Origin: an uncultured Pseudomonadota bacterium
GTDB lineage: Bacteria > Myxococcota_A > UBA796 > GCA-2862545
NCBI GenBank assembly: GCA_913061235.1
Contig: CAJXTB010000006.1
Location: 62,001 to 126,000, forward strand
DNA length: 64,000 bases
Direction: 5' to 3'
Shown: positions 1 to 64,000 of the stretch, in pieces
Numbering within the stretch: position 1 is the first letter of the stretch
How the letters are laid out: every line of letters begins with the position of its first letter
Translations under genes and position numbers: made by a program
Notes under the pieces: model-generated
The model's database searches: none
What the model saw: only the letters and a program-made list of their open reading frames with translations
What the model was told of the DNA's origin: nothing

Positions 1-536
1 AACCCAAGCAGGAACATTCCGGCGACGACCGCGCCTAGAAGGGCGGCAGCAACCTGGCTCTTGGTGAGCGAGCTGGTGAACACACCCAGAGCGGCAATCG
101 CACCCGACATGCCGAGCATGCCGACGTAGCCGGTGATGATGTGGCCAATGCTGACCTTGCCATTGACGAAGATGAGGGCCGGCATGTAGGTGGACAGCGC
201 CGCGAGCAGCGTGAGCATGCCCATGACGGCGAGCCACTTGCCAAACACAATCGAGCCGTCGCTGATGGGCGAGGTCTCAAGAAGTACGTCTGTGCCGTTG
301 GCCTTCTCTTCCGAGAATGAGCGCATGGCGAAGAGGATGGCAGCGAAGTTGAACACGCCGCCCGTGGTGAAGAAGAACTGCTGGAGGACTTCGTGGCTCA
401 GCCGTTCGCTGCCGTTGAGTCCGAACAGGTTGAACAGGATTCCAGAGGTCGTCAGGACGGATGCAATCACCACCCAGCCTTGGATTCCGTTGAGATTGGC
501 GGACAGGTCCCGCTTGGCAATCCAGAGCACCTTCAT
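1..536 (-). CDS. ABC-2 type transporter permease, GldF-like (partial)
   Basis: Membrane subunit of an ABC exporter, cut by the window edge so only about 178 N-terminal residues are present. Translation from ATG at 536 begins MKVLWIAKRDLSANLNG and continues without a stop to base 1. It shows a hydrophobic helix near residues 20-40, then RSFSEEKANGT followed by LLETSPIS, which is typical of ABC-2/GldF-type permeases, and further hydrophobic segments (about 98-120 and 130-178). The ATG overlaps the stop of the upstream ATPase gene by 4 bases, implying translational coupling. The family moves lipids, polymers or gliding-related cargo; the substrate here cannot be told. Confidence 0.85.
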   Translation of the reverse strand, partial: MKVLWIAKRDLSANLNGIQGWVVIASVLTTSGILFNLFGLNGSERLSHEVLQQFFFTTGGVFNFAAILFAMRSFSEEKANGTDVLLETSPISDGSIVFGKWLAVMGMLTLLAALSTYMPALIFVNGKVSIGHIITGYVGMLGMSGAIAALGVFTSSLTKSQVAAALLGAVVAGMFLLG

Positions 537-1459
537 TGTTCACCTTCCGTGAGGCCGAGGAAGATTTCTTCAAGCTCGTCCATCGGGTCATCGAGCAGTC
601 GCAGACCGAACCCGGCGGCGACAAGGCCGGAGACGAGGGTCTCGCGGACGTCGCCGGTCAGGGTGATGCGGGCCTTGGCGAAGCCGTCTTTGGTCGTGCT
701 GACGTCGTGCTCTTGAACGTCAATGCGTTCGGACAACCAGCGGTCCAGAGACGACGCTTCGCCGCGAACCGTCACAGCAACGCGGTGTGTGTTCAAGCGG
801 GATGCCAGTGCAGCCTCGCTGTCATCTGCGACGAGCTTGCCTTCGTTGAGCACCAAGATGCGGTCACAAGTCTGGCTGACCTCTGTGAGGATGTGGCTGC
901 TGACAAACACCACGCGGCCTTCACCGAGGGAGCGAATGACGGGCCGGAGCTCCGCGATTTGCTTGGGGTCCAGGCCACTGATGGGCTCGTCTAGGATGAC
1001 GAGCTTCGGGTCGTGAAGCACGGCCTGAGCAATGCCAACGCGCTTGCGGAAACCGTGCGACAAGGTGCCAATCACCTGGTGTTCACGGCCCTGCAGTGCA
1101 GCGAGAACCATGACCTCGGGCAGACGCTTGTTGATGTCCGTGCTGGACATGCCCTTGAGGCGGCCCAGGTGAGTCAGGAAGCCTGTGACGGTCATGTCGT
1201 CATACAGCGGCGGTCGCTCCGGCAGGTAGCCGATGCTCGCCTTGAAGCTGTCTGTCGCGGTCGTGATGTCCACGCCGTCAATCGTGACGGTGCCACTGCT
1301 TGGGGGCATCAGCCCGGCAAGAATCTTGAAGGCGGTTGACTTTCCAGCGCCGTTGCGTCCGAGCAGGCCGACAATCTGGCCCGGCTCCACTGTGAAGGAC
1401 ACATCTTGAAGCGCCGGAAATGAACCGTAGTATCGGGTTAATCCGGTTGCCGTAATCAC
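533..1459 (-). CDS. ABC transporter ATP-binding protein (GldA-like)
   Basis: ATPase partner of the downstream permease. Visible motifs are Walker A GRNGAGKST, the Q-loop region YLPERPPLY, signature LSHGFRKRVG, Walker B LVILDEP and an H-loop in VSSHIL. This is the standard single-domain ABC ATPase of ABC-2 exporters, with a roughly 90-residue C-terminal extension as in GldA-type proteins. An upstream ATG at 1504 is in frame, but the family start (V-I-T-A-T-G-L-T-R-Y-Y-G) fits the GTG at 1459, which has GGAG nine bases upstream. It forms an operon with the partial permease by a 4-base overlap. Confidence 0.9.
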   Translation of the reverse strand: MITATGLTRYYGSFPALQDVSFTVEPGQIVGLLGRNGAGKSTAFKILAGLMPPSSGTVTIDGVDITTATDSFKASIGYLPERPPLYDDMTVTGFLTHLGRLKGMSSTDINKRLPEVMVLAALQGREHQVIGTLSHGFRKRVGIAQAVLHDPKLVILDEPISGLDPKQIAELRPVIRSLGEGRVVFVSSHILTEVSQTCDRILVLNEGKLVADDSEAALASRLNTHRVAVTVRGEASSLDRWLSERIDVQEHDVSTTKDGFAKARITLTGDVRETLVSGLVAAGFGLRLLDDPMDELEEIFLGLTEGEQ

Positions 1460-1833
1460 GTGTGAAGGCTCCGACAGACGAGAGGGGCGGCAGACGTAAG
1501 CCATGGGTGGTCCACGTCAAGACGCCAGTTGTCTGTCGTTGAACAGTGTCGTCGCTTCGACGAGTAGATCGGTCTAGTGAAAAACTGCCGTCCTTCGGGA
1601 GGTCAGAGGTCAGATATCAGAGGTCAGAGCGGGCTTCTTCGAAGCCAGCGAGTGTCCGAAGCTCCGCCTCGGCAAGCTCCAGTTTAAGGTGGGCGGACAC
1701 TTCGACCGAGAACTCGAAATCACGAGGAAATGCAGGCGCGAAGCGTCTGTTCTGACTTCTGTCCTCTGACCTCTGACCTCTCGCGCTTCCACTCTCTCCG
1801 CTACGCGACACCCTAACCCCAGGACGGCGCCAG
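1460..1833. other. Intergenic region with structured repeat element
   Basis: This 374-base spacer lies between the start of the ABC ATPase gene and the stop of the phosphohydrolase lipoprotein gene. It holds the heptamer-flanked inverted-repeat element described separately (1599-1784). The short reading frames crossing it are made largely of the repeats (RSEDRSQ-type strings) and match no protein family I recognise. Confidence 0.6.
1599..1784. repeat. Structured element flanked by inverted GGTCAGA heptamer arrays
   Basis: The left arm (1599-1631) carries tandem copies of ggtcaga with one interruption at atatc. The right arm (1750-1784) carries the reverse complement, tctgacc, in similar copies, so the arms form an imperfect inverted repeat about 33 bases long. 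The 120-base core has nested hairpins: ggcttc/gaagcc (1632-1637 with 1641-1646), agtgtccg/cggacact (1651-1658 with 1694-1701) and cgag/ctcg (1707-1716). This looks like a small non-autonomous or REP-like element. No transposase or target-site duplication is evident. Confidence 0.55.
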
Positions 1834-3066
1834 CTACAGTTCGACGTCCACCCACACCAACCGGTGGTCGGAAACGACGAACGGGAACGTGCCGACCAGC
1901 TCGAACAGGGGGTCGTCTGCGAGTGGCCAGAACACCTGCGCGTCCAAGACTTGCATGTCGTTGGACGGCAGCACGTAGTCCAGTCGCAGGTTGCCTACAT
2001 CTGTGTCGCGGAAGTCGGCGGTGTCTTCGGCTGCGGGGCCGGTGTGTTCAGCGTTGACGCCGCCCTGGAGCTCGGCTTGCTCCGCGGCTCCTTCGCTTGT
2101 TGGAACGGGCTCACCAGCGACTCGCGCGTGACCAATGAGGTCGGAGATGGCGTCGCCGAGACTGCCGCCGTCGTTGGGGTCGTTGTTCAGGTCGCCCATG
2201 ATGACGAAGCTGCCGTCGCCTAGACCGCCTGCAATGCCGTTGTCGTCCACCATCCAGCCGTCTGTGTCAGCCGACAGGTAGTCGGTCCACAGTCGAATCT
2301 CATCGTGGTTGCGCCGGCCATTGCGGTCTTCGTCGCCGTCGAAGGCCGGGGGTGTTGGGTGGCTGATGAGTACGTGAACCACGCTGTCTTCAATGAGCAC
2401 GGGTACATCTGCATGGGTCTTGGACGACAGTCGGGCGACGTCGAGTGCGTCTTGGCTGTACCAGTCGGTGCCGTCGGCATTCTCGGGTAGCAAGGCGTCT
2501 GGCATCTCAGCCCACAACACCTCTTGGAAGGTGCGAATGTTGGCGGTGTCGATGGGGTAGGCCGACAGGAGAACCATGCCGTATTGACCGGGGTAGGTCC
2601 CGAATCCGAAGCTGTCTCCTGCGTAGGCGTTGGTTCCTATGCTGTCCACGACAGCTCCGCTGTTGTCGAGGTCCGCTCCCGATGCCACGCCGGTATTGAC
2701 GGTTGGAATGTAGACATGGGGATAGTCGATGGGGTCGCGACCGTCTTGGGACACCGAGAGGAAGTTGTCCATCAGGCGTTGAACCGAGGTTCCGTCGGCG
2801 TCGTAGTCGAGCTCATTGAGCAGGACGATGTCTGGACGGACCTCTTGCAGGGTGGCCGCGAGAGCGATGGCCGGGGCGAAGGTCTCGCGGTTGAGCGTGC
2901 TTGCGACCTGACCCGCTGAGTTTCCGAAGAGCGACACATTGAAGGTCGCGAACCGCACCTGGACGGGGGCGGTGGTGTCGGAGTCCGTGTCGTCTATGGC
3001 GGTGTCATCCGTGCCAGAACAGGCTGTGAAGGACGCAAGAACGAGTGCGGGGAAGAGGCGGTTCAC
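1834..3066 (-). CDS. Endonuclease/exonuclease/phosphatase-fold lipoprotein
   Basis: Predicted exported lipoprotein: a hydrophobic N-terminus ends in the lipobox ASFTAC at Cys16, then an Asp/Thr linker. The rest follows the EEP fold: the opening strand ATFNVSLFG, the metal-binding Glu in DIVLLNELD, the MGDLNNDPNDG motif and the C-terminal SDHRLVW. These are the conserved metal and catalytic positions of DNase I-like phosphohydrolases. The substrate (nucleic acid, phosphoester or phospholipid) cannot be told. The gene overlaps the upstream M14 peptidase by 4 bases, so the two are probably co-transcribed as exported hydrolases. Confidence 0.85.
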   Translation of the reverse strand: MNRLFPALVLASFTACSGTDDTAIDDTDSDTTAPVQVRFATFNVSLFGNSAGQVASTLNRETFAPAIALAATLQEVRPDIVLLNELDYDADGTSVQRLMDNFLSVSQDGRDPIDYPHVYIPTVNTGVASGADLDNSGAVVDSIGTNAYAGDSFGFGTYPGQYGMVLLSAYPIDTANIRTFQEVLWAEMPDALLPENADGTDWYSQDALDVARLSSKTHADVPVLIEDSVVHVLISHPTPPAFDGDEDRNGRRNHDEIRLWTDYLSADTDGWMVDDNGIAGGLGDGSFVIMGDLNNDPNDGGSLGDAISDLIGHARVAGEPVPTSEGAAEQAELQGGVNAEHTGPAAEDTADFRDTDVGNLRLDYVLPSNDMQVLDAQVFWPLADDPLFELVGTFPFVVSDHRLVWVDVEL

Positions 3067-4118
3067 GGGGACTCCAAGGTCTGACCGAAGGGCAGCTCTG
3101 GCGGTTGTACGCCGTCGGACTCCCCGTCTAGCGTGGGGTGCTCGATGAGGGTGCGCATGGCGATGACACCACGCTCTCGGTGTTTGGCCGACCGCCTTGG
3201 GTTGTACCAGCGAAAGTGCGTCTTAAGGTCTTTGCGCAGGCGGAATGGGCGGATGCCACTTCGCGTCATTTCCACCAGGAAGGCGCGTGTGCCGTAGGTG
3301 CCGTACAAGTGGTCGATCTCGCTCCCGCAAGCCCGGAAGAAGAAGCCCCAGTGGGACAGCTGACGGGTCCGGTAGGCGCGACGTCCTTGAGCGGCTTCCA
3401 TGGCACGACCCAGAGTGACGAAGTCGTCGTGGTCGGGGGGGCGTTCCCAGGCACCGGACCACGGGTAGTACAGATAGCCTCCGAAGCTGTGCAGGGAAGC
3501 GGCACGGGTGTAGCCATTGCGTGCGACCAACGCGTCGATAGCTTGGGTCTCCGGCTGGGAGAGTGGCTCCGCTGAGTGGCCGTAGTAGGCGGGGATTATC
3601 TTCTTCCACACCGCGGGGGGGTCGCGGTTTATGGCCCAGTCTCGGTTCAGGTCCACTCCGACTGCATTGCCCCGCCTGTACACCGTGCGGTCTAGGCGCA
3701 GGTCGTTCTCGACCTTGGCCCGACCATCGGGATTGGAGATGGGGATGACCGTGACCGCAACGTCTTGTGGAGGGGACTCGAGCAGCTCCAGCAGCAGGTC
3801 TACGGCGACGTCGGTGCCAATCCACTCGAGGGCGTGAAGATTGGCGAAGACAAGCACGCTGTGGTCGGCATCTTGGGGCTCTGGACCGACATGAAAGGCC
3901 CAGATGGGGACGCCGCGCGTGGACTCACCGATGGCTTCGACTCGGGCGACGTCCGGGTGGGCATCCATGGCCCGTCCAATCTCCCAGAAGGCTGCAGCTG
4001 ACGTCCGATACGATAGAATGGTGTCGTAGTCGGGCTCGTTGCGCGGCTGGTCGCCGAGCCAGTCCCCGAAGGTCTGACCACTCGCGAGTGTTGCTGCCAT
4101 CCAGATTGCCAGGAACAC
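3063..4118 (-). CDS. Secreted zinc carboxypeptidase, M14 family
   Basis: Metallocarboxypeptidase with a signal peptide (MFLAIWMAATLASG). The zinc motif HxxE is seen as NLHALEW, the third zinc ligand as SLHSFGGYLYYPW, the NPDGR and GVDLNRDW motifs follow, and the catalytic Glu lies in FLVEMTRSG. All M14 landmarks are in order, and about 350 residues is normal for the family. The start is a GTG at 4118 with GGAGA six bases upstream. It probably removes C-terminal residues from peptides or cell-wall peptides outside the cytoplasm. It overlaps the next gene by 4 bases. Confidence 0.88.
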   Translation of the reverse strand: MFLAIWMAATLASGQTFGDWLGDQPRNEPDYDTILSYRTSAAAFWEIGRAMDAHPDVARVEAIGESTRGVPIWAFHVGPEPQDADHSVLVFANLHALEWIGTDVAVDLLLELLESPPQDVAVTVIPISNPDGRAKVENDLRLDRTVYRRGNAVGVDLNRDWAINRDPPAVWKKIIPAYYGHSAEPLSQPETQAIDALVARNGYTRAASLHSFGGYLYYPWSGAWERPPDHDDFVTLGRAMEAAQGRRAYRTRQLSHWGFFFRACGSEIDHLYGTYGTRAFLVEMTRSGIRPFRLRKDLKTHFRWYNPRRSAKHRERGVIAMRTLIEHPTLDGESDGVQPPELPFGQTLESP

Positions 4119-4226
4119 CGCGTCTCCGGGTCACGCACACTCAGAGAGTACCTCGGGGGGTAGACTCATGGGGGATGGGGGGCAAGAGCGAGCGTTCCAC
4201 CCAACGCGTCCGAACTGAGCATTCCG

Positions 4227-5789
4227 CTAGTTCTTACCGTTGACGAGCCTGCGCAGCTGAGTAGGCAGCATGCTGACCTCTGTGACGTCGTCTGCTGCCA
4301 AGTCTACGACAGTAGGCTGCTCTTCGGGCATGACACGGGGAAGCCAGACGGAAAAACAGGCGCCATTGGAGTCGTTGGGTTCAAGCTCCAGGGAGCCTCC
4401 GAGCCCTTTGCAGGCCAGTGAGCTGACGTGTAGGCCGAATCCACTGCCCGTTGCTTTCTTGGTGAAGCCATGCTGGAAGACCTTGTTGTGGTCTTGGACG
4501 TCTACACCAGGTCCGGTGTCGGAGACGCGGATGCACAGCATGTCGTCCATGGCGATGGTCTCAATGCAGATCTCGCGGATGCCTGCTGTAGAGACCATGG
4601 CTTCGGCGCCGTTGCGCACCAGGTTCTCGAGGACTTGTACGACTTGATGTCGCTCCGTGATGAGAGTTGCCTGTGGGTCTCCGAGTATTTTCACCGTTAC
4701 GCCGAAGGAATCCAGCTTGGGTCGGGTGAGCGGAAGAACGTCGTCGAGGATGGTCTGGATGCTGACGGTCTCCACGACTCCTCGGCTTCGTGCGTGCGCC
4801 TGCTGTGCGCTCACAACGTTGGCGACGTGCTCTACTGCACCGGCGAGACGTGCCATGTCGGCAGTCAGTGTTGTCGCATCCTTGGACGCCTTCCGCGCCA
4901 TTGCGCGTAGGAACTTCGCTACTGCGGCAGGCTCGGCCTGGCCGGTCTCTACAAGATTGGCGACGCGGTGTAGACGGTCGATAGCCTCGGTGTTTGCAAG
5001 GCTGTTTCGAACAACCTGGGCGGTCACGCCGACGGTGTTGAGGGCGTTTCCGACGTTGTGCAGCACACCGGTGGCTATCTCCGCCATTCCGGCGACTCGT
5101 GCGGTCTGGACCACGCGGTCGTGGGCGTCCTGAAGCTCACTCTGAGTGGTCTTGTGGCTTGTTATTTCGTTGGTGAGCTCGTCTTGCCGTACTTCCAGGC
5201 GTTCCAAGGCGCTTTCGTATCCATTGGACGCCACATCTCCGATGACGTAGGTCGCGATGAACAAGGCCAGGACGTTGATCAGCGTCTCGCCCTTGGAGTC
5301 CGGCGGCATCCAGGGCTCGTGTAGGAATCCGGAGATGTCGAGCTGGAAGTAGGCAAGCGTTGCTCCACCTACAATCATGGTGGCGCCGATACCGCTTCGA
5401 CTGTCACCCAGACTGCGCGCCATTAGCAGCGGCACGACCAACCACGGAAGCGACGACAGTGGCGATGCCTGGGCGAGAGTGATGGGAAATACGACGGCCA
5501 TTGTGGCCGGGGCCAGGAGCACAGCCCACCATCGCATGGGGAGGCCGAGCCAGAGTGGAATCGGTAGCAATACAATCACGGAGATTCCGAGAACCGTGAT
5601 CGGGAGCCCGATGATGCTTCCTTGGCTGAACAGCGGGTACAGGCCGATCAATGTAGCGATGCTACCGACAATCGTGCAAAACCGCAGTCCCAGGTAGAGT
5701 TTTCGCAGGGACTCTTCATCGTGGGTCAGATGCGCAGGCGCGGCGCGTTTTAGCCATCTCTGGAGCGAGGGAACCTCCGTTCTCCTCAT
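4227..5789 (-). CDS. Membrane sensor histidine kinase with HNxGNALN H-box
   Basis: Sensor kinase with five or six hydrophobic segments (about residues 35-185), a coiled-coil linker (190-225), a phosphoacceptor region GVLHNVGNALN with His244, and a C-terminal ATPase domain with NLVRNGAEAM, DTGPGV and GSGFGLH boxes. The H-box differs from the usual H-E-x-x-N-P form and matches the kinase at 14519-16036 (VAGMAE then ATGVLHN), so the two are paralogues. No response regulator is adjacent, so this is an orphan kinase. The signal is unknown; the membrane helices form the only visible input domain. Confidence 0.87.
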   Translation of the reverse strand: MRRTEVPSLQRWLKRAAPAHLTHDEESLRKLYLGLRFCTIVGSIATLIGLYPLFSQGSIIGLPITVLGISVIVLLPIPLWLGLPMRWWAVLLAPATMAVVFPITLAQASPLSSLPWLVVPLLMARSLGDSRSGIGATMIVGGATLAYFQLDISGFLHEPWMPPDSKGETLINVLALFIATYVIGDVASNGYESALERLEVRQDELTNEITSHKTTQSELQDAHDRVVQTARVAGMAEIATGVLHNVGNALNTVGVTAQVVRNSLANTEAIDRLHRVANLVETGQAEPAAVAKFLRAMARKASKDATTLTADMARLAGAVEHVANVVSAQQAHARSRGVVETVSIQTILDDVLPLTRPKLDSFGVTVKILGDPQATLITERHQVVQVLENLVRNGAEAMVSTAGIREICIETIAMDDMLCIRVSDTGPGVDVQDHNKVFQHGFTKKATGSGFGLHVSSLACKGLGGSLELEPNDSNGACFSVWLPRVMPEEQPTVVDLAADDVTEVSMLPTQLRRLVNGKN

Positions 5790-5832
5790 CGGACCTATTT
5801 GGCAAGTCTGGAGAGCAAAGCCCCAACAAGTG

Positions 5833-6657
5833 TCAGGTCGCTGACATAATCGCTAGAGTTCTCTCAAGTATTGTCCCTGCGGAACCGTCTATACGGAGGG
5901 ATGCTAGAGCGTCTCCTCGGGTGGATCCTATGTTGAGGATCGCCACCGGTTTCCCGCTGGAATGGGTCGCCCGTACGAATCGATAGCCACTAAACACGGT
6001 CAAAGAACTCCCGACCACCAACAGCGCTTCAGATTCATCCAGCAAGGTGTGACCGGCGTCTACGCGGCACCGGGGGACGTTCTCGCCGAAGAACACGACG
6101 TCGGGCTTGAGGGCCCCACCGCAGTCGACACAGTCTAGCGGCACAAAGCTGCTGTACAAGGTGCTGTCTACGTCGGCGTCGCCATCGGGTGCATGGGCCG
6201 CTGCGGTGCCCTGCCAGTGCGGGTTGGCGACGGCGAGTCGGTCTTGCAAAACTCTGCGTGATGAGCGCTGTCCACAGCTCAAACACACAACATCTGCAAG
6301 GCGGCCGTGTAGCTCAATGACTCTGTGGGAGCCTGCAGCTCGGTGCAAGCCGTCCACGTTCTGAGTGACCATCCCACTCACCATGTGGCGCCGCTCAAGC
6401 TCTGCGAGGACGAGATGTGCTGGGTTTGGCCTGGCACTGGCCACGCGCTTCCAGCCTACAAAGCTGCGTGCCCAGTAGCGCTGGCGCCACTCAGCATCGC
6501 CCACAAACTGCTGAAATCGAATGGGATTTCTGGCCCGACGCCGGGTCTCTGGCCCGCGGTAGTCGGGAATTCCTGACTCGGTGCTGCATCCGGCACCGGT
6601 CAATACCGCCACCCGTCGCCCGGTCAAGAACGCAGCCAGCTCCTGCGCATCAGCCAT
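5833..6657 (-). CDS. Sir2 family NAD-dependent protein deacylase
   Basis: Sirtuin that removes acyl groups from lysine using NAD+. It shows the NAD-binding GAGCSTESGIPDYRG, the catalytic core TQNVDGLH with the general-base His in ELHG, two zinc-binding Cys pairs (VCLSCG and DCVDCG), then FFGEN and GSSLTVFSGYR. About 274 residues is typical. I chose the ATG at 6657 (MADAQELAAF) rather than 6672, since it starts at the sirtuin domain. The gene overlaps the end of the DUF3817 gene by 8 bases, suggesting coupled translation. Confidence 0.93.
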   Translation of the reverse strand: MADAQELAAFLTGRRVAVLTGAGCSTESGIPDYRGPETRRRARNPIRFQQFVGDAEWRQRYWARSFVGWKRVASARPNPAHLVLAELERRHMVSGMVTQNVDGLHRAAGSHRVIELHGRLADVVCLSCGQRSSRRVLQDRLAVANPHWQGTAAAHAPDGDADVDSTLYSSFVPLDCVDCGGALKPDVVFFGENVPRCRVDAGHTLLDESEALLVVGSSLTVFSGYRFVRATHSSGKPVAILNIGSTRGDALASLRIDGSAGTILERTLAIMSAT

Positions 6658-6925
6658 GGAGCTTCTTGGCAAAGACGAAAGGCGCGAACGGAATCAGCGA
6701 GGCGACAAAGCCAAGCGCGGTCTGTGCCCAAGACCACTCATACACGCGTGCCGTGCTCCACAGGGCAATGATGTAGGTGAACACCATGACCCCGTGAATC
6801 CAGCCGACGACCTGGGTCGCCTCTTCAATGCCCAGGCCGTACTTGAGCGGCATGGCAATACCGAACAGGGCAATGAGCGACAAGCCTTCGGCGACAGCCA
6901 CCGCAGTGAACCATTGGCGAGTCAT
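6650..6925 (-). CDS. DUF3817 integral membrane protein
   Basis: A 91-residue membrane protein with three hydrophobic segments (about 8-25, 38-58, 70-85). The pattern GLSLIALFGIAMPLKYG, then GWIHGVMVFTYI and a final SLIPFAPFVFAKKL, matches the DUF3817 family as I know it. Function is unknown; related domains are found fused to or near small transporters. It overlaps the preceding membrane-protein gene by 4 bases and the sirtuin gene by 8. Confidence 0.8.
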   Translation of the reverse strand: MTRQWFTAVAVAEGLSLIALFGIAMPLKYGLGIEEATQVVGWIHGVMVFTYIIALWSTARVYEWSWAQTALGFVASLIPFAPFVFAKKLHG

Positions 6926-7323
6926 GGGGTCACCTCGATGGTGTGCTCAGTGTCGGCAGTCTTTATCTTGGTGCCACCAATCTTGTAGGTCATTGCACCG
7001 GTTCCAATCGCCAGCGCGCCAATCGCGACAACCGCTGGAATCCACCGCATTGCGCGGTCACGCTCGACCGACCAAACAGTGACGGCGAGGGCTGAGAGGG
7101 ATGAGAGCATGGTCACGCTAATCCATGGACTTCCCAGTGAAATCCCCATTTTCTCAGCGGCTTGGTAGCCGAATACCCAGGTGAGCACAAATCCTGGTGT
7201 GGCCATCCAGTAGGCCGCCCGTTGGCGGTCTTCTAGGCGGCTGCTGGTGAAGGCGCTCAACGTGCCAGAGACCAGTAGAAACAGTGCAATCCACTTAAGG
7301 AACCGCAGCGTGATGATGTCCAA
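6922..7323 (-). CDS. Small membrane protein of unknown function
   Basis: Four predicted transmembrane helices (FLKWIALFLLVSG, PGFVLTWVFGYQ, WISVTMLSSLSALAVTVW, AVVAIGALAIGTGAM) with a charged loop between helices one and two. No family is recognised. The reading frame runs back to 7449, but that would overlap the end of the upstream gene and lacks a ribosome site. I prefer the TTG at 7323, just before the first helix, with GGGAG five bases upstream; the start is uncertain. The stop overlaps the DUF3817 ATG by 4 bases. Confidence 0.65.
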   Translation of the reverse strand: MDIITLRFLKWIALFLLVSGTLSAFTSSRLEDRQRAAYWMATPGFVLTWVFGYQAAEKMGISLGSPWISVTMLSSLSALAVTVWSVERDRAMRWIPAVVAIGALAIGTGAMTYKIGGTKIKTADTEHTIEVTP

Positions 7324-7402
7324 AACCACTCCCTGATGCGGGAGCCTATCGCGAATCGCCAAGAGGTCGATGCAGCCGGCCAGTGCGGTGGCTGCCGAGT
7401 GA

Positions 7403-8767
7403 CTAGCGCACCTCTTCCACCAAGACATTCGTGTAGTGTTGGGTCCCATTCACACCCGACATTAATGAGGCGCTTCCACTGATATGGTTGACGTCATGCG
7501 AACCGTTGACGATGACAGTGCTGTCGTACGACCGGTAGTAAAACCGCGTCTGCACGCTGAAGTCTGTCGTTTGGCCGGGGTCGATGAGCAAGCTGTTGCT
7601 GTAGCTGCCGATAGCGTCGTCCCCGATGTTCATGACGCCGCCATCATATCCGCTCGAACCCAGGCTTTGCCAGGTTCCGCCATTGAAGCGTATTTGGGGT
7701 TCAATGTAGCCACCGCCCCACGAGCCGCTGTTGTTGCGCATGGGAACTTTGTAGGTCAAACGAACCTTAGATCCTGCACGAAAGCCACTTATGGTGTTGA
7801 ACGTTGGCCCACCTGTCCAGCCAGTTCCAATGTTGCGAGTGCTTGAGTCCACCTGCACGTTGGCAACGGGTGGGCTCTCCATGGCAATCCTGTTGGGCAT
7901 CGCGAAGTCGGAGGTGGCGCCAACGGTAGGCGAGTAGCACGAGCCGTAGCGCATGGAAGCGTAGGCAGCGTTTGACGGCATTACAAAGTCTGAACCGTTT
8001 GTTTCGGAGATTTGCGCGTCTGGGCTGCCGTCGTTGTTCGCGTCTGGAGTGCCATGGTGCAGCAGGCGGCCCGTCCAGCGGGCCCAGCCGCTGTCGTTCT
8101 CACCCGACTTGAAGTAGGGGTTGCTCAGGGCGCCGGTGCTGATGCGGTCCATGTTCTCGTCATACAGATGGAAGCCGAAGTAGTTGTCCATGTCCGCTGT
8201 GTCGGAGCGAATCCAGAGGCTGAACTCGTAGTTCTGCGATGAATCGACAGCCTCGGGAGTGGTTCGGGCCCAGTTGAAGCACCCGGCACCGCCAGTGTTC
8301 ACGGAACGGTGTGCGTAGCCGTTGATGGGGGTTCCTGGAGCCTCGCTTCCCGGCAGGTCCATCGCCACCAGGCTGGGTTGCTGGAGGTGGCCTTCGAGGA
8401 CGATTGGGGTGATGGTGTCCGTGGCGAGCACAGAGGCAGCGATGGCCTCCCGAGGCCTTAGGTCTGCGGCATTGTCGATAGAGATGCCCAGATACAGGCT
8501 CGTGGCGCTCAAGACCGTTGCTGGGAAGGGTGTGTCGTCACCTAGGACAACCGCGTAGTAGCCGTCGGCCATGGATGCAGCGTTGTTCTCGGACCACAGG
8601 GCCGCGGAGCTTCCGGCTTCATCGGTGTACAGCGAGAAGGTCAATGTGTGGTCGCCGTTGATGGGCGAGCCTGCTGTGTCGATGAGCCGTCCCTGGCTGG
8701 TGAGCGTTGTTGGGGCGGCGGTGGCGAGAGCAGGAATGAGAGCGGCCAAGCCAATCAGGCGAATCAT
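7403..8767 (-). CDS. Secreted QGRL-domain protein with unassigned C-terminal head
   Basis: Signal peptide MIRLIGLAALIPALATAA, then an N-terminal domain of about 100 residues with SQGRLIDTAGSPINGDHTL, ADGYYAVVLGDD and SLYLGISI. The same domain opens the proteins at 33853-35043 and 35046-36497. The C-terminal 330 residues are rich in Gly, Ser, Asn and aromatics with predicted beta strands and contain a calcium-loop-like DANNDGSPD. The end (SASLMSGVNGTQHYTNVLVEE) resembles tail-fibre or jelly-roll heads, but I cannot assign it. The start at 8767 is chosen for the signal peptide and GGAG. Likely exported; possibly a surface binding protein. Confidence 0.75.
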   Translation of the reverse strand: MIRLIGLAALIPALATAAPTTLTSQGRLIDTAGSPINGDHTLTFSLYTDEAGSSAALWSENNAASMADGYYAVVLGDDTPFPATVLSATSLYLGISIDNAADLRPREAIAASVLATDTITPIVLEGHLQQPSLVAMDLPGSEAPGTPINGYAHRSVNTGGAGCFNWARTTPEAVDSSQNYEFSLWIRSDTADMDNYFGFHLYDENMDRISTGALSNPYFKSGENDSGWARWTGRLLHHGTPDANNDGSPDAQISETNGSDFVMPSNAAYASMRYGSCYSPTVGATSDFAMPNRIAMESPPVANVQVDSSTRNIGTGWTGGPTFNTISGFRAGSKVRLTYKVPMRNNSGSWGGGYIEPQIRFNGGTWQSLGSSGYDGGVMNIGDDAIGSYSNSLLIDPGQTTDFSVQTRFYYRSYDSTVIVNGSHDVNHISGSASLMSGVNGTQHYTNVLVEEVR

Positions 8768-8848
8768 CGAGGACTCCGAGCGTGCAGTGGTGATGCATTT
8801 TACACGTGCGGGTCGCTTGTAGTACGACAAAACCCGCGGTTATACGGG

Positions 8849-11536
8849 TCAGCGGCGTCTACGCACCAGGAAGACCAAGGGCAGTCCGAGCAGCAGCCAT
8901 CCGCTGGTTCCACTCGATGAACACCCACAGTCCGAATTACCGCCGCCTACGAATAGACCAGTGTCGACGCCGTCTGCGGTGTCGAGGCTTGGCGTATCTG
9001 TGTCGGGGTCCGGCTCTGTGTCGAAGTCGTCGATGGGCTCGTCGACGTCGTCGGTAGCGTTGTTCGGGTCGGTCTCGTTGACGAGCACTTCTTCGCCGTC
9101 ATCCACGCTGCCATCGTCTGAGTCGCTGTCGACGGGGCTGGTCTCGTCTCCTGTCTCGGCCTCGCCGTCCATGCCTAGGACTTCCTCACCGTCGAGCAGT
9201 AGGTCCCCGTCAGTGTCGTCATTGTTCGGGTCGGTCTCACCGGAGCCGTCCGTTCCGGTGTCTCCAATCACGTTGTCGACCGAACCGTTGCCGTCCGCGT
9301 CTTCTTCACCGTCGAGCAGGCCATCTTCGTCTGTGTCGTCGTTGTTCGGGTCGGTCGTGCTGCGTGGGTCCTCGTCGAACCCGTCGACTCCGACTTCGAC
9401 CCCGTCATTGACGCCGTCTTCGTCTGAGTCCAACAGCAGCGGGTCGGTCGGTGCCCAGTCAGCTAGCGGGCCGGTTCCGAGGACTTCGTCGCCGTCGTTG
9501 ATGCCGTCACCGTCGCTGTCTGCGACCTCTGGGAAGGTGCCGGAGACGTTCTCTTCGTACCAGTCTGACAGGCCGTCGTTGTCGAAGTCTGCAATGTCGT
9601 CTTCGGGATTGTTCGGGTCGGTCGCGTCTTGGATGACCTCGGCACCGTCGGTCACGCCGCCGTCGTCGGAGTCTGTGTCCAATGGGTCGGTGTCGTCTGC
9701 GGTGCCGGCAATGCCGTCGGCGCCGTCGCGCTCTTGGCCGTCGAGTAGGCTGTCTCCGTCTGTGTCGTCGTTGTTGGGGTCGGTCTCGCCGCTTCCCATT
9801 GAGCCGAGACCGCCAATGGCATTGATGGTCTCGCCGTCTTGGTTCGCGTCCTCCTCACCGTCTAGGATGCCGTCGCTGTCGGTGTCGTTACTGTTTGGAT
9901 CGGTGGAGGTGGACGGGTCAGCGTCACGGCCTTCGACGCCGGCCTCAACACCATCGGGAATGTCGTCGCCGTCGGAGTCGACCACCAGCGGGTTGGTGGG
10001 GGCCCAGTCTTCCAGGGGACCCGTACCGTTGACTTCTTCACCGTCCAACAGGCCATCGCCGTCTGTGTCTGCCACGAGGGGATTGGTCATGGATACGGTC
10101 TCTTCGAACCCGTCGGTGAGGCCGTCATCGTCGGTGTCGATGTTGTCGTCTACGCCGTCGTTTGGGTTGGTGAAGTCGGTGTTGAGCTCGGTGCCGTCAT
10201 CTACGCCGCCGTCGTCTGTGTCGGAGTCGAGGGGGTTGGTCGGCTCTTGGGTGAGTGTCTCTTGACCGTCCGTCAGCGAGTCATCGTCTGTGTCTCGGTT
10301 GTTTGGGTCGGTCTCGCCGCTTCCTTCCGTCCCGGTGCCGCCTAAGGTGAACGCCGTTGCGCCGTCCTGGTTTGCGTCTTCTTCACCGTCTGACAGCTGG
10401 TCGTTGTCGGTGTCTCGCTCGTTGGGATCGGTGGTGCTGTTGGGGTCGGTGTCGGGCTGGAAGTCGCCGTCTGTGTCTGGGTGTCGGGTGGTCAGGCCTT
10501 GCTCTAGACCATCGAAGAGACCGTCGTTGTCGGTGTCGGCCAGTGTGGGGTCGGTGATGGTTGCGTTGGGACCGTAGCCGCGGACCTCGTCGCCGTCGGA
10601 CAGGCCGTCGTTGTCGGTGTCTCCGTCTAGGGGGTCGGTTCCAATCACCCGCTCTTCTGCGGAAGGAAGGCCGTCGTTGTCGTCGTCTGGGTCGAGCGCA
10701 TCCGGGATATCGTCGTCATCGGAGTCTGGGCCGTCGTCCGCGCACAGTCCACCTTCTTCCCAGTCCAAGCGGCCGTCGTTGTCCGAGTCCACGGGTTGTG
10801 CGGCTATGAGCTGGGTGCCGTCCAGCGGGGCGAAGGGGGCTCCGGTCGGGCCCAGACCCGTGCAGGATGAGCTGAGTCCGCCAAGGTCGTCGCAGCTGAC
10901 GTTGTTGAAGCCGTCTACGTGGCCCGAGGCCATGACAATCTCGAGCGGGTCGATGCCACAGCTGTGGTTGGTCGTCCACTCTACGGTGATGGGGTAGGCG
11001 CCAGGCTCTTCGAAGGTGATGTGGTCGAAGTGTTTCCAGTCACCTTGGGCCCAGCCGAAGTGCCAGATCTGAACCCCGCCAACGGTGACGCGAACGGTGT
11101 CATTGCCAATGGCCCCGAGGGTCCACAGAACGGGCTCGCCAGGCGTTCCAGTGACGTTCAAGACGCCTTGTAGGCGGGTGACGGCGTGGCTCGTTCGGGT
11201 AGTCGTCGGCCACTCAGCGCCGCCGGCGAAGTTGCCTTGGGCGTTGCAGGCGGGGGTGTGGATTGCGACGTCTATGGTGGAAAGCGCGGCTGTGACCTTC
11301 TCAGTGACGTCGGGTCCTTCGGCGTCCATGGCATCTAGGAAGCTCTGGGTGTCGTTGACATCATGAACGTTTCGAGTGGTGTTGATCTCGGCCCAGTCGC
11401 CACACAGTCCAGGCAGAGCTGTGTCCATGAAGGCGTCAGTGACGGGCTCTCCGAGGCTGCCGGATGCTGGAATTGTAGTTCCGGCAACAGCGGTGGATGA
11501 GGCGATAACGGCGAGCGACGCTACGGTGATGCGCAT
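8849..11536 (-). CDS. MYXO-CTERM protein with thrombospondin type 3 calcium repeats
   Basis: An 895-residue exported protein. It has a signal peptide ([19 protein letters not shown]), a beta-rich region around 30-215 that looks PA14- or lectin-like ([18 protein letters not shown]), then from about 250 to 860 dozens of acidic DxDxDGxxDGxE-type repeats. The C-terminus ([10 protein letters not shown], a hydrophobic helix, then R-R-R-R) is the MYXO-CTERM sorting signal used in myxobacteria for surface anchoring. The repeats should bind many calcium ions and form a rigid stalk. No enzyme domain is seen. Confidence 0.88.
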
Positions 11537-11602
11537 GATTGAACCCCTGAACTCGGTCGCAGTTAATCATCTTGGCGGGCGACTGGCTATGAACTTGCCC
11601 TG

Positions 11603-12964
11603 TCAGTCTCTGTACGCGACATGGTCCCGGCGTCTGTCGCTGGTATTTTCCTCAGAGGTATTCTCTACGACCACCTCGTATAGGATGGCCTGCTTTCCCT
11701 CCTGCTTTCGCAAGATACGACCCAAGCGCTGCACATGCTCTCGAACGGTGCCTGTGCCGGACAACACAATGGCAATGTCTGCCGCCGGTATGTCCACGCC
11801 TTCGTTGAGCACACGTGACGTCGCCAAGACCCGCAGGCTTCCCTCTGCGAAAGCGCTCAACCACCGGCGCCGTTCCTTGACGTCTGTGTTGTGGGTGATG
11901 GCGGGCACCAGGAATGTTCGGCTGATCTCGTACACGGTGGCGTTGTCGTTGGTGAAGACCAATACGCGGCCGTCGCGATGCCGTCGCAGAAGCTCGTCTA
12001 GCATGCGGAGCTTTGCAGGTGCACCCTGGAGTATCTCGCGGGACCGACGCCATGCCTTCATGGACGCGCGCCCACGCTTGCTTCGACTTGCCGCGCGTAG
12101 GTAGTTGTTCCACCCGTTCTGGCCGCCGAGACGAATGCCTTCGTCGTCAATGAAGCTGCGCCAGACGCGGCGGGCTTCGTCGTATGCGATTCGGTCATCA
12201 TCGGACAGGTCAACGGTGATGCGTTCTGTTCGGTAGGGAGCCAAGAAATCACCGGCTAGCTCCGTGATTTCCTTGCGGTAGACGACGGGTCCGACCAGCT
12301 CAAACACGCGTTCGTGCTCGCCGTCAGGACGCTCCAGGGTCGCGGTCAGACCGAGTCGGAATGGGGCAATGCAGCCGCTTGCAGCGAACTGAAAAGACCG
12401 GCCCGGAAGGTGATGAACTTCGTCGAAGACAATCAGCCCGAAGCGATTGCCGTAGCGCTCCATGTGGAGGTGGGCCGAGTCGTAGGTGCTGACGGTGAGG
12501 GCATGGACTTCGTGCACACCTCCACCGAGAATGCCGACCGGGTCTCCGAAGGCCCGGCGTAAGCCGTCATACCACTGACCCACCAGGTTGATGGTTGGCG
12601 CAATGACCAAGGCGTTTCGGTTCGCATCCGCAATCGCGAGCTCGGCTACAAAGGTCTTGCCGCTACCTGTTGGAAGGAGAACAGTGCCGCGTCGGCCGTT
12701 GGCTTTCCACGCCGCCAGCGCCTCTGCCTGGTACTCGCGTGGTGTGCGGTCGGTGTGGTGGTGGCGTTCGAGCGGCTCGTAGTTTCGCGCTTGGTCTTCG
12801 TAGGGGATGCCGCGTCTGTGCAGATCCAAGACCACGTCGAAGTAGCGGATGGCCGGTGCTCGGTGCAGGCCTACGCGTGCGTCGAATATAAACCCAGGCG
12901 GAACCTCGTCTTGTGGCCAGTTTTCGAGCAGCAGGGTGCCACGGTCAAAACGAAGGGTGCGCAT
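11603..12964 (-). CDS. XPB-like superfamily 2 DNA helicase
   Basis: Helicase of the XPB/RAD25-like SF2 type. It shows Walker A LPTGSGKT, Walker B VFDEVHH, motif III GLTATLERPDG, motif V TSRVLNEGVDIP and motif VI QRLGRILRKQ. The opening MRTLRFDRGTLLLENWP, before the first RecA domain, matches the N-terminal segment of archaeal and bacterial XPB-like proteins. About 453 residues fits the bacterial form. I chose ATG at 12964. Known relatives unwind DNA during repair, often beside a Bax1/DUF790 nuclease; no such gene is adjacent here. Confidence 0.85.
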   Translation of the reverse strand: MRTLRFDRGTLLLENWPQDEVPPGFIFDARVGLHRAPAIRYFDVVLDLHRRGIPYEDQARNYEPLERHHHTDRTPREYQAEALAAWKANGRRGTVLLPTGSGKTFVAELAIADANRNALVIAPTINLVGQWYDGLRRAFGDPVGILGGGVHEVHALTVSTYDSAHLHMERYGNRFGLIVFDEVHHLPGRSFQFAASGCIAPFRLGLTATLERPDGEHERVFELVGPVVYRKEITELAGDFLAPYRTERITVDLSDDDRIAYDEARRVWRSFIDDEGIRLGGQNGWNNYLRAASRSKRGRASMKAWRRSREILQGAPAKLRMLDELLRRHRDGRVLVFTNDNATVYEISRTFLVPAITHNTDVKERRRWLSAFAEGSLRVLATSRVLNEGVDIPAADIAIVLSGTGTVREHVQRLGRILRKQEGKQAILYEVVVENTSEENTSDRRRDHVAYRD

Positions 12965-13151
12965 TAACAGTCGGTAACACTGTGTCAGGGAACAGGACAT
13001 CTGCGGCATACTTGGCTGCGTGGGTGGCCAAGCGCTGTACTCGGTGCCCTACACGGTCCGCGCGTCTTCCGTCACGCTGTCGGACCTGGTGCAGGTCTAT
13101 GAGAGTAGGTCTTGGGGTCAACACCGTGAACCGAGTCCTAGTGTGTGGGCC

Positions 13152-14123
13152 TCACTGGCCGGCGTCGCGCTCAGGCACGAGGCGTGGGCGTCGAGTTCGT
13201 ATTCCTGCGACGAGTAGGAACAAGACTGCCAGCGGGTTCGGACTCGTTGTGCTGTGGGAGCAACCCTGACTTACGTCGACGTTCGCCGTGTCCGAGTCCA
13301 CATCCGTGTCCACCGCGGAGTCGGCGTCGGTTCCGGCGTCGGTTCCGGCCTCGGTGTCCGGTTCTGCATCCGTGTCTGGGTCAGGGCCTTCAATCACCCG
13401 AATCAGGTGCGGGATGGCCCGTCCAGACGGCACGTAGGCGGTGCCTTGTACAACCAGGTGGGCGCTGCTGCCGCCGTCGAGCATGATCTGCTGCGTCGCA
13501 CCCCACCGAGCTAGCTCACCCTCGGCATAGGCTTGTGTGGCGAGCTTGCTCACGAAGAGCAGTGCTGTGCGGTGGGCGTTGTCTTCGGAGTCCATCAGGC
13601 CTAAGAAGGTGCGTGGAACCCAGGAGTTACGGCCCTTATTGGCGTCAACGGTGAGGGCGACAATCTGATTGTCGGGGTTGCTTGGCACGGTCAACGCGCT
13701 GGGGTCGGCAGCAACAATGTTTGCGCCGCCGTCATCCAATAGCCACAGCGCGAGCTGCTGGTCGGTGTACTCGGATGTTGTGCCGTAGCCAGGGTGGGTG
13801 TAGCTCGGGGTGCGCAGTCCAAAAGCGGGTGTGGTGGGGGTGACGCTCGCGGCGAAGAATGCACCATTGATGGTGGCGAACTGGCCTGGCACGGCGTGTG
13901 TGGCCCACCAAGTGGTCGCAGAATGGCGGTCTAGGGAGTCCCCAATCGGGTCAATGACGGACTCAAGGGAGGCGACATCTAGGTCCACTTCGACAACAAA
14001 GTCGGGTTCGCCGCCGTCTACGACCTGGCGCCACACAGACACGCCGCGTCCTTCCGTTACGAGGTCGTAGCCTGATGGGGCAGCGAGACTGGGCTGGGAG
14101 AGCAAGATCAGTAGGGTGAGCAT
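13152..14123 (-). CDS. Secreted phosphodiester glycosidase family protein with C-terminal anchor
   Basis: Exported protein (signal peptide MLTLLILLSQPSLAA) of the NAGPA/phosphodiester glycosidase fold: ATINGAFFAA near residue 70, TFLGLMDSE, and the family-type motif IMLDGGSSAHLVV. After the catalytic domain come a long Asp/Thr/Glu-rich linker (DTDAEPDTEAGTDAG) and a C-terminal Cys, hydrophobic helix and Arg cluster, a MYXO-CTERM-like variant. The family removes sugar phosphates from phosphodiester-linked glycans; the substrate here is unknown. A second member sits at 44826-45632. The start at 14123 fits the signal peptide. Confidence 0.8.
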   Translation of the reverse strand: MLTLLILLSQPSLAAPSGYDLVTEGRGVSVWRQVVDGGEPDFVVEVDLDVASLESVIDPIGDSLDRHSATTWWATHAVPGQFATINGAFFAASVTPTTPAFGLRTPSYTHPGYGTTSEYTDQQLALWLLDDGGANIVAADPSALTVPSNPDNQIVALTVDANKGRNSWVPRTFLGLMDSEDNAHRTALLFVSKLATQAYAEGELARWGATQQIMLDGGSSAHLVVQGTAYVPSGRAIPHLIRVIEGPDPDTDAEPDTEAGTDAGTDADSAVDTDVDSDTANVDVSQGCSHSTTSPNPLAVLFLLVAGIRTRRPRLVPERDAGQ

Positions 14124-14518
14124 GGGCGCAGTGTAGTGGATAGCGGGCTGGTTGCGGTATTTGAACGTGGGTCTCAGCGTCACAATAATGACGAACCACT
14201 CGTTGTCTTCTTGCATACCCTATACACCAGACTGACCGTCCGTCGGCTGCCTGCAGTGGCCGGAACGTCGCGTGCCCGTCCGAGTGCGCCAAGTTGGTGG
14301 TGGGTTGGGGCGGGAGATGGGCTGATGCGACCGTTCACCCCGCCGGCCGATTCCTTGTGAATAGGGGCATTGTTCCGTGCGAATTGCCGGGAAAGGGTCG
14401 CGGACCTGTCTGGGCGCAGTAGTGGCCTGTCTGACATGCTTTTGACTTGGGCTACTTCCACGTATTCTTGAGTCCTCAAGATGCGGAGTGCTGTGGAGAT
14501 AGTCAGCTTGGAGGTCTA
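14124..14518. other. Divergent intergenic region
   Basis: A 395-base spacer between the minus-strand glycosidase and the plus-strand sensor kinase. It holds a candidate promoter and a perfect palindrome just upstream of the kinase (14442-14480, listed separately). The remaining sequence shows no convincing open reading frame, tRNA or riboswitch. Confidence 0.6.
14442..14480 (+). promoter_or_regulatory. Candidate sigma-70-like promoter with operator-like palindrome
   Basis: A -35-like TTGACT (14442-14447) is followed after 15 bases by TATTCT (14463-14468). The perfect inverted repeat CTTGAG-TC-CTCAAG (14467-14480) overlaps the end of the -10 box, a position typical of an operator. The kinase ATG lies 39 bases further on. 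The spacing is slightly short and no transcript data exist, so this is a candidate only. Confidence 0.4.
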
Positions 14519-16036
14519 ATGGTCGAGTGGTTCGGTGCTGCCGTTTTCTGGTTTCTGCCAGTAGACCCAGAACGTACGTCTGTGCGCACACGACGTCTGT
14601 TTCTCCTTGTCAGCCTCTGCCTCGCCATCAGTCCGTTCGCCGTGCTGTCCATGTTTGCCTACGTCAGCGTTGCGCCAATTGCGGTAACAATCACTTTGGT
14701 TGGGGGGTGTGTCCTAATGGTGGCCGTTCCTTTCGCGATCCGGTCCGGCCTCACAATGGAGAGCGCGGTAGCGCTCTGGAGTGTGTATTTGGTCGGCTCC
14801 TCAGCCACGTTTGCCGGGTTTTCGGGGGGCGGCTCTTCATCCGCCTTCGCCTGGATTGTTGTCGTCCCCGTCTTCGGCGGCGCGCTGGCCGGTCGGAAGA
14901 TGGGGCTATTCCTGGCATTGGTGAGCGTTGTCGCGAGCGGTGGCATGATCATCGTTCAGTACACTGTGGGCTTGCCTCCGTCGTTCATTGGGCGAGACCT
15001 CGTGTTGGTCGGCTATCTCGTTACTGCGCTATGTCTGCCGTTTTTGGTACTGCTCAGCGCCACATTTACCGACCAGATTCGAGACCTAGCGGTTGCCGAC
15101 GTCAACCTGGTCAACGAGGCCCTGCAGCAAGAGGTCACCAAGCACGAGAACACCCGAAGTGAGCTCGAAGTACTGCAGATGGAGCTCGTGGTTGCCGCGC
15201 GCGTCGCTGGCATGGCGGAAGTGGCCACGGGAGTGCTTCACAACCTTGGCAACGCGCTCAACTCGGTCAATGTCTCGGTTGGCGTTGCTGAGCAGCGTCT
15301 TCGCAACTCACCGTTTGATCTGTCCCGCGTCAGCGCCCTTCTCCGGCAACCCGAAGCCATGTCCGCAGACCGGCTGGCGACCGTGGCGGACTATTTGGAT
15401 AGGGTGGCGCGGACGGGCGAGACCTTGCGGCTGGAGTCCGTAGCGGAGCTCGGGCGAATTCGCGAAGGCGCTGAGCACATTGCGGCGGTGGTGCGCGCCC
15501 AACAAGCGTTGGCGAGCAGCGTATCGATGGATGAGCGTATTGCCGTGTGCAACCTGCTTGATCAAGCTGGCGTCTTGGTTCGTTCGCGGCTGATCAACTC
15601 CGGCGTGCAGCTTGTGCTCGATGAGTGTTCGGAACGGGTGGTGGTCGACCGCCACCGTGTCTTGCAGATTGTAGTCAACCTGCTGAGCAACGCGTGCGAT
15701 GCGTGCGTTGGGGTGCAGGACGCGCTCATAAAGGTCCATGCGAATGTGCAGGAAGCAACACTCTGTATAGGCGTTGAGGACAACGGCATGGGTATCTCTG
15801 AAGAGAACTTGCAGAAGGTGTTTCAACACGGATTCACTACAAAGCCGACAGGGTTTGGCTTTGGACTCCATGTCAGCGCGCTGTCGGCGAAGGCTCTCGG
15901 CGGTGAGCTCACGGCGGATAGCGACGGAGCAGGACTTGGCGCTCACTTTCGGCTCACAGTTCCGATTCAGCTCCCGAGCGATAACGGCGATACGTCCAGC
16001 GTGCCTCGAGGTCCGCTTCGGGTGTCAAGGCCCTGA
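14519..16036 (+). CDS. Membrane sensor histidine kinase with HNxGNALN H-box (paralogue)
   Basis: Orphan sensor kinase, paralogous to 4227-5789. It has about six transmembrane segments (roughly residues 26-182), a coiled coil (185-225), H-box GVLHNLGNALNSV with His241, and a C-terminal ATPase domain with NLLSNACDAC, DNGMGI and FGFGLHVS boxes. The start at 14519 has GGAGG seven bases upstream and begins MVEWFGAAVF; an earlier in-frame ATG at 14447 overlaps the promoter candidate. The signal and partner regulator are unknown, and no receiver gene is adjacent. The two beta-helix/TLDc genes follow downstream after 241 bases. Confidence 0.88.
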   Translation: MVEWFGAAVFWFLPVDPERTSVRTRRLFLLVSLCLAISPFAVLSMFAYVSVAPIAVTITLVGGCVLMVAVPFAIRSGLTMESAVALWSVYLVGSSATFAGFSGGGSSSAFAWIVVVPVFGGALAGRKMGLFLALVSVVASGGMIIVQYTVGLPPSFIGRDLVLVGYLVTALCLPFLVLLSATFTDQIRDLAVADVNLVNEALQQEVTKHENTRSELEVLQMELVVAARVAGMAEVATGVLHNLGNALNSVNVSVGVAEQRLRNSPFDLSRVSALLRQPEAMSADRLATVADYLDRVARTGETLRLESVAELGRIREGAEHIAAVVRAQQALASSVSMDERIAVCNLLDQAGVLVRSRLINSGVQLVLDECSERVVVDRHRVLQIVVNLLSNACDACVGVQDALIKVHANVQEATLCIGVEDNGMGISEENLQKVFQHGFTTKPTGFGFGLHVSALSAKALGGELTADSDGAGLGAHFRLTVPIQLPSDNGDTSSVPRGPLRVSRP

Positions 16037-16277
16037 CACGGCCAATCGTCGACCCTGGCTCGCCAAGATGAACTGCGCGTGCGCACTGCGCATGTCGAGA
16101 TGTAGGTGGCTGGCAGAGCCGTTTGCTCAGTTTGGGCAATGCACTCTGGTTTTGCATTTGTATGGTTTGTCGGTGTTTTTGGGCTGAGTCGGCTGACCTC
16201 GTTCCGAAGTAGTAGTTAGGTAAGAAGGGCCAGTATCGAAATCGAGTACAGTCACGACTCAAACCTGGGGAACATCC

Positions 16278-17606
16278 ATGCTGCTTACACTCTTGTCGCT
16301 TACTCTCTCCATCGCGTCCGCGGCAGACCTCGATGAAGACGGCTGCGAAGATGTCTACTTCGACGCCAACAGCGCCTGTGTGGCCGCAAGCGCTACGATT
16401 GGTAGTGGTGTGACGGTGGGCGCGAGTGCCATCGTTGGTGAGCTCGCGAGCGTCGGCGCTGACACCACTCTGGGAAGCAATGCGTTCGTTGGTGCACGAA
16501 CAACCGTGATTGGACGGGCAAGTCTGTCGGGCGCGCGCCCCATCGGTGCGAACACGGTGTTGGGTCGAGGCGTGTTCATTGACGCGGACCACGAGATTGG
16601 TGCGGACAACACCATTGGTCGCTCTGTGGATGTCGGGGAGCGGTTGGAGACGGAAGCGAATGTGGCAATTGGCTACGGGAGTATCTTGGGCGATGACGTC
16701 ACCCTTCGCTCGGGCGCCGTCGTCGGCAACTTGTCGGGTCTGGGTGCCAAGACCACGGTTGAGACCAACGCCGTACTCGCGCGTGGTGTGACGGTTCTCG
16801 ACTCCATCACCGCTGGGTCTATCGGCGGAATCATTGGACCGAATGTGAGCATCGGCGGCGACAATGCCATCGACGCGACCGCCCGAATCCGCAAGGATGC
16901 GACCTTGGGCGATGACGTCATTGTGCTCGGCGGTGCTCGCATTGCACGCGGTGCGACCATCGGAGATGGCGTCACTATCGGGGCGAATGCACGAATTGGT
17001 GCAGGTGCGCAGGTCACCGCAACGACCCTGGTACCGGATGGCACGGTGATTGCTCGTGGCGAGCTCTACGATGACCCGACTGCTGGCATCTTCAGTGGAG
17101 GCACGTTGCTGTCTTCTTCAGAGATGGATGAGATCAACGCCTGGGTAGGCGACCCCGACGCGAACTGGACGCTGTGTTTCCAAGGCAGCTCGGATGGCTT
17201 CACGCCCTCCGCATTCCACGCCGGGTGTGACAGCTATGCCAGCTCAATCACGGTCATCCAAGCCAATGGCAAGAAGTTCGGGGGCTACTCTTCCGTCCCA
17301 TCGAGTGGCAGCGGGTACGTCAGTGCCCCGACTTCTGCCGCTTTCCTGTTCTCTCTTACCAACAGCTTTAAGCACGCAAACATAAGCACTACACACAGCT
17401 ACTACAGGACTCCGAACTACGGTCCCACCTGGGGCGGAGGACACGACCTGCACGTGCTTCAAGGAGGCGGGGGAGCTCCCTACTGCAACACTGGGTATAG
17501 CTTCGCATGCCGGGTGGGCTCCTATGGAAGCGCAACGTGTCGCAATGACCTTTGCGGTGCCTACAACTTCACTGCGAGCGAAGTCGAAGTCTACGGCCGG
17601 GACTAG
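16278..17606 (+). CDS. Secreted left-handed beta-helix protein with TLDc-like head (copy 1)
   Basis: Signal peptide MLLTLLSLTLSIASA, a Cys-containing cap (DGCEDVYFDANSACVA), then about 240 residues of hexapeptide repeats of the [LIV]-G-x-x-x type (IGSGVTVGASAIVG), predicted to fold as a left-handed beta-helix. The last 138 residues match the TLDc pattern: SAFHAGCD, GKKFGGY, AAFLFSLTNSFKH, YGPTWGGGHDL and a final ASEVEVYG. The sugar acyltransferases that use this helix lack such a head and are cytoplasmic, so an enzyme role is unlikely. Bases 16338-17198 are identical to 18030-18890 in the next gene. Function unknown; probably a secreted or surface binding protein. Confidence 0.85.
   Translation: MLLTLLSLTLSIASAADLDEDGCEDVYFDANSACVAASATIGSGVTVGASAIVGELASVGADTTLGSNAFVGARTTVIGRASLSGARPIGANTVLGRGVFIDADHEIGADNTIGRSVDVGERLETEANVAIGYGSILGDDVTLRSGAVVGNLSGLGAKTTVETNAVLARGVTVLDSITAGSIGGIIGPNVSIGGDNAIDATARIRKDATLGDDVIVLGGARIARGATIGDGVTIGANARIGAGAQVTATTLVPDGTVIARGELYDDPTAGIFSGGTLLSSSEMDEINAWVGDPDANWTLCFQGSSDGFTPSAFHAGCDSYASSITVIQANGKKFGGYSSVPSSGSGYVSAPTSAAFLFSLTNSFKHANISTTHSYYRTPNYGPTWGGGHDLHVLQGGGGAPYCNTGYSFACRVGSYGSATCRNDLCGAYNFTASEVEVYGRD
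16338..17198 (+). repeat. 861 bp block identical to 18030-18890 (first copy)
   Basis: Reading both copies side by side shows no difference at a constant offset of 1692 bases. The block starts just after the mature N-terminus and stops at the first codon of the TLDc head (TCGGATGGC). A single mismatch at 16337 versus 18029 separates it from 14 more matching bases. Both flanks diverge immediately. Confidence 0.9.
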
Positions 17607-17969
17607 GGGACTGGCTCTCCAGTACTTGCCCCGCTGGACAGACCCTGGCGCCGGTTTCGTCCATCAACGACATCGGCCATCCCTGTAGGTAGGTTGAGTG
17701 ACCCTGCTGAGGCGGCAGGTAGTGGCGTGTACCGGTGGAGAAGCCCCAGCCTGCCTCGATTTTGTGGGTGTTGCGCCATGGCAGGCGGTGGCTCGGATCC
17801 GGTCGTTCCGGGGCACTCCGCATCTCTGTTGGAATCGAACGCCATGTTCGTTGCGTTGTTCGCCCTGTTTCCATTCTGCACTCTGCACGGATTGCGGGGC
17901 GGCGGTTTATGGTGAACGTTACGAGTGGAAACTAAGTATAATCTCCCGGAATTCACCCTGGGGATTATC
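17607..17969 (+). other. Intergenic region between the tandem beta-helix genes
   Basis: A 363-base spacer that is not repeated before the first copy. It ends with a TATAAT box (17937-17942) 28 bases before the ATG at 17970, suggesting copy 2 has its own promoter. I see no gene or terminator hairpin in the rest. Confidence 0.55.
17937..17942 (+). promoter_or_regulatory. Candidate -10 box TATAAT of beta-helix gene copy 2
   Basis: An exact TATAAT stands out in GC-rich sequence 28 bases upstream of the ATG. No good -35 is present at 16-18 bases; GTGAAC and TGAACG nearby are weak matches. This would be an extended or activator-dependent promoter if real. Confidence 0.35.
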
Positions 17970-19301
17970 ATGCTGCTGACAATTTTATCGCTCGTTGCCT
18001 CCTTCGCATCTGCTGCAGACCTCGATGATGACGGCTGCGAAGATGTCTACTTCGACGCCAACAGCGCCTGTGTGGCCGCAAGCGCTACGATTGGTAGTGG
18101 TGTGACGGTGGGCGCGAGTGCCATCGTTGGTGAGCTCGCGAGCGTCGGCGCTGACACCACTCTGGGAAGCAATGCGTTCGTTGGTGCACGAACAACCGTG
18201 ATTGGACGGGCAAGTCTGTCGGGCGCGCGCCCCATCGGTGCGAACACGGTGTTGGGTCGAGGCGTGTTCATTGACGCGGACCACGAGATTGGTGCGGACA
18301 ACACCATTGGTCGCTCTGTGGATGTCGGGGAGCGGTTGGAGACGGAAGCGAATGTGGCAATTGGCTACGGGAGTATCTTGGGCGATGACGTCACCCTTCG
18401 CTCGGGCGCCGTCGTCGGCAACTTGTCGGGTCTGGGTGCCAAGACCACGGTTGAGACCAACGCCGTACTCGCGCGTGGTGTGACGGTTCTCGACTCCATC
18501 ACCGCTGGGTCTATCGGCGGAATCATTGGACCGAATGTGAGCATCGGCGGCGACAATGCCATCGACGCGACCGCCCGAATCCGCAAGGATGCGACCTTGG
18601 GCGATGACGTCATTGTGCTCGGCGGTGCTCGCATTGCACGCGGTGCGACCATCGGAGATGGCGTCACTATCGGGGCGAATGCACGAATTGGTGCAGGTGC
18701 GCAGGTCACCGCAACGACCCTGGTACCGGATGGCACGGTGATTGCTCGTGGCGAGCTCTACGATGACCCGACTGCTGGCATCTTCAGTGGAGGCACGTTG
18801 CTGTCTTCTTCAGAGATGGATGAGATCAACGCCTGGGTAGGCGACCCCGACGCGAACTGGACGCTGTGTTTCCAAGGCAGCTCGGATGGCCTCACCGGCT
18901 CCGCATTCCACTCGGGGTGTGACAACATTGCTGGTACTGTCACGGTCGTTGTGGCCACCAATGGCAAGAAGTTTGGTGGCTACACGCCGTTGCTGTGGAA
19001 TCACGCTGGAAACTACAAGACAGAGTCGCCCCGTAGGTCGTTCCTGTTTTCGCTCACCAACAGCTTCAAGCACGTTCCTTACCGCTATACCCACGATATC
19101 TACGCGAACTCCAGCTACGGCCCGACGTGGGGTGGCGGCCATGACCTTATGGTGTACCGGGACGGTGGAGCCCCATACTGCAACTTGGGTCACAACTACC
19201 AGTGCCGCGTCGGGGGGGCGTACAGTACAGAGTGCGAACAGGACTTCTGCGGTGGGGCCAACTTTACCGTCAGTGAAGTGGAAGTCTACGGTCTGGACTA
19301 A
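17970..19301 (+). CDS. Secreted left-handed beta-helix protein with TLDc-like head (copy 2)
   Basis: Same architecture as copy 1: signal peptide MLLTILSLVASFASA, Cys cap, hexapeptide beta-helix stem identical in DNA and protein to copy 1, then a TLDc-like head (SAFHSGCD, GKKFGGYTP, RSFLFSLTNSFKH, YGPTWGGGHDL, VSEVEVYG) that is only about half identical to that of copy 1. Conserved Cys residues in the heads (APYCN, QCRVG, CEQDFCG) suggest disulphides, fitting an extracellular location. The reading frame extends upstream to a GTG at 17925, but the ATG at 17970 gives the signal peptide and follows a GGGG ribosome site as in copy 1. Confidence 0.87.
   Translation: MLLTILSLVASFASAADLDDDGCEDVYFDANSACVAASATIGSGVTVGASAIVGELASVGADTTLGSNAFVGARTTVIGRASLSGARPIGANTVLGRGVFIDADHEIGADNTIGRSVDVGERLETEANVAIGYGSILGDDVTLRSGAVVGNLSGLGAKTTVETNAVLARGVTVLDSITAGSIGGIIGPNVSIGGDNAIDATARIRKDATLGDDVIVLGGARIARGATIGDGVTIGANARIGAGAQVTATTLVPDGTVIARGELYDDPTAGIFSGGTLLSSSEMDEINAWVGDPDANWTLCFQGSSDGLTGSAFHSGCDNIAGTVTVVVATNGKKFGGYTPLLWNHAGNYKTESPRRSFLFSLTNSFKHVPYRYTHDIYANSSYGPTWGGGHDLMVYRDGGAPYCNLGHNYQCRVGGAYSTECEQDFCGGANFTVSEVEVYGLD
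18030..18890 (+). repeat. 861 bp block identical to 16338-17198 (second copy)
   Basis: Second copy of the perfectly identical stem-coding block. The divergent signal-peptide codons upstream and head codons downstream show that the identity is confined to the stem, as expected of gene conversion rather than a fresh whole-gene duplication. Confidence 0.9.
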
Positions 19302-19647
19302 TCCGGCTCGTGGCGAGCCTTCTGCCGCCTAGATGAAGGTTCGCCATGGCCCGTTTCCCCTTTTGAACTGCAGACCGGTCAGTCTGAGATGTCGGGTGTG
19401 ATGGACACCGCCTACGGGACGACTCTCCTGGCGGAACGCTCGCGGAATGTTCGATCAGGTTGATGTGTGGGTTTGGTCAGAAAACTGCGTGTCGATGGCA
19501 CCTTTTTCGGCGATTTTGCGCCCAAAAAAGCGGAAATGGTAGGGGCGTTGGTTCGTCACACAACCGACCCAATTTGATGCGCCCATGCTCTGCATGACGT
19601 GCGTTAGTCCATCTTGCACACTGCACTCTCAACTGTTGGAGGCTCCA
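19302..19647 (+). other. Intergenic region and pckA leader
   Basis: A 346-base spacer. A perfect small hairpin GGCTCG-TGG-CGAGCC (19305-19319) follows the beta-helix stop codon by three bases and may help end transcription, though the T tract after it is weak. Further on, TTTTT-C-GGCG-attttg-CGCC-C-AAAAA (19503-19528) forms an imperfect hairpin about 120 bases before pckA. It is A-rich on its 3' side in both directions, so it is not an intrinsic terminator. No gene is seen. Confidence 0.5.
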
Positions 19648-21227
<1,580 letters not shown>

Positions 21228-21231
<4 letters not shown>

Positions 21232-21818
21232 AGCGACTCCAGGACCGCGCGCAGGTTTCCTAGCGTGCGGTCCAGGTTTGCCATGACGTCCACTGGGTCG
21301 TCTCCCCAAGCCCAGAATGACAGCATCAGCTGCTGACCCTGTTGCTCGCTCACGCTGCCTTGAAGCGTGGTGAACCAGACGGGTACCAGTGTCATGCCAA
21401 TGGCGCCGTCCTCAAACGTGGTGTCTTGTTCGGACAGGCCAATGCCTACGTTCTGGAAGAGGGTGCGAACCTGTTGAGGGTCGGTGTTTTGGCGAAGGTC
21501 ACGGAACAGAACCATCACTCGTCCGGTGCACTCCATGGGCCGGTCAGATGCAGGGTTGCTGTTCCGAGCTGGCCCCGTAAAGGCGCAGTCGTTCGACTCC
21601 AGCGTGCTGTCCGCGCCGTTGAGCCACTCTAGCAACTGGAAGAAGGTCTGCGTGGCCGGGTACGGGCGCCATGCGTGCCAGTCTTCGAGCTCCGTGCGGA
21701 TCTGTTCGGGATGCGCGCGGAAGTCGATGTAGCGGAAGTCAGCGTCTGACTCTGCGTCGACCCATGGGTGGGTGCGGGGACGGAACTGGGACGGGTCGCG
21801 GTGCTCGTAGACGTTCAT
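21228..21818 (-). CDS. Hypothetical soluble protein
   Basis: A protein of about 196 residues beginning MNVYEHRDPSQFRPRTHPW, with no signal peptide or membrane helix. It has a block of predicted strands (RVMVLFRDLRQNTDPQQVRTLF; IGMTLVPVWFTTLQG) and ends in an amphipathic helix. I recognise no family. The longer in-frame start at 21965 reaches into the divergent promoter region, so I chose the ATG at 21818. It is convergent with pckA and divergent from the CehA-like lipoprotein. Confidence 0.6.
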
Positions 21819-21998
21819 ACAGGCCGCCGTATCCGGCCTCGTGCTTGTTCGCTGTGCCAACCAAGGATGTTGAGCGGCGGGGATGTGACGGTGGTACACC
21901 CGTTCCCGAGAGCGTTCGGCCACTGATGAAGTGGCTCCAGGCGTCGCGGGACCGAGCCCGCACACTTGGCCTTTCTTGCCAGCGTCCCCCGGAATGCC

Positions 21999-24725
21999 AT
22001 GCGTCTGTCTGTCCCCTTGTTGTTCGTTCTGGCCCTCGGGTGCAAACCCACCGATGTCGACTCAGACACCGCTGTGGATGCTGTTGACTTGGGCGCAGAC
22101 CCGGCTGTGATGGCCGCAGACGGAGAGGCGCGTGCCGGCGTCATTCGTGAAGGGGTTGCAGGCGAAGAAGCGCTGTTCGGCGGCATCAACGCCGAGGGAG
22201 CCGCGGGTGATCTGAAGATCTACAACCACAACGTCCAGTTCATCATCCAGGCGGCTGGCCGCAGTCATGGCCTCATTGACGTTGGGGGAGGCATCATAGA
22301 CGCCGACCGCGTGCGTCATGACGACACGCTTGGGCGGGACTTGGTGGAAGACCTCTTCCTGGCATTCGGCTTGTCGCGCGTGTTCGAAGCGGACCGAGTG
22401 GAGATTGTGGCGGACGGCTCTGACGGCGGCGATGCGGTCATTGTTGCCCATGGCACAGACGTGGGCTGGGACTACTTCATGGGGATGTTCGAGCGCGACG
22501 AGCCGCTTCTGGACGACCTGAACCTAGACATCACGCATACCTACCGACTATCGCCCGATTCGTGGGTGCTCGACGTCACAACAGACCTGGTGAACACCGC
22601 CGACGAGCCCGTTACCTTCACGCTTTCCGACGGCCTCTTCCTGTCCGGTGAAGACGCGGTGCCTTGGTATTCTGGACCTGGCTACGACGGTCCAAACGGC
22701 ACTCGATTGCCCTCAGTCATCTACTCGGGTGCGTCCGGCGAGGGCACACTCGCTCAGTGGCCGGAAGAAGGCGACTATTCACTGTCCGGCCTGGCGTCGC
22801 TCACTGGCGAGCTGGGCATCCTGCTCGGCGACTACGCTCCGACGACCCTGGCTTCCGGCGACTCCATCAGCGTCACGCGTCATCTGATGCTGGGGACGGA
22901 CCCGGCTGCGGCAGAGAGCGCACGGCTTGCGCACCTTGGCGAGACCGTGGGCACCGTCTCCGGCACCGTCACTGACGGCAGTGTTCCAGTGGCAGGCGCT
23001 CGCGTTCACATTGTCGATGCCGAAGGCCAGGTACGCGCGCTGGCCCTGACCGACCGTGATGGCGCCTACACCGCCGCCTTGGCTCCGGGTGAGCACACTG
23101 TCTACGCCCTGGGCCAGCCCGGTTCTGAGTACGTGCAGCTGCCCGCGGGTGTAGGACGCACGGGTCCCTTTACTGCACAGTCGGTCAACGACAGGCAGCT
23201 AGACGCACTCTCCGGGACGCTCACACCCAACGCCGTGCCTTGGGCTCGAGGTCACGCTGCCTCGCCTGGGCAAGCGGCGACCGTTGTGGCGGATACCCCG
23301 ACAACAGTGGACCTTGTCGTCTCCGAACCCGGCATGGTTCGTATCGACATTCGCGACCCCTCTGGTGAGCCTATGCCTGCTCTCATCGAGCTTCGGTACA
23401 GCGCTGGGGCACCGTCTGCGAGCACCGTTCCGAGCACGCTGCACCCGGCCTTCAATGTCAGCGGTTCCGGTCGTGCCGCCTGGGGCTGGACATCCACGGG
23501 CGTAGCCGAGCTACCCGCGCTCCCTGGTACGTATGACGTGTTCGTGGGCCACTCCTGGCGGCATACCCGCGACGAGCAACGCAGTGTTGTTGTGGGTGCC
23601 GGAGACACCGCCCAAGTGGACATCGTTCTCGACGAAGTGGTGCCCAGGAACGGTTGGTTCGCGTTGGACCCACACCTGCACGCCGCACCGAGCTTCGACG
23701 GCGCACTACCGATGGAAGACCGCATTGTGACCTGTGCTGCCGCCGGTGTGGACTTCCCCGTCACCACCGACCACGACGCCATGACCGACTACCGGCCGCT
23801 GAATACCGCCATGGGCCTCGACGACCGCATGCGCATTATTCCCGGTCTAGAGGTGACATCGCTCCTGCGCGGGCACTTCAATATGTTCCCGATGAACCCC
23901 CAACCTCACACGCTCACCAACGGTGGTGCGGTTGAGTGGTGGCTCCCGCTACAGACAACCGACGAGCTGTTTGAGCGGATGCGGGCTGCGGGAACCGAAG
24001 AGACCTTGATTCAGGTGAACCATCCACGTAGCCCCGGAATGTTCGGCTTTGCCGGGTACGATGCGGTCACCGCTGAGCCCGGCCGTCCCGAGTTCTTCTC
24101 GCGGGACTTCGACCTGTTCGAGCTGCTGAATGGCGGGGCTGAGGATGTGGAGCAGATCCGCGCAGACTGGTTCAGCTTCCTCAACGCCGGCGACATTCGG
24201 GTGCCCACGGGTGCCTCAGACACCCACTATCGCTACATTCCCTGCGGCATGGCACACACCGATGTCTACCTAGACGTTGCCGACGTCACTCAGGCCAGCA
24301 CTAGCGACGTGCGCGACGCTGTTGCCGCTGGACACGTGGTCGTAGCATCGGGCACTACGCTTCGCGCGACCTTGACGAGCGACCATGACGGCACGGCAAT
24401 CATCCCCGGGGACACATTGCCTGGCAGTCGGGCGACGCTGTCGGCACGTGTGCAGACCCCGGACTGGTTTGAGCCCGGAACACTGCGCGTGTACGCCAAT
24501 GGCGAAGTCATCTTCACGGAAGTGCTCGACACAGTGGACGACAACGGCGTGTGGTTCGACGGCTCTTGGCCGATCGGTCCCAGCACGGACACTTGGTATG
24601 TGGTGGAGGTTCAAGGGTCGGGAACCATGGGCGATACGTGGCGCAACCAGACCCCGTACGCCATCACCAACGCCTTCTTTCTCGATGTGGGCAGCGACGG
24701 GTGGACAGCCCCCGGCCAGCCGTAG
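21999..24725 (+). CDS. CehA/McbA-like metallohydrolase lipoprotein
   Basis: A lipoprotein of about 908 residues (lipobox LALGC). The N-terminal half is beta-rich with a carboxypeptidase-regulatory-like segment (GTVTDGSVPVAGARVHIVDAEG). The C-terminal half carries PHP-type metal motifs DPHLHAAPSFD, TTDHDAMTDY, IQVNHPRS and ASDTHYR, as in CehA/McbA-family hydrolases. Known family members cleave carbamate or phosphoester bonds; the true substrate here is unknown. The start at 21999 fits the signal sequence, although the frame opens at 21966. It is divergent from the hypothetical gene at 21228. Confidence 0.82.
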   Translation: MRLSVPLLFVLALGCKPTDVDSDTAVDAVDLGADPAVMAADGEARAGVIREGVAGEEALFGGINAEGAAGDLKIYNHNVQFIIQAAGRSHGLIDVGGGIIDADRVRHDDTLGRDLVEDLFLAFGLSRVFEADRVEIVADGSDGGDAVIVAHGTDVGWDYFMGMFERDEPLLDDLNLDITHTYRLSPDSWVLDVTTDLVNTADEPVTFTLSDGLFLSGEDAVPWYSGPGYDGPNGTRLPSVIYSGASGEGTLAQWPEEGDYSLSGLASLTGELGILLGDYAPTTLASGDSISVTRHLMLGTDPAAAESARLAHLGETVGTVSGTVTDGSVPVAGARVHIVDAEGQVRALALTDRDGAYTAALAPGEHTVYALGQPGSEYVQLPAGVGRTGPFTAQSVNDRQLDALSGTLTPNAVPWARGHAASPGQAATVVADTPTTVDLVVSEPGMVRIDIRDPSGEPMPALIELRYSAGAPSASTVPSTLHPAFNVSGSGRAAWGWTSTGVAELPALPGTYDVFVGHSWRHTRDEQRSVVVGAGDTAQVDIVLDEVVPRNGWFALDPHLHAAPSFDGALPMEDRIVTCAAAGVDFPVTTDHDAMTDYRPLNTAMGLDDRMRIIPGLEVTSLLRGHFNMFPMNPQPHTLTNGGAVEWWLPLQTTDELFERMRAAGTEETLIQVNHPRSPGMFGFAGYDAVTAEPGRPEFFSRDFDLFELLNGGAEDVEQIRADWFSFLNAGDIRVPTGASDTHYRYIPCGMAHTDVYLDVADVTQASTSDVRDAVAAGHVVVASGTTLRATLTSDHDGTAIIPGDTLPGSRATLSARVQTPDWFEPGTLRVYANGEVIFTEVLDTVDDNGVWFDGSWPIGPSTDTWYVVEVQGSGTMGDTWRNQTPYAITNAFFLDVGSDGWTAPGQP

Positions 24726-24749
24726 ACTGACCGGGACCGTTCAATCGCG

Positions 24750-25397
24750 TCAGACGGTGATGAAGTCGACCCACTCGCCATGCGTGAGGCAGTGGGCGTG
24801 AACCCGAACGACGTCTCCCGTGCGCACGCCATGCGGCCGAGCTGCAAGGTAGATGGTGTTTCGACCTCCGTCTTCGCGGATGTCGCCATTGCCCATGACA
24901 ACGTAGGAGCCGGTGCTCTCGCTGCCGACTTCGGGCCAACTAACGAACGTGGTCTCCTCCTCAGGCGCGTCTTGAACGGCCTTGCGGATGCGAATCCAGT
25001 TGTACCAGTGACCTTGGCCTCCGTTGGCGTCACTGGGCGCTGCGTTCGGGTGCTTTGCGTAGCCCTTTGAGGGGTCGCCCCACATGATGGGGATGAACCC
25101 GTCTGGGACAAGGCGTTCGGGTACCCGCGGAACGTACGGCAGGTGCTTTCCAACGTGCTTTTCGACGCCATCTGGGCTTGTGATGGCCGCGTGGTACGAC
25201 TCGGGAATCGATCCCGCGAGGCCGCGCTCTAAGTTGAACGCAACGGGGTCCCAGTCAGCGGGCTTGAGCTTTGGCAGAACGCCAGAGAGGGCTGAGCCAA
25301 CGGCCGGTGGGGTCTTCTTGCATGCGACGAATGTCGGAGCGATGGCCAAGTAGCCAACGCCAAACATGAGTCCTCGGGTGAAATCACGACGGTTCAT
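24750..25397 (-). CDS. Tat-exported superoxide reductase-like lipoprotein
   Basis: Twin-arginine signal (MNRRDFTRG) followed by a lipobox-like FVAC with Cys26, so probably a Tat-exported lipoprotein. The rest resembles the class II desulfoferrodoxin/neelaredoxin iron centre: KHLP (His85), AKHP (His116), GHWYNWI (His130) and AHCLTHGEW with Cys203 and His206. That supplies the four His and one Cys expected for the active iron, with insertions between ligands compared with the classic enzymes. The family reduces superoxide to hydrogen peroxide. The N-terminal rubredoxin-like domain is absent. The ATG at 25397 has GGAGA upstream. Confidence 0.75.
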   Translation of the reverse strand: MNRRDFTRGLMFGVGYLAIAPTFVACKKTPPAVGSALSGVLPKLKPADWDPVAFNLERGLAGSIPESYHAAITSPDGVEKHVGKHLPYVPRVPERLVPDGFIPIMWGDPSKGYAKHPNAAPSDANGGQGHWYNWIRIRKAVQDAPEEETTFVSWPEVGSESTGSYVVMGNGDIREDGGRNTIYLAARPHGVRTGDVVRVHAHCLTHGEWVDFITV

Positions 25398-25456
25398 GGT
25401 GTCTCCAGACCCGTAGCGATGCCCGGAAACGGGTCGGCTGAAATGTTCGGGGAATA

Positions 25457-25483
25457 GCGGCGGGCTCCGAATGAGCCCGCCGC
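25457..25483 (-). terminator. Hairpin downstream of the DksA-like gene
   Basis: A perfect 11-base stem (gcggcgggctc/gagcccgccgc) with a 5-base loop starts seven bases after the DksA-like stop codon, reading on the minus strand. The following sequence (TATTCC) has only a weak T run, so it may be a stability or Rho-assisted element rather than a strong intrinsic terminator. Confidence 0.5.
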
Positions 25484-25490
25484 CGGACCG

Positions 25491-25814
25491 CTATGCTGCG
25501 CAGGTCACGCAATGCGTGGTGTGCGGAAGCACTGCGAGGCGCTTGGGTGCGATGTCTTCGCCGCAACCGGAGCATTCTCCGTACGTGCCGGCTTGCAACC
25601 GCTCTAACGCTGCCTGGATGGCTACAATCTCGATGCGAGCGTCGTCGTCGAGTTGCTCGATGACCTCGTCCATCTCAATGAACGCTGCGCGGTCTGATGA
25701 GTCGGCCCCTAAGCGGCCATCCTCACCGCGAAGGTGCTTGGATAGGGCCACCTCACGCTTGGTCAGCGTCGCAAGGCGCGTATGCAGCGCCTCACGTGTA
25801 GCCTGGGCATCCAT
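25491..25814 (-). CDS. DksA/TraR family C4-type zinc finger protein
   Basis: A 107-residue regulator with an N-terminal coiled coil (to about residue 75) and a C-terminal zinc finger: CSGCGEDI, then HCVTCA. Known relatives bind the RNA polymerase secondary channel and alter transcription, often with ppGpp. The coiled-coil tip lacks an obvious DxxDxA pair, so activity may differ from true DksA. It is translationally coupled to the upstream CBS gene: the stop and start share one base (TGATG). Confidence 0.85.
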   Translation of the reverse strand: MDAQATREALHTRLATLTKREVALSKHLRGEDGRLGADSSDRAAFIEMDEVIEQLDDDARIEIVAIQAALERLQAGTYGECSGCGEDIAPKRLAVLPHTTHCVTCAA

Positions 25815-26227
25815 CAGTACTGCTCAAGCATGTAGTTGATGATGTCGGTCGTGGTCACAATACCGACCAAGGTGCCGTCATCACAGACTGGCAGTGCGTG
25901 GAACGAGTTCTTGGAGAAGATCTCGGCAGCCGCGCGAACCGTGCTCTTCGAGTTGACTGTGACGACTGCGGGCTGCATGACGTCTTCGACAGAACGTGTG
26001 TGGTCCAGAACAGCGTCTGACTGTGTGGGGTCCTTGTCGTACTCGTAGGTCACGCGCAGCAGGTCGGTGCTGGAGATCATGCCTTTGAGTTTGTTGCCGG
26101 AGACAACTGGCATGTGGTGACACTGAAGCTCTGTCATCTGGTTGCGGACTTCGGACAGTGCGGTCCCGTGGTGGGCCGTTGCGGGGTTGGCGGTCATGAT
26201 CTTTGAGATGGGCTCATTGCGTCGCAT
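25814..26227 (-). CDS. Tandem CBS domain protein
   Basis: A protein of 137 residues with two CBS motifs (ISKIMTANPATAHHG to MISSTDLLRV, and VEDVMQPAVVTVNS to GIVTTTDIINYM). CBS pairs bind adenine nucleotides and report energy status. The ATG at 26227 has AGGAGT upstream; the longer in-frame start at 26347 has no support. It forms a two-gene operon with the DksA-like gene, so its ligand may affect the same regulatory output. A second CBS protein sits at 53995-54468. Confidence 0.85.
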   Translation of the reverse strand: MRRNEPISKIMTANPATAHHGTALSEVRNQMTELQCHHMPVVSGNKLKGMISSTDLLRVTYEYDKDPTQSDAVLDHTRSVEDVMQPAVVTVNSKSTVRAAAEIFSKNSFHALPVCDDGTLVGIVTTTDIINYMLEQY

Positions 26228-26427
26228 CAGACACTCCTTGTTGGAATGACTAAGAAGCAAGAGGCGTGCCAACCTTCGGCCCTCCGAACAGTGCGTTAGC
26301 GTCGTACTGCTTGGTGAGTCCGACTTGGGCAGTGTGCGAAACCGCACAGAGGGGCGGGCGATCTGCCCCGATTCCCACCGCCTGACGGACGGATTTGCGG
26401 TACAAGGTGAGTGTAGGGAGTTGTCGA

Positions 26428-26940
26428 ATGAGCCAGGTCAAAGTCGCTGCGCGCATGCTCAAGGGTCAGTCGCTCGAGGCCGTCAAGGCGCCGGTGCCGC
26501 CGTCGCCACTCAAGGACTCGCTGAAAGACGACCTCATCAAGAAGCCCGACATGAAGGCTGCGCCGGGTGATGAGACCGAGTCGCTGTCTGCCCGTACGAA
26601 GTCGACACGTGCGCATATGAAGACATTCATCGAAGATGCCAAGCGGGAGGTCATTGAGACCGGCGGCGCAGAGAAGGCTACCTACGACGCCTTCGCTGAT
26701 ACCGTAGGCGACGCACTCGACCCGGCATCGGCAGCAGCTGCGACCAAAGAGCTGATGATGGAGGTCCAGGCCACTGACAAGCGTGTGGCCCGGAGCTTTG
26801 TGGACACCGTGGAAGGGCACGGTGGTGGTGCATGGATAGCGCCGAAGTTGCCCGTTGCCGCTGGCCGTGACGAGGAAGAAGAAGAGGAAGAAGAGGCCGC
26901 GAAGCCGGCAGAGGTTGCCCCAACGGTTGACGAGGGCTGA
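26428..26940 (+). CDS. Hypothetical helical protein with acidic tail
   Basis: About 170 residues, no signal peptide, mostly helical and charged. Its middle is Lys- and Asp-rich (KDSLKDDLIKKPDMKAAPG) and the C-terminus holds a run of eight Glu (GRDEEEEEEEEAAKPAE). The ATG at 26428 has GGGAG upstream. Divergent from the CBS-DksA operon. I recognise no family. Confidence 0.6.
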   Translation: MSQVKVAARMLKGQSLEAVKAPVPPSPLKDSLKDDLIKKPDMKAAPGDETESLSARTKSTRAHMKTFIEDAKREVIETGGAEKATYDAFADTVGDALDPASAAAATKELMMEVQATDKRVARSFVDTVEGHGGGAWIAPKLPVAAGRDEEEEEEEEAAKPAEVAPTVDEG

Positions 26941-26956
26941 TTCTCAGAGGCGTCGC

Positions 26957-27634
26957 CTACTCGGCGACGGCCGGATCGATAGGCTCGCCTTCTTCGTCAA
27001 TGGGCTCTTCTGGAGTGACCGACGACAAGTCCAAGTCGCCAACCCGCGTGGCGGTGAAATCTGATTCCAAGGTCAGCTTGCCGCCAATCTCAACGCCGTC
27101 AATGGAGCAACCAGCGGCCCACTCGTAGCGAATGATGCCGTCTGTGATTGCGGTGTTGTCGGCGTTGAAGACGCCATGAACGGTGCCCACCAACAGGCTC
27201 GCGCAGTTGTCGTTCGCACCCGGGGAGATGCCGGCCAACATGGCGAAGGAGCCATCGTTCTCCATCACACCGCCCAACCGAGTGCCAGGTGTTCCAAGGA
27301 CGTCGTCCAAGTTCACGAAGTTGACGAGTTTGTTGTCGGCACCCCACGGCTGGTCAATGCCGACAGTGCCCCAGAAGGACTCGCTCGGGCAGGTCGTACC
27401 GTCTTCGGAACACACGGCCTGCGCATCAAACGTCTCGCCGTTCCACTCCACGGTCTCGCTCTCGCCCGACTCCACTTCGGCAACGAGCTCGTCGTTGATG
27501 TAGATACGCAGGTTGTCCGAGTACGTGGCGTCGAAGTTACCGCTCACGTCGCGGGTCTCCTCCAGTGGCCCACATGCGGCAGCCAGCCCAATTCCGACTG
27601 CAATCGCCAACACCATCAGTTCATTCGTTCGCAT
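26957..27634 (-). CDS. Putative lipoprotein of unknown function
   Basis: A 225-residue exported protein with lipobox GLAAACG at Cys21. The mature part contains predicted strands (NFDATYSDNLRIYINDELV), four more Cys and an acidic C-terminal tail (PIDEEGEPIDPAVAE). The ATG at 27634 has GGAGG upstream. No family is recognised. It is convergent with the helical acidic-tail gene and followed on the minus strand by no coupled partner. Confidence 0.6.
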   Translation of the reverse strand: MRTNELMVLAIAVGIGLAAACGPLEETRDVSGNFDATYSDNLRIYINDELVAEVESGESETVEWNGETFDAQAVCSEDGTTCPSESFWGTVGIDQPWGADNKLVNFVNLDDVLGTPGTRLGGVMENDGSFAMLAGISPGANDNCASLLVGTVHGVFNADNTAITDGIIRYEWAAGCSIDGVEIGGKLTLESDFTATRVGDLDLSSVTPEEPIDEEGEPIDPAVAE

Positions 27635-27865
27635 GTGTACGTCCTCCAGTGGTTGGACCCGCGACGGCGCACGTCCAGAAAGAACTTATCTCGAAGTCGT
27701 TGGGACCGCGTTTTCGCTGGGTCCGGCCACGACAGTTGGTGGTGGCGCGTGATCTGTCGCTGCGCCATCGTGCCGTGGCCTCACATTGTATGTCGGGCGC
27801 TTCACGGACCCGAGCTAGGGCGCCGGTCGTCATGACGGCCCGGTACACGCCCGAACGGTGGCTCA

Positions 27866-28498
27866 CTACCTAGGCGTTAGAATCAGCTCCCAGACGCCGC
27901 AAACCGTTCCGAGATCAAGAACATCCATCGACACGATGACCTCCGTGAGGTTTGCGTTGGTCGACCCTTCGATGTTGATGATTGGGAGCAGGTCGAAGTC
28001 CTCACAGGTGAACTGTTGGCCGTCTGCTGTGCAATCGAGTGGGTAAAACGGCACGTTGGGTGCCATGTCGCTGATGCCAAGCGTGAACTCGTTCCCTAGG
28101 CGGGGGGTGCTAGTGGCTTCTCCGTCATTGCTACTTGGCGGGCAGTCTCCACTCGCGAGCTCCATTGAGACCTCCCAGTCGAGCCGTTCGGTCAGGATGC
28201 TCAGTGGCTCAATCTCAACATCGGCATCGCCGCACTCAGGCACCTCGTTGAACTGGAGTGCCAGGTCTTCGAGGCCTTCTTGACAGGCGATAGAGCATCG
28301 GTCGGCATCATCGGAAGAGCCCCAGCAGCCGCTCTCGGTGCCGTACAGGGTCACTGCGGCTCCGGCGACTGCAGGTGTAGCTGCGGTCACGCAGTCTAAG
28401 TACGCGTCGCAGACGTCGCTGACTGATTCTCTACCGAGTAGGCCACATGCCGTCTGGGTCAGAAGTAGTAGGGCGATGATTGAAAGCTTTGGTTGCAT
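27866..28498 (-). CDS. Cysteine-rich putative lipoprotein
   Basis: A 210-residue exported protein with lipobox TQTAC at Cys18. The mature region has eight to ten Cys, including CDAYLDC, CSIAC and a Cys near the end, suggesting disulphides in the cell envelope. The pattern DVCDAYLDCVTAATP recalls small Cys-rich myxobacterial lipoproteins. Function unknown. The ATG at 28498 follows CGGAG. Confidence 0.6.
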   Translation of the reverse strand: MQPKLSIIALLLLTQTACGLLGRESVSDVCDAYLDCVTAATPAVAGAAVTLYGTESGCWGSSDDADRCSIACQEGLEDLALQFNEVPECGDADVEIEPLSILTERLDWEVSMELASGDCPPSSNDGEATSTPRLGNEFTLGISDMAPNVPFYPLDCTADGQQFTCEDFDLLPIINIEGSTNANLTEVIVSMDVLDLGTVCGVWELILTPR

Positions 28499-28639
28499 GC
28501 GGGCTCCGGGAATGGAACCTGCTATGTTGGGGACGCTGTTACCGGAGTAACAGTTGCGCGATTTGTCCCTTGATTCGCCAGCTTGGGGGCACCTGAAACG
28601 ACGTGCCTCTCCAAGCCAGCGGACCGGTCTAGCGAGGCG

Positions 28640-30076
28640 CTACCAGCCTAGGCGAACGCCGGCTTGGATGAGGTGGACGACGCCACCCCCCATGTCGTCG
28701 GACATCAAGGCGTGGCCACCCTGAATCTCGAGTCGCGGCTGTACAGCCCAGTCCTTGAGGGACTCTTCGTCTGTGGGTCGGAAGAACAGTGCCCAGTCCA
28801 GCTCGGTGCCCAGGTAGCGTCCCGACGTGGCCTGCTTGAGGTGGTTGGTCGGGGTGCCGCCAGCGCGGAAGGTGTAGAAGGGCTGTGCGATGGGAGCGTT
28901 GTTCCACGCCATGACCGCGCCTAGGCGAACGTCCAGCTGATCTATCGGCTTTACAATGACAGCCGGCTGCACGTAGGTTGCACCTTGAAAAGCGCCTTCG
29001 GTGGTCACAAGCTCGATGCCGTCAGGGGGCAGGGCTTGGTACAGCGGGTCTTCGAGGAACGCGCTGGTCGCGGCGGCGATGTTGCCCTGCACTTCGTCGA
29101 AGAGCACCATGCCTACGTCAAAGTCGCGGTCGGCTGTGAAGGCGCTGGTGGTGCTGTCGTCCGGGTTTCCGTCGGCGCTGGCCCAACCAAGGCGGAGGTG
29201 GCCCTCGACCTTGCTGTGTTCGATGCTGAGGCGGGCCACAGCGGCGGCACTGCGCACCTGCAAGCCGTCGAGTCCGTCGTAGGAGAGCGCGCGGTCGGTG
29301 TTGCCAAAGACGCCTGCGGCCTCGGCAGCCATGCGTAAGGTGAGGTCATCCGACAGATCGACAGGCTGGGAGACGTAGGCATCGAGCACGCCGACTACGG
29401 TCTGGCGGCCCTCCATGTCTTCCCACTGCTTGCGTCCGACAACGTAGACGCCACGCTCGGGGCCGTCTGGGCCCTTGGTGTAGAGCAGTCCGAGAACACC
29501 CTGAACGGCGACTTCGCCGACTGCGAGTCGAGCGATGTCGTCTGCGTACACCAAGTCCATGGCAGCGACCAGGTAGACAGGCTTGTCTTCGCCGAGTGGG
29601 CGCGTGCTGAGCTTGACGCGGAACACGCGGTCACCAAAGTCTTCGCGGCCGAAGAGTGGCTGGTGGTCGCCGTCGTTGGCAATCAAGCCCAATCCCCAGT
29701 GCGAGGTCTGAAGGCCGACCTCTAGGTCGTAGCTGTCAGCGCGGTAGCCAACCGACAGCTTGCGCGGGCGAATGCCGTCGAGGGTCACAGCACCTGCTTC
29801 GTAGCGACGGCGTTCGTCGTACTCACCCGAGATGTCCCATTTGTCGCCAACAAGCAGGCCGTTGAACACGTCTGTCTCTGCGTTGAAGCGCCATTTTTCG
29901 CCAGAGATGGCCAGTCCGACGCGCGCCCGTGTGTCCAGGTGTGCGCCCTGACCGACGGTAGTGCCGTCGGCATCTACGTCAAAGTCCGAGCCGGCTTGTA
30001 CGATGCCACGGACTTCGCCGTATGCGTCGACGTCTGCGCCAAATGCGGTGGTAACTAGTGCGAGTAGCAGCATCAT
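28640..30076 (-). CDS. Predicted outer-membrane beta-barrel protein
   Basis: A 478-residue exported protein (signal peptide MMLLLALVTTAFGA) with many alternating strands (YGEVRGIVQAG; HLDTRARVGLAISGEKWRF; LRMAAEAAGVFG) ending in IQAGVRLGW, a terminal aromatic typical of outer-membrane barrels. Length fits a 16-18 strand barrel. It is coupled to the 1020-residue hydrolase lipoprotein upstream by a 4-base overlap, so the pair may process and take up the same substrate. I cannot name a family. Confidence 0.7.
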   Translation of the reverse strand: MMLLLALVTTAFGADVDAYGEVRGIVQAGSDFDVDADGTTVGQGAHLDTRARVGLAISGEKWRFNAETDVFNGLLVGDKWDISGEYDERRRYEAGAVTLDGIRPRKLSVGYRADSYDLEVGLQTSHWGLGLIANDGDHQPLFGREDFGDRVFRVKLSTRPLGEDKPVYLVAAMDLVYADDIARLAVGEVAVQGVLGLLYTKGPDGPERGVYVVGRKQWEDMEGRQTVVGVLDAYVSQPVDLSDDLTLRMAAEAAGVFGNTDRALSYDGLDGLQVRSAAAVARLSIEHSKVEGHLRLGWASADGNPDDSTTSAFTADRDFDVGMVLFDEVQGNIAAATSAFLEDPLYQALPPDGIELVTTEGAFQGATYVQPAVIVKPIDQLDVRLGAVMAWNNAPIAQPFYTFRAGGTPTNHLKQATSGRYLGTELDWALFFRPTDEESLKDWAVQPRLEIQGGHALMSDDMGGGVVHLIQAGVRLGW

Positions 30077-33000
30077 TCCGCACCTCCATCATCAAGTTCA
30101 CGGAAGGGGGTGAGGAAGTCGCAATGCCTCGTGCCGAGGCAGGGGTCGTCGCTGACCTCTTGACCGCCGGTGGCGAAGAACCAGGCCACTTGGTTGAGCG
30201 AGTAGCTGGCGACGTCAAAGTCGAGGGTTGGGTTGGGGAAGGTGAAGCCGTGGCTGCCACGCGGGCTCACGTAGGGCATACGAAGTGCGGTCACGCCGCT
30301 GTCTTCGGTGCGGGTGGCGCGCAAGGGGGCGTCGGATGGCGCTCCGAAGCCGTCGCTGCCGCGGTCGGCGTCGTCAATGTCGAACAACACGGGCTCGCCT
30401 TCATCATTGCGGTACGGACCGTACTGCTCCAGACCTTGAACGACACGGCGGTCAATGAGCCATTGGTCGACGGTTGTGCCGTAACGTTCGTCGATCTCGT
30501 CGTACGGCACCAGGCCAGCGGCACGGGCCAGGGCGATACCCGTGTTCACGCTGACGATGGAGTCGCCAACTGTGGGCATGATCAAGACATGGGCTTGTTC
30601 GCCGCCGAGCAACTCGCTGGGGCGGTCGTTGTACATTGGGGCGTAGGAGATGGCATCCCCGGGCTCGAGTGCCGCGGCGATGACCCAGGCCAGACGTCGC
30701 ATATCGGGGTTCGCGCGTATCTTGCCGCTGCCGTGGGAGCCTGCAACCAGCGGTGAGCCAGCGGGCATTGTCACGCCTTCGTGAGTGACGTCTGCGGCGA
30801 ACTGGTCAAGGGTCGCGATGAGAGTGTCATTGGCGTCGAAGAACTCAATGACAAAGCGGTCACCGAGGCCTTCGTTGTTGGGCACAGACCAGATGTCCGT
30901 TCCGGCGCCTGTCTCGGGCATGCCGGTGATCTCACGCTTCTCGGCGGCGTCTAGGCCGTCTGCGGCGATGGACACGCGGAATCGGCCATCTTCAGGGATA
31001 TAGCCTTCGCGAACTTCGCCGTTGTCTAGGTTCTCAATGCGAATGCGTCCGCCAGCGGGGATGGACGGCAGGGTGTCAACAGGCAAGGTCTCCATATCGG
31101 TGACCGAGTTGACCATCTGGACGACCTGCAGTGAGCCGTCTTCTTGTGGGTAGCCCAAGAACATGGGGGTCACGAGGCGGCCAAACATGGCCTCGACGGC
31201 GCCGCCAATCTCGGTTCGGATACCGATATCGAGCGTTCCACCACCAGGAACGATTGGCGCCCATGCGGTGACTTCGGGAATGACGCCAGCTGCAACGGCG
31301 CTGTTGATTCCGCCGAGCGAGCCGCCAACGATGAAGTAGCGTGCGTCTTCGCCGCCCATGTCGGGGGTTCCGTCGTCGTCCCAGTCGCAGGTCATGAGAC
31401 TATTGCCGGTAGGTGTGGTTGTGGCGTCGTCTTCGTACTCAGTGAGGGCCATTTCACCGACTCCGCACGCCTGGAAGCTACGCACCATCTGCATCCAGTC
31501 GACAGAGGCTTGGCGGACCATGTCGCGGGTGTGGAAGGGGTCTGCGGACCACTGGTCTCCGCCGGAGTCCGCTTCGCCGTCGTTGTTGAGGTCGCGGTAG
31601 CGGCTGTCCTTGAGATGTAGGTAGAAGGGCAGCAGGCCTTGTGCCCCTAGGGCTAGCTCAACGAGCGCTTCTTCCTCGGCGCCGAGGGTGGGTCCGTGTC
31701 CTGGGAAGTCCATGGCGCAGGCGGCCATGCCGACGCGGTTTAGACCGTACGAGAAACCCAGGAAGTCGAAGCGAGACGAGCCGTAGCCGTGACCGAACAT
31801 GGCGACGTCGTAGGGGGCTTCAAAGCCCATGTCATCACGAGGCAGTACACAGGTAAAGGCCACGCGCTGGCTCTCGGCGTGCAGCGTGCCGGCTACCGGG
31901 TCGAGCTGCCACCACTCATCGGAGTCGTCGCGCCCGCCGTCGTCACGGTCAGCGAGTAGGTAGGGGACTTCAATCGTTCCGCCCACAATGCGGTCAGCGA
32001 AGCTTAGGTAGGCGTCCTGAAGGGCGACGGATTCGGGGCCTTCGAACAGGCCTAGGTTGATGAGTTGCTCGAGTAGAATGCCGATGGGCAGCGCTTGCTG
32101 CGTGTCGTTCTGCTCGTGCATCTGGAGGGCTTCGGTCACGCCTGCTGGGTAGTCGCCAGCCAGGAACGGCCAGGGGCCTTCTGCGTCGAATAGGCCGCGA
32201 TGAATGTCCACGAGGTCACCAGTCACGCGACCGGTGGTGAAGGTCCATGCGAAGGCGACGTCGTCTACGGTCATGCCCAGGGGAGGCAGCACGTCTTCGA
32301 GGGGGCGCAGGGCTTCGGTCTGACGGGTGTGGTTGACGTACTTCCACGGTGAGCGAACGGGCTGTCCGTCTTCGCCGATGAGGCGGTTGGTCAGGACGAC
32401 GGCGTAGGTGGTCTCTTCGAGAAGAGGCACCACTGGGCGGAACATGAGTGTGTCCGTGGCGCGCTCGTACCAGGTGAGCAGGTCGTCGCGAGGGGCGCCG
32501 CCTTCTGGGTAGACGTTTGGCACGTCTAGGATGCCGTCATTGTCCGTGTCTTCGCCCCAGTCTAGGATTCCGTTTCCGTTGACGTCTTCGTCGACGGTGT
32601 CGAATACGACGCTCGGCTCGTCGCTGCGCGTATCATTGGGGAAGTAGCGGTCGGAGCGTGCGGCATCCATCGGGAAGCGGCCGTGACCGACGTCCAAGGG
32701 GAAGGGCTTTCCGAAGTCTGGCGAGTCGGGGTCCACATTGATGACGTAGAAGGCGTCGTCATCGTAGCCTTCGGGCAGGTGGAAGTCGTTCGCGTGTCTT
32801 GTGGCGACATTGTCGAGGTCCAATGGGGCCTCGAACTGCACTGCGATAGGCGAGAAGATGCCGAAGCCGACGAGCTCGTTGAGCTTGACCCGGGCTTCCG
32901 ATTCGGAATGGGTGACGGCGACTTCGCTGATGTTCAGGCGCAGACCAGTGACCGAGCCTGGGTCAGGACGCGTGGCGAGGTCGTTGGGGAAGGGAATCTC

Positions 33001-33135
33001 TGGAAGTGGCTGCGCATCCCATTCGTAGCGAACTTCGGGTCCGGTTCCGGCAGGCGTTTCGCGCAGACCTTCCGGTGCGCTGGCACAGCTGACAAGCCCG
33101 CCGATAAGCGAGACAAAAGCAAGATGACGATTCAT
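30073..33135 (-). CDS. Large lipoprotein with alpha/beta hydrolase core
   Basis: A 1020-residue lipoprotein (lipobox LVSC, then a Pro/Glu linker). The N-terminal part is beta-rich with a calcium-loop-like segment (DVNGNGILDWGEDTDNDG); then an alpha/beta hydrolase region with oxyanion-like FGHGYGSSR, MDFPGHGP and the nucleophile elbow VGGSLGGIN. The C-terminal part carries other strands and a late EQAHVLIMPTVGD. It is related to the lipoprotein at 50891-52720. Probably an exported esterase or lipase; the substrate is unknown. It lies upstream of an outer-membrane barrel in the same operon. Confidence 0.75.
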   Translation of the reverse strand: MNRHLAFVSLIGGLVSCASAPEGLRETPAGTGPEVRYEWDAQPLPEIPFPNDLATRPDPGSVTGLRLNISEVAVTHSESEARVKLNELVGFGIFSPIAVQFEAPLDLDNVATRHANDFHLPEGYDDDAFYVINVDPDSPDFGKPFPLDVGHGRFPMDAARSDRYFPNDTRSDEPSVVFDTVDEDVNGNGILDWGEDTDNDGILDVPNVYPEGGAPRDDLLTWYERATDTLMFRPVVPLLEETTYAVVLTNRLIGEDGQPVRSPWKYVNHTRQTEALRPLEDVLPPLGMTVDDVAFAWTFTTGRVTGDLVDIHRGLFDAEGPWPFLAGDYPAGVTEALQMHEQNDTQQALPIGILLEQLINLGLFEGPESVALQDAYLSFADRIVGGTIEVPYLLADRDDGGRDDSDEWWQLDPVAGTLHAESQRVAFTCVLPRDDMGFEAPYDVAMFGHGYGSSRFDFLGFSYGLNRVGMAACAMDFPGHGPTLGAEEEALVELALGAQGLLPFYLHLKDSRYRDLNNDGEADSGGDQWSADPFHTRDMVRQASVDWMQMVRSFQACGVGEMALTEYEDDATTTPTGNSLMTCDWDDDGTPDMGGEDARYFIVGGSLGGINSAVAAGVIPEVTAWAPIVPGGGTLDIGIRTEIGGAVEAMFGRLVTPMFLGYPQEDGSLQVVQMVNSVTDMETLPVDTLPSIPAGGRIRIENLDNGEVREGYIPEDGRFRVSIAADGLDAAEKREITGMPETGAGTDIWSVPNNEGLGDRFVIEFFDANDTLIATLDQFAADVTHEGVTMPAGSPLVAGSHGSGKIRANPDMRRLAWVIAAALEPGDAISYAPMYNDRPSELLGGEQAHVLIMPTVGDSIVSVNTGIALARAAGLVPYDEIDERYGTTVDQWLIDRRVVQGLEQYGPYRNDEGEPVLFDIDDADRGSDGFGAPSDAPLRATRTEDSGVTALRMPYVSPRGSHGFTFPNPTLDFDVASYSLNQVAWFFATGGQEVSDDPCLGTRHCDFLTPFRELDDGGAE

Positions 33136-33287
33136 GGAGACCCCGATTTCGGCGCCGTGTATCCGGTCTGGCCGGACTGCGTGGAATCGTCTGTGTGGGG
33201 TCCGCAGGCGGAGTACCGGTGAATGCCCTCACAGTGCAGACTTGCGAGGTTTGGTAAAGTGCGCGGCAGTCACTGGGATGGGGCAGT

Positions 33288-33725
33288 CTATAGGTAGGGA
33301 GCCACAAAATCGCGAAGCTGAGCACCCATGCGCGCTCCAGGCTCGGAGACCTTGAGAGCGCCGCCCTTGTAGACAGCCATGGTTGGGATGGCCTGCACGT
33401 TCAGCACGCCTGCGGTTCGCTTGTGCATATCCGTGTTCACTTTCGCGATGATGAGCTTGCCGGCTTGGGCCTTGGCCAGAGCCACCAAGTGCGGTGCTAC
33501 AGCACGACACGGACCACACCACGGGGCCCAGAAATCGACGAGTACCGGCACGGGAGAAGACCGAACCAGCCGGTCCAACACGTCATCTGACACGTCTACG
33601 GGGTGGGCTTCCAGGTCTAGGGTAGCCTTGCATCGGCCACAAGTTGGCTGGTTGGACAATCGGTCTTCACGTACCCGATTCATTCCACCACATGACGCGC
33701 ATCGAAACACCAAGGGCTCTGCCAT
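33288..33725 (-). CDS. trxC: Thioredoxin TrxC-like
   Basis: Thioredoxin 2: an N-terminal zinc ribbon with two CxxC pairs (CASCGG and CGRC) followed by a thioredoxin domain with active site WAPWCGPCR and cis-Pro in AIPTMAVYKGG. It reduces disulphides in the cytoplasm and responds to oxidative stress in other bacteria. The ATG at 33725 (MAEPLVFRC) is preferred over 33737. About 145 residues is the normal size. It stands alone, with no operon partner. Confidence 0.93.
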   Translation of the reverse strand: MAEPLVFRCASCGGMNRVREDRLSNQPTCGRCKATLDLEAHPVDVSDDVLDRLVRSSPVPVLVDFWAPWCGPCRAVAPHLVALAKAQAGKLIIAKVNTDMHKRTAGVLNVQAIPTMAVYKGGALKVSEPGARMGAQLRDFVAPYL

Positions 33726-33852
33726 GATGACCTCCATGTCTACACGGTACGCGCCCCAGCTCGGTTGTCACCCCTCTCAGGTGCAGCCCAGTCTCAACGG
33801 GGTCGTGTCGTGGAAAACGGAGTGGTAGGCTGCGGCATGGATGGGAGGCGAG

Positions 33853-35043
33853 ATGTGTAGAGTTGCTGGGTGGATGTTGTGTGCGCTGGCTGTGACGTCT
33901 GTGGCCTCGGCCGCGGATGTTCAGGTGTCTTGGAGTGGACGACTTCTGGACTCTGCAGGCGCGCCTTTGAATGGCCCGGTCACCGCGGAAATCCGCTTGT
34001 ATGCGGTGGATGAAGGCGGAGTACCAACCTACTCCGAGCCGTTCGTATTGGATGCCCAGGACGGCTTCGTCTCGGTGGTTCTCGGAGCTGGCGGCGGGCT
34101 CGGCAGTGGGCAGTTTCAGCAGGGGCCCGTGTACGTCGCCGTTGCGGTCGGCTCGGGCAGCAATGAGCTCACTCCCCGCGGGCTGATCACCCACACCCCT
34201 CTCGCAGCCTCTGCTGCGGGCCTACAGCTAGGCGTAGGCGGTGACTGCGACGCAGACAATGTGGGCGTCATGAACTACCAGAGCGAGACGCTCCAGCTGT
34301 GCACGGCGGATGGCTGGCGCGAGATTCAGTTGGCTAGCGTGGGAGACGGCTCCACGGCCGGCAATGCGGGGGCATCCTGTGAGGCCATTCACACCGACAA
34401 TCCGCTACTGAACAGCGGTCTGTACTGGATTGCGCCCGATGTGGGCGGGGAGTTCATCGCGTATTGCGACATGACCACCTACGGCGGTGGCTGGACCCTC
34501 GTAGTGAAGGCGAACAACGGGGACTCCGTCAACTTCTACGGCAACCACACCATCTTGAGTGGGTCGGGCACGCTCAACGCGACCACCGAGCGGGACAGCT
34601 CCCGTGGCGACTACATTGGCGAAGCGTTCTCTCGGCTGTCTGGTAGTGAGATGCTGCTGCGAGACTGTGTGGGGTCCAACGATCTGATGGGCGACTTTGG
34701 CGCCAACACCGACCTGTCGTCGCTCATCAGCACCGCCAAGGGCAATACGCTGACGGTCCCCGGACAGTGTGGCTTGGAGGCGTCTGGTCTTCAGATGAGC
34801 GGCAGTCAGCTAGGCGCAGCCACAATCACGCGACTTGGACTGGCCTGCGAAGACGACAACGACACCACCTGGGTTCCAGACGACGACGCCACGGTCATCT
34901 CCTGGCGCGACACCGACGGAGCGGATGGAACCAGCTTTGCCCACACGGCAGGAATCGCGAAGGTCGGCACCGATGGCGGCGACGACGTTCAAAATCGGGC
35001 CAATGCGGCAGTGGACGCCTGCGTCATGGTGTTCTGGCGCTAG
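33853..35043 (+). CDS. Secreted QGRL-type protein with fibrinogen-like head
   Basis: Signal peptide (MCRVAGWMLCALAVTSVASA), then an N-terminal domain like those of 7403-8767 and 35046-36497 (SGRLLDSAGAPLNGPVT; DGFVSVVLG), a short linker, and a C-terminal head of about 210 residues with the fibrinogen-like signature GLYWIAPDVGGEFIAYCDM then TTYGGGWTLVVK. The same head signature occurs in the beta-helix protein at 40252-41811. The ATG at 33853 has GGGAGG upstream. Probably an extracellular carbohydrate- or glycoprotein-binding protein. It is convergent, two bases apart, with a gene of the same family. Confidence 0.78.
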   Translation: MCRVAGWMLCALAVTSVASAADVQVSWSGRLLDSAGAPLNGPVTAEIRLYAVDEGGVPTYSEPFVLDAQDGFVSVVLGAGGGLGSGQFQQGPVYVAVAVGSGSNELTPRGLITHTPLAASAAGLQLGVGGDCDADNVGVMNYQSETLQLCTADGWREIQLASVGDGSTAGNAGASCEAIHTDNPLLNSGLYWIAPDVGGEFIAYCDMTTYGGGWTLVVKANNGDSVNFYGNHTILSGSGTLNATTERDSSRGDYIGEAFSRLSGSEMLLRDCVGSNDLMGDFGANTDLSSLISTAKGNTLTVPGQCGLEASGLQMSGSQLGAATITRLGLACEDDNDTTWVPDDDATVISWRDTDGADGTSFAHTAGIAKVGTDGGDDVQNRANAAVDACVMVFWR

Positions 35044-35045
35044 CC

Positions 35046-36497
35046 CTACCTGGCTTGCAGCCAGGACGTGGCCGTGTCTAGGTCGTCGATGTAGCGCAGG
35101 CCGTTTGGCAGTACGAGCGAGTTGTCGACGAAGTGCAGCCCGAGGTATCGCTCTTGGAAACTACTGACGCTGTAGGTGGTGTTTGATCCGGAGATGAAGA
35201 CCACGGTGCTGATTTGGTTGGCGGGTATCGACAGGGATGTGTTCGTTTGTGCTTCGTCGTTGCAGTTCTGACCCCCGCTGTTCCAGTTGCTCGCGCGGTT
35301 GAGTGAGATGGACGCCCGCTCGCTCCAGCCCGCGTAGCAGGTGTACTGGAAGTGGGGGGTCCACGTGATGGGTGAGTTGGTGGTGTTCTCGATACGGAAG
35401 AGCACGGCTCCCATCTGGGCAGTCGTGGATGAGAACATGAGGTAGACGTCGGAGATGACGTTGGCATTGGCGCCTGCGTAGCCCTTGCGGGTGAACAGAG
35501 TCCGAATGAGCTCCATGTCGGGAGACATCTGGTTGGCCTGAGCATTTCCGTCTGTCCAGGTGCTTGGATTCACGCCGCCGAACAGTCGTGTACTGTTCCC
35601 ATCGATCCAGCTGGCGCGATGCTGGTGTGTGTGGAACGTTGTCCAACGGTAGACCGCGCCAGTATGAAGGGTGTCGGTCGCGTCTTGACAGGTCAGGTTG
35701 CCCGAGCTGTCGACACCCGTCACCACGCGTCCAGATGTACACTCCTGTCCCGACGTAACGAAGTCCGAGCCGTCGTACGTGGTGTGCTCCCCGCTCGAGA
35801 CCTCAATGCCGCCAATGGTGGTGCCTCCATCGAGATTGAGTTCGGTGCCCTCTACGAAGGTCTGAACGTCGGCATCTCCGTAGCTGGGACCTGTCACCAC
35901 AGCCTCTCCGCCAATCAGGGTATTGGGGTCGAGATTGAGTGGGCTTCCTTCAACAATACCCACCACTTCCAAGTCGGTCAGACCTTCGTCGGCGCCGCAG
36001 ACCCAGGCGCTGGACCCTTGGTCCCACTGTGCGATCTGCCCGTCAGAGCAGCTCAGGTCTCCGAGTGTGTCCGGAGTGTTGGTGAGGGCGCTCCAGTCCA
36101 CTGTGGACCCTGGGGCCAAGCTATCCGCAGAAGCCGCACGAATGGCGAAAGGTACGCTGGTAATTGGCGTGCGCGGCAACTCCGGGGCGAAACCAACGGT
36201 CAGTCCGTAGTACAAGTCGGTGTTAAAGACTTCGCTTCCGAGGGGGGTGAAGGGGTTTTCACCGAGGACGAGGGTGTAGTAGCCGTCTTGGAAATTGACC
36301 GAGAAGACATCACTCCAGACCGGCGACCCGCCTGTTTCTTGAGGGTACAAGGTGACCCGCAGCTGTTGCAGGCCGTTGACAGGGCCGCCAGCGGCGTCGA
36401 GCAGACGCCCTTGTTGCACGATCTGGATGGGCACAGCGTTGGTGCGAATCGGGACGGCAAGGGCGACGAGTAGCGCGATTGGAGCGAAGCGTTTCAT
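35046..36497 (-). CDS. Secreted QGRL-domain protein with unassigned head
   Basis: Signal peptide MKRFAPIALLVALAVP, then the shared domain (QQGRLLDAAGGPVNGLQQL; DGYYTLVLGEN; DLYYGLTVGF), a linker with repeated strands (VEGTELNLDGGTTIGGIEV), and a roughly 170-residue head rich in aromatic and Asn residues (VYLMFSSTTAQMGAVLFRI). The head matches nothing I know, and it differs from the heads of the other two QGRL proteins. The start at 36497 fits the signal peptide. Its last codons form a perfect hairpin (35049-35065) facing the convergent gene. Confidence 0.72.
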   Translation of the reverse strand: MKRFAPIALLVALAVPIRTNAVPIQIVQQGRLLDAAGGPVNGLQQLRVTLYPQETGGSPVWSDVFSVNFQDGYYTLVLGENPFTPLGSEVFNTDLYYGLTVGFAPELPRTPITSVPFAIRAASADSLAPGSTVDWSALTNTPDTLGDLSCSDGQIAQWDQGSSAWVCGADEGLTDLEVVGIVEGSPLNLDPNTLIGGEAVVTGPSYGDADVQTFVEGTELNLDGGTTIGGIEVSSGEHTTYDGSDFVTSGQECTSGRVVTGVDSSGNLTCQDATDTLHTGAVYRWTTFHTHQHRASWIDGNSTRLFGGVNPSTWTDGNAQANQMSPDMELIRTLFTRKGYAGANANVISDVYLMFSSTTAQMGAVLFRIENTTNSPITWTPHFQYTCYAGWSERASISLNRASNWNSGGQNCNDEAQTNTSLSIPANQISTVVFISGSNTTYSVSSFQERYLGLHFVDNSLVLPNGLRYIDDLDTATSWLQAR

Positions 36498-36743
36498 GAG
36501 AGGTGTCCCCGGGTTCGTAGCGACTGAAGGTCTGCAAGAGCCCATGGTACCAACTTCCGCCGCTCACCATTCGGAATGGTCAGCTCGGTGTAGTCAGCGA
36601 ATCAACGTCCCAATCGTCTCGGCCTGCGTTCTATCGGACTGTAGGCGCACCACCCGGGCCGTTTGAGGGCCGATCGGATGGGGGCCGGCAGGTCTGGTTT
36701 GGCCCAGGGGACAACACGGCCAGTCGCGCATGGGCCGAAGCCG

Positions 36744-37796
36744 TCACAGCAAGGTGATGCCCTCAACCAGGGTCAGACCCAGTCGCTGAAGCGTCACGTA
36801 GTGGTACATGTCCGTGTAGATCGACAGTGGCATGTTCGCCTGCAAGGAGGCGGTGTCTTCTCGGTAGACCACCCGCGTGCCTTCGTCGTCGAAGAATCGA
36901 CCCTGCCACGCGGTCATCAGTGCATCAACCTCGTGTGGGTAGAGGCGGTGGTCGTCGGTCGCTGTGAACGGCTCGGCGGGATTGCGCATCATCACGCACT
37001 CCTGGCTCCAGTCCAACGCGATGTCGTCTGCGAGCACAGCTTCGGTGTCTGTGATGCGCTCACGAAGCCACGCTTCGCCCGTTGAGTTCGGTTGGGCGAC
37101 GGCGGATGCGGTGTGTCCGGGCTGGATGATGGGGATGCGTGCGGACCACACGGCGTCGCCGTTTCGGTGGACCACTACAACGTCATGAACGGGGGCTTGC
37201 CCCTCATTGTGGGCGAGCAGGTGGGGGCGCTCGGACGTGGAGGCGCGGCTTAGGGAGATGCGGACGGCGGGGGATTCGTGGGTGTCTGCCTCGTAGAAGA
37301 CGAAGCGCTCGGACTCGTTGTCGTGCTCGACCCACAGGGCATCGTTGAAGCCGCGCAGCTCCGAGACCCACGGCACATCGGTGGAGACGTGGTCGCCTTG
37401 CGGCTCAGCGCGTAGAGTGAGGGAGTCCCAACCAAGCTGAACGTCTGTGCCAGAGTCGGTCTGCAGGCGGTCCACTTGTGGGTACCAGACGCTGGCCTCG
37501 CCTTGGGTAAAGCCAACGTCGATGGCGATTGGGGTGTCTGCACCGAAGTTGTTGTTGGCGTAGAAATGCACCACGGGCAGGCAGCGATTACCGCCGTCTA
37601 CTGGCATGTCGACCACGCGAGCCACCTTTCGTGGGGTGCCAGGTCTGCGGTGGTAGGCGTCGGGAATGGCGAGTCCTTCCGGCGTGCCACCGTCTAGTCG
37701 AAACGACTGAACGCCCCATTCATGGGCAACGACCGGGGCTGCACACCACGACTCGGCGTGTGCGGAAGTCACCAGTACCATCAACAATCCGAACAT
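36744..37796 (-). CDS. Secreted HEWG-motif protein of unknown function
   Basis: A 350-residue exported protein (MFGLLMVLVTSAHA) opening with VVAHEWGVQSFRLDGG, a His-Glu-Trp-Gly motif I associate with uncharacterised exported proteins of myxobacteria and planctomycetes. The rest is beta-rich, with Cys at CLPVVHFY and SQECVMM. AGAGGTGG precedes the ATG. No catalytic set is clear. It lies upstream of the QGRL gene on the same strand, 246 bases away. Confidence 0.65.
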   Translation of the reverse strand: MFGLLMVLVTSAHAESWCAAPVVAHEWGVQSFRLDGGTPEGLAIPDAYHRRPGTPRKVARVVDMPVDGGNRCLPVVHFYANNNFGADTPIAIDVGFTQGEASVWYPQVDRLQTDSGTDVQLGWDSLTLRAEPQGDHVSTDVPWVSELRGFNDALWVEHDNESERFVFYEADTHESPAVRISLSRASTSERPHLLAHNEGQAPVHDVVVVHRNGDAVWSARIPIIQPGHTASAVAQPNSTGEAWLRERITDTEAVLADDIALDWSQECVMMRNPAEPFTATDDHRLYPHEVDALMTAWQGRFFDDEGTRVVYREDTASLQANMPLSIYTDMYHYVTLQRLGLTLVEGITLL

Positions 37797-37931
37797 CGAC
37801 CACCTCTGTGCACTCCGACAACGCCGCTGCGGAGTGGTTCTTACAAACGAATCTCAGCACGACTGGTGGCGTGCAGGTCGGTCGCCGGACAGGTCTCGGA
37901 GCTGCTTGAAGCGCTCCCCGGTGTTCGGGTT

Positions 37932-40115
37932 CTAGAAGCGGAAGCCCGCGCCCAGGTGCACGTCCACGGGAAGAAGGTCGCTCGGCAGTCCCGGCATGAT
38001 GTCGAACTCGGCCTGTAGCCGCAGCAGCTCCACGAGCGAGATGGCGCCAATGAACTGGATCTCGGGCTGTGAACAGTCGCGTGCACCCGCATCGCTCACT
38101 GGACAGCCGTTGGCGCCGAAGCCGTCCAAGGTACCCCCTTGCACTCCCAAGCGAACGGCGAGAGTCGGTCGCGCAGGAGCCGGTTTGCTGGCCAAGAAGT
38201 CGATCTCAGGCCCAAGAGCGATGCCCAGGTTGAACGACTCGCGGTCCTCTACGAACAGCGACAGAATGCCGTCGACCTGTAGGCCCGAGTTGATGCGCAG
38301 CCACGGAATCCGTCGTGACGGCTGAACGGAGGCGCCGATCTCGAGCAGGGTTCCGGTTGTTGCGTAGCCAAAGGCGGGGTCGCTTGGCGGGGCGAAGGTG
38401 TAGGCGAGTCCCTGTCTGGCCACGGCCCGTAGAAGACGTTTGGAGGCGAGATCACTCTGTTTTCGAGACATCGCAGCCACCGCGGGCATGAGCGCATCTG
38501 CCATTGCGGTAGGGGCTCGCTTTGAGCGATTGGCCGGCAGACCCAGGTCGGTCAGTGGAAAGCCATACGCGCCGAGCAGCCGTAGAAAGTGTGGGAATGC
38601 GTCCTCTTCCAATCCGCGAAGTGCGCCATCGGCGTCCTCGTAGGGATTGTTGACGACGCGCGGCGGGAGCTCACCTCGTACGGCCCGAGAGCAGTGATGG
38701 TGGTTGTAGCGGTCAACGTCTTCCGCCTGTTGGTCCTTGCACTCGGTGTACACGCGGTCCAATGAGATCTGAGTGAGGATGCGAAACCCGGACAGGTCCT
38801 CCCCATCGCAGGCGGGTCGCAGGGCCTCTTGGTCGGGCTCGTACCACGACACCAGGCAGGCCATCGGCGCCCACGCATCCGTCGTGAGCAGCTGCTCTAA
38901 GGCGGCCAAGCCCTCGCGAGATTCAACGGTGTCTAGGCGCGCCAAGTCCTTGTAGGCGTCGTACATGCCCACGTAGAAGTCGAAGGCACGGAAGTCCTGC
39001 TCAAAGGCACCGGCGAAGTTGGCGACGAAGCCACTGGCCTGTGGGTAGCGGTTGTAGGCGACGAACGTACTCTCCATGACGTCGGGTCGCTCTTCAGCCA
39101 GCGCGTACAGCTCGGCGGAGCGGGCTTGGGCGATGAAGCCGCCTGACAGCAGACCGATGAAGTCGAGCAGGAAGAGCTCGTCGTCATCCGTTGTGGGGTC
39201 CACGCGCTCGGTGTAGCCGCGAATCACGGGGTCGATGTAGATGTGTTGAACGGCGCCCCAGCGCTTGGGTGCCGGGTCCCAAGACGGCCCGTCTTCGGTG
39301 CGAAACAGGGCCGAGCTGGTCATGCGGTGGGCGGCTCGAAGCGGGATATTGTCGAACAAACCACCATCGATGAACCGTGCGGTGTGGGTGGCGGCGTCGC
39401 AGCGTGTGGGCTCGTCGCTCTCCATGTTGGCCACGCAGTACGACAGCTCCATTGGCGCGAATGCGACCGGAAATGCGGCCGAGGCAGACATGACGTCGCG
39501 GACCAAGGCCAGATCGTGAATGGCCTCGCCGTCGAACGGCAAGAGTAGCTGAGGCACGGCAGCGCTTGCGTCGATCAGGTTGGTGAGAGTGGGCATCTCG
39601 CCTGGGCCGTGGCCTTGTACCCGCAACAGAAAGCGGAACGTCTGACGCGGCAGGGCTAGGTCTTCGTTGAGCCTCACGGAGACGGGCTCTAAGCGAGTCA
39701 CGGGAATGGCGATGGCCACATCACACGACGCGTCTAGACCCTCCGTCCAGATGTCGTCCAGCGCTTCCAACTCGCGTAGCAGACTGTCCTTGGTGAACAT
39801 GCTGACGCGTGTGGCGGCGTCTTCGTCAATGCCGTCGTCGATGCCGAGAGGAACCCAGCTGTTCCAGAAGAGCGTCTGTGTCGGGTCGTCTTGTGGGGCG
39901 CGACACCCCTGAACGGCTGCTAGGAACCCGTTGACGCTTCCGGCGGAAGCACCGGTGGTGATGGGGACGACTGCCGATTCCGACCGTTTGAGTCCCTCTA
40001 CCAGCGTGTAGACGTAGCCCGCCTCGTGGTTTCCGAGCGTGACCCCGCCTGACACGGTGATGCCGTAGGCAGCGGGCTCAGCAGACAAGGCAAGGGCAGT
40101 GAGTAGGACGAGCAT
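37932..40115 (-). CDS. Patatin-like phospholipase with C-terminal barrel-like domain
   Basis: An exported 727-residue protein (MLVLLTALALSAEPAA). The patatin core shows the oxyanion Gly-rich VSGGVTLGNHEAGY, the nucleophile elbow TTGASAGSVNG and the catalytic Asp in FIDGGLFDNIP, so the Ser-Asp dyad is complete. The C-terminal 200 residues hold amphipathic strands and end GAGFRF, with a terminal Phe as in outer-membrane barrel proteins, resembling PlpD-type lipases. Probably cleaves phospholipid acyl chains at or beyond the outer membrane. Confidence 0.85.
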   Translation of the reverse strand: MLVLLTALALSAEPAAYGITVSGGVTLGNHEAGYVYTLVEGLKRSESAVVPITTGASAGSVNGFLAAVQGCRAPQDDPTQTLFWNSWVPLGIDDGIDEDAATRVSMFTKDSLLRELEALDDIWTEGLDASCDVAIAIPVTRLEPVSVRLNEDLALPRQTFRFLLRVQGHGPGEMPTLTNLIDASAAVPQLLLPFDGEAIHDLALVRDVMSASAAFPVAFAPMELSYCVANMESDEPTRCDAATHTARFIDGGLFDNIPLRAAHRMTSSALFRTEDGPSWDPAPKRWGAVQHIYIDPVIRGYTERVDPTTDDDELFLLDFIGLLSGGFIAQARSAELYALAEERPDVMESTFVAYNRYPQASGFVANFAGAFEQDFRAFDFYVGMYDAYKDLARLDTVESREGLAALEQLLTTDAWAPMACLVSWYEPDQEALRPACDGEDLSGFRILTQISLDRVYTECKDQQAEDVDRYNHHHCSRAVRGELPPRVVNNPYEDADGALRGLEEDAFPHFLRLLGAYGFPLTDLGLPANRSKRAPTAMADALMPAVAAMSRKQSDLASKRLLRAVARQGLAYTFAPPSDPAFGYATTGTLLEIGASVQPSRRIPWLRINSGLQVDGILSLFVEDRESFNLGIALGPEIDFLASKPAPARPTLAVRLGVQGGTLDGFGANGCPVSDAGARDCSQPEIQFIGAISLVELLRLQAEFDIMPGLPSDLLPVDVHLGAGFRF

Positions 40116-40251
40116 GGTGTCTCCGTGGGCGGCAACCTACTACAGGGATGGGGCTGCACGTTCCGGTCGAACCCACGCTTTGACATGCCCAGATCCATGG
40201 ACGGATTCCCAATATTGGGGAGTTAGAACACCGTCTCCCAAACCCCGGGCC

Positions 40252-41811
40252 TCACCGAATCAAGAGCTTGGTGATGAATAATCCTTCGTGGTTCGATGGA
40301 ATATTGGGGTCGCGCGTACATCCGGAGGCTGTGGCTTGGTCGTTGTTCGACCCGCTCCATGCCAGCAGCGTTGTTGCGGGATTGATATTGTCCAAGCTGT
40401 AGTTTGAGACGCTAATCGGTGCGTCGCGGGAGTTCTGCGGTGTGCCTTGAATGCATGAGAAACCGCTGAGACAGGAGACGAGATAGCTACTCAGTCCGCC
40501 GTTGTAGCCTGGTCCTGATAGCGGAACCCAGTTGGCGCTTGAGCACCGTGACCCACCCTCATCGCCTTGCATCCGGTAGGACAAGCGGACTGAGGAGTGG
40601 TCGAGTGCGGGAGTCAGGAACAGCGCTGCGGCGTGGCTTGCGGCCTGATTGGTGTACATGAACACCCCGTCTCCGGCACCGCCTGTCAGGCCACTCACGG
40701 TCAGCGATGTACCGAGGTACCCTGAGAAGAACTGTGCTGAGAGGGTTGAGGTGTCCGGTGAAGGAGCGTGGTAGCTCTTGACCACATCCACCCATCCGCC
40801 GCCTTCCGTCGTCATGTCACAGTAGGCCTTGAATGGGGCGCTGCCGGTCGGGTCGATGCGGTACACGCCGTCTCCGGTGACCCCTGCGTACGAGTAGCCT
40901 TCGGCCGGATTGAGGTAGTCGTCACAGCTCTCAGCGTAGGTGCCATTGGCCCACTCGCCGACACCCGCGTTGTCCACAATCTGGATGTCGCATCCGGCCT
41001 GTGGCCAGGTTTCTCCGCCGCTGACGACGTCTGTGGCTCCGAGTGTTCCGCCAGCGCAGACCGTCGCGTTTGCGCGAACTACGCCGGATACTGTGGCTCC
41101 GGCCTCTACGATGGCCCCACGACCGACTCGGGCACCGGCGAGCACTTGTGCGCCCGGCAGCAGGGTGGCCTGCTTACGCACGCGAGCGGTGCTCTCAACA
41201 AGGACGTCTGCGCCGATGGTTACGTCGGGCCCAACGATTCCAAGGATGGTGGTTGCCGCGCCGGAAGAGGAAGAATCGGCAATCGTGGTGCCTCGGGCGA
41301 TGACCGCTGAGGCGCCCACTTGGGTGAAGTCTCCGAGCGCGACCAACGAGCCCACAGTCCCGTTGGCGTTGATGGTGACATCTGTGCCGAGCTGAGCGCC
41401 GTAGCCGACCGTGGCACCGTTTCCAGTTGTCAGACGAGCACCGGCGGTGACGGCGCGTGAGATGGTGGTGTCGATGCCCAAGATGTGGTCGGCACCCAGG
41501 ACTGCCTGGCGTCCGACGACGGTTCCTGCCCCCACCGTGAGCGGCTGGGTCGTGTGTTCAACCCAGCCATCCAGGGTGGCCCGTGGGGAGATGTGTACGT
41601 CATCTAGGGCGACAAAGGGACCGACGGATGCTTCCGCACCTACGAAGGTTCCGCTGACGGTGGTGACCGTGGGGTCGACGGAGGCGCTGTCAGCGATGCA
41701 GGCGCCATTGGCCGCGTACTGAATGTCATCACAGCCATCACCGTCGCCGTCTGCGGCCCATGCATTCGAGCCGCCGACCACCATCACACTCAATATCCAG
41801 GCGTACCGCAT
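40252..41811 (-). CDS. Secreted left-handed beta-helix protein with fibrinogen-like head
   Basis: A paralogue of the two tandem beta-helix proteins by its stem: signal peptide (MRYAWILSVMVVGGSNAWA), cap DGDGCDDIQYAANGACIA and about 230 residues of hexapeptide repeats (VGAGTVVGRQAVLGADHILG) in the same order. The head is not TLDc-like but fibrinogen-like: GVYRIDPTGSAPFKAYCDM then TTEGGGWVDVVK, the same signature as the QGRL protein at 33853. It shows that stems and heads have been recombined. GGGGG stands nine bases before the ATG. Function unknown; likely exported binding protein. Confidence 0.82.
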   Translation of the reverse strand: MRYAWILSVMVVGGSNAWAADGDGDGCDDIQYAANGACIADSASVDPTVTTVSGTFVGAEASVGPFVALDDVHISPRATLDGWVEHTTQPLTVGAGTVVGRQAVLGADHILGIDTTISRAVTAGARLTTGNGATVGYGAQLGTDVTINANGTVGSLVALGDFTQVGASAVIARGTTIADSSSSGAATTILGIVGPDVTIGADVLVESTARVRKQATLLPGAQVLAGARVGRGAIVEAGATVSGVVRANATVCAGGTLGATDVVSGGETWPQAGCDIQIVDNAGVGEWANGTYAESCDDYLNPAEGYSYAGVTGDGVYRIDPTGSAPFKAYCDMTTEGGGWVDVVKSYHAPSPDTSTLSAQFFSGYLGTSLTVSGLTGGAGDGVFMYTNQAASHAAALFLTPALDHSSVRLSYRMQGDEGGSRCSSANWVPLSGPGYNGGLSSYLVSCLSGFSCIQGTPQNSRDAPISVSNYSLDNINPATTLLAWSGSNNDQATASGCTRDPNIPSNHEGLFITKLLIR

Positions 41812-41910
41812 TGATTGTATCCCCCGAGTCCAACTTCTAAACTGTGAATAACGAGTCCGTTCTCACAGGTTTGGATACCGTGGATACTACCATCCCTGTC
41901 GCGAATGCGT

Positions 41911-42702
41911 TCAGTGAATCACGGCGGTCTCGGCATCCCCGAACAGTGCCCGGTGGGTGCGGACGTGTAGTGCCAAGAGGAACATTGGGCCCATCAGGGG
42001 AATCCAGGCTGCGGCCATGGCGGCTGCGAAGTGAAGCAATGAGTAGATCCCATGGAACTTGAAATGCCCGGTGAAGTGCTTTGCACTTGTGACCATGGCA
42101 TTGACCGGTGACAGCCGATGCAGGAACACGAGAGTGCCGGCGTACATCATCAGGAATGCGGCGATTATCCCAGGTATGTAGCAGAACATGATGCCGACCG
42201 TGACGACCAAGCCGACCAGTGCTGTGACAATCATTGTGGGTAGGATGTTCTCTTTGGCGTCGCTGAAGGCGGCTGAAAAGTCCAGCACCCGTTCGCCGCG
42301 CTGATGTCGGGCCACCCTGCGTACGAGGCTTGCGTTCAGGGGCGCCATGAGCGCTCCGAGCATTGCCGAGAGTCCTGCTATCAAGCCAAACATTAGAACG
42401 AATGAGAGCAGATAGATGAGGCCGAAGACCAAGCCTCCAGCTTCATCGCCTGCTGCTTCACCGACCACGGCACCGGCGATGGCGCCGACGAGTGCTCCGC
42501 CCAGCAGAGTGCCGAACATGACGAAGTAGATCACGAAGACCATGATGATTGTCAGCGGTATGGTGACCACCATCTGCCCAAGACCAGCCATCAAATACGG
42601 CACTAGGTCATCGGTGAACTCTTTGAGGCTGTCCTGAAGCAGCTGCACTGGATCAGGCGTTTCGCCGCCGGGAAGTGGGTAGCGTAAGGATTCGTCGGGC
42701 AT
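41911..42702 (-). CDS. Multi-pass membrane protein
   Basis: A 263-residue protein with about five hydrophobic segments (VVTIPLTIIMVFVIYFVMFG, GLIYLLSFVLMFGLIAGLSA, MIVTALVGLVVTVGIMF, IPGIIAAFLMMYAGTLVFL, AAAWIPLMGPMFLLALHV) and short charged loops. The IPGIIAAFLMM and FSDAKENILP patterns recall DUF-type membrane proteins of unknown function. No transporter signature is evident. Confidence 0.65.
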   Translation of the reverse strand: MPDESLRYPLPGGETPDPVQLLQDSLKEFTDDLVPYLMAGLGQMVVTIPLTIIMVFVIYFVMFGTLLGGALVGAIAGAVVGEAAGDEAGGLVFGLIYLLSFVLMFGLIAGLSAMLGALMAPLNASLVRRVARHQRGERVLDFSAAFSDAKENILPTMIVTALVGLVVTVGIMFCYIPGIIAAFLMMYAGTLVFLHRLSPVNAMVTSAKHFTGHFKFHGIYSLLHFAAAMAAAWIPLMGPMFLLALHVRTHRALFGDAETAVIH

Positions 42703-42798
42703 GGAGCGGCCTGGGAAGGGGGAAGCCCAGTGTATACCAAGTGCCCTGTTTGTATGGACTGGCGTAGAGAATGGGCTGAACGCCAGCCACGAGTGTGT

Positions 42799-43911
42799 CT
42801 AGGGCACGGCTGTGGGGGTTCGGTAGACCTTGCCGCGCTGTCGGAACAGGCTGACGGGTGCGGGCTCCCGAAGCGTCTGGCCACCGACTGCGTCCAACAG
42901 AGCCTCTGCACGTTGTTTGTCAGGCCCTAAGAGGCTTTGGTAGGCCGATAAGCTGCGTTGGGACATCCATGCGGTGTAGCTCTGGATGGCGCGGGTGCTC
43001 TGTGCGTCCCCAACGCGGAAGGAGTGGCGACCCACGAAGCGCGGCAGCCGGCCGTCGCCGCGTACGGCATTTGGCTCTGACACGGCTCGCCATGTGTCGC
43101 GAATGACCGGCCATTGCTCTGAGAAGGCGTGTTTGAGCAAGGGATAGAGGGTCTCTGGAATGCCGTCGTTGGGCACCAGAGGGCCAAACGACTGTTCGTC
43201 TGGGGTGTTCATGCGCTCCACCCAATCGGCAACGCGGGGAGCTCGCTTCTTCATCAATCGGCCGGAGTAGGGGTCTCGATACAGGTGCGCATACAGCGGC
43301 GCCATCAGGCCAAAGTCCGCGAGCGTTGGGTGGGCGCCAAGCACGTACGGATGGACCGCCAGATGGTCATTGAACGCGTCTAAGAACGACAGGTACGTCT
43401 CTTCGATAGCCGAACGCGTTCGTCGGTCGATACCCAGCACCTTGCCGTGCCCGAGTCCGAAGTACAGGAAGACGGGCAGGCCCATCAGCGGCTGAATCCA
43501 GCGCGGCTTGTCGGGCGCAAAGAGCTGGCCAAATTCTTTGAGGATGAACCACCCGTGATGCCGTGGATACGCCCATCTGTAGTGCATTGCCGGGAGCAGT
43601 AGCCATTCGTCTGCGAACAGCTCGATGAGGTGTGCGACGAGTCGTTGAACAGGCCCTTCGGGAATCACGGGCCGAGCAGGAGTCCGTTCCTCGAAGAAGT
43701 CGATGATGGCTGACGTATCGCCGACCGCTTCGTCGTCTGCTGTGATCACCACTGGGACCATCGCCACACCGGTTCTCGGCACCAGGACGTTCTTCATGAT
43801 CTGGCGGCTGGGCAGTACCTCGACAAACGGAATGCGCTTGTAGCGAAGGTAGGCCCTGGCTTTGCCACTGTAGAGAGACACTTCGGCTGCATAGAGAGTG
43901 ACAGGTTGCAT
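42799..43911 (-). CDS. Glutathione S-transferase family protein
   Basis: A protein of 370 residues with an N-terminal thioredoxin-like half (VTLYAAEVSLYSGKARAYLR; MVPVVITADDEAVGDTSAII) and a helical C-terminal half with GAHPTLADFGLMAPLYAHL, a GST C-domain motif. It is longer than typical GSTs (about 220) by a C-terminal extension. Known relatives conjugate glutathione or have structural roles. The ATG at 43911 starts the domain; the frame runs to 44181 without support. It is divergent from the DJ-1/PfpI gene. Confidence 0.78.
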   Translation of the reverse strand: MQPVTLYAAEVSLYSGKARAYLRYKRIPFVEVLPSRQIMKNVLVPRTGVAMVPVVITADDEAVGDTSAIIDFFEERTPARPVIPEGPVQRLVAHLIELFADEWLLLPAMHYRWAYPRHHGWFILKEFGQLFAPDKPRWIQPLMGLPVFLYFGLGHGKVLGIDRRTRSAIEETYLSFLDAFNDHLAVHPYVLGAHPTLADFGLMAPLYAHLYRDPYSGRLMKKRAPRVADWVERMNTPDEQSFGPLVPNDGIPETLYPLLKHAFSEQWPVIRDTWRAVSEPNAVRGDGRLPRFVGRHSFRVGDAQSTRAIQSYTAWMSQRSLSAYQSLLGPDKQRAEALLDAVGGQTLREPAPVSLFRQRGKVYRTPTAVP

Positions 43912-43921
43912 CTGATTGCCT

Positions 43922-43947
43922 AACCCACGTTTTGGTGGGTTTTTCTT
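43922..43947 (+). terminator. Intrinsic terminator-like hairpin
   Basis: Stem AACCCAC/GTGGGTT with loop GTTTTG, then TTTTTCTTT on the plus strand. This is the most complete Rho-independent terminator shape in the window, but it lies in the divergent spacer ahead of the DJ-1/PfpI start at 44033. It could end an antisense or leader transcript, or act as an attenuator. Confidence 0.6.
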
Positions 43948-44032
43948 TGGGAAACGTCGGGTCATCTCCACTAGCCATGTGATGGTGGGAGGTGTCGGAT
44001 ACGGATGTGCCACAGACGTCCTAAGGATTGCC

Positions 44033-44758
44033 ATGGCCTCGGTTGTTATTGCGCTTGCTACTAGAGACTTTGACCCAACGGAAGCGGCGGTGCCGTGGCG
44101 TTGTCTGGTGGCGGCGGGGCACGACGTTGTGTTCGCAACGGCGGACGGTGCACCCGGGGCCTGCGACCCAGACATGCTCACTGGCGTGCTGTTCGGCCAG
44201 GTGAAGGCGATGTCTGCCGATGCCGCTAGCTACCAGGAAATGGCGGCGTCTCCAGCGTTTGCGACCCCCATCCTGTTTCAGGACATCGATCCGACGGACC
44301 ACGACCTACTCGTGCTGCCAGGCGGCCACGCTTCGGGAATGCGGCAGTACTTGGAGGACGCTGAGCTACAGCAGGCGGTCGTTCGGTTTTTTGACCGAGA
44401 CGCCCCGGTGGGCGCGATCTGCCACGGATCTGTAGTCCTTGCCCGAAGCGTGCGTGACGACGGCACATCCGTCGTGACGGGACGGCGTCTGACGGGGCTG
44501 CCTAAGCGCTTCGAAGTGGGGGCTTGGGTGCTGACCAAACCCTACATGGGAGACTACTTTCGCACCTACCCGGAGTGGGTTGAGGACGAAGTTCGGCGGG
44601 CGATAGGGCCGGATGGCACCTGGGAGCCAGGTCCATTTCTTCCGATTCACGGCAAGGGGTTTACCGTGAAAGACGGAGCCCTCATCACCGCTCGCTGGCC
44701 TGGAGATGCCCAAGCGTTCGCAGATGCGCTCGTGGCCCATCTAGCGGGTGGTCTTTAG
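44033..44758 (+). CDS. DJ-1/PfpI family protein
   Basis: A protein of about 241 residues with the class I glutamine-amidotransferase-like fold: VVIALATRDFDPTEAAVPW at the start, LLVLPGGHASGMRQYL, and the nucleophile elbow VGAICHGSVVLA with the conserved Cys. Family members act as chaperones, deglycases or hydrolases; no specific role can be assigned. AAGGA precedes the ATG at 44033. Confidence 0.82.
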   Translation: MASVVIALATRDFDPTEAAVPWRCLVAAGHDVVFATADGAPGACDPDMLTGVLFGQVKAMSADAASYQEMAASPAFATPILFQDIDPTDHDLLVLPGGHASGMRQYLEDAELQQAVVRFFDRDAPVGAICHGSVVLARSVRDDGTSVVTGRRLTGLPKRFEVGAWVLTKPYMGDYFRTYPEWVEDEVRRAIGPDGTWEPGPFLPIHGKGFTVKDGALITARWPGDAQAFADALVAHLAGGL

Positions 44759-44825
44759 TGAGACTGATCTGCGTCGCCGACCAACAATCGCGGAACCGCT
44801 CACCCCTTCGCAGGTCTAAGTCCGA

Positions 44826-45632
44826 ATGCTGATTGTGCTGACTTCCCTCGTCTTCGCCCAAGCGGACCTCACGGTTCAGGAGCCTGGCTCTTGGGTCACC
44901 CTGGAGACGGGCCTGGAGTTCGCGGTGTTCGACCTGCCGGCATCGTCGTTCGGGGACAGTCGGGTTCGCGTTCTCCGGGTGCACCCCGACCACTTCACAG
45001 TGGCCTTGCGAGCGGGTGTAGCGGGGGATGGTGCACCCAAGACAGCGTCTGAGTGGGCGGAGAGTCAGCAGTTCGTCGCCGCGTTCAACCCAAGCATGTT
45101 TCGTCCAGATGGCACCAGCACAGCATTGATGCGCGACAAAAGTCGGTCTGTGCGCACAGACGTGACCGCAGACCGAGACATGCTCGTGTTTGACCCGTCT
45201 GACGGCAGCTCGCCTGCGTTTGCCATTGCCGACAACGCCTGCGACAACTTCGACACGGTGCTCGGTCAGTATTCTGGCGCTATTCAGAGCATCCGCATGT
45301 TTTCGTGCGACGGGCGCAATGTGTGGAGCCAACAGCCCAAGATGTGGAGTCACGCGGTGGTGGCGGTCGACGGCAGCGGACGTCTGCTGCTCCTGCACGC
45401 CCGCTCACCGTACTCAACTCACGATTTTGTGGACCTAGTGATCAACCTACCGATCGACGTGCAGCGCATGCAATACGCGGAGGGCGGACCGGAGGCATCG
45501 CTCGCAGTGCGCACGCCGGCGGGCTCCGGAACCTGGTTCGGTAGCTACGAGACCAGCTTCTACGAGTCGGACTCCAACGAACGAGAATGGCCGCTGCCGA
45601 ACATTTTGGGCATCGTGCGTCGGGTGCCCTAG
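44826..45632 (+). CDS. Phosphodiester glycosidase-like protein, second copy
   Basis: A 268-residue exported protein (MLIVLTSLVFAQA) with the same fold as 13152-14123: AFNPSMFRPDGTST near residue 90, HAVVAVDGSGRLLLLHA and MQYAEGGPEASLAV where the usual motif is LDGGSS. The D-G-G-S-S signature is replaced by E-G-G-P-E, so the activity may differ or be lost. No C-terminal anchor is seen. It lies 67 bases after the DJ-1 gene on the same strand. Confidence 0.7.
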   Translation: MLIVLTSLVFAQADLTVQEPGSWVTLETGLEFAVFDLPASSFGDSRVRVLRVHPDHFTVALRAGVAGDGAPKTASEWAESQQFVAAFNPSMFRPDGTSTALMRDKSRSVRTDVTADRDMLVFDPSDGSSPAFAIADNACDNFDTVLGQYSGAIQSIRMFSCDGRNVWSQQPKMWSHAVVAVDGSGRLLLLHARSPYSTHDFVDLVINLPIDVQRMQYAEGGPEASLAVRTPAGSGTWFGSYETSFYESDSNEREWPLPNILGIVRRVP

Positions 45633-45678
45633 GCGAGGATGCGAGTGTTCTCCGGGCAGCCTCGGTGAGGCGCGCCAG

Positions 45679-47709
45679 TCATCCTGGCGTCAGCTGGAGA
45701 GTCTTGGAGAGCACGCTAAGCAGGTCTTCGTTCCGGAATGGCTTCAACAGGCAGGGGTCTTGGCCTGGGTCTGAGGTTTCGTCCCAGCTGAAGCCGCTCA
45801 TGAACACCACAGGTGGACAGCTCCCTGCGGCGCGTAGCGACCTGACCATGGCGGGTCCTCCCAAGACTGGCATGACCACGTCACTGACGATGATGTCTAG
45901 CGAATCCTGGTGTTCTACGGCCAAGCGGGCGCCCTGTTGTCCGTTCGCGGCCTCAACAACGGTGAATCCCCAGCCTCGCAGAGCGTCGGCGAGCAGTCGG
46001 CGGACGGGCTGCTCGTCCTCGACCAGAAGTACGGTCTGTCCCGTTGCACGCCCCGTGACTGCGTTGGAGTTGTCCTGTTCATTCGGAGATTTCCCCTCGA
46101 CACAAGGCAAGCGAATCTCCACGGTGGTCCCTACTCCCACGGTAGACGACACCGTGATTTCACCGCCCGCCTGCTGAACGATGCCGTAGCAAGTGGCCAA
46201 GCCCAGCCCGGTTCCGTGGCCGACGGGTTTGGTCGTGAAGAACGGCTCGAAGATCTTTGGCAGCACGCTCTCGGGGATGCCTTCGCCGTTGTCTGTCACC
46301 GTGATCAAGGCACGCAGCTGCTCAGAAGCGGGCTGTTCCAAGCCAGCGCGGATGGTCAGCTGCCCTCCATCGGGCATGGCGTCTCGTGCGTTGACGGCCA
46401 GATTGATCAGAATCTGGGTCAGCTGCCCATCATCCATGCGCACGACCAGTGGGCGGGTGGGTAGCTGCAGGTCGAAGCGTATGTCTTCACCAATCGTGCG
46501 GTGAATCATCTGCCCGATTTCCTTGAGCTGATGCCCTAGATGCAGGTCACGGGTGTGTACGACCTGCTTGCGTGCAAACGTCAGGAGCTGTCGAGTCAGC
46601 CCGGCCCCCCGGTGCGACACGCCGCGCATGTGCTCCACCAGCGGCATCGCTTTGGGATTGTCTTTGACGTGAAGCTCTATCAGAGAGAGGTTTCCAAGCA
46701 TGACTTGGAGCAGATTGTTGAAGTCATGGGCGACGCCACCCGCCAATCGGCCAATGCTCTCCATCTTCTCTGCCTGCGAAACGCGCTCTTCAAGACGCCG
46801 CCGGTCCGTGATGTCTGAGACGACGCCTGCCATCCGGAGGGGCTCTCCGTGCAAAGAGCGCTGAATCTCTCCTTTGCCCTCGATCCATCGCACTCGGCCA
46901 TCGGGTAGCAAGGCGCGATGAACCACCTGGTATTCGGTGTCGCCCCTCTCCAGACTTGATGCGACGAGCTCCCTCACCATCTCCCTGTCCTCTGGATGAA
47001 CCGCCTGAAGGAAGTCGTCCATGGAATCGGGCTGGAAGCCCAACGGACGGCCAAGCAGAGGGCCGACCTGGTCGCTCCACGTCAGGTCTCCTGTTGCCAG
47101 TTCCCATTGCCAGGTACCCATCTTGGCCGCATTGAGCGCAAGTCTGAGCATCTGTCCTTGCTCATCAAACGACTCTTGCGCCTTTTTGGCGCTGTGGGAC
47201 TTGACCGCAACAACCACAAAGTCGGCGATTGAAGCCGAGAACAAGATTTCTTCGCTCGACCACTTACGCGGCCCGCCCACATGCTCACAACAGACCACCC
47301 CAATGCTTCGTCCACGGATGATGATGGGGGCATCCAACAGTGCACCAATCCCGTTGGCGGGCAAATAGGTATGGACAAACTCGCTGGTTGACTCGTCAAT
47401 GTAGGCGTCGGAGGCCACGATCAGCCGTTCTTTGTCCAGTGCTCTGAAGTAGCTGGGGTAGTTGCTACGCTGAAGCGCGACGCCCGATGAATGGCCATCT
47501 TCGCTGTACAAATCAGCCAGCTCAATCGCATCACGCGCGTCATTGAAGAGCCAGATCCCAACCCGACTGACGCTAAGCATTTCAGAGGCGACCTTGGTTA
47601 TCCGCTGGAACGCCTGTAGCCGTGTTTCGTCACCCCACACCTCAGATCGAGACCGGTTGCTGACCGCCTTTTGCCGCCGTGGTTCGTCTTTGTTGAGTCG
47701 CTGAGTCAT
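45679..47709 (-). CDS. Hybrid sensor histidine kinase (GAF-PAS-HisKA-HATPase-REC)
   Basis: A soluble hybrid kinase of 676 residues. A GAF-like domain ([19 protein letters not shown]) is followed by a PAS domain ([26 protein letters not shown]), HisKA with [14 protein letters not shown] carrying the phosphoacceptor His, the ATPase domain ([27 protein letters not shown]) and a C-terminal receiver with Asp in IIVSDVVMP and Lys in CLLKPF. No membrane segment is present, so it probably senses a cytoplasmic signal. The ATG at 47709 has AGGAC upstream. Confidence 0.9.
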
Positions 47710-47860
47710 TGGCGCTGTCCTCACGGAGATAAGTGTATCCCAAGGGTTAGAATCAGGTAGCGTTCTGATGTCGGTGGATGACCCCTGCGCCGTGCCATTC
47801 GGAGAGCGGATTCCCGGCAATGCCAGTGGTGTGAGTTGCGAAAGGGTGTAGGCTGCAGCA

Positions 47861-49354
47861 ATGCCACGGACCTACCGGCTAATCATCACAGTCTTGCGCT
47901 TCATTACTCGCCTGTATTTCCGACGGGTCGAGGTGAGCGGGCTCGAACACGTGCCCACGGAGGGCGGTGGAGTCCTGGTCGCGTGGCATCCGAATGGCCT
48001 GGTCGACCCTGGGCTCATCCTGACCCAGTTTCCTCGGCAGGTGATCTTCGGTGCGCGCCATGGCCTGTTCGGTGTGCCGGTGCTTGGGCAGCTGATGAAG
48101 AGCATTGGCACGGTGCCCATCTACCGCGTGCAGGACGCGTCGGACGATGACTCCGCATCCAGGCAGACCGCGAATCGGGGCAGTCTGGATGCTCTGGTGG
48201 CCGAGGTCGCCCGCGGCTCGTTTTCCTGCTTGTTTCCAGAGGGTACCAGTCACGATTCCCCGCATCCGTTGGAGATCAAGACCGGTGCAGCGCGGCTGTA
48301 CTACCTGGCCCGCAAGCAGGCGTCGGCTGACCAGGTTCCGCCCGTGATCATTCCAGTAGGTCTGCACTATGACAAGAAGCGTCTCTTCCGCAGTCGGGCG
48401 CTGGTGCAGTTTCATCCGCCAATGCCAATTCCCGCGCACCTGGATGTGGCCCCTCCCGCCGACGAGGACACACAGACGCGTCGTGCTCGCTACCGCGCTC
48501 TCACAGACGAGATTGACCGTGCGCTGCATGAGACGGCGCACGCCACCGAGACCTGGGAGCTGCACCACTTGATGCGACGGACCCGCAAGCTGGTGCGTGC
48601 CGAGCGTGCTGTGGATTCGGGCCGGGGTCGTAGTAAGCCAGATATGAAGGAACTTACGCTGGGTTTCTCCAGGGTGCGCCACGCCTACAACCAACGCCTG
48701 GTGGAGCGTCCAGAGCATGTCGCCGAGATTACCGAGCGTGTCCGCGAGTATGACGCCAACCTTCGCGCGCTGAAGCTGGACGACGACGACCTTGACGCGA
48801 GCCCTCGAGTAGCGCCGCCGCTGTTGGTGCTCTCGCTGATCGGTCAGGTCATCGCTGTGTACCTTTTGGTGCCGCCGCTGCTCGCGCTCGGGTTTCTGGT
48901 CAACGCTCCGGGCATCGTGGCGGTTCTCGCTCTGACAAAGACAGTGTCGAAGTACAAGAAGGACGAAGCCACGGTAAAGCTGCTCGCTGGAGCCTTGGTC
49001 TTCCCGGTGTTGTGGCTCATTGCTGGGGCGGTGGTCTGGTACCTTCACCATCGACTCAACCTGATGTTCCCTCAGCTACCGGACGTGCCCTGGATGTCTG
49101 CTCTGGCCGTCATCTTGCTCGCTGCCCTCGGAGGGTTTCTCGCTCTTCGGTATACCGAGATCTCACGCGAGACGGCTCGCGCGCTGCGTATTCGGTTCAC
49201 CCGCTTTAATCAGCGCGAGACCCTCAAGCAGCTCCGTGGGGACCGCCGGCAGATCTTCGACGACATGATGGCATTGGCAGAAGGGCTAGACCTGCCAGGT
49301 CAGGTCGACGAGGCCGGCCGTCTGTCGCCGAACCTGCCTGGTGCGACCCTGTAA
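47861..49354 (+). CDS. 1-acyl-sn-glycerol-3-phosphate acyltransferase-like (PlsC/GPAT)
   Basis: A membrane acyltransferase of 497 residues. Catalytic motif VAWHPNGLVDPG (His and Asp five residues apart, as in some yeast GPATs rather than the usual four), then FPEGTSHDSPHPLEIKTGA and VIIPVGLHYDKK. A long C-terminal region adds at least four transmembrane helices (about 325-425), unusual for short PlsC enzymes. It may acylate glycerol phosphate or a related lipid. Divergent from the hybrid kinase. Confidence 0.82.
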   Translation: MPRTYRLIITVLRFITRLYFRRVEVSGLEHVPTEGGGVLVAWHPNGLVDPGLILTQFPRQVIFGARHGLFGVPVLGQLMKSIGTVPIYRVQDASDDDSASRQTANRGSLDALVAEVARGSFSCLFPEGTSHDSPHPLEIKTGAARLYYLARKQASADQVPPVIIPVGLHYDKKRLFRSRALVQFHPPMPIPAHLDVAPPADEDTQTRRARYRALTDEIDRALHETAHATETWELHHLMRRTRKLVRAERAVDSGRGRSKPDMKELTLGFSRVRHAYNQRLVERPEHVAEITERVREYDANLRALKLDDDDLDASPRVAPPLLVLSLIGQVIAVYLLVPPLLALGFLVNAPGIVAVLALTKTVSKYKKDEATVKLLAGALVFPVLWLIAGAVVWYLHHRLNLMFPQLPDVPWMSALAVILLAALGGFLALRYTEISRETARALRIRFTRFNQRETLKQLRGDRRQIFDDMMALAEGLDLPGQVDEAGRLSPNLPGATL

Positions 49355-49361
49355 GACGGCC

Positions 49362-50789
49362 TCATTCTGCTGGTTCGGCGGGTACTTGGAGGTGATCCCA
49401 CCAGCCGCTGTAGACCTGGGTCATGCGGTCTGTCAGCTCCTCGTAGGGCTCGTCGGCGTGGTTCACGAGGCCCCAGTTGTTGTCTTCGCCATCAAAGCGG
49501 CCCTCATGGGGCTGGTCCACCCACTGGAACCAGTGCATGCCCACAACGCGGCCTGACGCAATCCAGGGCAGTGCGGCGGCCTCGAAGGCGTCGGCGCGGT
49601 CGGTCTGCGTGTCGAGATTTGGGTAGATGGGCGGCCAGGAGTTCGGCATGCCAGCGTCGTCTGCGCGAAAGCCAAACTCGCTGATGAGCAGGGGGATGTC
49701 GTGGTTCTCCGCAAGCTCTGCGAAGGCATCCGCGGGGTCGAGCCCACCGGACATGCGCATGGCGGCCTCGGTGATTCCGGGGCGGAAGGTGTAGGCGTTC
49801 ATGGAGATGACGTCGACGTGGCGTGCGGCGGCGTTGTGGACCTCCATTCTAGTCATTGGCGCCACTTCCCGGTTGCCCAGGATGAGGTGGTTGGGGTCCG
49901 CAGCTCGAATCGCGGCGGTGGTCACGCTGTAGTAGCGCTCGGCCGTGGACGTGAGGAAGGCGGTGGTCGCGTCATCTGCCTGGATGCTGCTTCCACCCGC
50001 GAGGGACTGCCAGCCTGCGGTGCGGGCGATGAGCTCGTCGCGGGTGCTCGGCGGTGCGCTGATTGCGTCGGAGACGGCCTGTGCGCTGCCGTACACGTCA
50101 ATGAGTGTGTCAACGGCTTTGGCCTTGCCGGGGGAGGTCTCGGAGAGGCCCAGGCTGCGCTGGAGCAGGGTCTCGGAGCCACGCCAGTCGGGGCCCCAGC
50201 TGATCTCGTTGTCCAAGAACCACCCGAGCACTGCGGGGTCATTGGCTAAGGGCAAGACGGTCTGGGCCACACTCTGCTCCACGGTGGCCTGCCAGTCGGG
50301 GTCCCAGTAGTCGGCCACGTCCCCCTCCAGCCAGTCAGCGTCCGCCAAGGAGAGGTTGATGGCCACAGCCACATGAGGTGCGGCAAGGTCAGCGCGGGAC
50401 CATGAGCCGGCCGTGGTGATGTTCCACGACAACAGACGTGTGCCCGCAACATTGGCCCAGTCTGCGTCGGTCTCGTACAGCGCCTGAGTGGTCTGCTGGT
50501 AGGGGCGAACACCGGTCACTCCGCCCGTGGACCCGTTGGGGTGGAAGCTGTTGATGCCGCTCGAAAAGAACGGGTGGCCTTCCGGGGTCACCATCCACCA
50601 GCGCTCACACACCTTCTCGGTGCGAAAGAAGCCGGTGGCGGCGAGAGTGACGCGGGTGTCGGCGCCGCGGGCGTCTAGCTCTGGCTCGCCAGCGACGGCC
50701 ACGCACGCCGACTCTGGTTGGACCACAGTGTCGGTCTCGGTGGTGCCGGTGCAGGCTGTAAGCGTGAGCAGCAAGGGGAGAATTCGCAT
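49362..50789 (-). CDS. Glycoside hydrolase lipoprotein, clan GH-A type
   Basis: A 475-residue lipoprotein (lipobox LTLTAC, linker with Thr/Asp). The (beta/alpha)8-type domain shows WWMVTPEGHPFFSSGIN near residue 65, the acid/base Glu in GWFLDNEISWGPD and the nucleophile Glu in PLLISEFGFRADD. The pattern resembles agarase or GH50/GH42-like enzymes but the substrate cannot be named. No neighbouring polysaccharide-utilisation genes are present. Confidence 0.78.
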   Translation of the reverse strand: MRILPLLLTLTACTGTTETDTVVQPESACVAVAGEPELDARGADTRVTLAATGFFRTEKVCERWWMVTPEGHPFFSSGINSFHPNGSTGGVTGVRPYQQTTQALYETDADWANVAGTRLLSWNITTAGSWSRADLAAPHVAVAINLSLADADWLEGDVADYWDPDWQATVEQSVAQTVLPLANDPAVLGWFLDNEISWGPDWRGSETLLQRSLGLSETSPGKAKAVDTLIDVYGSAQAVSDAISAPPSTRDELIARTAGWQSLAGGSSIQADDATTAFLTSTAERYYSVTTAAIRAADPNHLILGNREVAPMTRMEVHNAAARHVDVISMNAYTFRPGITEAAMRMSGGLDPADAFAELAENHDIPLLISEFGFRADDAGMPNSWPPIYPNLDTQTDRADAFEAAALPWIASGRVVGMHWFQWVDQPHEGRFDGEDNNWGLVNHADEPYEELTDRMTQVYSGWWDHLQVPAEPAE

Positions 50790-50890
50790 GGGCGGTACTT
50801 ACCTCGCCCGGTCGATTGGGTGATGCGCTATTGCTTGTACTCCACGTTTCGAGTGCATAGTGCTTGAGGAACCCGACCTTCGGAGAGACC

Positions 50891-52720
50891 GTGCTGGCCC
50901 TGCTACTTGCCCTGATTGGCTGCGCTCCGGAAGAGCCCGAGTTCTGCGATTCGTCAACGCGTCACGAGTGGCAGCCGCTGTCCGCTGAGCGGCTTGACCA
51001 GTACCCCGATGACCTGTGGACTCGCCCCGACCCCACATCTCCCACCGGGCTTCGGGTGAATGTGAGCACCACCTCCACGCCGTGGCTGCTCGAGGTGTCC
51101 GGTCTGCTGCGTCCTATCGCCACCGGGGTGCAGAATCGTTCGGGATTCGGTCGTATGGGGGGTGTGGCCTTACAGTTCACCGGGTCTCTGGGAGAGGTGC
51201 CGAGCGCTGAATCTCTGCGATTTGTAGACCTCTCCGTCGACCCACCTGCGGACGTTCCCTACGAAGCACGCCTGGCGGACGACGGTGAGCAGCTGCTACT
51301 TCAGCCCCTCAAGCCTCTGTCTCCGGGTGCTCAGCACGCGGTGGTTCTCACGCGCACCCATGTGCCACAGACCGGCGCCTGCGTAGCCCCGTCAGCGGAC
51401 CTGCGTGCGCTGCTGCTTCAGGGCGATACACCCGCTGAACTGGATCATATCGCGGACGCCTATGGTGCCATTGCCGAGCGGTTGGGCCTCGCGGTAGACC
51501 AGGTGAGCGCCGCAACGGTGTTCACCACCCACGATGACTTGGTGGGCTTCCGGGCCATTGCGGACGACCTGACGTCTCGCTCTATGACCTGGGCCCAGGA
51601 CCCGGTGTGTGATGTGTGGGAGGGCGGTCGCCACTGCACGGCTGTGTTTGTTGCTGAGGACCATCGAGGCGACGGCGATATCGCCTCGTTTGACGCACGC
51701 GGAACCTGGGAGCTCGGTGTCGACCTGTGGTTGCCTGCTGTGGTGGACAGTCCGGTGCCTCTGGTGCTGTTCGGGCATGGGATCGACAGCAGCCGTGGGG
51801 AGGCACGCACCTTGGCGCGTGAGCTGGTGCCCCAGGGGGTGGCGGTGGTGTCGATCGACGCGATGGAGCACGGGGAACACCCTGCCCGAGACGACGACAC
51901 CCACGACGCGCTTGCGTTGTTGGGCATCACCCTGGACCCCATTGAGTTCAACGGCCTGACCTTGGCCCAGAACTTCGTTCAGACCAGCTTCGATAGGCTC
52001 CAGCTTCTGGAGTTGCTGCACCAACTCCCCGACGTGGACGGAGACGGCTCAGCAGACCTCGACATGGCGCGAATCGGGTACATGGGCGTGAGTCTAGGAG
52101 GCCTGATGGGGCCCGGAGTCATGGCCCTTGGCGACGACATCGATGCAGGCGTTCTCGCGGTTGCCGGTGGGCATCTCGCCACCTTTGCAGTGGATAACTA
52201 CAACACCCAAAACCTGCGCCCCCTGTTCGAAGACCTCGCGGGGTCAGAGGCCGCCTGGGAGCGCCTGCTTCTGGTCGGCCAGAGCGCGATGGACCCGGCG
52301 GATCCTGCGGTATTTGCAGACCACGTGCTCACCAATCGCCTGGGTGCCCGACAGGATGGCCCGCATCTGTTGCTTCCCGTGAGCATCAACGACGACACGG
52401 TGCCGGTGAGCACGGGAAAGGCGCTCGCCCGCTCTCTAGCGTTGCCTCACATGCCGCCAGTGGCGGATGACGTGTCCCTGCTCGAGGTCGCTGCCACCGG
52501 ACCGCTTCACGGCAATCACGATGGACTGACCGCGGCCTTCTTCCAGTTTGACCGTGTCACAAGCGGCGGCGAGGTCGTGCCCTCGTCGCACAGCAACACG
52601 CCGTGGAGCCCTGAGGGCCGGGAGTTGATCTTGGGCTTCTTCGAGACGTGGGTGGACAGTGAGGTGCCTGTGGTGGTGAGCCCGTACGCCACACTGCAGA
52701 CGCCGCCTCTCTCTGAGTAG
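50891..52720 (+). CDS. Lipoprotein with alpha/beta hydrolase core (second copy)
   Basis: A lipoprotein of 609 residues. The GTG at 50891 has GGAGA four bases upstream and gives VLALLLALIGC with a lipobox; the TTG at 50864 is less likely. The N-terminal domain holds strands (GVALQFTGSLGEVPS), then an alpha/beta hydrolase with PLVLFGHGIDSSRGEA and the nucleophile elbow YMGVSLGGLMGPG. It resembles 30073-33135 in domain order but is shorter. Probably an exported esterase or lipase. Confidence 0.78.
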   Translation: MLALLLALIGCAPEEPEFCDSSTRHEWQPLSAERLDQYPDDLWTRPDPTSPTGLRVNVSTTSTPWLLEVSGLLRPIATGVQNRSGFGRMGGVALQFTGSLGEVPSAESLRFVDLSVDPPADVPYEARLADDGEQLLLQPLKPLSPGAQHAVVLTRTHVPQTGACVAPSADLRALLLQGDTPAELDHIADAYGAIAERLGLAVDQVSAATVFTTHDDLVGFRAIADDLTSRSMTWAQDPVCDVWEGGRHCTAVFVAEDHRGDGDIASFDARGTWELGVDLWLPAVVDSPVPLVLFGHGIDSSRGEARTLARELVPQGVAVVSIDAMEHGEHPARDDDTHDALALLGITLDPIEFNGLTLAQNFVQTSFDRLQLLELLHQLPDVDGDGSADLDMARIGYMGVSLGGLMGPGVMALGDDIDAGVLAVAGGHLATFAVDNYNTQNLRPLFEDLAGSEAAWERLLLVGQSAMDPADPAVFADHVLTNRLGARQDGPHLLLPVSINDDTVPVSTGKALARSLALPHMPPVADDVSLLEVAATGPLHGNHDGLTAAFFQFDRVTSGGEVVPSSHSNTPWSPEGRELILGFFETWVDSEVPVVVSPYATLQTPPLSE

Positions 52721-52862
52721 TTCGATGGGCGACGCTGGCCGTCGGTTGGACCGCTGGACGAGTCCGTGCCCTCGCCTACCCGATGTGCCCAACGGGTGGT
52801 ACGCTGCACCCTAAGAGACGCCATTATTGGCCATCTTAGTGGCATTGGCCTTGGGAGAATTG

Positions 52863-53900
52863 ATGAACAATCGCTACCTGGATTCTTGGTTGTCGGCCGT
52901 TGCCAGTGCCATTGCCCAGGATTCGGGTCTTGGTGGTTGGCTAGGTCAGCGAGCGTCCCTCGAAGCCGCTGCTGAGGTCCTTGAGCCGGTGAGCTTTGCA
53001 CCGGGTGAGACCCTCGTCGAACAGGGCGCAGGGGACAGGGATGCCTGGATTGTGACGGAAGGCACGGTCGCCTTTGAGGTCCAGGAAGGCCATGGTGACG
53101 TGCACTCGCTGCACACCGCAGCGGCTCCAAGCGCATTTGGCACACGGGCATTTGCGGTCGGACGTACCCACAACCTCACGGCTCGGGCCAAGACACCGGT
53201 GGTCGCATTCGGCCTGACGCGTCGCAGCTTGCAGAACGTCGCGGCTGTGGCGCCGTTGGTGGCCACCGGTCTCGTCCGCTGGTTGGCCGCGGACGTCGTG
53301 CATCGCATTGTACAGAGTCGAGCAGGAAACAACGAGGAACGGAGGTTTGTGCTTGCCTTTCCTCGTCGTAAAACTCTGCCACAGGGTCAAGCGATGGAAG
53401 CCGCCAGTGCGCTCCTCCTCACGCTGCGAGGGTTCCCTGCCGGCACCTTCGAGCCGCTCGTGCCGGGGATTGGCGAGCACATCCAGATCGTGCAGGTTGC
53501 CGAGGGAGACGCCGTTGTCTCCCACGGCGACAAGGAACGGTCGCTTCTGCTGCTGCTCAGCGGAACCTCGAGCTCACGCACCACCAAAGGCCGTGTGCTG
53601 GGCAGGTTTACTGCCGGGGCTGCGGTGTCTGATGAGGTGATGCTGGGCGAGCTTGGTTTCCTGGCAGATGTGCCACGGGACGGAACAGTCTTCGCAGACT
53701 CCGCGGCTACCTTCCTGGAGATTTCAACCGACGCGTTGCCATGGCTTGCCCAAACCCTTCCAGACCTCACCTTCCAGCTTCACGTGGCGCTCCTGCGCAC
53801 TGTCTGTGGCCGAATCGAGCAGGCCGACGACGCGCGCAAGCACACCCAGGCCATCACCGCGGGCCACTTCGATTCGTGGTTCGACGAACGCGACGAGTAG
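52863..53900 (+). CDS. Cyclic nucleotide-binding-like domain protein
   Basis: A protein of 345 residues with two cNMP-type beta-roll domains: LEPVSFAPGETLVEQGAGDR then WIVTEGTVAFEV, and a second with VAEGDAVVSHGDKERSLLLL. The phosphate-binding cassette is degenerate in both, so ligand binding is uncertain. No DNA-binding or catalytic domain follows. Immediately upstream of the CBS gene; GGGAG precedes the ATG at 52863. Confidence 0.7.
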   Translation: MNNRYLDSWLSAVASAIAQDSGLGGWLGQRASLEAAAEVLEPVSFAPGETLVEQGAGDRDAWIVTEGTVAFEVQEGHGDVHSLHTAAAPSAFGTRAFAVGRTHNLTARAKTPVVAFGLTRRSLQNVAAVAPLVATGLVRWLAADVVHRIVQSRAGNNEERRFVLAFPRRKTLPQGQAMEAASALLLTLRGFPAGTFEPLVPGIGEHIQIVQVAEGDAVVSHGDKERSLLLLLSGTSSSRTTKGRVLGRFTAGAAVSDEVMLGELGFLADVPRDGTVFADSAATFLEISTDALPWLAQTLPDLTFQLHVALLRTVCGRIEQADDARKHTQAITAGHFDSWFDERDE

Positions 53901-53994
53901 CCGTCCGATGGCTCGATTGTTGCCACACTCCACCCTCCGACTCAAGGGCGGTCGAACAGGCCCCGGTGGGATAAAACAGTCGCAGGAGGGTTGC

Positions 53995-54468
53995 ATGCAA
54001 GTTGGCGATTTGATGAGCAAAGACGTGGTCACTCTCGGAGAGACTGATGTGTTGATTGCGGCAGAGGAACTGATGGGCCTTCGGCGCTTTCGGCACCTCC
54101 CCGTTGTGGACAAGGACGGCGGCCTTGTTGGCATCTTGACCCGCCGGGACATCTTGGCGGCATCGCTGCCAGGCGACACGGCAACGCGCGTCGAGAAGCT
54201 AGTGCACAGCGCTACGGTGAAGGTGAGCGCCATCATGCAGCACCCGGTGAAGTCGGTGACTGTCACCAGTGACCTCGTTGCCGCCGCACGGTTGATGGAG
54301 TCTGAAAAGATTGGCTGTCTGCCGGTCACCAACAGAGGCAAGGTCGTAGGAATTCTGACCGAGGCCGACTTTGTTCGCATGGCTGCGCGTCTGCTTGAGC
54401 GTGCTCAGTTTGCTGACACCGAGTGGGCTGGACATCTTCGACACACGCTGTTCAGCGACGGTGGTTGA
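53995..54468 (+). CDS. Tandem CBS domain protein (second)
   Basis: A protein of 157 residues with two CBS motifs: VGDLMSKDVVTLGETDVL to VGILTRRDILA, and VSAIMQHPVKSVTVTSDLV to VVGILTEADFVRMAA. The ATG at 53995 follows GGAGGG. It lies 94 bases after a cNMP-like gene and 88 bases before the serpin, suggesting nucleotide sensing next to envelope stress genes. Typical CBS pairs bind adenosine nucleotides. Confidence 0.83.
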   Translation: MQVGDLMSKDVVTLGETDVLIAAEELMGLRRFRHLPVVDKDGGLVGILTRRDILAASLPGDTATRVEKLVHSATVKVSAIMQHPVKSVTVTSDLVAAARLMESEKIGCLPVTNRGKVVGILTEADFVRMAARLLERAQFADTEWAGHLRHTLFSDGG

Positions 54469-54556
54469 GGGGTGCCACGAATCTAGGGGCCATCTGGACT
54501 CCGTTGGCGCGCATTGGCATCGCATTTGCAGCCGTACAGGTCATAGGAGGCTCCCC

Positions 54557-55813
54557 ATGCGCCACATTCTCTCATTGTCCCTGTTGTTCCTCACGGCTTG
54601 TCCAGAACAGACCGAACCTGAGCCAAACCCGAATCGCGTCGCACGAGTCGTGGTCAGTGCCGACGGCGATGTTGGCGCGGTGGTCCAAGGCCACAACGAA
54701 TTCACCTTCGATCTGTACGCAGGGCTGGTTCAGACCGCAGGAGACGACAACGTCTTCTACTCGCCCTTCTCCACAACCACGGCTCTCGGCATGACGATGG
54801 CCGGCGCCGAGGGAGTCACCGAGACCGAGATGATGGATGTTCTCGGCGTCTCGATTGAACAGGCCGATTGGCACACGGCGCTCGGGTCATTGACGCGCGA
54901 CCTGTCAGGTGACTTGGACCGTGGCTACACGCTTCACGTCGCCAACCGCATCTTTGGACAGACCGACTACCCGTGGGAGCAGCCCTTCCTCGACGTGTGC
55001 GAGTCCGACTACGACGCTCCACTGGAGGCGTGGGACTTCGCGTCAGACCCAGAGGGCGGCCGAGAGTTGGTGAACGACTGGGTCGCAGAACAGACCGAGG
55101 ACCTGATTGAAGACCTGCTGCCGGCAGGGTCGGTGACTGCTGACACCCGAATGGTGCTGGCGAATGCCATCTACTTCTTGGCAGACTGGGAGACACCGTT
55201 CGACCCCGACCAGACGAATGATGGCGCCTTCACCCTGCTAGACGACAGCACCGTCACCGTGCCGCTGATGTTCTTGGACACCGAAGAGCGCGAAGAGCAC
55301 GGCATTCAGCTCGGCTGGGTGGATGATGTGAGCGTTGCCCGCATGCCGTACCAAGATGGCGAGGTCTCCATGGTCTTGCTGGTGCCAGACGCTGCAGACG
55401 GTCTTGCCGCACTTGAGACGGGTCTGGATGCTGCGGCCTACGCGACCTACCTCGGCGCTCTAAGCGACGGCGACGGCGTTGTGGTCATGCCGCGAATTGA
55501 GATGGAGTACGAGGTTGAGCTGAAAGACGTGATGGCTGACCTTGGCATGGCGAGTGCGTTCGACAGCGCCACCGCCGACTTCACTGGCATGGCAGACGCA
55601 GCAGACGGACAGCTACACATCGACGGCATCTTCCACAAAGCCTTCGTGTCGATCGACGAGTACGGCACAGAGGCAGCCGCAGCCACGGCGGTGGTTGTGG
55701 GCGTGGACTCCGCTCCGCCACAGGTGCGTGCTGACCATCCATTCCTGTTCGTCGTCCAAGACGACCTGACAGGCGCCATCCTGTTCGTCGGTCGTGTCAC
55801 AGACCCGAGCTAG
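54557..55813 (+). CDS. Lipoprotein serpin with predicted P1 Asp
   Basis: A 418-residue serine-protease-inhibitor-fold protein exported as a lipoprotein (SLLFLTAC, Cys15). Serpin landmarks: NVFYSPFSTTTALGM, NAIYFLADWETPFD, and the C-terminal signature VRADHPFLFVV (390-400). The hinge is inhibitory in type: E368-Y-G-T-E-A-A-A-A-T-A. Counting from the hinge exactly as in alpha-1-antitrypsin, with no gap up to the PPxV and HPF landmarks, gives P1 = Asp384 and P1' = Ser385. P1 Asp is rare and occurs in CrmA, a caspase inhibitor. AGGAGG precedes the ATG. Confidence 0.88.
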   Translation: MRHILSLSLLFLTACPEQTEPEPNPNRVARVVVSADGDVGAVVQGHNEFTFDLYAGLVQTAGDDNVFYSPFSTTTALGMTMAGAEGVTETEMMDVLGVSIEQADWHTALGSLTRDLSGDLDRGYTLHVANRIFGQTDYPWEQPFLDVCESDYDAPLEAWDFASDPEGGRELVNDWVAEQTEDLIEDLLPAGSVTADTRMVLANAIYFLADWETPFDPDQTNDGAFTLLDDSTVTVPLMFLDTEEREEHGIQLGWVDDVSVARMPYQDGEVSMVLLVPDAADGLAALETGLDAAAYATYLGALSDGDGVVVMPRIEMEYEVELKDVMADLGMASAFDSATADFTGMADAADGQLHIDGIFHKAFVSIDEYGTEAAAATAVVVGVDSAPPQVRADHPFLFVVQDDLTGAILFVGRVTDPS

Positions 55814-55849
55814 AGCCCCACTGGGACGGTAAGCGGATACAGGTGAGGC

Positions 55850-56485
55850 ATGTGTATTGACTGCCTCTCTCGCGCCTACGACCCGTTCATGTCCGGCTTT
55901 GAGGTCCTAGGACTGCGACGCTGGCGCGCGGAGTTGCTGGGACCGCTTCAAGGCGCTGTGCTTGAGCTGGGTGCGGGTACGGGTGCGAACCTGCCGCACT
56001 ACGGCGACGGTGTGACTCGCTTGGTTCTCGTAGAGCCCGGAGAGGGCATGCGAGCGGTCCTTCAGCCCAAAGCAGACGCCCGAGGTGCAGAGGTCCTGGG
56101 CGGCTTTGCCGAAGCGCTACCCCTGGATGATAACAGCGTAGATGCCGTGGTCTTCGGCCTGGTGCTGTGCAGCGTGCGCGACCCCATGGCAGCTCTCGCG
56201 GAAGCCAAGCGCGTGCTCAAGCCCGGTGGTCAGCTGGTGTTCATTGAGCATGTCCAGGGACGCGGTCCGCTGGGCTGGGTACATCGCGCAATGGCACCGC
56301 TGTGGGCAATGGTCGCGGGCGGGTGCCGACTGGACCGAGACACGGCCAGAACCATTGAAGCTGCCGGCTTCGTGTTTGAGGACATCAAGCGGACGTGGTT
56401 TCCCGGGGCACCTTTGGTGATGCCGGCGATTCGTGGGACAGCGCGGCCCGCCGGTGCCCCCGCCACTCCTGCGCAAGGGGCCTAA
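55850..56485 (+). CDS. Class I SAM-dependent methyltransferase
   Basis: A 211-residue protein with the methyltransferase motif I LELGAGTGANLPHYG, the acidic motif VLVEPGEGM, DAVVFGLVLCSVRDP and KPGGQLVFIEHVQG. The pattern is like small UbiE/COQ5-type enzymes. The substrate is not evident. It is followed after two bases by a wax-ester/DGAT gene, so a lipid substrate is possible. AGGTGAGG precedes the ATG. Confidence 0.82.
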   Translation: MCIDCLSRAYDPFMSGFEVLGLRRWRAELLGPLQGAVLELGAGTGANLPHYGDGVTRLVLVEPGEGMRAVLQPKADARGAEVLGGFAEALPLDDNSVDAVVFGLVLCSVRDPMAALAEAKRVLKPGGQLVFIEHVQGRGPLGWVHRAMAPLWAMVAGGCRLDRDTARTIEAAGFVFEDIKRTWFPGAPLVMPAIRGTARPAGAPATPAQGA

Positions 56486-56487
56486 GA

Positions 56488-57780
56488 GTGCTGCCTCTGA
56501 GTGCCATGGACACCGCCTGGTTGCACATGGACCGCAGCGACAACCCGCTGGTCATCAATGCTCTGTTGGTGCTCGAGCAAAGCGCTGATATTGCGGCAGT
56601 CATCGACCGCTTCGTCGAGCTTGTGGTGCACGAATACCCGCGGTTCCGCCAGGTGGTATTGACCCGGCCTGGAGTCGTCAGCGTACCGGTGTGGAAGGAC
56701 GTGGAGGTTGTGCTCACCGACCACCTCCAGCACGTGCACCTGGCTCCGGCCGGTCTCAAGGAGGACCTTTGGGCGACGGTTGGGCCGCTGTTGGACGCGC
56801 CGCTGAGCCCGGACCAGCCACTGTGGTCACTAACGGACATTCGAGGCCTAGCGTCGCAGCAGAGGGTGCTGCTCTTTCGGGCCCATCATGTCATTGGCGA
56901 CGGCATGGCCATGGCCAAGCTGCTGCTGTCGTTGTGCGACGAGGATGACGTAGGTCTTCCGCGTCCGCGCGGTCGCGCCCAAGCACCCGATGGACCGTGG
57001 GTGGAGCGCGTCACAGCCCGGTTAGACGCCGGTGTGGACATGGTGCGCGCGGCCACCCAGCTGGTGACCATGAACCCGGAGACGCCATCTCCGCTCATGG
57101 GTCCGCTGGATGGAACCAAGCAGGTTGCGTGGTCTGAGCCGTTTCCGCTCAGCCGCATCCAGACCGTGCGCGACGCCCTAGGAGGCACGGTCAATGACGT
57201 GCTTGTCTCCGCTGTTGCAGGCGCGCTTCACGTCACCCTCGACGACCCAGAGCTGGCCGACCTACACGCCCTTGTGCCTGTGTATCTGCACCCACTGAGT
57301 GCGCCGATTCCAAAGGATCTAGGCAACCACTTTGCGCCCATCTTCCTGCGTCTGCCGTCCAGCACGCCCAACGCTGTGACTCGGCTGCAACACGTCCGAC
57401 GGCGAACCCACAGCTTGAAGAAGGGACAGATGCCTCTGGTCTCAGCGGCAGCCGTGCACGTGATTGGTCATGCGCCTCGGTCTGTCGAGAATGTCGCCGT
57501 CGACCACTTTGCGGCACGCGCCTCGCTGGTCTTGACCAACGTGCCCGGTCCGCGCAGCGCGGTTCACGTGGCGGGTGCCCGAATCGACGACATCCTGTTC
57601 TTTGTGCCCCAACCCGCCAGTATCGGTGTTGGACTGTCGCTGTTCTCGTACAACGGGAGCGTGCGGCTGGGGGTATCCGCGGACAGCGCACGCGACCTGT
57701 CTCCGGAGCGGCTGGCACGGGCGTTCGCCGCCGAGTTGACCGCGTTGGAAGCGGCTGCAAAGCGCGTCGGCACCTCGTAG
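56488..57780 (+). CDS. Wax ester synthase/diacylglycerol acyltransferase family
   Basis: A 430-residue acyltransferase with the WS/DGAT catalytic motif RAHHVIGDGMAM and the C-terminal LVLTNVPGP. It transfers acyl groups from acyl-CoA to fatty alcohols or diacylglycerol, making storage lipids. The start is a GTG at 56488 (VLPLSAMDTAWLHMD, matching the family N-terminus LSxxDxxFL), with AGGGG upstream; the longer frame to 56395 overlaps the methyltransferase. Probably coupled to that gene. Confidence 0.88.
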   Translation: MLPLSAMDTAWLHMDRSDNPLVINALLVLEQSADIAAVIDRFVELVVHEYPRFRQVVLTRPGVVSVPVWKDVEVVLTDHLQHVHLAPAGLKEDLWATVGPLLDAPLSPDQPLWSLTDIRGLASQQRVLLFRAHHVIGDGMAMAKLLLSLCDEDDVGLPRPRGRAQAPDGPWVERVTARLDAGVDMVRAATQLVTMNPETPSPLMGPLDGTKQVAWSEPFPLSRIQTVRDALGGTVNDVLVSAVAGALHVTLDDPELADLHALVPVYLHPLSAPIPKDLGNHFAPIFLRLPSSTPNAVTRLQHVRRRTHSLKKGQMPLVSAAAVHVIGHAPRSVENVAVDHFAARASLVLTNVPGPRSAVHVAGARIDDILFFVPQPASIGVGLSLFSYNGSVRLGVSADSARDLSPERLARAFAAELTALEAAAKRVGTS

Positions 57781-57846
57781 ACACGGTCGACAGCTGGCTG
57801 ACGGTGTCTTGACGAACTGGGGCACTGATGACGTGTCCGACTGTTC

Positions 57847-59757
57847 ATGCTGACACTACTACTCGCCTCTGCGCTCGCTTCTGACTGCTCGGACCTCCCT
57901 CCCAAGCACGTCCCGCCCTGGGTGCATGTGGAACGAACCGCCAATCGTGACATCGTGGCTCGCGGTCGCTTGCGAGCAGGCGAGCCTCATGGAACGTGGT
58001 GTCACTGGGCGCCCGGCGGGCGTCTCGTCGAGAGTGTGACCTGGCAACGTGGGGTGCGCGATGGTCCATTCTGGCGGCGTGGTCACAACGAAGGCCTGGA
58101 GCAGGGGCAGTTCGTAGAGGGAGAGCGCCATGGGTTCTGGACCACACTGGGCTCTGTTGGCGAGGTCAAGTACCAGGGCAACTACGACCATGGCGTGCCG
58201 GTCGGGGCGTGGATTCAGTTGGACGGTAGCGGTGAGTTGGTGGCCGGAGAGCGGCATGGAGTGTGGCGATTTGCGGACCGGGAAGAGAGCTACCGTCATG
58301 GTGAGCTGCATGGACTGAGGCGTCAGTTTGACGATGACGGAGCCGTGCACGCCGAGCACACCTGGGTGAATGGGCGTCTTGAGGGACCGTTCCTCCAGCG
58401 TATTGACGGGGTCACCACGCGCGGCGAGTGGGACGGCGACTCGCGTGAGGGTGAGTGGGAAGTACGCGACAGCAGCGGTGTCGTTGAGGCGGGCCGCTAC
58501 GTGGATGGTGTGCGCGACGGCACATGGATGGAGCGCATGCAGTTGGGCCGTGTGCAGACGACATGGGTCGCGGGTCAGAAGACAGGGCCCTTTGAGGTGT
58601 GGCAGGGCTCTACGCTCACGCGCACCGGGCAGTACCGAGCAGACCTCCCCCATGGCGCTTGGACAACCTTTCGTGCTGGCATTCCCGAGAGGGAAATCAC
58701 CTACGCAGACGGGGAGTTGGACGGGCCGTTCACGGTGTGGGCGAGCGACGGAACGGTGCGCGAGCAGGGAGAGTACGCAGACGGCTACAGACAGGGCGTT
58801 TGGGTGACAACAACGGCCGAGGGCGTGTGGACTGGCGGGTACCATCAGGGTGCGAAACAGGGAGTGTGGTCGCTTGTCGCCGACGGTGCTCGCCGCGAGG
58901 TGACTTGGCTTGCAGACCGGCAACACGGTGTGCAGCGCGCCTGGATTGGCGAGATGTTGGTGTCGGAGTGTGGGTGGATGGATGTCCAGCAAGAGGGTGT
59001 GTGTCGGACGTGGCAGGCGGACGGGACTGCCAAGGACGAGCGCTCATGGACCTCTGGCGTACAGAACGGCCCGTACAAAGCGTGGCACGACACTGGTGTT
59101 CTTGCCGAGCAGGGAACGTTCGTGAGCGGTGCTCTGGACGGCTCATGGCAGTCGTTTCGCGACGACGGACAGCCTGACGCGAAGGGCACGTACGTTCTCG
59201 ATACTCCGGTCGGAGACTGGCAGTGGTGGCACGTGACTGGCGTGGTCGCAGAAGCCGGGCGCTTCACCGAAGATGGACAACGCTCGGGTCGGTGGGTCAC
59301 TCGGTATGAGGACGGCCAGCTGGCGTCGCGGGGGGACTACGCAGCTGGGGAACAACAGGGCACATGGACGTGGTGGCTGCCGAGTGGTCAGCGCGAACTG
59401 GCAGGTGACTACGCACCCGGGGAACGCGTAGGGGTGTGGCGCTCGTGGCACCGTAATGGCGTTGTTGCGACGGAAGGCACGTACGTCGCGGGCCTTCGCA
59501 ATGGGCGCTGGGTGTACCGCTCGCCCAACGGGCGTCTGCTTCGCACCGCCGACTTCGCACGGGGCGAGGTGGTTGCCGTAGACGATAGGTTTGTTCCGTT
59601 TGCAGGCGAACCCGACCCGTTCCTCAATCCCATGGATACCCACGGACCCGGGGAGGGGGAGGCACCCGGACCGGGGGGTGTGCCGCTGGGACCCGGCGGG
59701 CTGCGTGTGATGCCATCGATGGGTGATACGTTGGGTCAGGAGGTGGGTCGGAGTTAG
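57847..59757 (+). CDS. Secreted MORN-type repeat protein
   Basis: A 636-residue exported protein (MLTLLLASALASD) made of many imperfect repeats of 20-25 residues of the type GxWxxWxxxGxxxxxGxYxxGxxxGxW, for instance WTWWLPSGQRELAGDYAPG. Repeats are of the MORN/YwqK-like kind, predicted to stack as beta-hairpins. The C-terminus is Gly/Pro-rich. The ribosome site is weak. Role unknown; often linked to membranes or lipids. Confidence 0.8.
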   Translation: MLTLLLASALASDCSDLPPKHVPPWVHVERTANRDIVARGRLRAGEPHGTWCHWAPGGRLVESVTWQRGVRDGPFWRRGHNEGLEQGQFVEGERHGFWTTLGSVGEVKYQGNYDHGVPVGAWIQLDGSGELVAGERHGVWRFADREESYRHGELHGLRRQFDDDGAVHAEHTWVNGRLEGPFLQRIDGVTTRGEWDGDSREGEWEVRDSSGVVEAGRYVDGVRDGTWMERMQLGRVQTTWVAGQKTGPFEVWQGSTLTRTGQYRADLPHGAWTTFRAGIPEREITYADGELDGPFTVWASDGTVREQGEYADGYRQGVWVTTTAEGVWTGGYHQGAKQGVWSLVADGARREVTWLADRQHGVQRAWIGEMLVSECGWMDVQQEGVCRTWQADGTAKDERSWTSGVQNGPYKAWHDTGVLAEQGTFVSGALDGSWQSFRDDGQPDAKGTYVLDTPVGDWQWWHVTGVVAEAGRFTEDGQRSGRWVTRYEDGQLASRGDYAAGEQQGTWTWWLPSGQRELAGDYAPGERVGVWRSWHRNGVVATEGTYVAGLRNGRWVYRSPNGRLLRTADFARGEVVAVDDRFVPFAGEPDPFLNPMDTHGPGEGEAPGPGGVPLGPGGLRVMPSMGDTLGQEVGRS

Positions 59758-59850
59758 CTGTCCTCTTCCAGCCCCAACGGGCGCTACGTCCACACCTACA
59801 CAGATGCTCTCGGTGCTTGCTGCCGCGACTTCGATTGGTAGCGCACCCAC

Positions 59851-60396
59851 ATGGCTGATCCCCAACACGTCCCCACCCTCGACGGCCTCGACCGGTTTAC
59901 CGTTCGCTTGTACCGAACGGGCCTTGTGATTGCGTCTGCTGGCGTGCTGTACGCCGGGGTTCGCGCGGCGCTCACAACCGTCGTCGATCTACCCGACCTC
60001 ATGCCCGTCATCTTGGTCGGGGTCATGCTGTGCGTGGCGAATGTACACCTGTACGACAAGCTGTTTCGCTGGATTTTCGGTGCCCTCGGCATCACGGGTG
60101 CTGTCCTGTGGGCCGTCGCAGACCTGCACATGCTCGTAGGTCTTGCCGGCTTTGGGTTCATCTTCGCCGCACTGTCCGCATTCGCTCTCAAAGAGCAGTT
60201 CTGTTTCCGCGTACCCGGCATGCGACTGGTTCCGCTCATGCTGGCAGCGTCGCTCATTGGCTTTGGCCTCGGCAACGCCATTGTGGTGGCCGGGCTGTTG
60301 CTGCCGGCGGGAGTCCTGCTGTGCATTCTCGCCATCGCGAAGCTGCGCATGCCCCTGCACTTTGATGTTGGCGACAAGTCTCACTACCAGATCTAG
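59851..60396 (+). CDS. Integral membrane protein, possibly DUF2301 family
   Basis: A 181-residue protein with about six hydrophobic helices and a FALKEQFCFRVPGMRLVPLML signature that I associate with DUF2301 membrane proteins. Function is unknown. No partner gene is coupled; the MORN gene lies 93 bases upstream and the repeat lipoprotein 78 bases downstream. Confidence 0.65.
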   Translation: MADPQHVPTLDGLDRFTVRLYRTGLVIASAGVLYAGVRAALTTVVDLPDLMPVILVGVMLCVANVHLYDKLFRWIFGALGITGAVLWAVADLHMLVGLAGFGFIFAALSAFALKEQFCFRVPGMRLVPLMLAASLIGFGLGNAIVVAGLLLPAGVLLCILAIAKLRMPLHFDVGDKSHYQI

Positions 60397-60474
60397 CGGC
60401 CCTGCAGCGCGGGTGATTTCCTAGACCGGTGTGAGCGACTCAGGTATTGTGACGCATCAACACCGGGAATCTCA

Positions 60475-62232
60475 ATGCGCTCTGTACCCTTCGTCTTGCT
60501 GATCGCTCTGTCTGCATGCCGAGACACCGACTCCAGTGACCGATTCGCCGCACTTGAGGCGGAGCTGGCCGAGGTTCGGGCTGAGTTGGACGCGCTGCGC
60601 GAGGACCCCGTGGGACTCGACATCGAGGGCCTCTCGGCCGGGGTAGATGCGAACACCGCCGCCATCTCCACCCAAGGTACCGAACAGGGTGCACTCTCGG
60701 AGGCGCTGACCGCTCTGACCGCACGCGTCGAAGCTGTGGAAGGCGCTCTGGGAACCACGGGTACCGATCTAGGCGCTTTCGTCGACCGTCTCGCCGCACT
60801 CGAGTCAGAGGACGTCGACATCAACACACGCATCGGTGTGGTTCAGGACCTCATTGAGGCCATTGACTCCCGAGTCATCACCGTCGAAGGCGACTACGTC
60901 GTGTCCACCACACTGGACGGCGTGCTCACCGAGGCCATGCTCGGAGACGACTTCGCGGACTTGCAGGCGCTCTTGGACGCCGTCACCGCCAACGAGGACG
61001 GCCTCGCAGATGCGGCCGAGCGCCTCGACACGGTGGATGCAGAGGGTGTCAGCCAAGATGAGCTGAACGAGCTGGTCTTGGTGACGGAGGACCTGGACGG
61101 TCGCCTGACGGATGTGGAGGCCGACTACCTGATGTCCAGCGACCTGCTCGACGTGGACAGTCGCCTCACGGATGTGGAGTCCGACTATGTGCAGTCCAGT
61201 GACCTGCTCGACGTGGACGGTCGCCTCGCCGATGTCGAGTCCGACTATGTGCAGTCCAGTGATCTGGTGAACATCGACGCACGTATCTCAAGCATTGAGG
61301 GGGACTACCTGACCAACACGGATCGGGATGACCTCGACATGCGCATTCTCGATATCGAGGGGGACTACGTGACGAGCAGCGCCACAAGCGACCTCGATGT
61401 GCGTATTTCCGACGTTGAGTCTGACTACCTGACGTCGCTTGACCTCGATGACCTCGACAACCGAGTTGGGCTCATTGAGAGCGACTACATCGGCGGTCCC
61501 GAGTTCGACAGCTTGGTGACGGACGTCAGCCAGATCAGCAGCGACTACATCACCAGTGGTGACCTCGGAATCGTGCAAGGCCAAGTCGACGACATCCTGT
61601 CCGACTACGCCACAGCGACAAGCCTTGGGGAGCTCGACCTTCGCATCACGGATGTTGAGGTCGACTACCTGACCTCGTTCGACCGCGACAACTTCGACGG
61701 TGAGCTGTCCAGCCTGACCGACCTGCTTGGTGGTGTTGAGATGGACTACCAGAGCGCCGACGACGACTTGCTCGGGCTCATCAGCGACAATGAATCTGCG
61801 ATTCAGGACATTGGGGGCGCCGAGCGGCAAGAGGTCTTCCGCTTGGCTTCGGGAGGCGGTTCCTGGAACAACGCGACCACATGGCGCGCGCACAATGGCG
61901 GAGCTGTCGGCACGGTCACTGTGCCGGACCGCCCATTCAACTGGGCGCTGGTGTTGGCAGGACACTACGTGGATGACTCCGGCAAGACCATGCGCTTTCG
62001 GTTGAGGTACGTGGACTCTGCGACCGGAGATATCCACTATCTGCCCAGTAGCAGCGGCTTCCGAAAGTACGTCTATGTGGACCATAGCCGTCTTGAAGAG
62101 CAGACAATGGTCGGCGTTAACGAGCTACCTGCCGGTGACTACGACGTGCGCTTGGAGTTCTACCAGGAGACTGGCTCCGGTCTGTACGCCTGGAGCTCAT
62201 CGTACGGGCAGATTGTCCATACGGTCTGGTAG
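60475..62232 (+). CDS. Lipoprotein with 20-residue repeats and C-terminal head
   Basis: A 585-residue lipoprotein (VLLIALSAC, Cys15) with an N-terminal coiled coil (FAALEAELAEVRAELDALR), then ten consecutive 20-residue units (encoded at 61081-61680) with an invariant D-Y pair at positions 15-16, and a head from about residue 445 (FRLASGGGSWNNATTWRAHNG), ending SSYGQIVHTVW. The regular repeats suggest a trimeric fibre like a phage tail fibre or YadA-type stalk. The head differs from those of the other stem proteins. Confidence 0.8.
   Translation: MRSVPFVLLIALSACRDTDSSDRFAALEAELAEVRAELDALREDPVGLDIEGLSAGVDANTAAISTQGTEQGALSEALTALTARVEAVEGALGTTGTDLGAFVDRLAALESEDVDINTRIGVVQDLIEAIDSRVITVEGDYVVSTTLDGVLTEAMLGDDFADLQALLDAVTANEDGLADAAERLDTVDAEGVSQDELNELVLVTEDLDGRLTDVEADYLMSSDLLDVDSRLTDVESDYVQSSDLLDVDGRLADVESDYVQSSDLVNIDARISSIEGDYLTNTDRDDLDMRILDIEGDYVTSSATSDLDVRISDVESDYLTSLDLDDLDNRVGLIESDYIGGPEFDSLVTDVSQISSDYITSGDLGIVQGQVDDILSDYATATSLGELDLRITDVEVDYLTSFDRDNFDGELSSLTDLLGGVEMDYQSADDDLLGLISDNESAIQDIGGAERQEVFRLASGGGSWNNATTWRAHNGGAVGTVTVPDRPFNWALVLAGHYVDDSGKTMRFRLRYVDSATGDIHYLPSSSGFRKYVYVDHSRLEEQTMVGVNELPAGDYDVRLEFYQETGSGLYAWSSSYGQIVHTVW
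61081..61680 (+). repeat. Ten tandem 60 bp repeats in register
   Basis: Ten units of exactly 60 bases without insertion or deletion; units 61141 and 61201 differ at only a few bases, others are much more diverged. Each keeps a GA(C/T)-TA(C/T) Asp-Tyr pair in the same place. The repeat is coding, so this is not a CRISPR array. Confidence 0.85.
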
Positions 62233-62339
62233 GACACTGGCGTGTGTGGTGCCGCGAAGGGAGTCACGAAGCCCCTCGAAGTGGCGTCCCGCGTGACAGG
62301 GGCGATTCAGTTATCCACCTCGCTGGATGGGAGCTGTAG

Positions 62340-63374
62340 ATGCGGTGGTTGGCACTGGTTTTGACGGTGGGTTGCGGAACAAAGGGCTCGCCTGACGGTG
62401 CGGTGCCCGAGTCAATGGCGGAGCCAGAGGTGGTGACGAATCCAGCAGCGGCGTTGCCACAGTGGACCACTCCAACAGTGACCTGGGCTCACGGTCAGGA
62501 TGTCTCGGTGAGTGCATTGCTAACGCCAGCTCCTAGTCTACCGTGGGAAGACGGTGATTTGGAGGGTGCTATCGCTCATCCGCCGTTCGGAGATAGTCAG
62601 CAGCTTGCTGGCCTAGTTGCGGACGACAAGCTGGTCTACAACGTCATTGAGGTGAATGCTGCTGGCGTTCATTTGGGTGGTGGAACGGATGTTGTTGCGG
62701 TGGATGCCGGACCACCGCAGTCCACTATGCTTCCCGTATTGTCGGAAGAACTTCTTGAACGCTACGTTCGCGGGTCGATGGTGCGAGACGCAAGAGGCGA
62801 GCGGGGCAACCTACCTGTTTTCGCAAGAGTGGCTCCCGATGCACCGTGGAACACGGTTCTCCACGCCTTCCACACGTCATCCCAGCGGATGTTCACACCG
62901 TTCTGCCTTGTTGGTGATGTGCTCCCGGATGGGGCGACGGTCTCGACACTTTGCGTGTTGAACGGGCCGTCTCCCGCCTTGCGCTCGGGGCCGATTACCG
63001 GCGTTCACGTCACTGCAGACGGGTTTGTGGCACTCGGGGATGGTTCGGGACCGAGCGTACAGATGGCGTGTGCTGATGAGGGCTGTAGCGTCCCGACAGC
63101 GGACGCGGTCTCGGCCGTTGTGACGCCAGGTGAATTGGTGGGTGTGCTCGTCGGGCGTCCCGGTGCGACAGCGGCGGATGTGGTTCCGCTTCTCGATGCA
63201 ATTTCTGCCGTTGGCGGACAGCCTGCGTTGGTTTGGCAGCGTGCTCCGATGACTGGTGAGATTCCTACAGGTGTCATCCTCGGAAGCCCTAGCGGGGGCG
63301 GTTCCGGGTCGTTGGAACGGGACACTACGGAAGGACTTGGAGGCTTGGGTACCAGGCCTCCCAGCAGCGACTAG
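62340..63374 (+). CDS. Putative lipoprotein of unknown function
   Basis: A 344-residue exported protein with lipobox LTVGC at Cys12. The second half has a possible ExbD/TolR-like periplasmic pattern (ATAADVVPLLDAISAVGGQPA), with Cys pairs around residues 195 and 240. The C-terminus is Gly/Ser-rich. GGGAG precedes the ATG. No family is firmly recognised. Confidence 0.6.
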   Translation: MRWLALVLTVGCGTKGSPDGAVPESMAEPEVVTNPAAALPQWTTPTVTWAHGQDVSVSALLTPAPSLPWEDGDLEGAIAHPPFGDSQQLAGLVADDKLVYNVIEVNAAGVHLGGGTDVVAVDAGPPQSTMLPVLSEELLERYVRGSMVRDARGERGNLPVFARVAPDAPWNTVLHAFHTSSQRMFTPFCLVGDVLPDGATVSTLCVLNGPSPALRSGPITGVHVTADGFVALGDGSGPSVQMACADEGCSVPTADAVSAVVTPGELVGVLVGRPGATAADVVPLLDAISAVGGQPALVWQRAPMTGEIPTGVILGSPSGGGSGSLERDTTEGLGGLGTRPPSSD

Positions 63375-63422
63375 TGGGCTCTACAGCGCTTTTCTAACAG
63401 CGAACTACAGGCGTCTTCGTCG

Positions 63423-63950
63423 TCACAACCCTCGCGTTGCCCACCACAGCTGGGGTCGGAACATCACGCCGGTGTGTGCGCTGACGACCTGACCTTCGGC
63501 GTCTAAAAACACCGTTGTCGGGTAGGTGCCTACGCCGTACTCGGTGAATACGTCGCGATCTCCCATTAGAATGGGGTAGGTGACTCCGGCATCGTCAATG
63601 AAGCGCTGCACCTTCGGTTGCGGTCCGTCGGCTACGATGCCGATGACGTGAAGTTCCGGATGGTTCGCCGCGAACCGGTTGAACGACGGCATCTCCACTT
63701 TGCACGGTCCGCACCATGTGGCCCAGAAGTTCAGCACCACGGGCTTGCCTCGCAGTTCCTCAAGGGTCACCACGTCCCCGTTGAGGTCTTGCAGCGTGAA
63801 TCCGGGAGCCGTGTCTGGCAGAGAAGGTGCCCGCAGGCGACCCAACACCATCATCAGTACCAAGACCGCGCCGAGCGGCAGCACCCAGCTCATCAGGATG
63901 CGTCGCCACAAGGGTGGCTTCTGCTTGGGCTCCGAGGTCTCGTTTGTCAT
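63423..63950 (-). CDS. ResA/TlpA-like membrane-anchored thioredoxin
   Basis: A 175-residue protein with a transmembrane anchor (about residues 20-42), then a thioredoxin domain: APGFTLQDLNGDVVTLEEL, active site NFWATWCGPCKVEMPSF and cis-Pro in GTYPTTVFLDAEG. ResA-type proteins reduce disulphides in the periplasm, for example in cytochrome c maturation. No cytochrome assembly gene is visible in the window. Convergent with the lipoprotein gene. Confidence 0.88.
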   Translation of the reverse strand: MTNETSEPKQKPPLWRRILMSWVLPLGAVLVLMMVLGRLRAPSLPDTAPGFTLQDLNGDVVTLEELRGKPVVLNFWATWCGPCKVEMPSFNRFAANHPELHVIGIVADGPQPKVQRFIDDAGVTYPILMGDRDVFTEYGVGTYPTTVFLDAEGQVVSAHTGVMFRPQLWWATRGL

Positions 63951-64000
63951 GGCTGCGTTCCTGCGTGACCGTCAGATGCCCATGTGGACCCGTAGCGTCA

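Follow-up and report, generated by a model that had tools for sequence, protein, structure and literature searches.

Two tandem genes in the bacterial DNA analysed here are best explained as old paralogs within a large stem-and-head protein family specific to this genome, in which the stem was recently homogenised by gene conversion and the products likely serve in surface binding (rough probability 0.7). The genes lie within a contig stretch of 64 kb (hereafter the window). A single perfect repeat leads from there to a large uncharacterised family, which combines one stem type with about thirty head types in nearly one hundred genes. Its heads belong to types familiar mainly from animals. Should the proteins prove to bind, the family could become a test bed for recognition repertoires built by recombination, as well as for the role of TLDc domains outside eukaryotic cells.

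Both genes encode a signal peptide, a hexapeptide beta-helix stem and a TLDc head, as recognized from the open reading frames and Pfam matches. Copy 1 spans 16278..17606 on the forward strand (442 aa) and copy 2 spans 17970..19301 on the same strand (443 aa). The genes are parallel, intact and in frame, and each has its own distinct signal peptide and head. The ATG at 17970 is favoured as the start of copy 2 over the listed GTG at 17925, with a GGGGA ribosome-site-like motif in common with copy 1 and a paralog on contig C15. An earlier note on this DNA had described a perfect repeat of 861 bp at an offset of 1692. Sequence comparison recovered exactly this repeat, with 16338..17198 in copy 1 and 18030..18890 in copy 2 (both forward strand) being 100% identical (861/861 positions, 0 mismatches). 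No other long repeat occurs within the window, and the next longest exact tract shared by different genes among 94 family members is 121 bp. A 224-bp repeat on contig C33 was considered as a second conversion and rejected, as one stretch had been counted twice via two overlapping frames.

The identical tract covers codons 21-307. It begins in the leader region and reaches some 33 residues past the start of the TLDc domain, so that neither end coincides with a domain border. Such ends fit homologous recombination rather than site-specific cassette exchange. The flanks of the tract differ as the earlier note reported, but its estimate of heads that are about half identical has to be corrected. 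With gaps allowed, the heads past the tract share ~73% of DNA positions and 57% of protein positions (76/134 codons). The first 60 bp of the two copies are 77% identical, and the DNA upstream of and between the genes is diverged as well.

Synonymous divergence sets the tract apart from the remainder of the pair. The tract has a Ks of 0, with no difference in 287 codons or 229 synonymous sites (upper bound ~0.013 by the rule of three). The heads beyond the tract differ at a Ks of 1.58 and a Ka of 0.36, and the first 20 codons at a Ks of 0.63. The C15 paralog matches both stems at 74.5% DNA identity and the heads at 70-74%. Given these similar values, the two parts of the protein usually evolve at a comparable pace within the group, and the perfect stem is an exception rather than a product of slow evolution. 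In the head tree, the partner of copy 2 is the C15 paralog, although that gene lies on another contig (support 91/88). A clade uniting the heads of copies 1 and 2 is marginally rejected (p-AU 0.049) though the stems are identical. The contrast in Ks (0 vs 1.58) is independent of this marginal rejection. The pair thus carries a homogenised tract within diverged paralogs that have conflicting trees, as expected of gene conversion. Both lines of evidence bear out the initial proposal that the stem was converted. As the best reading of the sequences, copies 1 and 2 would be old paralogs in which gene conversion recently homogenised one central tract. Conversion as the mechanism and the direction of the exchange are what we infer from one genome; signals on the donor are balanced, as both copies are equally far from the C15 paralog in the stem and the flanks are mixed.

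The pair belongs to a much larger set of genes. When the genome was searched with a profile built from 13 stems, 99 sites matched at E<=1e-20, one of which has an internal stop, and two members are short. Among the 94 family open reading frames that were read, 89 have a signal-peptide-like start according to a simple in-house rule. By similarity, about 32 clusters of heads can be distinguished. Scanning 86 heads against Pfam and NCBIfam identified mostly fibrinogen-related domains, recognized by the bacterial fibrinogen-like GGGWT model in 37 heads or by Fibrinogen_C in 26, followed by TLDc (5), ALK-type glycine-rich (4), FG-GAP (3) and RCC1 (2) domains. LamG, CBM96 and other domains were found singly, and propeller-like heads also occur in the family. 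The window contains a third member at 40252..41811 on the reverse strand, in which the same kind of stem is joined to a fibrinogen-like head.

Stems and heads have followed separate histories across the family. The heads of the five TLDc genes are monophyletic (96/93), but their stems are not (p-AU 6e-6). In a tandem pair on contig C31, the stems show 87% protein identity and are sisters in the stem tree (100/99), with unrelated heads, one fibrinogen-like and one TLDc. The genes C10:153241 and C7:302936 similarly combine stems that are sisters (100/96) with heads that are unrelated. Overall, 232 stem pairs share >=62% identity, and 43 of these pairs carry unrelated heads. The conflict between stem and head trees indicates that heads have been reassorted. 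The head replacement that the earlier note offered besides conversion is thereby supported at the level of the family, most clearly by the C31 pair. Among close same-strand neighbours, stems are more alike than heads in every case, with copies 1 and 2 as the extreme.

We suggest that copies 1 and 2 began as old tandem paralogs with a signal peptide, a hexapeptide stem and a C-terminal head. A recent non-reciprocal homologous exchange between the neighbours would then have copied at least 861 bp, comprising the stem plus the beginning of the TLDc head. The promoter, the signal peptide and most of each head would have been left as before. Across the family, the stem probably acts as a common scaffold that receives different heads in the course of evolution, while recombination keeps neighbouring stems similar. 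The products are most likely located on or outside the cell, where the heads would bind surfaces, prey or polymers.

Perfect identity of the stems could alternatively be an assembly effect, if stems a few percent apart in the cell were merged into one consensus that was walked through twice. Assemblers can walk through a tandem loop of such kind. The genome consists of 72 contigs with no 16S rRNA gene found, as is usual for short-read metagenome assembly, and the assembly is probably of metagenomic origin. We consider an artefact unlikely. The two genes retain intact reading frames with distinct signal peptides and heads, and even stems a few percent apart would remain far above the flanks (~73-77%), such that recent homogenisation would still be needed. 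The pair could also have arisen through recent tandem duplication of a whole gene, after which the head and 5' end of one copy were replaced from other paralogs. Head reassortment is real in the family and the head of copy 2 is nearest to that of the C15 gene, both consistent with such a history. Yet duplication would have to be followed by two separate replacements around an untouched stem, extending to the diverged upstream and intergenic DNA. Additionally, no near-identical donor of either the head or the leader was found, the nearest TLDc head being 68% identical in protein. We rate this route as unlikely too, slightly below an artefact.

The earlier note further proposed an antigenic-variation or diversification system, i.e., a dedicated machinery that continually rewrites heads. 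The many paralogs with shared stems and divergent heads would suit such a system, as would a direct repeat able to recombine. The converted part of the pair is the stem and not the head, however, and nearly all family members, far from being silent cassettes, are intact genes that encode a signal peptide of their own. No bank of promoterless partial donors was found among the 94 open reading frames, 89 of which start in the signal-peptide-like manner described above. A diversity-generating retroelement was also rejected as a candidate, as the only reverse transcriptase found is truncated, resembles those of group II introns and is encoded on a different contig (C51). Hence, we regard a dedicated system as very improbable and retain gene conversion between old paralogs as the explanation of the pair.

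The identity of the heads was assessed by profile and by structure, two of the checks put forward in the earlier note. Pfam places TLDc domains (PF07534) at 17100..17603 in copy 1 (residues 275-440) and, together with the predicted structure, at 18792..19298 in copy 2, both on the forward strand. The two matches score 58.1 and 71.5 bits against a curated cut-off of 24.5, with E-values of 1.4e-15 and 1e-19. A full-length model from 12 sequences predicted the head poorly, therefore the head of copy 2 was folded alone with 27 relatives (28 sequences). The resulting model (pLDDT 95) has a TLDc fold close to that of human NCOA7 (7obp; Z 20.0 and rmsd 2.1 over 155 residues in VIA-align), and the next unrelated fold reaches a Z of 4. 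The assignment as a true TLDc domain thus stands, as judged from profile scores and the predicted fold. The heads share this domain with NCOA7, OXR1 and mEAK7 by both HMM and fold. Eukaryotic TLDc proteins are intracellular V-ATPase regulators, though, and the copies described here carry a signal peptide. The TLDc domain is also shared with the PEP_CTERM-anchored TLD proteins of NCBIfam (NF038124). The match to this model reaches 61.6 bits, below its 100-bit cut-off, and the protein ends at the TLDc domain with no PEP-CTERM anchor seen. A secreted bacterial beta-helix carrying a TLDc-like domain had been thought undescribed. Secreted bacterial TLDc proteins are in fact known, from NF038124 and from other stalks in the phylum, but the combination of a hexapeptide stem with TLDc was found only in this genome. 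The open literature yielded no direct precedent for bacterial TLDc or hexapeptide adhesins.

The stem has the clear sequence signature of a hexapeptide-repeat beta-helix. It matches PF00132 hexapeptide repeats (1.4e-21), contains about 40 [LIV]GXXXX hexads in register apart from one shift, and its repeats match LpxA/LpxD chains. The helix is probably left-handed, judging from the repeats, and by analogy with other hexapeptide proteins the stem is probably trimeric. A low-coverage stem model (12 sequences) matched right-handed beta-helices among candidates limited to Foldseek's own list, and a PDB search with the full-length model returned generic beta-helices only. Hexapeptide acyltransferases such as LpxA have similar PF00132 repeats, but the proteins here differ in being secreted, in carrying a C-terminal head and in having no conserved histidine in the stem. 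The best histidine column reaches 41 of 94 stems and ten stems contain none, which makes acyltransferase activity unlikely; the stems are probably not enzymes of this type. Family stems (A1) also have a strongly conserved N-terminal motif, DGCxDxYFDANxACV, which includes a cysteine pair. A set of arginines is conserved as well, several columns having this residue in 83-93 of the 94 sequences.

The closest working model for the family is the mosaic adhesive trimer (MAT) superfamily of Bdellovibrio, though we do not claim membership. In MAT proteins, which are secreted fibres encoded by many paralogs, a common stem bears C-terminal tips that are unrelated to one another, and tips have been swapped between members with similar stems, as in Bd2133/Bd1334 with 75% identical stems (PMC10769870). 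The tips include known adhesive folds, and some members are without S74 (PMC10769870). The present family likewise consists of many secreted paralogs with a shared stem and swapped, unrelated heads. It differs in having a hexapeptide-repeat helix instead of the phage-type intertwined fibre of MAT, in being several times larger, and in heads that are mainly fibrinogen-like and TLDc. The S74 peptidase domain was found in none of the 86 heads scanned. We infer that the family most likely comprises surface recognition or adhesion proteins, whose layout resembles that of MAT. Paralogous surface-protein genes of Helicobacter pylori, babA/babB and homA/homB, provide a parallel for the exchange itself, as they undergo concerted evolution in which intragenomic recombination homogenises one segment while another stays diverged (PMC3960876). 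The protein families are different, and the H. pylori case is based on strain comparison with known phase or expression effects, unlike the single genome here.

Across other genomes, heads are shared within the phylum and stalks appear lineage-specific. The stem profile had no match in 93 relatives at E<=1e-18, and no second genome of the genus is among the relatives listed. No close stem was found in 378 sampled genomes of the phylum, where seven candidates per genome were scored and one weak match (5e-16) was obtained. Searches of named genomes with the copy 2 protein and of plasmids gave no match, and elsewhere the stem profile returned only one distant match in Planctomycetota at 27% identity. 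TLDc domains occur in 17 of 379 sampled phylum genomes, including this one, and in the loci read they are carried by MopE-type metal-binding repeats (L028) or a fibre-like stalk (L029, L125). The MopE repeats of relatives might point to Myxococcota as the taxon. The GGGWT head is common, with 66 matches in this genome and 57 in G005, which represents a different genus of the family and lacks the hexapeptide stem. In 20 sampled GGGWT-head proteins, the stalk consists of MopE repeats, a fibre-like segment or cysteine-rich repeats, and 0/20 match the stem profile. The six GGGWT heads sampled in G005 (L159-L164) all have MopE-type repeats as their stalk, so that the same head type has expanded in parallel there on a different stem.

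The repertoire of nearly one hundred stem fibres might be actively maintained, a tentative extension that we hold somewhat less likely than its opposite. Conversion would keep neighbouring stems alike, and identical stems would in turn allow heads to be exchanged or joined, building a broad recognition set. Related lineages might do likewise with other stalks, such as MopE repeats or fibre-like stalks, under fibrinogen-like and TLDc heads.

The window encodes a further secreted protein of 400 aa at 33841-35043 on the forward strand, which has a fibre-like N-terminal stalk and a GGGWT fibrinogen-like head. Its stalk resembles those of distant phylum members (L029 and L165-L170). A fibrinogen-like head is hence present in the window on two different kinds of stalk, this one and the hexapeptide stem. 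At another locus, L091 (G000 C15:8326-9378), the fibrinogen-like head ends after ~60 residues, and the neighbouring gene is an intact copy whose stem is 93% identical. L091 could be a decayed or truncated copy.

Follow-up and report, generated by a model that had tools for sequence, protein, structure and literature searches.

The gene at positions 54557 to 55813 (+ strand) of the window, the whole 64,000-nucleotide stretch of DNA analyzed here, encodes a full-length member of the serpin superfamily (PF00079; MEROPS I4). Its predicted fold, hinge, lipoprotein motif, P1 register, and the conservation of an acidic residue at P1 among its nearest relatives are observed. We consider it about evenly balanced that the protein is an exported, lipid-anchored serpin of the inhibitory type that would trap secreted serine proteases that cut after, or tolerate, acidic residues; the inhibition, cut site, acidic specificity, and targets in this explanation are predicted ones.

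The serpin gene, its signal sequence, and its fold

The open reading frame (ORF) runs from an ATG at 54557 to the stop codon ending at 55813 and specifies 418 amino acids. The ribosome-binding sequence AGGAGG lies just upstream (54545 to 54550, + strand), which favors this ATG over the longer, TTG-initiated ORF from 54371. The N terminus, MRHILSLSLLFLTAC (54557 to 54601, + strand), has a short N-region, a hydrophobic stretch, and, as a motif match, the lipobox LTAC with Cys15; most of the related serpins in the order likewise begin with a lipobox-like sequence. On these motifs, the protein is probably lipid anchored in the cell envelope. The remainder of the ORF is a single Serpin domain (PF00079; E = 3.4e-100; residues 46 to 417), and the mature protein has a pI of about 4.05.

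Structure prediction, proposed earlier as a check, returned a serpin fold. The AlphaFold model, built from a 34-sequence alignment, has a mean pLDDT of 88.9 and aligned (VIA-align) to antithrombin 1br8 with a Z score of 50.6 and 1.8 Å over 365 residues. Fold matches at Z near 50 included antithrombin, PAI-2, and tick and other serpins, and miropin (5ncs) was also among the matches. Alignment shows little or no variation at the serpin landmark residues S69, S72, N203, W211, and H360. The sole stretch with a pLDDT below 50 is residues 374 to 385, in the middle of the reactive center loop, which in this model is consistent with an exposed, flexible loop. Together, hinge and fold are far outside chance expectation.

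The serpin lies among genes for a cNMP-binding protein, a CBS-domain protein, a methyltransferase, a wax-ester-synthase-type acyltransferase, and a MORN-repeat protein. No protease gene or evident operon partner was found among the neighbors scanned, and the surroundings of the serpin gene showed no notable promoter or repeat signal. Other genes flank the nearest homolog (L081 and L034 denote one gene); no conserved neighborhood was seen. Further along the window, positions 60475 to 62232 (+ strand) encode a large, lipoprotein-like protein in which a degenerate repeat of the 'DLDxRLTDVESDYVxSSD' type recurs many times.

The reactive center loop and its P1 register

The hinge, P17 to P8, is EYGTEAAAAT (E368 to T377; 55658 to 55687, + strand); it matches the P17-P9 consensus ExGTEAAAA with small residues, a consensus by which inhibitory prokaryotic serpins are recognized (PMC8233489), and in the alignment of relatives P17 and P15 to P8 are invariant. 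The remaining loop, from P7 to the HPF motif (A378 to F396), occupies 55688 to 55744 (+ strand). The distance from P17 to PF is 29 residues, equal to that in alpha-1-antitrypsin (Glu342 to Phe370). Counting from P17 at E368 places D384 at P1 and S385 at P1′ (55706 to 55711, + strand), preceded by a Val-rich stretch, A-V-V-V-G-V, so that P4 to P1 read V-G-V-D.

This register is sound when calibrated on chloropin of Chlorobium limicola (PDB 8gxv), the best PDB sequence match (E = 1.2e-61). Chloropin has the same hinge, P17-P1 spacing, and Ser at P1′, and mass spectrometry with thrombin and KLK7, the proteases that it inhibits, confirmed Arg383 as its P1; the Arg itself and these targets set it apart from the window serpin (PMC10090351). 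In this register Ser is also the most frequent P1′ residue, both among 52 serpins of the same order (25/52) and among 78 further bacterial and archaeal serpins picked for a conserved-motif pattern and for their resemblance to the query (29/78), which supports the aligned P1. The first-pass annotation had described an inhibitory-type hinge, a loop as long as that of alpha-1-antitrypsin, and a P1-P1′ pair at Asp384-Ser385. Hinge and length were borne out, and the pair is the best available prediction. By analogy, the actual cut may lie elsewhere, as in siropins 1 and 2, which are cut after Val at P3-P2 and P6-P5, away from the aligned P1 (PMC5127057).

Acidic P1 residues within the order

An alignment-based scan of genome contigs found relatives (a single-sequence scan gave no confirmed relative), and widening the serpin search from order to class added none. 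The 7.2-Mb genome holds four serpins, with P1-P1′ of D-S (the window serpin), E-S (a paralog with 59% identity), and T-S and L-S (a tandem pair). The paralog (C6:38194-39306; L003/L060) shares the lipoprotein-type N terminus, the hinge, V-V-V-G-V before P1, and Ser at P1′, but its P1 is Glu. The tandem pair (L001/L002; C10:43149-45508), whose P1 residues are Leu and Thr, are lipoprotein serpins too; a MYXO-CTERM-like, trypsin-like protease with Asp189 is encoded near them on the same strand (C10:46659-47315).

With D/E making up about 15% of residues in these proteins, a lone P1 Asp is not beyond chance, and it gains meaning only because the nearest clade keeps the position acidic. At P1 the three closest homologs, the paralog included, have Asp, Glu, and Glu; the conserved trait, judged by sequence, is therefore acidic-Ser rather than Asp. 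In a tree built without loop positions P7 to P5′, the window serpin, L034, L060, and L035 form a clade (SH-aLRT, 89) with P1-P1′ of DS, DS, ES, and ES, acidic-Ser in 4/4 members. Asp and Glu also swap in a second pair (L043, Glu; L045, Asp).

Across the order, P1 is acidic in 16/52 serpins versus 4/78 elsewhere (Fisher, 1e-4, with relatedness ignored), and acidic-Ser occupies P1-P1′ in 13/52 versus 3/78 (relatedness again ignored); outside the order the usual P1 is Thr (38/78). Acidic P1 residues occur in several separate places of the tree within the order and require at least 11 changes, pointing to repeated gain or loss. Acidic residues are enriched in the order at P2, P3′, and P4′ as well, and part of the P1 signal may therefore reflect a general acidic drift of the loop.

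Proteases encoded in the same genome

Among the trypsin-like proteases of this genome, twelve have a readable S1 pocket: five carry Asp189, four Ser189, and one each Glu189, Gly189, and Arg189-Lys190. The last is P0002 (L173/L187; C29:71315-72469, minus strand), an S1A-like protein predicted to be secreted and bearing a MYXO-CTERM sorting domain, whose pocket was numbered by aligning it with a trypsin-like protease of solved structure. Every one of the 29 orthologous loci retrieved from the order, which span 29 genomes, retains the Arg-Lys pair. Such a basic pocket could favor an acidic P1, and P0002 is a testable endogenous candidate target, a lead rather than a finding. Co-occurrence of P0002-type proteases and acidic-P1 serpins across genomes was not significant (8/12 versus 21/51; p = 0.20).

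The genome also encodes at least six C14 (caspase-like) proteins (L179, L180, L181, L182, L184, and L185), several of which begin with a probable signal peptide and are possibly exported. All six with a readable active site carry D-A-C at the active Cys. This is the metacaspase-type arrangement, which is linked to Arg/Lys specificity.

Comparison with known serpins and alternative explanations

SERPINB9 (PI-9), whose chain 8zcr was among the PDB sequence matches, has Glu at P1, acidic as in the window serpin; it differs in being a cytosolic vertebrate inhibitor of granzyme B. Bacterial serpins that act on extracellular proteases include miropin of Tannerella forsythia, for which surface exposure has been suggested in the literature, and the siropins of Eubacterium siraeum; their targets are host or pathogen proteases. 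The literature search returned nothing relevant on myxobacterial serpins, on a caspase-directed bacterial serpin with P1 Asp, or on Arg189 S1 pockets.

The first-pass annotation had seen in P1 Asp the hallmark of CrmA and had proposed caspase-like or Asp-specific proteases as targets of an exported, membrane-anchored serpin. The lipoprotein signal motif makes export and anchoring probable; the target does not follow, given a clade with both Asp and Glu at P1, and the likeness to CrmA comes down to one residue. Caspases need Asp at P1 and favor Glu at P3, where Gly is poor; V-G-x-D is compatible with granzyme B, whose preferences P4 Val and P3 Gly fit. The alternation of Asp and Glu in the clade, with Glu in two of the three closest homologs, speaks against a caspase-like requirement for Asp and in favor of a target that takes either residue or is indifferent. 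The C14 proteins of the genome itself are of the D-A-C type, and no tie between the organism and an animal host was found. CrmA and Serp-2 of poxviruses share the serpin fold with the window serpin and have at P1 the Asp that is predicted for it, but they are viral, intracellular inhibitors of caspases and granzyme B, whereas the window serpin is predicted to be exported; the D294E change in Serp-2 was made to shift its inhibition spectrum (PMC3458838). Caspases are thus unlikely targets, and it is very improbable that the protein acts across classes as CrmA does, on caspases or granzyme-B-like enzymes of hosts or prey.

A more serious possibility, if short of an even chance, is that the protein is a miropin- or siropin-like guard of the envelope against a broad range of proteases, with A-V-V-V-G-V as bait for elastase- or subtilisin-like enzymes and the acidic P1 incidental. 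The Val-directed cuts in siropins 1 and 2 (PMC5127057) fit this explanation, as does miropin, which, by the title of its paper, uses different peptide bonds within its loop. P6 to P4 are mostly V, I, or M in all prokaryotic serpins sampled, the Thr so common at P1 elsewhere is a poor specificity determinant, and the acidic enrichment extends beyond P1. Against it, the cut in chloropin, whose hinge is equally long, falls at the aligned P1, and the window clade keeps acidic-Ser though some adjacent positions vary. A non-inhibitory or substrate-type serpin retained for another role is improbable. Conserpin carrying the antitrypsin loop shows that loop sequence alone does not set specificity and that substrate behavior is possible despite a good loop (PMC6405850). 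The window serpin, however, has the full consensus hinge with small residues from P15 to P8, conserved across its clade; that consensus marks inhibitory prokaryotic serpins (PMC8233489), and chloropin, which has this hinge, is an inhibitor (PMC10090351).

A model for the window serpin

In the explanation that we prefer, an exported serpin would be held by a lipid anchor in the envelope of a Myxococcota-like bacterium that bears MYXO-CTERM domains. Once a protease had attacked the exposed loop, at Asp384-Ser385 or close by, the cleaved loop would insert into sheet A, and the protease would be trapped as an acyl-enzyme. Since P1 alternates between Asp and Glu in the clade, the targets are likely to be secreted serine proteases that cut after or tolerate acidic residues; likeliest would be glutamyl-endopeptidase-like enzymes of neighbors or the bacterium's own exported S1A proteases. 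With D, E, T, and L at P1, the genome's four serpins would amount to a small specificity panel guarding the cell surface. The known serpin mechanism would apply, and the twist is a modest one, a lineage-specific acidic P1. Our best bets for the target are glutamyl-endopeptidase-like or Arg-Lys-pocket proteases, with Val-directed broad inhibition as the main rival.

Few physiological targets of bacterial serpins are known. A caspase target should not be read off one P1 residue; with an acidic-P1 clade, the search can be confined to a small class of proteases, of which these genomes hold one concrete, testable candidate. It is doubtful, as a wider proposal, that the order several times evolved envelope serpins against acidic-cutting proteases, paired with an order-wide secreted family of S1A-like proteases with Arg189-Lys190. 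If true, these bacteria would possess a protease-serpin system of their own, with acidic specificity.
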